Notes under the pieces: model-generated
Databases searched by the model: none
Seen by the model: only the letters and a program-made list of their open reading frames with translations
Told to the model about the DNA's origin: nothing
Position numbers and translations under genes: made by a program
Virus record (IMG/VR): IMGVR_UViG_3300025151_000255
Coordinates: 1-26,298 of that record
Strand: one strand, 5' to 3'
Origin: a virus
Length of the DNA stretch: 26,298 nucleotides
Shown: positions 1-26,298 of the stretch, piece by piece
Position numbering within the stretch: the stretch's first letter is position 1
How the letters are laid out: every line of letters starts with the position of its first letter

Positions 1-840
1 CCTACAGCTCAAATGATTTTTAAAAGTGAAGCTAAGAATATCAAAGGAATCTTAGACAGTAACGAATATTTTGCTAGAGCGTCTGAGTTTACAAAAAGAG
101 CCAATAATGCTCTTTCTGGTAGATTAGATACTTTAAGTTTAGGTGGTAAAGATTTAAATAAAGTTAATCCTACTTTTACTTTATTAGAAAATGTACTCTT
201 TGATCCAAAGAACGTTGACCCGATAAACATTATAAGACTTAACAAAGAACTTAATAAAATAGATAAAAACTTATTTCCAGAGTTAGCCGGGTTGGTTATG
301 AATAAAAAAATCAACTCTATAATAAAAGCTACCCCCTCAGACATGGTAGGTAAAAACATTTTTGAAATGTATATGGGCAAAGGTCAAAAGCCTCTAACTT
401 TACAGATGATTAAAGGAGTAGCTATATCTCAAGGCAAAGACCCAGAAAAAGCTATCAAAGGATTTGAAGACCTAATGCAAGTATTTGAAGCGTCTGCGAA
501 TTTGCCCGGAGCTGGTAGTCAAACTATGACAAGAACTCAGTTTCAAAAATCACTTGAGAATCTAGGAATTTTTGATTTAGACCCAGCTAACTTAGGTATT
601 TTTCAGAAAATAAGAACCAAAGTTGGAGACATGAGAGCTGAAGAATTAGCTGAAATGTTTTTTAGCCCTAATGCAATAGAAAAAATGAGCAACCTAGGTA
701 GCAATAAAAAGAAATATGCAAATACAGTTTTAGACATTCTTAACGATGCTAGTAGAGAATTTGCAGAAGTAGATACAAAGACAAAAGAAAAAGAACAAAA
801 CCAACAACAAGAACTAATTAACTTAAAGGAATATCAATAA
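1..840 (+). CDS. C-terminal part of a large virion protein (5' end outside window)
   Basis: The frame is open to base 1 (Pro-Thr-Ala-Gln precede the first Met at 13), so this is the 3' end of a longer gene. About 279 residues are visible. They are largely helical and charged, with no membrane segment and no recognisable enzyme motif, and end in a Lys/Glu/Gln-rich tail. It sits directly before the tail fibre gene, and its TAA shares its last A with the fibre ATG (TAATG at 838-842). In podovirus-like genomes this position is usually held by an internal virion or DNA-ejection protein, and that is my inference; I recognise no family. The rest of the protein would decide it. Confidence 0.6.
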   Translation, partial: PTAQMIFKSEAKNIKGILDSNEYFARASEFTKRANNALSGRLDTLSLGGKDLNKVNPTFTLLENVLFDPKNVDPINIIRLNKELNKIDKNLFPELAGLVMNKKINSIIKATPSDMVGKNIFEMYMGKGQKPLTLQMIKGVAISQGKDPEKAIKGFEDLMQVFEASANLPGAGSQTMTRTQFQKSLENLGIFDLDPANLGIFQKIRTKVGDMRAEELAEMFFSPNAIEKMSNLGSNKKKYANTVLDILNDASREFAEVDTKTKEKEQNQQQELINLKEYQ

Positions 841-3833
841 TGGCAACAAAAAATTATAGCACAACCGCTAGCAATAATACTTCTGTCAATGGAGTATCAA
901 GTGCTGAAGGAATGGCTCCCAGCCAGCTTAATAACCTAGTAAGGGAGCTTGTTAAAGACTCAAGAGATAGCTGGAATGATAAGGAATGGTTTATCTTAGG
1001 AGATGCAGACGGGAGTACCACTTTTACTTATGCGTCGGGGACGTCGGTTACAGTCGCTTCAGATATTACTAGCTCTCACCATGTAGGACGTCGTGTAAAA
1101 ATAGTAGGATCAAACACCGGTACAATCTTTGGAAAGATTGCTACAAGCGCTTTCTCTTCACCTAATACAACTTTAACTTTTACTTTTGACTCCGGGACTA
1201 TTTCAAGTTCAGACTCTACCGTTGATGTTTACGTTGGCTCAACTTATGTTAACCCGGCAAATCCTGTTATTGATGAAGATAATATGTCTTCTAACTCTGC
1301 TATCTTATCTCCTTCTCAACAATCAGTTAAAGCTTACGTTGATAGTGGAAGTACAACTGTAACTAACAAAACTTTTAATTTAGCAAACAATACCTTGAGC
1401 GGAACTACCGCACAGTTTAATACAGCTCTTTCAGATAACAGTTTTGCAACTCTTGCCGGGACAGAGACCTTAACTAACAAAACTCTTACAACCCCTGTCA
1501 TTTCTTCTATTAGCAACTCTGGAACAGTTACACTTCCTACCTCTACTGACACACTTATAGGCAGATCAACTACTGATACCCTAAACAATAAAACTTTAGC
1601 TACTCCTGTTATCAATCAGATTAGCAACACAGGAACATTAAGTTTGCCAACTTCTACAGATACTTTGGTAGGTAAGGCGACTACAGACACTTTAACAAAT
1701 AAAACAATATCTGGTTCTGCCAATACTCTATCAAATATTGCGACTAGCTCCTTAACAGGAACAATTTCAAATGCTCAGCTTGCTGGAAGTATTACGACAG
1801 ATAAAATTAGTGATAGTCAAATTACTACAGCAAAAATAAATAATGATGCCGTAACTATTGATAAAATTGCTGACGGAGTCATCGTAACAAACTCTGAAGC
1901 GTCTAGTCATTCAGTTGACGACAGTACATTCTTTACAACCTCTGCAAGTGATAGCAGATATTTCAGACAGGATAGCTCTGAAACAATAACCTCTGGCGTA
2001 ACTTGGTCTTCAAGCGATAGCTTTATTGCTACAACTTCTGCGATTGATGCTAGAGTTATAGATCTAGTTGACGACGTTGGGGGATTTGTTCCTATTGCGA
2101 ATGAAACAAGTTTTCCGAATGCTAACCCAGATGTCAATAATGGTGCTGGAACTATTGTTAGTATCAAAGCATTATCACAAGCTCTAACAGCTAATGGATC
2201 TGGAGTTATCACAATATCAAATGGTACAGTAGGTAATTCCACTGTTACTTTAAATGGTTTATCTGCAAGTCAAACTTTAGGTTCTGGATTTGGTATTCTT
2301 GTTGAAACAACAACAACTTTAAATACATATACCTTTCATAGAGAGATAGCTCCCGCAACCTCTACATCATCTCTTGCCGGTGTTGCTACTGAAATTGCAA
2401 GACTTGGAACTACTGATGCTATAGCAGACATGAACCTATTAGGTACGTCTGCAAACGTTACAGCTATGAGCAACTGCTCTGACTCAATAACAAATATCAA
2501 TAGCGTTGCTGGTGGATTAACAAATGTTAATACAGTGGCTACTAATATCAGCGGAGTAAACTCATTTGGTGAAAGATATCGAGTAGCAAGTTCAGCTCCA
2601 ACTACATCGTTAGACTCCGGAGATCTCTATTTCGATACCTCGTCGAATATTCTCAAAGTCTATGGATCTAGTGGTTGGCAAAGTGCTGGTTCTTCTGTCA
2701 ATGGTACTTCCGACAGATTTAAATATATAGCCACAGCAAACCAAACAACTTTCTCTGGTGCTGATGCAAATGGCGAAACTTTAAGCTACGACGCTGGATT
2801 TATAGATGTTTATAAAAACGGTATCAGAATGATTAATGGTACTGACGTTACTGTTACAAGTGGTAGTAGTATTGTTTTTGCTAATAGTTGTGATGTTAAT
2901 GATGTCATCGAAGCGGTAGCTTTTGGAACATTCTCAGTTTCTTCACTTAACGCAAGTAATCTTGATAGTGGTACAGTCAATAACGCAAGACTACCTTCTA
3001 CAATATCAGATAAGACTATCAACGCTTCTGCTCTTACAGCAAAAGGAGACGGCTCAAGTGCTGACGGATTTATAACTCTTAATTGTTCGCAAAACAGTCA
3101 TGGTGTTAAAGTTGCTTCACCACCTCATAGTGCTAGTCAATCATACACATTAAAATTACCCGATAACCAAATAGCTCAAGATAAGTTTATGAAGGTTAAG
3201 AGTATTAGTGGAAGTGGATCAACTGCTATTGGTCAGTTAGAGTTTGCTGATGTCGATTTAGCTAACTTAAACGCAAGTAATTTAACTTCTGGTACAATTC
3301 CAGATGCTAGATTTCCAGCAACCTTACCAGCTATAAGCGGAACTAATCTTACTAATTTAGATGCCTCTGACTTAGCTAGTGGAACTATTCCAGATGCTAG
3401 ATTTCCTGCAACACTTCCTGCGGTATCGGGTGCTAACTTAACCAATATTCCGGGTGTACCAAGTGGTGTTATTGCTATGTGGTCTGGTGCTTCAAATGCT
3501 ATTCCAAGTGGTTGGGTTATCTGCGACGGCAATAATTCAACGCCAAATTTAACAGACAAATTTATTAAGGCTTCTGGCACTGCGGGTACTACAGGCGGTA
3601 GCACTACTTCTGGCGCAACCACTCTATCCACAAGTCAAATACCTTCTCACAAACACAATTTGAATGGTAATAACGCAAACACAGGAGCAACAAATAGCAC
3701 TTGGGCTACGATACAATCTACAACCAACACAGTAAGCTCACCTAATCCTGTTCAAAACACAGGCGGTGGTGGTTCTCACACGCACTCCGTTGAGCCACCT
3801 TATTACACATTAATATTTATTATGAAGACATAG
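840..3833 (+). CDS. Tail fibre protein 1 with C-terminal collar-type domain
   Basis: A 997-residue Ser/Thr/Asn-rich fibre. Residues about 165-300 carry tandem modules of the type 'TLTNKTL-TPVI-ISN-GT-LPTSTDTL'. Residues about 700-870 carry repeated 'LNASNL-SGTIPDARFPATLP' modules. The C-terminus has a phage tail-collar-like domain (PF07484 type): 'GVIAMWSGASNAIPSGWVIC' near residue 873, then 'SHKHNL' (His937) and 'SHTHSVEPPYYTLIFIMKT' at the end. The two His-x-His pairs match the metal-binding HxH signature of short-tail-fibre tips. Role: host recognition at the tail tip. The next two genes look like its accessory protein and a second fibre. I expect a homotrimer, as for this family. The start is the ATG overlapping the previous stop. 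Confidence 0.9.
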   Translation: MATKNYSTTASNNTSVNGVSSAEGMAPSQLNNLVRELVKDSRDSWNDKEWFILGDADGSTTFTYASGTSVTVASDITSSHHVGRRVKIVGSNTGTIFGKIATSAFSSPNTTLTFTFDSGTISSSDSTVDVYVGSTYVNPANPVIDEDNMSSNSAILSPSQQSVKAYVDSGSTTVTNKTFNLANNTLSGTTAQFNTALSDNSFATLAGTETLTNKTLTTPVISSISNSGTVTLPTSTDTLIGRSTTDTLNNKTLATPVINQISNTGTLSLPTSTDTLVGKATTDTLTNKTISGSANTLSNIATSSLTGTISNAQLAGSITTDKISDSQITTAKINNDAVTIDKIADGVIVTNSEASSHSVDDSTFFTTSASDSRYFRQDSSETITSGVTWSSSDSFIATTSAIDARVIDLVDDVGGFVPIANETSFPNANPDVNNGAGTIVSIKALSQALTANGSGVITISNGTVGNSTVTLNGLSASQTLGSGFGILVETTTTLNTYTFHREIAPATSTSSLAGVATEIARLGTTDAIADMNLLGTSANVTAMSNCSDSITNINSVAGGLTNVNTVATNISGVNSFGERYRVASSAPTTSLDSGDLYFDTSSNILKVYGSSGWQSAGSSVNGTSDRFKYIATANQTTFSGADANGETLSYDAGFIDVYKNGIRMINGTDVTVTSGSSIVFANSCDVNDVIEAVAFGTFSVSSLNASNLDSGTVNNARLPSTISDKTINASALTAKGDGSSADGFITLNCSQNSHGVKVASPPHSASQSYTLKLPDNQIAQDKFMKVKSISGSGSTAIGQLEFADVDLANLNASNLTSGTIPDARFPATLPAISGTNLTNLDASDLASGTIPDARFPATLPAVSGANLTNIPGVPSGVIAMWSGASNAIPSGWVICDGNNSTPNLTDKFIKASGTAGTTGGSTTSGATTLSTSQIPSHKHNLNGNNANTGATNSTWATIQSTTNTVSSPNPVQNTGGGGSHTHSVEPPYYTLIFIMKT

Positions 3834-3844
3834 AGAGAGAAATT

Positions 3845-4264
3845 ATGAAAATAACAATACTTAAAACAGATAATGTAGTTACCATAGATAGTTTTGGTTT
3901 TGACAATATAGATTTATCTTCAGTAGGATCTGATATTCATGCAATACAGTTTGATACTGAACTTTCTAAAGGTCATATCGAATATAATGATGAAAAAGTT
4001 AATAAAGAAATAACAGATATAAGTTCTTATCAGTCAATTATAGATAAACATAATCAACAAAAAACTGAATACGATACTCAAAAACAAAAAGATATAGACG
4101 ACTTTAATGCTTATAAAGAAACTTATCAGTACAAAAGGTCTATAGCCTACCCTTCAGTCGTAGATCAACTTGATATGATGTATTGGGATAATGTTAATGG
4201 CACTACCACTTGGAAAGATGCTATTGCAAAAATTAAATCAGATATAAAAAAGGAAAATGAATAA
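3845..4264 (+). CDS. Small tail-fibre-associated protein, 139 aa (XkdW/chaperone-like)
   Basis: This acidic protein lies between the two fibre genes, 11 nt after fibre 1, with a purine-rich GAGAGAGA leader. Its C-terminal half holds 'RSIAYPSVVDQLDMMYWD' followed by 'GTTTWKDAIAKIKSDIKKE'. From memory, this YPS-x-x-DQLDM-x-Y pattern occurs in small tail-fibre-adjacent proteins of many marine phages and in XkdW-like proteins. The N-terminal half has short beta-like stretches, and the middle (about residues 75-95) is charged and helical. Its position suggests a fibre-assembly chaperone or adaptor, but nothing catalytic is visible. Its TAA and the next ATG form TAATG at 4262-4266, so translation is probably coupled to fibre 2. 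Confidence 0.7.
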   Translation: MKITILKTDNVVTIDSFGFDNIDLSSVGSDIHAIQFDTELSKGHIEYNDEKVNKEITDISSYQSIIDKHNQQKTEYDTQKQKDIDDFNAYKETYQYKRSIAYPSVVDQLDMMYWDNVNGTTTWKDAIAKIKSDIKKENE

Positions 4265-5637
4265 TGAGTAAAACAAGAAACCTATCCGATTTATTAGATG
4301 CTAATGGTGATGTCAAATCTGGTGCGTTAGACAACGTACCCGCTAGTGATAATGCTAGTGCATTAACTTCTGGCACTTTGCCAGATGCTAGGTTGTCATC
4401 AAATGTAACACAGAATGGATCAACCCAAACATTAACCAATAAAACTATTAATGCTTCAAATAACACTTTAAGCAATATTCCTAACTCTGCTTTAAGCAAT
4501 TCAGCTATTACCATTAATGGTAGTGCAACTTCTTTGGGCGGTTCTGCAACTATTTCTACAGATTTATCTAATGATAGTACGCCACAGTTAGGTGGGGATT
4601 TAGCTTCTAATGGTAATGACATTCTTATGGCTGATAGCGATAAGATAAAACTTGGTACAGGAAATGACCTAGAGATTTACCATGACGGAAACGACAGTTA
4701 CATGAAAAATGATACCGGTGGTTTGTTTTTACTAGGCAACAATGCTGTTCAAATAAAAGATGAAAGCAATTCAAAATTTATTGCAAAGTTTGTTGAAGAC
4801 GGTGCTTGTGAACTTTATCACAACAATGTTAAGAAATTCGAAACTACCTCTGCGGGTGGTACTCTTACAGGAACTTTAACTGCTACTGCTTTTAGTGGAG
4901 ACGGATCTGCATTGACCAATCTATCTGGCGGTGTTTCTGATGTTGAAATAGTAGTGGTTACTTCTTCTGGAACTTATACTCCGACTTCTGGAACTAAGTT
5001 CGTTACTGTCTATTGTATTGGTGGAGGCGGTGGCGGTGGAAACACCTCTGGTGGTAATAACGAAGCGTCAGTTGGTGGCGGTGGCGGTGCGGGTGGCATG
5101 GCTATTCGTACTTATAATGCTACCGAACTAGGTGCTAATGCTTCTGTTTCTATAGGTTCTGGTGGTTCTGGTGGTGCATCACATTACGACCCAAGAGACG
5201 GCTCTAATGGTAATGGTACTACTTTTGACCCCGCTGGAACAGGCACAACCCTAATAGGATATGGTGGTACCGGCGGATATGGTTCTACTAATCAATATTG
5301 GGGTAGAGGTGGTGTTGGTGGTTCTGCAAGTAATGGACAAATAAATCAGAATGGAATGCCAGCCTATGTAATAAGCAATCATTCAGCTGGATCTTCTTAT
5401 TCAAGGTCAAGTCAAGGTAATACAGCGGGAGTTACCGGTATGATGGGCGGTGATTCAATGTTTACTAGAGGTAGCACAAATACCGCTTATGGCAGTAGTG
5501 GTAATGTAGAGGTAAGTGGTGCTAGTGGTGCTATTGGCTGTGGTGGTCAAGGCGCTATGGCAAGACAAAACTATCAAGCTGGTGGCTCTGGAGGCTCTGG
5601 TGGTTCTGGTTATGTAGTTATTATGGAGTACGCATAA
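4264..5637 (+). CDS. Tail fibre/adhesin protein 2 with glycine-rich tip
   Basis: A 457-residue second fibre. The N-terminal ~110 residues repeat modules seen in fibre 1 ('SGTLPDARL', 'TLTNKTINASNNTLSNI'). Residues about 115-210 contain 'KLGTGNDLEIYHDGNDSYM', a module I recall from many marine phage fibres, then 'AFSGDGSALTNL'. After about residue 225 comes 'GTYTPTSGTKFVTVYCIGGG', followed by a ~200-residue glycine-rich domain with many GGG and GSGG runs ending in 'GSGYVVIMEYA'. The glycine-rich part resembles the polyglycine-loop adhesins of phage receptor-binding tips, where loop sequence sets host range. Role: receptor binding. It is distinct from fibre 1, which ends in a collar domain. Confidence 0.88.
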   Translation: MSKTRNLSDLLDANGDVKSGALDNVPASDNASALTSGTLPDARLSSNVTQNGSTQTLTNKTINASNNTLSNIPNSALSNSAITINGSATSLGGSATISTDLSNDSTPQLGGDLASNGNDILMADSDKIKLGTGNDLEIYHDGNDSYMKNDTGGLFLLGNNAVQIKDESNSKFIAKFVEDGACELYHNNVKKFETTSAGGTLTGTLTATAFSGDGSALTNLSGGVSDVEIVVVTSSGTYTPTSGTKFVTVYCIGGGGGGGNTSGGNNEASVGGGGGAGGMAIRTYNATELGANASVSIGSGGSGGASHYDPRDGSNGNGTTFDPAGTGTTLIGYGGTGGYGSTNQYWGRGGVGGSASNGQINQNGMPAYVISNHSAGSSYSRSSQGNTAGVTGMMGGDSMFTRGSTNTAYGSSGNVEVSGASGAIGCGGQGAMARQNYQAGGSGGSGGSGYVVIMEYA

Positions 5638-5638
5638 A

Positions 5639-6019
5639 ATGGAAACAACTTATAAAGTATGTATTTTAAATGCTTCTACTAATGTAGTAGAGGCTATGTA
5701 TGAAGTTTTAGATAGAAATAATGTTCCGTCTTTTTTAATTAAAGAAGGTCAAGTATTAGCAACTGACCATACAGGAGAACTAGGCGATACATGGAATGGT
5801 AGTTCTTATGATAACAGTCATAGAATAACTGTAATTTCTGACGATGAAAGGTGGGAGCAAGTAAGAGAAAGAAGAAATCAACTACTTGCAGAAACAGATT
5901 GGACAGCTAACTCTGATGTAACGATGACTGATGCTATGAGAACATATAGACAAGAACTAAGAGATATTCCAGAAACACAATCTGACCCTTTAAATATTGA
6001 GTACCCAGAGAAACCATAA
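5639..6019 (+). CDS. Phage tail assembly chaperone-like protein (PF16778 type)
   Basis: A 126-residue protein directly after fibre 2 (1-nt gap). The C-terminal half shows the characteristic order 'RNQLLAETDWTANSDVTMTD' followed by 'AMRTYRQELRDIPE', the pattern I know from PF16778 (Phage_tail_APC) and Gp38-like chaperones encoded beside fibre genes. The N-terminal part is beta-rich and probably binds the fibre. Such proteins help fold or trimerise the fibre tip and are not usually in the virion. Its TAA overlaps the ATG of the mini-ORF at 6019. Confidence 0.8.
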   Translation: METTYKVCILNASTNVVEAMYEVLDRNNVPSFLIKEGQVLATDHTGELGDTWNGSSYDNSHRITVISDDERWEQVRERRNQLLAETDWTANSDVTMTDAMRTYRQELRDIPETQSDPLNIEYPEKP

Positions 6020-6057
6020 TGTGCGAATTTTGTAACGGTGAATGTGTTTGTAGGTAA
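6019..6057 (+). CDS. 12-residue Cys-rich mini-ORF MCEFCNGECVCR
   Basis: The ORF fills the gap between the chaperone-like gene and the next gene exactly. Its ATG shares an A with the upstream TAA (6017-6019), and its own TAA (6055-6057) shares an A with the downstream ATG. The peptide is MCEFCNGECVCR, with four cysteines in a C-x2-C-x4-C-x1-C arrangement that could hold a metal ion. It could be a real micropeptide, or only a translational relay that delivers ribosomes to the next gene. Double TAATG coupling supports translation; function is unknown. Confidence 0.5.
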   Translation: MCEFCNGECVCR

Positions 6058-6635
6058 TGGCTAAAGACCACCTAACATTTTTTACATCTTTGGCAGTGGT
6101 GTTTTTATTCACCATGATACTTTGCACAGAAGCTCATGCTAATACAAATACTGTTTCCTCGAATACTGTAAGTTCAAACACAGTAGATAAAGCTCCCCCT
6201 AGTGCAATCAGTCCTAGTATCAGCATAGTCAATAGTGATATATGCCGGACGGGCATCTCTGGAAGTGTAACCTCTTCTGTTATAGGAGTTTCAAGTGGCA
6301 TAACGATAGAAGACGAAACTTGTCGTTTAATAAAAATAAGTCGTCAATTAAAGGCTCTAGGACTCAGCGTCCCGGCTGTCAGTATTCTTGCTCAAGACCC
6401 AGAAATCTTTGACAGTCTTTGGCTCAGTGCCGTTTATCCGCCTATTGACGGTGAGATTGGAACAAAAGCCCGTGATCTCTGGTTACTTCCAGAAAACAGA
6501 CATTTAGTTCCCGAAGGATCAAAAGTTTTTGCAAAGATAAAAATTGAAGAACAACCAAAACAATTTTCAGATAAACAAAATGTGGCACTTTTTAAAGGTC
6601 TTTTCCTTCTTACTTCTGGTCTCCTGTTATTCTAA
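6057..6635 (+). CDS. Exported hypothetical protein, 192 aa, N- and C-terminal hydrophobic segments
   Basis: The N-terminus has a hydrophobic stretch (residues about 8-24, ending 'ILCTEAHAN') that looks like a signal peptide with an AHA-type cleavage site. A 'NTVSSNTVSSNTV' repeat follows, then a domain with two cysteines (C62 and C88) that could form a disulfide. The C-terminus ends in 'ALFKGLFLLTSGLLLF', a second membrane-like segment. Nothing enzymatic is visible. I have a loose memory of similar proteins near tail genes of marine phages but cannot name the family. The last 56 nt overlap the next gene, and both frames are hydrophobic there. Role: probably periplasmic or envelope-associated. 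Confidence 0.7.
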   Translation: MAKDHLTFFTSLAVVFLFTMILCTEAHANTNTVSSNTVSSNTVDKAPPSAISPSISIVNSDICRTGISGSVTSSVIGVSSGITIEDETCRLIKISRQLKALGLSVPAVSILAQDPEIFDSLWLSAVYPPIDGEIGTKARDLWLLPENRHLVPEGSKVFAKIKIEEQPKQFSDKQNVALFKGLFLLTSGLLLF

Positions 6636-7845
6636 AGCAGAAGAATTAGATACAGGAAACATCTTAGACCCGGCAGATCAATGGGATCTTTACGACAGAG
6701 CTTCAACGACTCAATGTAATTATTCTGGTCAATTAGAAGAAGGAGAGGTTTGTACCGGGCATTCTGACCAAGGCGGTGCGATTGGACTTGGTGGCGGAAT
6801 ACTATCAGAGCAATATAGCTTACTAGATCAAGGACTCTCTCAAGAAGAAATAAATCAAGGAGTAGAGTTTACATACGGAGCTAGTATCGAAAGTCATATC
6901 TCTAATACAACTGTGCCTTCTTGTGCTAATACAAACTATGACTGTAAAGATTACTTTACAATCAAACTACACCTAACCAAAAAAGACGGTGATATTATAA
7001 ACACTTATGAACATACCGTTGAAATGGATTATTCGGGTGTTCAAGATTATTCTTATCTACAAAAAATAGGGGAGAATAATTACGCTGATGTTTTATTTCA
7101 AATGGATATCTGGTCAGTTGATGCTGGATATACCTCACCAAGTTTCTATGGCGGAATAATTTCAGATCCGCACTTATCTATTCAATACAATACCGTCGAG
7201 ATAATTACAGAAATTATCTTAGATATGGTTGAAGACATAGCGACCGACGATATGTTTGTCGATGTCGTAATTGAAGACTATTACTTTGAGGATATTTCTT
7301 TTGAAATTGAACTTCCCCCTCAAACAGTTGAAGTAGTAGAAGTAGCTCCTGTTTCGCCTGAAATAGAAGAAATTCAGAACGAGATCCAGACAGAAATTGA
7401 AGAGCAGATCTTAGAAGAGATGCCAGAATTAGAAGAGATCTCTAATGAGGAACCCGAAGAAATCGAAGAAGTCCAATCCGATAGCGAGACTACTGAAGAG
7501 TCCACTATGGAAAATGAGGATAGTGAAGAACAAGAAGAGTTACAACCGGAAGAAGCTCAAGAAGAACGAGAGTCAGAAATAAAAGAAAAGGTTGCAGAAA
7601 AACTAATGGCTAACGTTGATAAGACCTCAAGTGAAGGTCAAGCTACTCAAGTAGCTCTGATGTTAGTTTTATCAGATATTACTTTGGCTGATTTAACCCG
7701 GGCGAATATTGTTGACCGAGAGTTTTACACTGATTTAACTTTTTATGAACCTCAAGACATCGAGCAAAGCAACAATACAGATTTATTAGAATACATGGAT
7801 TACATACAAATTAATGAAATGGTGGACAGTCAATGGCAGAATTAG
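6580..7845 (+). CDS. Putative exported/lipoprotein with acidic low-complexity region, 421 aa
   Basis: I chose the ATG at 6580, although a TTG at 6544 could add 12 residues. From 6580 the N-terminus is 'MWHFLKVFSFLLLVSCYSKA', a signal sequence whose 'LVSC' (Cys16) fits a lipobox; a plain signal peptide is the alternative. Residues about 20-235 form a domain with several cysteines and aromatic residues. Residues about 250-345 are extremely Glu-rich ('EEIQNEIQTEIEEQILEE' and onward). The last ~75 residues are folded-looking again and include 'DLTRANIVDREFYTDLTFY'. I recognise no named family. It is likely at the envelope or outer membrane of the host, or on the virion. It overlaps the upstream gene by 56 nt and the next gene by 13 nt. 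Confidence 0.75.
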   Translation: MWHFLKVFSFLLLVSCYSKAEELDTGNILDPADQWDLYDRASTTQCNYSGQLEEGEVCTGHSDQGGAIGLGGGILSEQYSLLDQGLSQEEINQGVEFTYGASIESHISNTTVPSCANTNYDCKDYFTIKLHLTKKDGDIINTYEHTVEMDYSGVQDYSYLQKIGENNYADVLFQMDIWSVDAGYTSPSFYGGIISDPHLSIQYNTVEIITEIILDMVEDIATDDMFVDVVIEDYYFEDISFEIELPPQTVEVVEVAPVSPEIEEIQNEIQTEIEEQILEEMPELEEISNEEPEEIEEVQSDSETTEESTMENEDSEEQEELQPEEAQEERESEIKEKVAEKLMANVDKTSSEGQATQVALMLVLSDITLADLTRANIVDREFYTDLTFYEPQDIEQSNNTDLLEYMDYIQINEMVDSQWQN

Positions 7846-8342
7846 AATTACCCGGGGGATTTAAATTCAAGGGCGGAAAAATTTTTGCAATTATTACAGC
7901 TCTAGCTACTTTTGTTGGTGCATTGTATGGAGTTTTTGTAGCCTATAAAGATTACACCGATTTTAAAAATTTTATACAGAATGAATATGTAGAACCAGAT
8001 CTTTCTGGTTTTGATAAACAGATAGCCTTAAACAAAGCAGAGACCGATAAACGCTTAGAGTTGATAGAACAGAAAATGGAAACATTATCTAGCGAACTAT
8101 CAATGATCTTACAAGAAATTGAGCTTATAGCGATGACTGCCCGTGAACTTAAAGACGATCTTAAAAAAGACGTCCGCACACTTCAGCAAGACAGCCGGCA
8201 TACGGAGTCAGTTGTAAACTCAATCAAGAACAATACTAGAGACGAGCTTCGATTGTTTGAACAATCAATCAAAGATCTCGAGGGGGAATTAGAACTTAAA
8301 ATCAACAAAGCTCTAGCAAATCCGCTAGCGGGAGTAAAATAA
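7833..8342 (+). CDS. Single-TM coiled-coil protein, 169 aa (i-spanin-like topology)
   Basis: Residues about 16-40 form one membrane helix, 'IFAIITALATFVGALYGVFV', preceded by a Lys-containing N-terminus. By the positive-inside rule that places the N-terminus in the cytoplasm. Residues about 58-160 are almost continuous heptad-like coiled coil. This layout, a short N-terminal anchor plus a long periplasmic coil, is what inner-membrane spanins have. Small anchored coils of other function look the same, so the spanin idea is inference. The start overlaps the upstream putative lipoprotein gene by 13 nt, and the stop and next ATG form TAATG at 8340-8344. Confidence 0.72.
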   Translation: MAELELPGGFKFKGGKIFAIITALATFVGALYGVFVAYKDYTDFKNFIQNEYVEPDLSGFDKQIALNKAETDKRLELIEQKMETLSSELSMILQEIELIAMTARELKDDLKKDVRTLQQDSRHTESVVNSIKNNTRDELRLFEQSIKDLEGELELKINKALANPLAGVK

Positions 8343-8623
8343 TGGCAACAATCAAAGAAGTAGAGAAGCAACTAAGACAACTAAAAAAAGAAACCAGAGA
8401 ATTAAGAACACATAATAAGTTTTTACTAGAGAGATTAGAACTAGCTCATGAAAGAAATGCTGAGCTGAGAAAACAAATGATGACCATGACAATCGAAGAC
8501 GTAGTTAAAAATCAAAAGGAACTAGCGGAGTTCCAAGAAAAATCAGCTAAAGATAGAGAATTGCTTCAGTCATTTGATAAACAAGTAGAAGTTCAACTAG
8601 ATACTGCGGGAGTACCTAAATGA
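8342..8623 (+). CDS. Small soluble coiled-coil protein, 93 aa
   Basis: Nearly the whole protein is predicted coil: 'VEKQLRQLKKETRELRTHNK' near the start and further heptads to about residue 80. It has no membrane segment, no cysteine and no catalytic motif. It is coupled to the gene before it (TAATG) and to the gene after it (ATGA at 8620-8623), both of which pair a membrane helix with a coil. The three may therefore form one heteromeric coiled-coil complex, which is inference. I recognise no family. Confidence 0.7.
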   Translation: MATIKEVEKQLRQLKKETRELRTHNKFLLERLELAHERNAELRKQMMTMTIEDVVKNQKELAEFQEKSAKDRELLQSFDKQVEVQLDTAGVPK

Positions 8624-8814
8624 CTTCCCAAGCAGAGAAAATAAATCGTCTCGATAAAGAGGTGGCATTGATCAAAAAAGATATCCAATTAATTATGAAT
8701 AACCACCTCGCCCATATTCAGAACGACCTAAGCCGTATCAACAAAGTTTTATGGTCGGTCGGTTTCTTACTTTTAACCCACCTCGTCATTTTAGTAAAAG
8801 ACTTTATCTTTTAA
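8620..8814 (+). CDS. XhlA-like small membrane protein, 64 aa
   Basis: Residues 1-40 form a short coil ('INRLDKEVALIKKDIQLIMN', then 'NHLAHIQNDLSRINK'), followed by one membrane helix at about 43-62 ('VLWSVGFLLLTHLVILV'). This coil-then-TM build and the 'DLSRINKVLW' junction resemble the hemolysin XhlA family (PF10779), small proteins that accompany holins. Here it lies at the end of the tail block and one gene block before the lysis genes, so a membrane-lysis accessory role is plausible but unproven. Start: ATGA overlap with the previous stop. Confidence 0.65.
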   Translation: MTSQAEKINRLDKEVALIKKDIQLIMNNHLAHIQNDLSRINKVLWSVGFLLLTHLVILVKDFIF

Positions 8815-8893
8815 TAACGTTTTATAACTTCTTGTTTCCAAGAGTAACAAACGAATTTAGATAAAAATTTTTTTTACATAAAATAATTATAAA

Positions 8894-9595
8894 GTGAAAA
8901 TACTCATTTTAAGTGATACCCACTTCCCGGCACAGCATTTAGACTATTGGTCATATATTAAAAAGATCAAAGCTTTAACTAAATGGGATAAGATAATTCA
9001 TATCGGAGATCTTGTTGATTTCTCGAGTGTAACTTTTCATTCCGTTAGTGGTGAAACAGATAACCCTACTACTGAAGTAGAAAAAGCAAAGGTACAAATT
9101 AGGAAACTAGAAAAACTATTTCCTAAAATGGATATCCTTTACGGCAATCATGATATCCGGGTTATTAGAAAAGCAGAAAGTTTTGGTATTCCCCGAAGCT
9201 TTTTAAAAGATCTTAATAAAATGTTTGAGATCAGAGCTAAATGGAAATGGCATGATAAGTTAATAGTTAAGCTCAAGAACGGAAACAATGTTTTTTTTAC
9301 ACATCATTTTAAAGCAAGTGTTGTTCAAAGTTCTAAAGAGTTAGGTTGTTCGCTCGTTGTTGGTCATCAACACACTAAAAGCGAATTAACTAATTGGAGT
9401 TCGCCTACTTCTCTAAATTTTGCTATGTGCGTTGGGTCTAGTATCAATCCAAAAGCAGAGAATTTTCGCTATTCAAAAAATTTTATTAAGAGACCCATTA
9501 TCTCTGTAGCGAGTATCGGATATGTAGGTTTTTGTCAGCCCTGTATTCATACAATGCCTTTAGATAGTAGAGGTCGCTGGACAGGCAAAGTATGA
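8894..9595 (+). CDS. Calcineurin-like metallophosphoesterase
   Basis: A 233-residue protein with the complete dinuclear metal-site signature in order: D8-T-H10, G38-D39, G84-N-H-D87, H137/H138 ('FFTHHFK') and G157-H-Q-H160. This marks a calcineurin-like phosphoesterase that cleaves phosphomono- or diester bonds with two metal ions. The substrate is unknown; phage relatives are often grouped with nucleic-acid or nucleotide phosphatases. It starts with GTG at 8894 after the only gap (79 nt, AT-rich) in the plus-strand late block. Its stop overlaps the next ATG (ATGA at 9592). No signal peptide, so cytoplasmic. Confidence 0.9.
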   Translation: MKILILSDTHFPAQHLDYWSYIKKIKALTKWDKIIHIGDLVDFSSVTFHSVSGETDNPTTEVEKAKVQIRKLEKLFPKMDILYGNHDIRVIRKAESFGIPRSFLKDLNKMFEIRAKWKWHDKLIVKLKNGNNVFFTHHFKASVVQSSKELGCSLVVGHQHTKSELTNWSSPTSLNFAMCVGSSINPKAENFRYSKNFIKRPIISVASIGYVGFCQPCIHTMPLDSRGRWTGKV

Positions 9596-9855
9596 AAAAC
9601 AACGATATTTTAAGTCTAGCTTCACAGCTAGTAAACAACGACCGTAACGATCAACACGGAGACATAACACAAAATCACATCAATATTGCAAAGCTGTGGT
9701 CAGCCTACAAAGGCGTTGAATTTACAGCTCATGAAGTAGCAATCATGATGACACTTTTAAAGATAGCCAGAACAAAGCTAGGCAAAGTCAACCCGGACGA
9801 CTATGTGGACGCTTCTGGTTATATAGGTATAGCCGGGGAAATAGCGAGTGAATAA
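9592..9855 (+). CDS. DUF6378-like small phage protein
   Basis: An 87-residue protein. The sequence shows the pattern I associate with DUF6378: 'DRNDQHGDITQNHINIAKLW', then 'VAIMMTLLKIART' and a C-terminal 'DDYVDASGYIGIAGEIASE'. The conserved H, D, K-x-x-R and DxxGY positions suggest a helical fold reminiscent of small MazG/HisE-like proteins, but no activity can be claimed. It is translationally coupled to the phosphoesterase, and the lysozyme ATG follows its stop with no gap. Confidence 0.75.
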   Translation: MKNNDILSLASQLVNNDRNDQHGDITQNHINIAKLWSAYKGVEFTAHEVAIMMTLLKIARTKLGKVNPDDYVDASGYIGIAGEIASE

Positions 9856-10281
9856 ATGAATATTAAAGACAAAACAAAATTATCCGTACAGGAACATGAA
9901 GGCTATAGGCTGGAGCCGTACCGATGTACCGAAGGATTTCTCACAGGAGGCTGGGGACACAAAATATTAACCGGTGAAGAGGTTCCCACTACTAAAGAAG
10001 GCTGGGAAGAATTATTTAACAAAGACTTTGATAACGCTTGGAGTCAAATGGAACAGCTCTGTGATACTCATAACTTACCAGAGAATGAAGAAATGATGTC
10101 AATTTTATGCGAGATGATCTTCCAGCTTGGTTTTGCGGGTGTCTCTAAATTTAAAATGATGATCAAAGCTCTACAAGAAAGCAATATGGAAGAAGCCAGC
10201 AATCAAATGAAAGACTCTAGGTGGTATGTTCAAACACCAAATAGATGTATCGCTCTATCTGAAAGAATGAGGTACGCATAA
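9856..10281 (+). CDS. GH24 endolysin (T4-type lysozyme)
   Basis: A 141-residue muramidase that hydrolyses peptidoglycan glycan strands during lysis. The active-site segment aligns with T4 lysozyme: E15 (T4 Glu11) in 'HEGYRLEPYRCTEGF', Cys24 at the T4 Asp20 position, T30 (T4 Thr26) and 'GGWGH' up to H35. Cys at that position occurs in other phage GH24 enzymes and is compatible with activity. No signal peptide or SAR segment is present, so export needs the holin encoded next. Its TAA overlaps the holin ATG (10279-10283). The length is a little below the 160-165 residues of T4 lysozyme. Confidence 0.88.
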   Translation: MNIKDKTKLSVQEHEGYRLEPYRCTEGFLTGGWGHKILTGEEVPTTKEGWEELFNKDFDNAWSQMEQLCDTHNLPENEEMMSILCEMIFQLGFAGVSKFKMMIKALQESNMEEASNQMKDSRWYVQTPNRCIALSERMRYA

Positions 10282-10670
10282 TGTGGGGAATGTTATTAAA
10301 ACCCTTGATAGGTGTTGCCGGGGAAACAATCAAAGGCTTCGTCCAGACAAAAAAGTTAAAAAGCGAAACTAAAATAGCTGAGATAAAAGCTGAAAAGAAG
10401 AGATTAGAAGACATCGCTAACGGAAAAATACAATGGGAGCAAAGCGCAGTAGATCAAATGCAAGGGAGCTGGAAAGACGAACTAATTTTAATATGCCTAT
10501 TGGTTCCAGCGGTGGCAGTCTTCGTTCCCGGGTGGACAGAACATATACAAAAAGGCTTTGAGGCACTGCATAGTCTCCCAAGCTATTATACGAATTTATT
10601 ATATATTTCGTGTTGCGCCTCATTTGGAATTAAGGGAGCTTCTGGAGCTATGAAACTACTGAAAAAATAA
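10281..10670 (+). CDS. Holin, GTA_holin_3TM-like
   Basis: A 129-residue membrane protein. A short hydrophobic N-terminus ('MWGMLLKPLIGVAGETI') is followed by a charged coil (about 22-60), the motif 'QGSWKDEL' and two membrane helices at about 68-84 and 101-118. The 'SWKDE' before the second hydrophobic segment and the C-terminal 'ASFGIKGASG' match what I know of the three-TM holin family PF11351. Role: holes in the inner membrane that let the soluble lysozyme reach the wall. Its position directly after the endolysin supports this. TAATG with both neighbours. Confidence 0.82.
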   Translation: MWGMLLKPLIGVAGETIKGFVQTKKLKSETKIAEIKAEKKRLEDIANGKIQWEQSAVDQMQGSWKDELILICLLVPAVAVFVPGWTEHIQKGFEALHSLPSYYTNLLYISCCASFGIKGASGAMKLLKK

Positions 10671-10921
10671 TGGCTACATATAAAGGAAAAAAAGTAACGC
10701 TCAATAAGCCAACCCAAGGCGATATAAAAAAATTTAAGGTTTTCGTCCGAGACCCTAGTACCGGAAGAGTAAAGAAAATTAACTTTGGAGCTAAAGGAAT
10801 GTCTATAAAGAAAAATAATCCTAAAGCTAAAAAGAGTTATTGCGCTAGAAGTGGCGGAATAAAAAATACAAATAACAAACTTAGTGCAAACTATTGGAGT
10901 AGGAGAGCTTGGAACTGTTAG
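10670..10921 (+). CDS. Small basic phage protein with C-terminal 'YWSRRAW' motif, 83 aa
   Basis: A Lys/Arg-rich protein starting 'MATYKGKKVTLNKPTQGDIK'. It continues with 'KVFVRDPSTGRVKKINFGAKG' -type strands, a charged middle ('MSIKKNNPKAKKSYCARSGG') and 'NYWSRRAWNC' at the end. I recall close pattern matches in marine phages, with FGD-x-x-M-x-I-K in the middle and a YWSC-x-x-W end, and without assigned function. This copy reads 'FGAKGM' where others have FGDPNM. Its basic charge suggests nucleic-acid or virion association. The ATG overlaps the holin stop (TAATG). Confidence 0.72.
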   Translation: MATYKGKKVTLNKPTQGDIKKFKVFVRDPSTGRVKKINFGAKGMSIKKNNPKAKKSYCARSGGIKNTNNKLSANYWSRRAWNC

Positions 10922-10922
10922 C

Positions 10923-11552
10923 GTGGTAGCAACCATAACACAGGATATTATAAATTGGTCTAAGACCTTAATTGAGAAACCTAATAAACACTTAGGTAAT
11001 CTCCCTACTTGCCCGTATGCGAGACAATGTAGATTACAAAATACATTTAAAGTTGAAGAAGTTCACAGCTCTGATGAGCTGATGCCTTTAGTTGTTTCGT
11101 GGGCTAATAAACTTAAAAGAACTAAATACAGAATTGTAGTTATAGGCTGTTCTGATCTTTCACTATCAGCTGAAGAATTATCAGCAAGTGTAGAAGCTCT
11201 TAATTTTGTTTATATGCCTAAAGACTGCTATCTCATGGCTTCTCACCCGGGGTCTGGAGATGATGACATTGATTTCCTGTATGACTCGGGTTTTCAATCA
11301 CATAACGAGTTTTCTATGGTCTTGATACAAAGATATCAAGATTTAGAAGAGGCTTCCGATAAACTTAAAAAGATAGGTTATTACAAGTTTTGGGAGTCGG
11401 AATACTACAAAGAAACAGTCGAACACCGACATAATTTACAAAGGAGAATAAATCAGATGCGTGGAATGAAAAAAACAGCAAAAAAAGTAAACGGCAAAAT
11501 GAACCCTATGATGAAAAAGGGTAAGAAAAAAACAAAAAAGAAAAAGAAATAA
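10923..11552 (+). CDS. Hypothetical protein, 209 aa, with CPYA-x-x-C motif and poly-Lys tail
   Basis: I chose the GTG at 10923, two bases after the previous stop, although a GTG at 10884 would add 13 residues and overlap. Near the N-terminus are 'TQDIINWSKTLIEKPNKHLG' and 'LPTCPYARQCRLQNTF'. A central region follows with 'YRIVVIGCSDLSLSAEEL' and 'MPKDCYLMASHPGSG'. The last ~45 residues are strongly basic, ending in a run of lysines. I recall the PN-x-x-LG-x-x-P-x-CPYA-x-x-x-R pattern from uncharacterised marine phage and bacterial proteins. The paired cysteines could bind metal. The gene belongs to the run of Lys-rich genes after the holin. No function claimed. Confidence 0.65.
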   Translation: MVATITQDIINWSKTLIEKPNKHLGNLPTCPYARQCRLQNTFKVEEVHSSDELMPLVVSWANKLKRTKYRIVVIGCSDLSLSAEELSASVEALNFVYMPKDCYLMASHPGSGDDDIDFLYDSGFQSHNEFSMVLIQRYQDLEEASDKLKKIGYYKFWESEYYKETVEHRHNLQRRINQMRGMKKTAKKVNGKMNPMMKKGKKKTKKKKK

Positions 11553-11671
11553 TGCCTAGAAAATTATCTAGTAAGCAGAAAAAGCTAGCCAGATTAAGTC
11601 CCCCTCGGGATAAAATTACCGGTGCTGATTTTCAAAAGTTAAAAAATGCCAAAAAGAAAAACAAAAAGTAG
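11552..11671 (+). CDS. 39-aa basic microprotein (KLSSKQKKLARLSPPRDKITGADF type)
   Basis: Found by reading on from the TAATG junction at 11550-11554. It starts 'MPRKLSSKQKKLARLSPPRD', continues 'KITGADFQKLK' and ends Lys-rich at TAG 11669-11671. I recall the pattern KLS-x-KQK-x-x-A...PP-x-DKITGADF from several marine phage genomes, so I take this as a real, conserved gene despite its size. The last 26 nt overlap the next gene in another frame. Function unknown; strongly basic, possibly virion or DNA-associated. Confidence 0.72.
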   Translation: MPRKLSSKQKKLARLSPPRDKITGADFQKLKNAKKKNKK

Positions 11672-11831
11672 AGTCAACGAAGCTGGCAATTACACTAAGC
11701 CAACCATGAGAAAGAGATTATTTGAAAGAATAAAAGCTGGATCAAAGGGTGGCAAGCCGGGACAATGGAGCGGACGCAAAGCGCAAATGCTAGCAGTAGC
11801 TTATAAGAAAGCTGGTGGGGGATATAAATAA
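11646..11831 (+). CDS. 61-aa basic phage protein (NEAGNYTKP...GGYK type)
   Basis: A Lys/Arg/Gly-rich protein with 'VNEAGNYTKPTMRKRLFERI', then 'KAGSKGGKPGQWSGRKAQML' and a terminal 'AYKKAGGGYK'. This pattern (N-x-AGNYTKP-x-MRK-x-LF-x-x-IKAG-x-KGG-x-PGQWS-x-RKAQ) is familiar from marine phages and is highly conserved for so small a protein, but has no known function. A nucleic-acid or capsid role is possible from its charge. It starts inside the 39-aa ORF and its stop forms TAATG with the next gene. Confidence 0.78.
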   Translation: MPKRKTKSRVNEAGNYTKPTMRKRLFERIKAGSKGGKPGQWSGRKAQMLAVAYKKAGGGYK

Positions 11832-12067
11832 TGCCTCTTAAAAAATCTCAGAAGAGTCTAAAGAAATGGTCAAAACAGAAATGGAGAACCAAGTCTGGAA
11901 AGCCTTCAAAAGAGACAGGAGAAAGATATCTCCCAGAAAGCGTAATTAAAAAACTTTCTTCTAAAGAATATTCAGCTACGACAAGTAAGAAAAGAAGAGC
12001 CGGGGGAACAGGATCAAGAGCTAAATACTCTAAAAGAATTGCAAGGCTTGTTAGAAATGCCCGATGA
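11831..12067 (+). CDS. 78-aa basic phage protein (possibly DUF5872-type)
   Basis: This basic protein begins 'MPLKKSQKSLKKWSKQKWRT', then 'KSGKPSKETGERYLPESVIK' and ends in an Arg-rich tail with 'SRAKYSKRIARLVR'. The core K-W-x-x-Q-x-W-RT-x-x-GKPS...ERYLP...LS-x-x-E-x-x-AT is a widespread phage pattern; I believe databases call it DUF5872 but cannot check. Function unknown. It completes a run of adjacent small Lys/Arg-rich genes (10670-12067) coupled by TAATG or short overlaps. Confidence 0.75.
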   Translation: MPLKKSQKSLKKWSKQKWRTKSGKPSKETGERYLPESVIKKLSSKEYSATTSKKRRAGGTGSRAKYSKRIARLVRNAR

Positions 12068-12302
12068 AGACAAAGTAGAAATAGAGTGGTTTGACGCTTA
12101 CGAGATGAGTGCTGGTTGGCACGATCTTGAAGACGTTCTTAAAGTAAAACTGCCTATTATGAAAAGTCTAGGGTATGTCGTTAAAGAAACAAAAGAGTCT
12201 ATAACTATTTGCGCAGATAAAAACGCAGATCCTAAAGAAAAAGACCGGGGACGTTGTCAGATTATCCCTAAAGGTTGGATTAAGAAAACAAATCTCCTAT
12301 GA
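12057..12302 (+). CDS. Small acidic phage protein, 81 aa
   Basis: I took the ATG at 12057 over a TTG at 12039, because it gives an 11-nt overlap and the natural start 'MPDEDKVEIEWFDAYEMSAG'. The pattern 'VEIEWFDAYEMSAGWHDLED' followed by a C-terminal 'IPKGWIK' is one I recall from small phage proteins of unknown function (W-x-DA...GWHDL...IPKG-x-I). No membrane segment or enzyme motif. Its TGA overlaps the next ATG (ATGA at 12299). Confidence 0.7.
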   Translation: MPDEDKVEIEWFDAYEMSAGWHDLEDVLKVKLPIMKSLGYVVKETKESITICADKNADPKEKDRGRCQIIPKGWIKKTNLL

Positions 12303-12520
12303 TCAAAACATTCTTTTTAGTTGGTTATATCTGTAGTTATGCGATAGCTAACTATGTCGATCCTTTTTGTTTGTCATATTCTGAAGAATACCCCACTTAT
12401 GAAGAGTGCGAAAAAAGAATAACATATTTAGACGAACAAGCTTTAGCTATTAAGTCAGAAAGACTAACTAGCCACAATTTTAAATGTCTGATAACGTATG
12501 AAAAATCAGATACTTTTTAG
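12299..12520 (+). CDS. Small exported protein, 73 aa
   Basis: The N-terminal 'MIKTFFLVGYICSYAIANYV' looks like a signal peptide cut after an Ala. The mature part has three cysteines (in 'DPFCLSYSEEYPTYEECEKR' and 'NFKCLITYE') that could form disulfides in the periplasm. It is the last plus-strand gene of the late block, directly before the convergent minus-strand cassette. Family not recognised. Start from the ATGA overlap. Confidence 0.65.
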   Translation: MIKTFFLVGYICSYAIANYVDPFCLSYSEEYPTYEECEKRITYLDEQALAIKSERLTSHNFKCLITYEKSDTF

Positions 12521-12557
12521 AATTGAAAAATCAAATAAATAAACTATAGGTTTTATT

Positions 12558-12601
12558 GCCGGGTTTTCTCCGTTGTTTGGTTACTTTGGAATTAACCCGG
12601 C
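12558..12601. other. Inverted repeat GCCGGGTT/AACCCGGC enclosing an orphan leader copy
   Basis: GCCGGGTT (12558-12565) pairs perfectly with AACCCGGC (12594-12601) across a 28-nt loop. It lies between two convergent genes (12520 and 12607), where a transcription terminator is expected, but no U-tract follows on either strand, so an intrinsic terminator is doubtful. The loop holds most of a 21-nt repeat (12563-12583) found also at 13722-13742. Confidence 0.5.
12563..12583 (-). repeat. 21-nt direct repeat, copy 1 (orphan leader)
   Basis: Identical over 21 nt to 13722-13742 and nearly identical to 17928-17946. Read on the minus strand it contains TAACCAAACAACGGAGAAAA, an RBS-like leader that precedes an ATG at the other two copies. 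Here no ATG follows, so it is an orphan. With copy 2 it brackets the three-gene minus-strand cassette. Confidence 0.75.
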
Positions 12602-12606
12602 TCTAA

Positions 12607-13161
12607 CTAAGCGACTTCTCTCATAAAACGACGTTTCTTAACACCCCTTCTGGTAAAAGTCTTATCATGGGAATACCCAGCTTCCATAATGTAACTACCA
12701 TTTTCGACATCTTGAATATAAGTAACTAGCTTCTTTATGTTTTTATATAGGTAATTACAGTAAAATTCAGAACACTTTAGAACGAAACTTGGAAAGTTCC
12801 AATTTGTCGTCGCTGTGTATTGAATAGGATAGCCATTATAAATAACAGCTGGGATCAACCGTAGGGTAGGAGCCTCTTCAGAATTTGGTTTACTACCTTG
12901 ATATCTTTTTAATTTCTTATGATCAAAGTCTGGACGGAAACAAACTCTTCTAACCTCAAGAATTAAATTTCTATCCTTACCATTAAACCTTCCGCAAGGC
13001 TCCCCCACAATAACAACCCCTACTAATTTATAACCCGGAGCGTCAGCCCAGATACCATAACAGAATGATATTTGCATTTCTGGGACGGGGTCGTTATGTC
13101 TATGCCAACGAGCAACAAGCTCGTTAGCTAACTTTTTGTTAATTAATTTTATTTCAATCAT
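12607..13161 (-). CDS. GNAT-fold protein, Mom/XF1762-like (candidate DNA-modification or acyltransferase)
   Basis: A 184-residue protein whose order of motifs fits the Mom/XF1762 group of GNAT-like phage proteins: 'VARWHRHNDPVPEMQISFCY' (H20 and H22), 'LVGVVIVGEPCGRF' (residues about 46-59), 'LEVRRVCFRP' (E69, R71, R72), 'KCSEFYCNYL', and 'LVTYIQDVENGSYIMEAGY' (T147-Y148, E153-G155). Mom of phage Mu modifies adenines in DNA and blocks restriction. XF1762-like relatives are less characterised. I infer an acyl- or carbamoylmethyl-type transfer, with DNA modification as the most interesting option; an unrelated GNAT substrate is possible. It is the last gene of a minus-strand cassette and overlaps the 28-aa ORF by 8 nt. 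Confidence 0.65.
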   Translation of the reverse strand: MIEIKLINKKLANELVARWHRHNDPVPEMQISFCYGIWADAPGYKLVGVVIVGEPCGRFNGKDRNLILEVRRVCFRPDFDHKKLKRYQGSKPNSEEAPTLRLIPAVIYNGYPIQYTATTNWNFPSFVLKCSEFYCNYLYKNIKKLVTYIQDVENGSYIMEAGYSHDKTFTRRGVKKRRFMREVA

Positions 13162-13240
13162 CGAACATCATCTTTACAAAATATAAACTAAATCCGATTA
13201 CCCCAATATGAACAAAGGTAGTTAAAGCTATCTCAAACAT
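13154..13240 (-). CDS. 28-aa membrane microprotein
   Basis: Found by following the TAATG at 13242-13238 (minus strand). It starts 'MFEIALTTFVHIGVIGFSLY', continues 'FVKMMFDD' and stops at TGA 13156-13154. Almost the whole peptide is one membrane helix with an acidic C-terminus. Its ATG overlaps the upstream stop, and its own end overlaps the start of the Mom-like gene by 8 nt, so it is framed as a true cistron. A G-rich stretch (GGGGG) lies 6-10 nt before the ATG. Function unknown. Confidence 0.6.
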   Translation of the reverse strand: MFEIALTTFVHIGVIGFSLYFVKMMFDD

Positions 13241-13719
13241 TAAAAACCCCCGTTTCGTATCGTGCTAGGGTGTCCGTCTTCAAAAGCTTCCAGCGCATAA
13301 TCTCGACTAGATACTTCGCTATCTAAATATTCTTCACGACTTATAAAATCTAAATAAAGATAATAGCCTTTATCTATTTCATGCGGATAATAAAACAGTT
13401 CCAATATCCGTTCTGCATGATAAGCCCACCAAAAAGAAAACCCGGTATTAAACTTTTGCGGGTAACTAGATGATGCGTGATCCACATAATCATATTCAGT
13501 TCGCATTACATAAATCGGAAATGAAAAAAATGAATATTTAAAAAAAGTTTTAATATAAGAAATAATAAAACTCATACGATTTAAATTTCTTGAAAGAAAT
13601 CTAGGGAATTTGTAAGTGTTAAAATAACTAAACTTAAAAATTCTAAAACCACATAGCCAAGAATGACTGACTTCACTAGGTAGTATAAATATATTTAGGT
13701 ACTTGCCGTATATTTTCAT
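13240..13719 (-). CDS. Hypothetical aromatic-rich protein, 159 aa
   Basis: I do not recognise a family. The protein is very rich in Phe, Tyr and Ser. The N-terminal half holds 'YIKTFFKYSFFSFPIYVMRT', which could dip into a membrane but is not a clean TM. The C-terminal half is polar, with 'FWWAYHAERILELFYYPHEI' and an acidic tail. It is first in the minus-strand cassette and is preceded by the conserved leader (13722-13742), which provides GGAGA four to five bases before the ATG. Composition differs from its neighbours, suggesting an accessory gene. Confidence 0.6.
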   Translation of the reverse strand: MKIYGKYLNIFILPSEVSHSWLCGFRIFKFSYFNTYKFPRFLSRNLNRMSFIISYIKTFFKYSFFSFPIYVMRTEYDYVDHASSSYPQKFNTGFSFWWAYHAERILELFYYPHEIDKGYYLYLDFISREEYLDSEVSSRDYALEAFEDGHPSTIRNGGF

Positions 13720-13721
13720 TT

Positions 13722-13742
13722 GTTTTCTCCGTTGTTTGGTTA
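13722..13742 (-). repeat. 21-nt direct repeat, copy 2 (leader/RBS of the 13719 gene)
   Basis: Perfect match to 12563-12583. On the minus strand it reads TAACCAAACAACGGAGAAAA and ends just before the ATG at 13719, supplying the Shine-Dalgarno GGAGA. It acts as the 5' leader of the cassette. Confidence 0.78.
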
Positions 13743-13996
13743 TGATTTAATGTATCAAATTTTCACAAAAAGTAACACTTTTTTTTGACACAAAAGTACA
13801 CAAACAGTAAGAAAAAACGTTGTTTATTAGGGCTTACACATTATTACCAAGACTGTGAAACCCTTGATTTTTGGGAAAAGTAGCGATTATTGTGCCTTTT
13901 TATGACACATAACGTTTCATTATTTCTCATTATTTCTCAATAACTTTTTATAACTGTTACGCTATGTGTAATAAAAATTGACACACTTTTGACACA
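13743..13996. promoter_or_regulatory. Noncoding region with repeated TGACACA words; candidate attP arm or operator region
   Basis: No ORF is evident in about 250 bp. Four plus-strand TGACACA copies lie at 13786, 13903, 13979 and 13990, the last two exactly 11 bp apart (one helical turn). A perfect 10-nt tandem repeat TCATTATTTC lies at 13917-13936. GTTACGCTAT (13956-13965), followed by GTGTAAT, resembles the operator-like sites beside the repressor gene. The region precedes the 13719 gene on the minus strand and lies close to the tRNA and integrase. Integrase arm sites, repressor operators and a minus-strand promoter are all possible; no clean -35/-10 pair stood out. Confidence 0.45.
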
Positions 13997-14164
13997 CTAA
14001 AGAGTTCTTCTAATGTGATTTGGGAAACGACCTTCTTCTTTGAAGGTCATGTAAGCGGAGTACCAATCTTCCTTGTATTCGTTCTGACAAAAATCTTTCA
14101 GAGCTTTGTCTGTAGTAGGTTCCATACAAAAAAGATTTTTTAAAGTTTCAAAAATCTGACCCAT
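13997..14164 (-). CDS. 55-aa hypothetical protein between tRNA-Thr and the attP-like region
   Basis: The minus-strand ATG at 14164 is preceded by a strong Shine-Dalgarno (AGAAAGGAATTTATC-ATG). The product begins 'MGQIFETLKNLFCMEPTTDK', then 'ALKDFCQNEYKEDWYSAYMT' and ends 'FKEEGRFPNHIRRTL'. It has two cysteines, is acidic to neutral with a basic end and has no TM. 'W-x-x-A-x-M-TF-x-x-EGRFP-x-H-IRR' looks like a folded helical protein. Family not recognised. An integration-related or small regulatory role is suggested only by location. Confidence 0.62.
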   Translation of the reverse strand: MGQIFETLKNLFCMEPTTDKALKDFCQNEYKEDWYSAYMTFKEEGRFPNHIRRTL

Positions 14165-14241
14165 GATAAATTCCTTTCTTAGAAAAGTATAACAAACAGA
14201 TCTTTAAATTTTCGTATGTTAGTTTAACAGAGGAGCTATGC

Positions 14242-14316
14242 TGGTGCTGACGAGAAGAATTGAACTTCCGACTTCTATCTTACCAAGATAGCACTCTACC
14301 ACTGAGTTACGCCAGC
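14242..14316 (-). tRNA. tRNA-Thr (anticodon GGT), complete with encoded CCA
   Basis: Read on the minus strand, GCTGGCG pairs with CGTCAGC (one G-U), followed by ACCA. The D-arm is ACTC-AGTGGTA-GAGT. The anticodon arm CTATC-TTGGTAA-GATAG gives anticodon GGT (Thr, reading ACC/ACU). The T-arm is GGAAG-TTCAATT-CTTCT (one G-U). All cloverleaf parts and the TTCAA T-loop are intact. Its first base follows the integrase TGA directly. It may be a functional phage tRNA that shares the integrase transcript, or part of the attachment site; being complete, it is not a typical 3'-end attP fragment. Confidence 0.93.
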
Positions 14317-15255
14317 TCATAAATTTTTAATTACTGAAGCTTTTCTTGTATCAACAACTTTAGCATAACGCAAAGCCATTTTCTCAGAACTCCAGCCACC
14401 TAAACTCATCAAAGTTTTTATATCAGAGTTTTTTAAAACTCTTGTCGCAAACGTATGACGAAACTTATGAGGATTAGATTTTATCCCGGATAACGTTTCC
14501 ATTTTTCTCCAAGAACTTTTTATTCCATGACGAGAGCTATAGACAAACACTTTCCCTTTACCTTGGTGTTTCCCTAGTTGCTTTTTTAGTTTTGGATTTA
14601 TGTAAATGTATTTATATTTTTTTGTTTTTGTCATAAAGACAGAGATCAGATTTTCTTCATAATCAATATCTTTCCAATCAAGAGCTATAGCTTCAGAGAT
14701 ACGACACCCGGTATAATATAAAAAAGATATTAGAGTTTTTATCTTACCCGCATTCTTTAAAAGTAATTCAAATTCCTTTTCATTGTGCCAAGAGATCTTA
14801 GTCTCTTCTACCGGAAACTTATTTAACTTAATCGGTTGTGAACCGAGCTTCGCCATTTGTAAATTAATTAACGCTTGAACTAAATTAACAATCTTATTAA
14901 CAGAACTATTTTTTAACCCGGGAGACAAACTAGACTTTATATGATCAGAGAAAGTTGGCTTTATAGAGTCTATGAAAGTATGTCCGTATTTCTTAGTAAC
15001 CTTCCGGAGCTGGGTTATAACGTTAATATGCAGATGTTTTATATCAATATAGTCTTCTAAAGACTCTTCCAGAGTTGGCTGGTGTTTCTTTTTACCAGCC
15101 AACTTTTCATAATATAGATTTTCTATTCTTTTTAAGACGACTTCAGCTTCTTTTTTACCTTTGCAACTTGTGGATTGTCGAATGCGTTGTCCGCCAATGG
15201 TTGTTCCTTCGATTTGCCAGAAGGGACTTCTCGGACGTTTTTTGAGTTTAAGCAT
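14317..15255 (-). CDS. int: Tyrosine integrase (site-specific recombinase)
   Basis: A 312-residue recombinase that integrates and, with an excisionase, excises the phage. The N-terminus (1-55, 'KRPRSPFWQIEGTTIGGQRI') is the arm-binding type. Residues about 60-140 are the core-binding SAM-like domain. The catalytic domain shows R185 ('YYTGCRISEA'), K210, H263-x-x-R266 ('HKFRHTFAT'), W288 at the second-His position ('LGGWS') and nucleophile Y297 ('LRYAKV'). All key residues are present. The start at 15255 lies 124 nt inside the upstream HTH gene and has no clear Shine-Dalgarno. The N-terminal domain needs this start. The stop abuts the tRNA. Confidence 0.95.
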   Translation of the reverse strand: MLKLKKRPRSPFWQIEGTTIGGQRIRQSTSCKGKKEAEVVLKRIENLYYEKLAGKKKHQPTLEESLEDYIDIKHLHINVITQLRKVTKKYGHTFIDSIKPTFSDHIKSSLSPGLKNSSVNKIVNLVQALINLQMAKLGSQPIKLNKFPVEETKISWHNEKEFELLLKNAGKIKTLISFLYYTGCRISEAIALDWKDIDYEENLISVFMTKTKKYKYIYINPKLKKQLGKHQGKGKVFVYSSRHGIKSSWRKMETLSGIKSNPHKFRHTFATRVLKNSDIKTLMSLGGWSSEKMALRYAKVVDTRKASVIKNL

Positions 15256-15428
15256 TCTATAATCTTGTCTATATGACCTTGTGAAAATCTCAAGCGAAAA
15301 GGTACTCGAACATAGAACTCCTCTTGTGGATATTCCTCTTTTAAGTCGTTTAATATTGAATAAACGGTCTTTTTAGAGACTCCAAAGATACTAGCAACGT
15401 CGGTTATGGTATGTAATACGTTAGACAT
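15132..15428 (-). CDS. Excisionase-like / MerR-type HTH protein, 98 aa
   Basis: The N-terminal half is a helix-turn-helix: 'ITDVASIFGVSKKTVYSILN' (residues about 8-27), then a beta-like 'YVRVPFRLRFSQGHIDKIIE'. This is the layout of excisionase/AlpA-type or MerR-like DNA-binding proteins. The C-terminal ~45 residues are basic and polar and are encoded over the integrase start. Its place directly before int supports a recombination-directionality role, but general DNA-binding regulation is equally compatible. The ATG overlaps the previous stop (TAATG at 15430-15426). Confidence 0.72.
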   Translation of the reverse strand: MSNVLHTITDVASIFGVSKKTVYSILNDLKEEYPQEEFYVRVPFRLRFSQGHIDKIIECLNSKNVREVPSGKSKEQPLADNAFDNPQVAKVKKKLKSS

Positions 15429-15781
15429 TAATACAATTTACCCCCCGATACTGCTAATTTGTTTAAGGAGAACTGAGCCATAAGCTTATATTCAATAGCT
15501 TTCATATCTATCGACAAGCTGTTTGCTTCTTCTTTGGCTTTCTTGGTTTCCTGTGTAGCTTTCTGGTATTCTTCAGAAGCTAAGGCTTGTATCTCGGATT
15601 GAGATACATTATGACCACCACCAATCAAATCTTTCTTTTTTTCGTTAAAGATAATTTTCATGGATTGTTCTTTAAACCAAGCTTCAGCATTCTTAGTGGC
15701 GTGTTTTTGACCAACTTCATGATATTTAAAAATCATCTTATCAATGTCGTTGCCAAGTGTTAGTAGTTCTTGTCTATTCAT
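15428..15781 (-). CDS. Hypothetical helical protein, 117 aa
   Basis: No family recognised. The protein is predominantly helical, with 'EALASEEYQK'-like heptads and 'AKEEANSLSIDMKAIEYKLM' (about residues 80-100) suggesting a coiled coil. It is Lys/Glu-rich and has no TM or cysteine. It belongs to the minus-strand lysogeny/recombination transcript, overlapping the upstream gene by 8 nt and coupled to the next by TAATG. Its role could be nucleic-acid-related from context only. Confidence 0.62.
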   Translation of the reverse strand: MNRQELLTLGNDIDKMIFKYHEVGQKHATKNAEAWFKEQSMKIIFNEKKKDLIGGGHNVSQSEIQALASEEYQKATQETKKAKEEANSLSIDMKAIEYKLMAQFSLNKLAVSGGKLY

Positions 15782-15983
15782 TTTTCAACCTATAAACCCC
15801 ATAACGAGATCCTGTTATTGGGTGTACCTTCCTTATCGTTTCTATGGATATGTTTTTATTTCTCAAATCATTGATGCGAGCTGATAGACGATAACTACCA
15901 AACTCTTCCCAAGATTTAATCGGATCGAGAACTTTACCGGATTTTAAATATTCTAAAATCCTTTGGTTTTGCGATTTACTCAT
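15774..15983 (-). CDS. Winged-helix DNA-binding protein (HTH_39 type), 69 aa
   Basis: The protein fits the small wHTH family PF14090: 'NQRILEYLKSGKVLDPIKSW', then 'FGSYRLSARINDLRNKNISI' (the recognition-helix region) and a C-terminal beta wing, 'GSRYGVYRL'. The conserved GS-x-RL-x-ARI-x-DLR pattern is clear. It probably acts as a small regulator or DNA-binding accessory in the early minus-strand operon. It overlaps both neighbours by 8 nt. Confidence 0.82.
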   Translation of the reverse strand: MSKSQNQRILEYLKSGKVLDPIKSWEEFGSYRLSARINDLRNKNISIETIRKVHPITGSRYGVYRLKNE

Positions 15984-16296
15984 CTCTGATACCCAGCCTA
16001 TCTAAAGTTTTTTGATACAGCTCCTTCGCAACCTCAAAAGGATCTCTGAAACAACAATTCTCCCAGAACCAATCCTCAGATCTATTGGGTTGGTGTAAAA
16101 GAGTATGACAGTCATGACATAGAGGAACTGTAAATTCGTCTGATACTCTAGAGCCTAAAGACTTAAAATGACCCGGCTCTTTCTTACGCACATGATGCGC
16201 TTGAACTCCTTGATCACTTCCACAAGCCATGCAAGGTTGAGTTCTTACAAAGCCTAAATGAACTGCGGATCTATATTTCTTAGCTCCAATCTTCAT
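15976..16296 (-). CDS. HNH/DUF968-like zinc protein (putative nuclease), 106 aa
   Basis: The core is 'CMACGSDQGVQAHHVRKKEP' (C22, C25, H34, H35), then D53, 'VPLCHDCHTLLHQP' (C60, C63, H64, H68). That is a zinc-bound HNH-like fold as in DUF968 proteins, which occur among phage recombination genes. It probably binds or cuts DNA. I chose ATG 16296, which gives a 17-nt overlap with the upstream gene, in line with the short overlaps around it. The ATGs at 16347 and 16341 follow a GGGGGA and would overlap by more than 60 nt, but cannot be excluded. Confidence 0.75.
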   Translation of the reverse strand: MKIGAKKYRSAVHLGFVRTQPCMACGSDQGVQAHHVRKKEPGHFKSLGSRVSDEFTVPLCHDCHTLLHQPNRSEDWFWENCCFRDPFEVAKELYQKTLDRLGIRDE

Positions 16297-16726
16297 TTGG
16301 TTGATCGTGAATAATTTGTCCGTCTCGAGTATATTCAGCATTTTCATTCCCCCTTTCTGGATAATTTTGGCTTATGTTTGGAACCGTATTAGAAAGTCTA
16401 GTTGGTTCGTTGTTGTTATAATTACCACGGTTATAATTCTGATTATTGTTGTTGTAATTATTATTGTATTCCTTCTTTTCTATTTTTGGTGGTTGAGGAT
16501 TAGCTTGGAAATAACTTGTTAAGTTACCTTTAAGCTTTTCGTCTGCAATAGACAGCATGAACCTTTGACCGGGTTGTAGCTGAACATTGTTGTTAAAACT
16601 TCCAGATAAAAATAATCCATACTTACCCTCTCTGTGCCAGACACCCCCGGCATCAAAAGACTTTCCGTTTTGGTCAGTAATTTTTATTCTGAAATGTGGT
16701 CTAAGACCCTTATCGTTATTTTGCAT
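16280..16726 (-). CDS. Hypothetical beta-rich protein with Asn-rich linker (ssDNA-binding-like?), 148 aa
   Basis: Residues 1-75 look like a small beta domain: 'HFRIKITDQNGKSFDAGGVW', 'KYGLFLSGSFNNNVQLQPGQ' and 'RFMLSIADE'. Residues about 85-115 are an Asn/Tyr low-complexity linker ('NNNYNNNNQNYNRGNYNNNE'), followed by an acidic end, '-DQPNEDWS'. A globular domain, a disordered linker and an acidic tip is how single-strand-binding proteins are built, and the recombination context fits. The fold itself I cannot confirm, so SSB is a guess. Confidence 0.6.
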   Translation of the reverse strand: MQNNDKGLRPHFRIKITDQNGKSFDAGGVWHREGKYGLFLSGSFNNNVQLQPGQRFMLSIADEKLKGNLTSYFQANPQPPKIEKKEYNNNYNNNNQNYNRGNYNNNEPTRLSNTVPNISQNYPERGNENAEYTRDGQIIHDQPNEDWS

Positions 16727-16729
16727 TTT

Positions 16730-16870
16730 TTATTTTTTCCTTTTTTTATTTATGTTTCTGTTTTTCTTTGCCAATCTTTTCATTTGAGCGACTGACGTAA
16801 CTTTCTTTCTGGCGTTTTTTTTACGAATGCTATTTCGTATTTTCACGACTTCTTTACCGACGTCTGCCAT
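16730..16870 (-). CDS. 46-aa basic microprotein
   Basis: Found from the TAATG at 16872-16868 (minus). It reads 'MADVGKEVVKIRNSIRKKNA', 'RKKVTSVAQMKRLAKKNRNI' and 'NKKRKK', then TAA. It is extremely basic and helical, with no TM. It fills the gap between the nuclease gene and the 16726 gene exactly (3 nt remain). A nucleic-acid-binding role is suggested by charge only. Confidence 0.62.
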   Translation of the reverse strand: MADVGKEVVKIRNSIRKKNARKKVTSVAQMKRLAKKNRNINKKRKK

Positions 16871-17757
16871 TAAGAACTCTTCGCTTTCTCTTTATTGAAT
16901 TGATTACAAAGTCCCGATTTACCGACATCACAATAGAGTCCACATCTCATAGATGTTCCATTTCGATACCAGCGAGTTTCTTCAGAACAAATAGGCTCCG
17001 TAGCGTCCGGCTCGTTTTGACCTAGTGCCATTAATTGATGTTCTGAGACTTTTTCCGATAGATGTTTTTCAATCACATCTTTAGGAAGTAAAGGTAGAGG
17101 CTCTTCAAAAAATTCACTTTTCGGATAATTATTTATCTCAAGTGATTTACGATGAGTCCAATGCCTACAATAAATCAGCAAGGAGAGATCATGGACGTTA
17201 TATCCACCTTGCTCAAACGCATAACGATAAGCCTGTAGTTGCCAAAAGTATTTATGTTTGGGTAGCTTACCTTTGCTTTTAAATACTCTGATCTCACGGA
17301 GAACAGTCTCCATTTGAAAAGCTGAAGTAGATTTCCAATCTCGAATGATAATGTCTTTATTCGTAAATTTATCATTATCAAATCCAAGATATTGAATTAG
17401 GTCAGCACGACCAGAGATAGTCCAATTTCCATATCCTCCCTTGACCTTAAAGAAAGTAGGAACTTCTCGTTCAAACTTCCCCCGGGGAAAATACTTTAAA
17501 AAGAACTGTTCAAAAGATTGACCAATTACAATCGGAATTAAATCCGTTGTTTTCTTTTCAATCTCAACTTCTCTTAGTTTGTTTTTTTTATAAACAAGCG
17601 GAGCGTCTTCTAACAGATCTGATAGGTTCATATCAGAAGTTATTGTCTGAGTTTTCTTCCTGTTAAGATACTCTTCGTTTTGTTCACGCTGAACAGATTT
17701 AATTAAATAATTAATTATATCTGATTGGTTAGGATCGTCTAATAAACGAGTCTTCAT
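16870..17757 (-). CDS. PD-(D/E)XK nuclease, Cas4/RecB-like, with C-terminal Cys cluster
   Basis: A 295-residue nuclease of the RecB/Cas4 kind. It shows 'IGQSFEQFF' (about 78-86), the active-site D119 in 'ISGRADLIQYL', D140-W-K142 in 'IIIRDWKST', and the QxxxY-type motif 'FWQLQAYRYAF' (Q173, Y177). Near the C-terminus four cysteines (C257, C272, C276, C284) are spaced like an iron-sulfur or zinc site, as in Cas4/AddB-type nucleases. Such phage enzymes usually act as 5'-3' exonucleases for recombination. There is no cas1/cas2 and no CRISPR array in the window. The start is ATGA with the 56-aa ORF. Confidence 0.87.
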   Translation of the reverse strand: MKTRLLDDPNQSDIINYLIKSVQREQNEEYLNRKKTQTITSDMNLSDLLEDAPLVYKKNKLREVEIEKKTTDLIPIVIGQSFEQFFLKYFPRGKFEREVPTFFKVKGGYGNWTISGRADLIQYLGFDNDKFTNKDIIIRDWKSTSAFQMETVLREIRVFKSKGKLPKHKYFWQLQAYRYAFEQGGYNVHDLSLLIYCRHWTHRKSLEINNYPKSEFFEEPLPLLPKDVIEKHLSEKVSEHQLMALGQNEPDATEPICSEETRWYRNGTSMRCGLYCDVGKSGLCNQFNKEKAKSS

Positions 17758-17924
17758 TGTAGATCCTTCTTATCTAAGAAATCACGCTCAACCTCAGCAA
17801 GCGTCCTGTCATCTTTCAAGACAGCAATTAACAGGGATTTTATCTCTCTTAGAAGTTTGGTTTGTTTAGATAGCTCCTCAAAAATATTATTATCTTTGAG
17901 AAGCTCATTGACATTTACAGCCAT
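17754..17924 (-). CDS. 56-aa hypothetical protein, first gene of the minus-strand recombination operon
   Basis: The minus-strand ATG at 17924 follows the conserved leader (17928-17946) with Shine-Dalgarno GGAG. The product starts 'MAVNVNELLKDNNIFEELSK', continues 'QTKLLREIKSLLIAVLKDDR' and ends 'TLAEVERDFLDKKDLQ'. It is helical and charged, with possible heptads at 18-36. The C-terminal 'TLAEVERDFLDK' resembles the first helices of an HTH but is too short to call. Its TGA overlaps the nuclease ATG. Confidence 0.65.
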   Translation of the reverse strand: MAVNVNELLKDNNIFEELSKQTKLLREIKSLLIAVLKDDRTLAEVERDFLDKKDLQ

Positions 17925-17927
17925 AAC

Positions 17928-17947
17928 TTTCTCCGTTATTTGGTTAC
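17928..17947 (-). repeat. Leader repeat copy 3 (one mismatch)
   Basis: It matches the leader at 13722-13742 over about 19 nt with one change (ATAACGGAG for ACAACGGAG on the minus strand). It provides the RBS for the ATG at 17924. It shares a GTAACC start on the minus strand with nearby operator-like words. Confidence 0.7.
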
Positions 17948-17970
17948 TTGTTAAAAGCTTTACTGATTAA

Positions 17971-17990
17971 GTAACAGATTGCAACACTAT
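17971..17990. promoter_or_regulatory. Operator-like site with GTAACAG and GCAACACTAT
   Basis: It consists of GTAACAGATT followed by GCAACACTAT, the same two half-words as at 18031-18050 but in the opposite order. It lies between the repressor gene and the 17924 operon, so it may be a repressor site controlling that operon. Assignment is by pattern only. Confidence 0.4.
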
Positions 17991-18030
17991 TTTCCCAAAA
18001 AAAACATTTTTTTGCGAAAAGAAACAGTTG

Positions 18031-18045
18031 GTTACACTATGTAAC
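18031..18045. promoter_or_regulatory. Operator-like inverted repeat GTTACACTATGTAAC
   Basis: GTTAC and GTAAC form an inverted repeat with a 5-nt spacer, lying six bases from the stop of the repressor gene and upstream (minus strand) of the 17924 operon. GTTACACTAT recurs at 18787-18796 upstream of the repressor start, and GTTACGCTAT at 13956-13965. Confidence 0.55.
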
Positions 18046-18050
18046 AGTAA

Positions 18051-18758
18051 TTAAATTTTCTTTTGATTATAAACTTGATCGTGAAGTGAATTAACTCTTG
18101 TTGATTTGAAAGTTCTGGGAGCAAATAGTGCCTCGATAACATACAGATTATAAACGTTTTTTTTATCTATATTTATTTTTGTTTTTGTAGCCTCATCAAT
18201 GCAGATAACTTGTTTTTTACTTGGAACATATTTTGCATTACAAAAAACAAATACTTCATCTTTATAATGAGATACGGGTGTTTCTTTTTGAGGCTTATAG
18301 TTTAGTAAGCAATAAACATATTGATTAGCAATACTGTCTATTTTTTTAGCGAAGTCATTTGTAGGGTCAAATAAACATTGATAATCATAGATAGGGTCAT
18401 GTTTGACTAAAATACAATGATATCCTCGCCAAATATTTGATCGTAACATATCCGTTGGATCAGACAATCTAGGGCGGTTGACTACCCCATGATCGCAAGT
18501 AATACCAACTACAGGAACTTTAGTAGTGGAGTCAAATTTTCTATTTCCAAGGCTTTTAGTTGAAGAATGATAAATGTCCACATTGAAATATCTTAGTAAT
18601 TTATTTAAAGACTCTACCGATATGTCGCTTTGAGTATGAATAAATTTTGATACTACCGAAGGTGATAAGCCAACCTTTTTACAGATTTGGTTCCATGACT
18701 TTCTAGAGTCATGCTGTTTTGCAACCAAAACTTCAATTAATTTCTTCTTGCCGTTCAT
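18051..18758 (-). CDS. CI/LexA-type phage repressor, apparently without the S24 catalytic residues
   Basis: A 235-residue protein. Residues about 21-46 are an XRE-type HTH ('SWNQICKKVGLSPSVVSKFI'), followed by helices to about 60. The C-terminal region begins 'VPVVGITCDHGVV' (81-93), like the start of S24 repressor domains. At the place where the catalytic 'GDSM-P' should stand there is 'CILVKHDPIYDY' (115-126), with no Ser-Met. I see no convincing catalytic Lys either. Such a protein could bind DNA and dimerise but not self-cleave, so induction would need another route. It starts after AGGGGAGAAA-ATG, divergent from the replication genes, with operator-like words on both sides. It is likely autoregulated. 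Confidence 0.78.
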   Translation of the reverse strand: MNGKKKLIEVLVAKQHDSRKSWNQICKKVGLSPSVVSKFIHTQSDISVESLNKLLRYFNVDIYHSSTKSLGNRKFDSTTKVPVVGITCDHGVVNRPRLSDPTDMLRSNIWRGYHCILVKHDPIYDYQCLFDPTNDFAKKIDSIANQYVYCLLNYKPQKETPVSHYKDEVFVFCNAKYVPSKKQVICIDEATKTKINIDKKNVYNLYVIEALFAPRTFKSTRVNSLHDQVYNQKKI

Positions 18759-18873
18759 TTTCTCCCCTAAAAAATTGTTCCATTAAGTTACACTATTTCT
18801 CATTACGTTCAAATATTTCTTTTAAGAAAAATTAAGATCTTGCATTAAAAAGCAAAATAAATCTAATCAGATT
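18759..18873. promoter_or_regulatory. Divergent control region with operator half-site GTTACACTAT (18787-18796)
   Basis: The gap separates the repressor (minus) from the replication genes (plus). GTTACACTAT at 18787-18796 repeats the operator word at 18031. On the minus strand TTGAAC (18812-18807) and TAACTT (18790-18785), 16 nt apart, make a weak candidate repressor promoter whose -10 overlaps the operator word. For the plus strand I find only AT-rich sequence with no convincing -35/-10 pair. Confidence 0.4.
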
Positions 18874-18916
18874 ATGGAAAGCAAAAAACCCAATTTTTCC
18901 TCCGCTAGCTTTCCAT
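18874..18916. repeat. Inverted repeat ATGGAAAGC/GCTTTCCAT, right arm overlapping a start codon
   Basis: Nine bases (18874-18882) pair perfectly with 18908-18916 across 25 nt. The right arm ends inside the ATG at 18915. It may be an operator dimer site for one of the regulators, or an RNA hairpin that hides the start codon. The stretch between the arms has CCTCC rather than a Shine-Dalgarno. Confidence 0.55.
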
Positions 18917-19157
18917 GGGTGGGGAACACCGATTGACAGAGTATGAAAATGAGAAAGTCGTATTAAGCAAGTGTCAAAAAAAACTACTCCTTATTCTTAG
19001 AAATAAACTGTCTCAAGGTGTTTCCCCCACTTACGAGGAATTAGCCAAGGATTATGGTTGTGTCAAAAGCAATATCCATAAGCTGATGTATAAGCTCCGG
19101 GCTAAAGGTTGGGTTTACTTTATAAGCGCTTCAAAAGGGGGAATAAAGCTATTATGA
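18915..19157 (+). CDS. LexA-like winged-helix DNA-binding protein without peptidase domain, 80 aa
   Basis: Residues about 17-68 resemble the LexA N-terminal domain (PF01726): 'LSKCQKKLLLILRNKLSQGV' then 'PTYEELAKDYGCVKSNIHKL' and 'MYKLRAKGWV'. The protein ends at residue 80, so no S24 domain is present. It is the first gene rightward of the divergent control region and may act as a Cro-like or early regulator. No Shine-Dalgarno precedes ATG 18915. A TTG at 18933 lies about 12 nt after GGTGGGG and is an alternative start. Its TGA overlaps the next ATG. Confidence 0.75.
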   Translation: MGGEHRLTEYENEKVVLSKCQKKLLLILRNKLSQGVSPTYEELAKDYGCVKSNIHKLMYKLRAKGWVYFISASKGGIKLL

Positions 19158-19927
19158 GTTCTACAGATTTGCCGTGGTATAAAGAATATGCCACTAATAC
19201 TCTGGCTCAAACACTTGAGCTGGACTTTGAAGAACTTGGTATTTATCAGCATTTAAAGCTTAAATATTGGTGCGAGCGAGAGACAGGGCTTTCTGAAGGT
19301 GTTGTCAATAGGATCAAGTCTAAGTGCGATGATACGAAGTTCCATTATATCATAACGACATTCTTTGTTTTAGAAAATGGGTTCTATCATCATAAAGAGC
19401 TACGGGAACAAATCGAGAAACAGAAGGAAAATTCATTAAGACAGAAAAAGATTAAGGTTACTAATAGCGAGCCTTTAGGTAACCTCAAGGTTACCTCTAG
19501 CGAGCCTCTCTCTTCTTCTTCTTCTTCCTCTTCTTCTAATAATAATACTACTAAGAAACCTCACCCGATAGGGTTTGAATTATTCTGGAAAGATATCAAA
19601 AACAAAATAGGGGTTGGTCATGCTCGTAAAGCCTTTAATAAGCTCCCGGACGAATGGCAGAATAAACCCATAGAATTACAAAAGCTTTATAACGAGCATT
19701 GTGAAGTAAATAAAAAGTTTTCCAAACACCCGGCAACTTGGCTAAACGGAGAATGTTATTTAGATAATATTGTTGCAGATACTAGTCCCGAAGAAGAACA
19801 GGAATTTCAAGAAAAAATGGATCGAAGTAATTGGGAACACGCTAAGAAAATGGGTGGCTGGTGGATTAGCGCAAAGTCAGAAATGATAAGAAGATGCGAG
19901 GATAAGTATGGCAAAATCAATTCGTAG
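19154..19927 (+). CDS. DUF1376-type phage replication protein with poly-Ser linker, 257 aa
   Basis: The start at 19154 overlaps the previous stop (ATGA). Residues 1-90 match the DUF1376/YdaU type, found in phage replication-initiation proteins: 'LPWYKEYATNTLAQTLELDF', 'EELGIYQHLKLKYW'. A low-complexity linker carries nine Ser and three Asn (residues 120-131, codons 19511-19546). The C-terminal part has the usual replication-protein ending: 'FELFWKDIKNK', 'HARKAFNKLPDEW' and 'KKFSKHPATWLNGECYLDN'. Role: origin recognition or helicase loading at phage replication start, inferred from the family. Confidence 0.82.
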   Translation: MSSTDLPWYKEYATNTLAQTLELDFEELGIYQHLKLKYWCERETGLSEGVVNRIKSKCDDTKFHYIITTFFVLENGFYHHKELREQIEKQKENSLRQKKIKVTNSEPLGNLKVTSSEPLSSSSSSSSSNNNTTKKPHPIGFELFWKDIKNKIGVGHARKAFNKLPDEWQNKPIELQKLYNEHCEVNKKFSKHPATWLNGECYLDNIVADTSPEEEQEFQEKMDRSNWEHAKKMGGWWISAKSEMIRRCEDKYGKINS

Positions 19928-20231
19928 TCCATTAGGTAGATCAAGATTTTATTGGACTTTAGATAGAGACCGAATAGATCAAATAGTTAATGACTATCCA
20001 AAGAAAGCTAAAAATTTAGCGAAGGTAGATCGTAATTTAGATTTCTTCAAACAAATCAGTAGAGATAATAAAACCTTTAACGATTTAGCTACAGTTCACA
20101 ATCTCAATGTATCAACTGTTAGAGATATCATTTATGAACTTTACATCAAATCATCTAACTCGATTGAGAAAGATATTATTTATTATCAGCGCAACAAGGA
20201 ATATTGGCTCACTAAAGTAAAAAATATATGA
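19908..20231 (+). CDS. Hypothetical HTH-containing protein, 107 aa
   Basis: The N-terminus 'MAKSIRSPLGRSRFYWTLDR' is basic. The middle has 'DRNLDFFKQISRDNKTFNDL' then 'ATVHNLNVSTVRDIIYELYI', a likely helix-turn-helix (residues about 58-78). It lies in the replication block, overlapping the replication gene by 20 nt. A DNA-binding replication or regulatory accessory is likely; the family is not recognised. Confidence 0.6.
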   Translation: MAKSIRSPLGRSRFYWTLDRDRIDQIVNDYPKKAKNLAKVDRNLDFFKQISRDNKTFNDLATVHNLNVSTVRDIIYELYIKSSNSIEKDIIYYQRNKEYWLTKVKNI

Positions 20232-20716
20232 AATCTAAAGCTAAGATCTCAGATTTTGGTGGTCAAGAGATTATCCGGGGGGAAAACGGAAAGCTCTATA
20301 GACTCCCAGATTATCAAGAAGTTGAATACGTTGAACAAGCTAAAGAACCAAAAAGATTAGAAATAAAATACAAAGACATTCTTCATTGGTATTACCGAAA
20401 GAATTTACTCTATCCAAAGAATAGAGACTTAAACGATTTAATGTTTACAGCTGGTTATAAGTATCAGAACTTATGGCACTTAGCTGGCTATCAACAAAGA
20501 ATGACCGCTGTTCTGGTCAAAGATCATATCCAAGCTGATATACAAGCGACCATGAATTCAGTTAATGATTGCCAAGCAGAAATCAAAAGAGCTAACAAAA
20601 TGCTTAAAAGCTATGCTCCTGTTATTATCGACGTCCTTGTAGATAATTTACCGGCAAAAAAATACATGAGAGAGTTTAGAGAAGGACTCCAAGTGTTAGT
20701 AGATTTATGGAAGTAA
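20228..20716 (+). CDS. Hypothetical protein of the replication block, 162 aa
   Basis: No family recognised. The N-terminal ~55 residues are charged with beta-like pieces. The middle holds 'ILHWYYRKNLLYPKNRDLND' and 'GYKYQNLWHLAGYQQRMTAV'. The C-terminal ~50 residues are helical ('ATMNSVNDCQAEIKRANKML'). No TM. ATGA-type overlap with the upstream gene (4 nt) and 10-nt overlap with the methyltransferase suggest a shared transcript. Confidence 0.6.
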   Translation: MKSKAKISDFGGQEIIRGENGKLYRLPDYQEVEYVEQAKEPKRLEIKYKDILHWYYRKNLLYPKNRDLNDLMFTAGYKYQNLWHLAGYQQRMTAVLVKDHIQADIQATMNSVNDCQAEIKRANKMLKSYAPVIIDVLVDNLPAKKYMREFREGLQVLVDLWK

Positions 20717-21273
20717 GCATTGAGATACCACTACCAGACAAAAAATATAATATTATTTATGCTGATCCACCTTGGCAATTTAATAGCAGAATACACCAAG
20801 AGAACAGAGGCTTTACACATAGTCTTGAAAAACATTATTTAACTATGACAGAAAAACAAATTTGCTCTCTACCAATAAAACATATAACTAACGATGACTG
20901 TATTTTGTTTATGTGGGTAACAGACAGCCATTTAAAAGAAGGCTTAAAAGTCATAAATTCTTGGGGTTTTGATTATAAGACGATAGGTTTTACATGGGTA
21001 AAACACTATGAAAGTGGATCTACTTGTTACAACTTCTCTCCCTATCTTTTGAAGTCAACGGAAATATGTCTAATAGGCATGAAGGGAAAACTCGCAAATA
21101 TAAAAGAAAGAAACGACATTAAAGGGTTGGTAACAGCAATTAGAACAAAACATAGCAAAAAGCCAGAGGAAGTTAGAAGAAGAATAGAACAGATGTGTAA
21201 AGATTTACCAAAAATAGAATTGTTTGCTCGAGATAAGACAGAGGGCTGGGACGTCTGGGGAAATGAAGTTTAA
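20707..21273 (+). CDS. MT-A70 family DNA N6-adenine methyltransferase
   Basis: A 188-residue enzyme with the catalytic D20-P-P-W23 in 'NIIYADPPWQF', the N-terminal SAM-binding strand before it, a central 'NDDCILFMWVTDSHL', 'STEICLIGMKG' and the C-terminal 'KIELFARDKTEGWDVWGNE', all typical of MT-A70 proteins that methylate adenine N6. In a phage the target is almost certainly DNA. The recognition site is unknown. It may protect the phage from host restriction or act in regulation. No cognate restriction gene is seen. It overlaps the upstream gene by 10 nt. Confidence 0.92.
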   Translation: MEVSIEIPLPDKKYNIIYADPPWQFNSRIHQENRGFTHSLEKHYLTMTEKQICSLPIKHITNDDCILFMWVTDSHLKEGLKVINSWGFDYKTIGFTWVKHYESGSTCYNFSPYLLKSTEICLIGMKGKLANIKERNDIKGLVTAIRTKHSKKPEEVRRRIEQMCKDLPKIELFARDKTEGWDVWGNEV

Positions 21274-21384
21274 TCCATTTTACAGCACTGTTCACCTAAC
21301 GTTCACCTTATATAGCCTACTTATGTGGTACTATAAGAACATAGTCGAGAATTGTGTCTATAGATTGGGTATGGAGATTAAGGA
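21274..21384. promoter_or_regulatory. Noncoding gap with 11-bp tandem repeat GTTCACCT
   Basis: GTTCACCTAAC (21290-21300) is followed directly by GTTCACCTTAT (21301-21311), a period of one helical turn. TGGTACTAT downstream (21326-21334) is like an extended -10. This is the only intergenic break in the replication-to-terminase block, so a regulated promoter is plausible. A short ORF in another frame here does not look coding. Confidence 0.4.
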
Positions 21385-21645
21385 ATGTATATACCCGAAA
21401 CACAGCTTTATATAGAAGTCATATCACAAGCCATGAGAGACGCTTTAGGTATGTCCGGGGATCAAGGTTATAATCCTTACGTTAAGGCGCAAGCTATAGC
21501 TTGGTTCGATAAAGATAATCCTAATTTTAATTTTATTTGCACTACGGTTGGACTCAGCCCGGCATACGTTATCAAGTTATTAAAAAAGTTTGGTACTGAA
21601 AAAAAAAACTTCGTGAGGAATTTCAAAATAAACCCGACGAATTGA
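21385..21645 (+). CDS. Small phage hypothetical protein, 86 aa
   Basis: The core 'QAMRDALGMSGDQGYNPYVK', 'AQAIAWFDKDNPNFNFICTT' and 'VGLSPAYVIKLLKKF' follows a pattern I recall from many phage proteins of unknown function (QA-x-x-D...A-x-x-WF...F-x-x-ICT-x-x-G-x-x-P-x-x-V), probably a small helical DNA-binding or regulatory protein. AAGGA stands right against the ATG, which is unusually close for a Shine-Dalgarno. Downstream genes lead into packaging. Confidence 0.72.
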   Translation: MYIPETQLYIEVISQAMRDALGMSGDQGYNPYVKAQAIAWFDKDNPNFNFICTTVGLSPAYVIKLLKKFGTEKKNFVRNFKINPTN

Positions 21646-21660
21646 ATAGAGTAATATGTT

Positions 21661-21852
21661 ATGAAATTAGAAGATTATCAGAATACAAGTCGGTTTATAA
21701 TTTATGAGGAAAGCGACGGAACCTTTTCAGTAGTGATTAAGATTAATCCATTTACAGATAAGAAAACAGCTAAAGCTTTTATAGATCTAATAGCAAATGA
21801 ACATGGTTACGAAACAAACGACATCATCGATACAGACAAAACAATCCACTAA
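21661..21852 (+). CDS. Hypothetical protein, 63 aa
   Basis: A small acidic protein with alternating strands ('SRFIIYEESDGTFSVVIKIN') and a helix ('KKTAKAFIDLIANEHGY'). It has no TM, no cysteine and no recognised family. It overlaps the start of the small-terminase candidate by 56 nt, or 50 nt if that gene starts at the second ATG. Confidence 0.55.
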   Translation: MKLEDYQNTSRFIIYEESDGTFSVVIKINPFTDKKTAKAFIDLIANEHGYETNDIIDTDKTIH

Positions 21853-22267
21853 AGTAGGTCGTCCGCAGAAGTACAACTCAACATTAGTGAAAGCTGTACT
21901 CGAAGACATTCAGTCCGGGAAGTCTGTTATACAAGCTATTAAAGATAATGAACTAAGTTATACCGGGTTTACCGCTTACTTAGATAAGAACAAAGATTTA
22001 AAGAAAGAATACTACAGTGCTAGAGAGTGGGCTACTGAGTATAAGATTAAAGAGAAAGAAGAAAGATTTAAGAAATACTTCGAGAAGGTTGAAAGAGGGG
22101 AGAAGCTTACCTTACCAGAGATGAAGTTGTTTGAGATATTTGTTAAAGACGTTCAGTATTTCGCCGGGAAGACTGCTCCTTCTCAATATGGTACTGACAA
22201 AGAAAAAGCTAGTATGGCTATTCAAACATCATCTGGAGAAAAGATACTCTTTGAATGGGGTAAGTAG
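21797..22267 (+). CDS. terS: Terminase small subunit (putative)
   Basis: A 156-residue protein. The N-terminal HTH region 'GRPQKYNSTLVKAVLEDIQS' then 'GKSVIQAIKDNELSYTGFTA' and 'LKKEYYSAREWATEYKIKEK' follows the pattern of small terminases that bind the packaging site and hand DNA to the large subunit. A helical oligomerisation segment and a short C-terminal tail follow. The large terminase lies downstream after three small genes, which supports the call. ATG 21797 or 21803 may be used; the overlap with the upstream ORF is long in both cases. Confidence 0.75.
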   Translation: MNMVTKQTTSSIQTKQSTKVGRPQKYNSTLVKAVLEDIQSGKSVIQAIKDNELSYTGFTAYLDKNKDLKKEYYSAREWATEYKIKEKEERFKKYFEKVERGEKLTLPEMKLFEIFVKDVQYFAGKTAPSQYGTDKEKASMAIQTSSGEKILFEWGK

Positions 22268-22280
22268 TAAAGGAGTTAAA

Positions 22281-22454
22281 ATGAAAACAATGGTAATTAA
22301 ATTCTGTGAATTGTTTATGAAATTAGTTGAATTAGTGGTATGGTGTCTAGGTTGGCTATACAGATTAGTATTGAAAACATTAGAGTTTTTGAAAGTTATT
22401 ACGAATAAAATAATTTCTGTCGCCAGATCTCTTATAGCAAAAATCAAGATATAG
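22281..22454 (+). CDS. 57-aa membrane microprotein
   Basis: A strong Shine-Dalgarno (AAAGGAGTTAAA-ATG) fixes the start at 22281, so the longer ORF in this frame that runs back over the terminase gene is not needed. The product 'MKTMVIKFCELFMKLVELVV', 'WCLGWLYRLVLKTLEFLKVI', 'TNKIISVARSLIAKIKI' is hydrophobic or amphipathic over most of its length. It has two cysteines and basic residues at the C-terminal end. No family recognised. An unexpected membrane protein within the packaging genes. Confidence 0.68.
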   Translation: MKTMVIKFCELFMKLVELVVWCLGWLYRLVLKTLEFLKVITNKIISVARSLIAKIKI

Positions 22455-22472
22455 TATGTTTTTTTAGTTCTT

Positions 22473-22486
22473 ATAATGTACATTAT
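22473..22486. promoter_or_regulatory. Perfect 14-bp palindrome overlapping a TATAAT box
   Basis: ATAATGTACATTAT is its own reverse complement. It overlaps a perfect TATAAT (22472-22477) in the longest gap before the large-terminase genes. The -35 position (about 22449-22454) is poor, so if this is a promoter it may need an activator or be controlled by a dimer binding the palindrome. Candidate late-gene control site. Confidence 0.45.
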
Positions 22487-22563
22487 GCAACAAAAAATAA
22501 GCTATATTTTTCAACGTTTTTTCTAACCTAATTTTACGATTATTTGGAGATACTAGATATAGT

Positions 22564-22629
22564 ATGCACCCCCTTGGCATCGGCGACAATGTCATTGTAA
22601 CCAATTCTAACTCAGAAGAGATTTTTTAA
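22564..22629 (+). CDS. 21-aa mini-ORF coupled to the zinc-ribbon gene
   Basis: The ATG at 22564 opens 'MHPLGIGDNVIVTNSNSEEI-F' and ends at TAA 22627-22629, whose last A begins the next ATG (TAATG). 'IGDNVIVTN' is strand-like. A GGAG lies about 17 nt upstream, too far to be a good Shine-Dalgarno. It may be a real micropeptide, a leader peptide that couples translation, or chance. Confidence 0.4.
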   Translation: MHPLGIGDNVIVTNSNSEEIF

Positions 22630-22865
22630 TGAGCTTTAAGCAATATAACGGTATCGAAATTATTAATTGGAATAGACAGGAAGAACAGAAGTATAAAGTT
22701 TGCTGTAAATGTGGGTCATGGGGAACGTTTGCGCTACAAACAAAACATGGGAGCTATTATTTCCTATGTGGGAAACATTATTTTGAGGCAAAAAATGAAA
22801 ACAAAGACCAAAACAAGCAAAAAAAAATCGACGACCAAAAAAGCGCCTACGGACTTTTTCGGTGA
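22629..22865 (+). CDS. Zinc-ribbon-like protein, 78 aa
   Basis: C25-x2-C28 in 'KVCCKCGSWG' and C47-x2-H50 in 'YYFLCGKHYFEA' make a likely zinc-binding knuckle pair, and a Lys/Asp/Gln-rich tail follows. It probably binds nucleic acid or a terminase partner; no family recognised. The start forms TAATG with the 21-aa ORF. Its last 71 nt are shared with the next gene in another frame. Confidence 0.65.
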   Translation: MSFKQYNGIEIINWNRQEEQKYKVCCKCGSWGTFALQTKHGSYYFLCGKHYFEAKNENKDQNKQKKIDDQKSAYGLFR

Positions 22866-22995
22866 AGCGCTAAAATATTTTAATCAAAGAACAGTTTTAC
22901 CAGAAACAGCTGGGAAGGGCGTTGTCAAAGGTAATACGGTGGCACGAATACATGATTTTTTAAATCAATCGGGGGAGAATAAGGAAAATGAATGA
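22795..22995 (+). CDS. Small basic protein before terminase, 66 aa
   Basis: I place the start at ATG 22795, with GAGG seven bases upstream; a longer frame from 22711 would overlap the zinc-ribbon gene more. The N-terminus is very Lys/Thr-rich ('MKTKTKTSKKKSTTKKAPTD'), and the rest, 'FFGEALKYFNQRTVLPETAG' then 'VARIHDFLNQSG', looks folded. Family unknown. The TGA overlaps the large-terminase ATG (22992-22995), so it is probably coupled to packaging. Confidence 0.6.
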   Translation: MKTKTKTSKKKSTTKKAPTDFFGEALKYFNQRTVLPETAGKGVVKGNTVARIHDFLNQSGENKENE

Positions 22996-24248
22996 GAAAA
23001 ATACAAATACCTTACACTCCAAGAAAATTACAAAAAGAAATACATAGTAATTTAAAAAGATTTAACGTTTTAGTCTGTCATCGACGTTTTGGAAAAACAG
23101 TTTTAGCCGTTAATGAACTGATAAAGACCGCTTTAACTTGTCCTTTGCCAAGACCTCGCTGTTTTTATATAGCTCCGACCTATTCTTCAGCAAAAAGAAT
23201 AGCTTGGGACTTCTTAAAACACTATACCTCGGTAATTCCAAACATGGATTATCACGAAACAGAACTAAGAGCGGACTTTCCGAATGGAGCAAGAATACAA
23301 TTACTCGGTTGTGAAAGACCCAATAGCCTTCGTGGTATCTATATTGATGAATGTATTCTGGACGAGTATCAAAACTTTCCACCGAATATGTTTTCAGAGG
23401 TTATTAGACCCGCTACTAGTGATCGAAAAGGACGAGTTATCTTCCAAGGAACCCCAAATGGCTTTGCTTCTCCTTTGTTTGAGATGTATCAGATCTCGCA
23501 ACAAGAAGAAGAATGGTTTGGCAAGATATTTAAAGCCTCTGAGACCGGTATTATAGATGATGACGAGCTATTAGAAGCCAAAAGAATTATGCCACCGGAG
23601 ACGTTTGAGGCTGAATATGAATGTTCTTTTGATGCTCAAGCCATAGGATCTATTTATTCTGCATCATTACAGAAATGTGATGAGGAAGGCAGAGTAACCA
23701 AGATACCTTATGACTCTAAATACAAAGTTTCTACTTTTTGGGATCTGGGTATGCAAGACAAGACCGCAATCTGGTTTGTTCAGCAAGTCGGAACCTCAAT
23801 ACACTTAATAGATTATTTTGAAGACTCCGGAGAGAGCTTAAATTACTACGCAAGTGTCCTTCAAGATAAAGGCTATCTTTATGACGTACACAATTTCCCA
23901 CATGACGCTAAAGTGCGGGAGCTAGGAACCGGTAAATCAAGATTTGAAGTGGCACAATCTTTAGGAATGCCCGTTTCAATCGTACCCAAACTCTCAATTC
24001 AAGACGGTATCAACCAAGTCCGAATGACCTTGGGACGATGCTGGTTTGATTTTGAAAAAACAAAACAAGGATTAGACGCATTAAGACAATATCGTTGGGC
24101 AACGAACGATAAAGGAGAAAATAAAAATAGACCCGAACATAATTGGACGTCTCACAGCGCAGACAGCTTTCGATATTTATGTGTTGGTTTGAATGAAAGT
24201 AAACAATGGAGTTCAAAAATTGAATATCCAAAATTAGCAATCGTATAA
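22992..24248 (+). CDS. terL: Terminase large subunit (packaging ATPase/nuclease)
   Basis: A 418-residue motor protein. ATPase: Walker A-like 'CHRRFGKT' (29-36), Walker B 'CILDEY' (D124-E125), and coupling motif 'FQGTPNG' (151-157). Nuclease (RNase H-like): D241 in 'FWDLGMQDKTAIW', 'HLIDYFEDSG' (261-270), H294-D295 and D381 in 'SHSADSFRY'. Both domains look complete, though the protein is shorter than many large terminases. It translocates phage DNA into the procapsid through the portal encoded next, and cuts it. The start is ATGA with the upstream gene; the portal ATG follows 1 nt after the stop. Confidence 0.95.
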   Translation: MRKIQIPYTPRKLQKEIHSNLKRFNVLVCHRRFGKTVLAVNELIKTALTCPLPRPRCFYIAPTYSSAKRIAWDFLKHYTSVIPNMDYHETELRADFPNGARIQLLGCERPNSLRGIYIDECILDEYQNFPPNMFSEVIRPATSDRKGRVIFQGTPNGFASPLFEMYQISQQEEEWFGKIFKASETGIIDDDELLEAKRIMPPETFEAEYECSFDAQAIGSIYSASLQKCDEEGRVTKIPYDSKYKVSTFWDLGMQDKTAIWFVQQVGTSIHLIDYFEDSGESLNYYASVLQDKGYLYDVHNFPHDAKVRELGTGKSRFEVAQSLGMPVSIVPKLSIQDGINQVRMTLGRCWFDFEKTKQGLDALRQYRWATNDKGENKNRPEHNWTSHSADSFRYLCVGLNESKQWSSKIEYPKLAIV

Positions 24249-24249
24249 C

Positions 24250-26295
24250 ATGGCAAAATTAACAGACGACAAATTACTCTCTCTCGTATCACAAGAGATT
24301 ACAAACTCATTAGGATTTTATGGGGGAGACTTATCAGAACATCGAAGAGAAGGCTTAAAATATTATTTAGGAGAGCCACTCGGTAACGAACAAGAAGGTC
24401 AGAGCCAAGTAGTATCTCAAGACTTACAAGAGATTATCGACTCAATCATGCCTTCCATGTTAAGAATTTTTACACAGGGTGAGTCCATAGTTCATTTTGA
24501 AGCTCAACAACCCGAAGACGTTGAATATTGCGATCAAGCAACGGATTATATTAACCATATCTTTAACAAGGATAACAATGGCTTCCAGATCTTGCAGACA
24601 ATGTTTAAAGATGCGCTTCTATCTAAGAATGGTTTTGTAAAATATTATTGGAAGACCTCAAAACAACAAAAGAAAGAAAGCTATTCTGGATTAACAGAAG
24701 ACGAGTTCAATGCAATCTTAGCAGACAACGAAGTAGAGATCATTGACTTTACAGAAAACTTTGATGAAAAGACTCAAGTTAAAACTTATGACGTTGAAGC
24801 CAAGAGAGTCAAAGAGACCGGCAGAGTAGCTATCGAAAACGTTCCCCCGGAAAACATGATGATCTCCCGGAACGCAACAAATTTAGACGATTGTAATTTT
24901 ATTGCACAACGAGTTTATAAAACACGATCAGAGTTAGTCGATATGGGCTTTGATAGAGACATTGTCGAAAAGCTCCCACCTTCTGATGAAGAAGTTTACA
25001 ACGACGAAGCTGTAACGAGAAAGTCTTACGAAGACTCAACAACTGATTTTAATTATCAGAACATTGATCCTACGATGACAACTGTTTTAGTTACAGAATG
25101 TTATCTCAGAACAGATTTCGATAACGACGGTATTGCAGAACTTAGAAAAATTACGGTCGGTGGTAACGGATATAACAATTATTATTTATTAGAAAACGAA
25201 GAGATTGAACAAATTCCATTTTCAATGGCTGTGGCTAATCCTATGCCTCACAAGTTTTTCGGTTTATCTATATACGATCAAATCGGAGATCTACAGCTTG
25301 TTAAAAGTACCCTTCTAAGACAGCTCTTAAACAACGCCTACTTACAAAACAATTCTCGTTTAGTTGTTCAAGACTCTATGGCTAATATTGATGATCTATT
25401 AGTCTCTCGTCCCGGGGGAATAGTCAGAGTGAAAAGCCCGGACGCTGTTAGACCCTTACAAACTCCTAATATCATGAATGATACTTTAGCAACTTTAAAT
25501 AAAGTTGATGAAATTAGAGAGTCTCGTACCGGTATTTCTAGAACTCAAATGGGATTGAACGCAGATGCTATTAATAAATCTCATACGACAGCGACTAGCA
25601 CTAATCAGTTAATGAATGCGGGAACACAGCGTATAGAAATGATTGCTCGCAACTTCGCAGACGGTGTTAAGAGAATGTTCCAAGGATTATTAACCTTAAT
25701 CTGCACACATCAAGACCATGAAAGAATTATTCGACTACGAGGTAAGTTTATTGCAGTCAATCCGAGAGAATGGAACGACCGATATAACTGTACTGTCGTT
25801 GTCGGTTTAGGAACAGGCTCTCAAGACCAACGATTAGACGTTTTAACAAGAATTTTAAACGTTCAAGAAAAGATTTTAGCAAAAGGTGGCATGGGTATTG
25901 TCGATAATCAAAATGTTTACAACACGATTGCTAAATATTTAGAGAATGCCGGGTATAAAAACGCTGATCAGTTCTTTAAGAACCCTTCGACGACCCCACC
26001 AAAGCCAAAGCAACCGAAACCCGATCCTTTAACGCTGGCACAGCAAGAATTAGCGATGCGCCAAGCTAAAGACAAAGCAGAATTAAGTTTAAAAACACAA
26101 AAATTAAATCAAGACGCTCAAATAAATCAGAAAAGACTAGATTTGGAAGAGCAGAAGCTCGCTACAAAGATTATTAGAGACGAAAATCTTGATCAAATGC
26201 AAAAAGAAAAATTAGCCAATCAAATTCTCAAAGATGATGCAAAAGAAACATTAGAGAGAGACAAATTAATGAAAAATATGATGCAAGGTAGATAG
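24250..26295 (+). CDS. Portal protein (P22-like)
   Basis: A 681-residue protein that forms the ring at the head vertex through which DNA passes. Features typical of P22-like portals: 'SQVVSQDLQEIIDSIMPSML' near residue 52, 'FKDALLSKNGFVKYYW', 'VPPENMMISRNATNLDDCNF', 'ALGVANPMPHKFFGLS'-like 'MAVANPMPHKFFGLSIYDQI' and 'RESRTGISRTQMGLNADAIN'. The last ~95 residues are a Lys/Gln-rich coiled coil ('LTLAQQELAMRQAKDKAELS'). The TAG at 26293-26295 is followed at once by ATG 26296-26298, the start of the next gene outside the window. Confidence 0.93.
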   Translation: MAKLTDDKLLSLVSQEITNSLGFYGGDLSEHRREGLKYYLGEPLGNEQEGQSQVVSQDLQEIIDSIMPSMLRIFTQGESIVHFEAQQPEDVEYCDQATDYINHIFNKDNNGFQILQTMFKDALLSKNGFVKYYWKTSKQQKKESYSGLTEDEFNAILADNEVEIIDFTENFDEKTQVKTYDVEAKRVKETGRVAIENVPPENMMISRNATNLDDCNFIAQRVYKTRSELVDMGFDRDIVEKLPPSDEEVYNDEAVTRKSYEDSTTDFNYQNIDPTMTTVLVTECYLRTDFDNDGIAELRKITVGGNGYNNYYLLENEEIEQIPFSMAVANPMPHKFFGLSIYDQIGDLQLVKSTLLRQLLNNAYLQNNSRLVVQDSMANIDDLLVSRPGGIVRVKSPDAVRPLQTPNIMNDTLATLNKVDEIRESRTGISRTQMGLNADAINKSHTTATSTNQLMNAGTQRIEMIARNFADGVKRMFQGLLTLICTHQDHERIIRLRGKFIAVNPREWNDRYNCTVVVGLGTGSQDQRLDVLTRILNVQEKILAKGGMGIVDNQNVYNTIAKYLENAGYKNADQFFKNPSTTPPKPKQPKPDPLTLAQQELAMRQAKDKAELSLKTQKLNQDAQINQKRLDLEEQKLATKIIRDENLDQMQKEKLANQILKDDAKETLERDKLMKNMMQGR

Positions 26296-26298
26296 ATG

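Follow-up and report, generated by a model that had tools for sequence, protein, structure and literature searches.

We identify a short repeat of an uncultured marine phage, a seemingly stray copy of a ribosome-binding leader at the far end of the exchangeable cargo genes, as a probable antisense RNA gene that would control the RBS of both the early and the cargo operons, a reading to which we assign a probability of roughly 0.74 on the basis of sequence comparison. The stray (orphan) copy matches the leaders of its own genome, lies within a conserved hairpin at a conserved place, and changes in step with those leaders from one phage type to the next, and the stem of the hairpin carries compensatory changes.

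Genomic Context and Relatives

The window, by which we mean the whole stretch of DNA analyzed here (26,298 bases), is the entire IMG/VR record IMGVR_UViG_3300025151_000255, possibly a genome fragment, and encodes an integrase adjoining a tRNA-Thr gene, an HTH repressor, a terminase, a portal, and a lysozyme (coordinates of the features discussed are given in table 1). By terminase, the nearest isolates are Pelagibacter phages (approximately 48% identity), and the repressor, exonuclease, and integrase are without a close relative among known phage isolates. An orphan-type hairpin is absent from HTVC010P and HTVC035P, the latter having a single low-complexity 14-nt match. Relatives were collected by a pattern scan combined with protein searches (L004, L006, L008–L011, L028–L037, L059, and others), and gene order is conserved across them: repressor, early operon, integrase, a 55-aa ORF, cargo, and convergent late genes, with the 55-aa ORF between integrase and cargo undetected in L059.

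Twenty hits, of unspecified length, came from a control scan of reversed sequences; on the real sequences, repeats of at least 17 nt comprised the leader/orphan repeat family and one repeat in L016, which we read as an ordinary repeated leader, whereas L005 has the motif once, probably by chance. Retrieval of 80 loci with a conserved 83-aa late protein yielded no further lineages, and a search of genome contigs for an integrated relative found none. The integrase reading frame is broken by a frameshift in L036 (L036:5952–6882) and by an internal stop in L034 (L034:7678–8607). The motifs repeated in the conserved non-coding stretch upstream of the window's cargo operon are perhaps integrase arm sites.

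Table 1. Features of the Late, Cargo, and Early Regions of the Window.
Feature	Position	Strand	Remarks
Last late-operon gene, 73 aa	12299–12520	+	Stop 37 nt before the hairpin start
Promoter-like site	12523–12550	+	TTGAAA (12523–12528)-N16-TATAGG (12545–12550); ends 7 nt before the stem
Proposed antisense RNA hairpin	12558–12601	+	8-bp GC stem GCCGGGTT/AACCCGGC; holds the complement of the shared leader
Repeat copy 1 (orphan)	12563–12583	-	Leader sequence in sense; no downstream start codon
Cargo gene 3, Mom-like protein, 184 aa	12607–13161	-	PHROG 1384, E = 8.5e-13
Cargo gene 2, 28-aa hydrophobic peptide	13154–13240	-	Occupies the slot in four of the six leader types
Cargo gene 1, aromatic-rich protein, 159 aa	13240–13719	-	No named family
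Repeat copy 2	13722–13742	-	RBS leader of the cargo operon; start codon 13719
Conserved 250-bp non-coding stretch	13742–13997		Precedes the cargo operon; TGTGTCA and AGAAATA motifs recur in it
tRNA-Thr gene, complete	14242–14316		Directly after the integrase; likely attachment site
Early operon fronted by copy 3	14317–17924	-	56-aa ORF, exonuclease, SSB-like, HNH, small ORFs, integrase
Repeat copy 3	17927–17946	-	Two mismatches over 20 nt; early-operon RBS leader; start codon 17924
Palindrome GTTACACTATGTAAC	18031–18045		Between the repressor gene and the early operon

A Leader Repeat Shared by the Early and Cargo Operons

The repeat (GTTTTCTCCGTTGTTTGGTTA on the plus strand) occurs in two exact 21-nt copies in direct orientation, as the first-pass annotation of this DNA had reported, and that annotation was equally right that three minus-strand genes lie between them, that copy 2 is the RBS leader of the first cargo gene, and that copy 1 is an orphan with no start codon after it. 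It had overlooked both a third copy, which fronts the early operon (exonuclease to integrase) approximately 4 kb away, and the hairpin around copy 1, and these two omissions alter what the repeat means. Three matches to the 20-mer with at most three mismatches were observed against 0.02 expected from dinucleotide shuffles. A further copy stands before ssb, inside the early operon, in L031–L034, and L036 has a third leader copy at 5060; in the window, the SSB-like name is provisional, being drawn only from the position of the gene and a low-complexity tail. Promoters of single leaders mostly scored no better than chance, and for this reason we claim only weakly that the repeat stands at the 5′ end of the mRNA.

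The Orphan Copy Lies in a Conserved Hairpin

The hairpin that encloses copy 1 (GCCGGGTTTTCTCCGTTGTTTGGTTACTTTGGAATTAACCCGGC on the plus strand) is found in all relatives that have this stretch, always at the convergent end of the cargo and late genes, 5–14 nt beyond the last cargo stop and, where the end is resolved, approximately 20–70 nt beyond the last late-strand gene. Its outer stem is Watson–Crick paired in 49 of 49 cells, with seven distinct stems all perfectly paired and changes on both sides at six of the seven positions, as expected of compensatory change; these pairs were counted by script from hand-set arms, MAFFT having given no stem alignment across lineages. No clear terminator-like site was found on either strand near 12600, and the hairpin has no T run on either side. 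In an Rfam search of positions 12300–18100, the tRNA alone reached the gathering score, everything else remaining below threshold, and the hairpin corresponds to no known Rfam RNA.

Orphan and Leaders Change in Step

Six leader types occur among the IMG/VR relatives, and the layout (early leader, cargo leader, orphan in hairpin) is constant while the sequence differs: the leader reads AGTAACCAAACAACGGAGAAA in the window type, TTAGCAAAACAACGGAGAAA in L028 and L029, AACAACACACAAAAGGAGA in L030–L035 and L037, AACCAAAACATGGAGG in L036, TAACAAACACAAAGGAGGC in L059, and ATCAACCATAAG(G)ACACGAA in L010. The early and cargo leaders of any one genome match one another, and so does the orphan in its GC-stemmed hairpin; the loosest match is that of L010, where the cargo leader differs at several positions. 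The leaders of the window and L028 types differ by changes at two positions, the same two in all three places. Taken together, the leader copies elsewhere in the genome, the invariable placement of the orphan in a stem-loop, and the in-step change of orphan and leaders indicate a regulatory element.

Some leaders have further structure around them. The early copy of L010, instead of overlapping the RBS, lies approximately 60 nt upstream and precedes a second hairpin (L010:4519–4602), a placement that suggests a different use, such as attenuation. The early leader of L036 is able to form its own hairpin (TAGTCTCCTTCAT...ATGGAGGTGACTA; L036:2911–2953) that would mask the RBS, and L031–L034 have a comparable inverted repeat ahead of the early gene.

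Which Strand Acts

The differences between leaders and orphans suggest that the plus strand acts. In the core (leaving off the two terminal positions at either end), 8 of 11 differences are compatible with G–U pairing to a plus-strand RNA (leader T with orphan C, or leader G with orphan A, leaving a G–U pair), three are transversions, and none is a pairing-breaking transition, against 0 of 18 compatible differences at the edges (p = 4e-5 by Fisher's test, rising to 3e-4 when events that are probably shared are counted once), on small numbers, with core limits of our own choosing and counts that ignore kinship. A promoter-like site precedes the stem on the same strand, and counterparts stand 6–7 nt before the stem in L028 (TTGAAA-N16-TATAGA), L029 (TTGTAA-N16-TATAGA), and L036 (TTGAAA-N16-TATACG), the site being kept in L028 and L029 though the spacer differs. 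The best promoter score falls within the top 0.5% of control positions in the window and L028 and at approximately 10% in L036; in the L032, L059, and L010 types it is not significant against control positions.

In all seven lineages folded, the plus-strand hairpin is predicted to be more stable than the minus-strand one; counting against a plus-strand reading, the minus-strand inner pairing gains some G–U pairs in L030, L032, and L036. Over the 121-nt stretch around the hairpin, the plus strand folds better than most shuffles (z = -1.7) and the minus strand better than 200 of 200. This last result favors a reading in which a phage translational repressor protein binds the leader in the early, ssb, and cargo mRNAs and the minus-strand orphan hairpin is a titration site or decoy, as does the sharing of one RBS sequence by several genes, one of them operon-internal. 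Such a protein would, however, give no reason to expect the wobble bias or a promoter-like site on the plus strand, a decoy has no need of a position at the end of the late operon, and no candidate protein was found; we consider this reading quite unlikely.

Predicted Targets and Proposed Mechanism

When the candidate antisense RNA was slid along each genome and its partners ranked, no site other than the RNA's own locus outranked the early and cargo leaders in the window, L028, and L029. Together with the ssb or third leader, these two take the highest ranks in L032, L033, L034, and L036; they hold the first two ranks in L060, and in L059 the first rank goes to the early leader and the third to the cargo leader. 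Predicted duplex energies are mostly -25 to -41 kcal/mol for cognate pairs and mostly -8 to -20 kcal/mol for unrelated types, with similar types between, although both ranking and energies partly restate sequence identity. The RNA would thereby have the extended complementarity to the RBS region of phage mRNA that characterizes trans-acting antisense RNAs.

We hypothesize that the hairpin encodes a small antisense RNA, read in the plus-strand (late) direction. The transcript would begin near the base of the stem from its own promoter-like site, with a possible addition from late-operon read-through. The RNA would fold into the GC-stemmed hairpin and present a loop complementary to the 5′ leader and Shine–Dalgarno sequence of the early and cargo operons; pairing of the loop with the mRNA leader would extend to a duplex of approximately 20 bp and block ribosome binding, and the early/integration and cargo genes would be silenced together. 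We infer transcription, the acting strand, RBS occlusion, and the 3′ end of the RNA from sequence features, and our confidence in any life-cycle role is lower than in RBS control itself.

Two such roles can be envisaged. The RNA may confer lysogen immunity while keeping the cargo quiet: because the repressor gene shares its orientation with the early operon, transcription running on from it could activate the integration genes in a lysogen, and a block at the RNA level would stop this from happening. Alternatively, it may shut off the early genes once the late strand is transcribed. A more elaborate version, in which one RNA is both the antitoxin to the cargo operon that encodes the 28-aa peptide and the immunity RNA that silences the early operon, is rather unlikely; on that version, loss of the prophage, and of this RNA with it, would release the peptide, and matched leader/loop types would define heteroimmunity groups whose changes are not tied to those of the protein repressor.

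Likeness to Known Antisense Systems

Antisense RNA control of lysogeny is known from a few enteric phages, and we consider a novel variant of phage antisense RNA control the most likely description of this locus. The c4 RNA of P1 and P7 is a small phage RNA with a looped complementary segment that pairs around the RBS of a phage mRNA, and differences in its sequence set heteroimmunity (PMC12197685); the candidate RNA resembles it in being a small phage RNA with a loop-borne complement and proposed RBS pairing. Whereas c4 acts on antirepressor mRNA, the proposed targets here are the early/integration and cargo operons, and whereas c4 lies upstream of the antirepressor operon in the same transcript, the candidate RNA is on the opposite strand, where cargo and late genes converge. 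The 68/69-nt sar RNA of P22 is likewise a phage antisense RNA that blocks translation initiation (PMC12197685), but has one target (ant), whereas the candidate RNA would be common to two to four leaders.

In layout, the locus recalls the type I toxin–antitoxin system par(pAD1) (Fst/RNA II), in which convergent transcripts carry opposite-direction repeats, through which the antisense RNA masks the RBS on its mRNA target (PMC7472228); the phage has complementary repeats (copies 1 and 2) in convergent late and cargo genes, one of them at an RBS, and its cargo often includes a membrane peptide of approximately 30 aa, a further point of resemblance. The P/D/S/TXXXG membrane-helix motif of Fst (PMC7472228) is absent from the 28-aa peptide (MFEIALTTFVHIGVIGFSLYFVKMMFDD). 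Unlike in par(pAD1), the peptide gene usually does not stand first and two leader types lack it, no shared bidirectional intrinsic terminator was found in the phage, and the phage RNA would also target early genes. In IS10, RNA-OUT is a single stable hairpin that pairs, through its loop, with the RBS and 5′ end of the target mRNA, RNA-IN; that antisense RNA overlaps its target in cis, whereas the candidate phage RNA is a separate inverted duplicate that would act in trans.

By this comparison, the closest mechanisms are those of c4 and sar and the closest layout is that of par(pAD1), and we claim likeness, not membership, because the locus lacks defining features of c4 and par that we tested. 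If correct, this reading would extend antisense RNA control across a whole family of uncultured marine temperate phages, one RNA governing both the early genes and the exchangeable cargo, with targets and specificity groups predictable from sequence alone. It would also mean that a seemingly useless repeat beside cargo can be a regulator, one that can be searched for as an RBS leader duplicated within a hairpin.

Leader Type Is Independent of Repressor Type

The copies adjoin the likely starts of two operons, which would suit a DNA operator or stoperator, that is, a site for the phage repressor at two promoters with an extra site ending the cargo operon; dispersed repressor sites are known in some phages (L5 stoperators). 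However, L034 (repressor at 69% to that of the window) and L031–L033 (41%) have one leader type, and L004 (67.5%) has that of the window. A separate palindrome that looks like the operator (GTTACACTATGTAAC) lies upstream of the early operon, in a stretch that differs where the repressor differs. With leader type independent of repressor type and this palindrome present, the leader probably does not serve the repressor as its operator; such a site would also account for neither the compensatory stem changes nor the copy before ssb, and we regard the operator reading as very unlikely.

The Cargo Slot

The first-pass annotation described a modular cargo slot, and the genes found between the two copies do differ from relative to relative. 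L006 encodes a 227-aa protein (its first gene, unlike that of the window), a 28-aa peptide, a 98-aa protein, and a Mom-like protein; L028 encodes a 32-aa peptide alone and L029 an aromatic protein and a peptide, and L030, L032, L033, L036, L059, and L010 have other cargo gene sets. The earlier naming of the window's third gene as Mom-like agrees with its PHROG match, while its Pfam Mom match (E = 0.0018) is below the curated cut-off. The cargo proteins had no matches to defence families and almost none to Pfam or PHROG.

The same annotation had taken the repeats to serve recombination of the cassette, and looked to relatives for its replacement, or its absence with a single repeat copy. Replacement between the copies is seen and absence is not, every resolved slot in these few genomes having both copies and at least one cargo gene; relatives without an orphan copy, named there as the evidence that would tell against the proposal, did not appear either, the orphan being present in every resolved relative. 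That the repeat is a recombination linker, its short identical flanks letting cargo swap by homologous or Red-like recombination with the orphan as a by-product, accords with varied cargo between retained flanks but is highly improbable, since it leaves unaccounted for the lack of an empty slot, the hairpin around every orphan, its fixed place, the change of the orphan together with the leaders, and the early-operon and ssb copies. Beside its proposed regulatory role, the 21-bp identity could help cassette exchange as well.

Two kinds of cargo product recur. A hydrophobic peptide of 28–32 aa is found in the window (13154–13240), L006 (L006:868–954), L028 (L028:11534–11632), and L036 (L036:8471–8557), and is sometimes the sole cargo gene. 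The C-terminal motif of the aromatic protein (SREEYLDSEVSSRDYALEAFEDGHPSTI), which belongs to no named family, is also present in many unrelated virus contigs (L012–L027).
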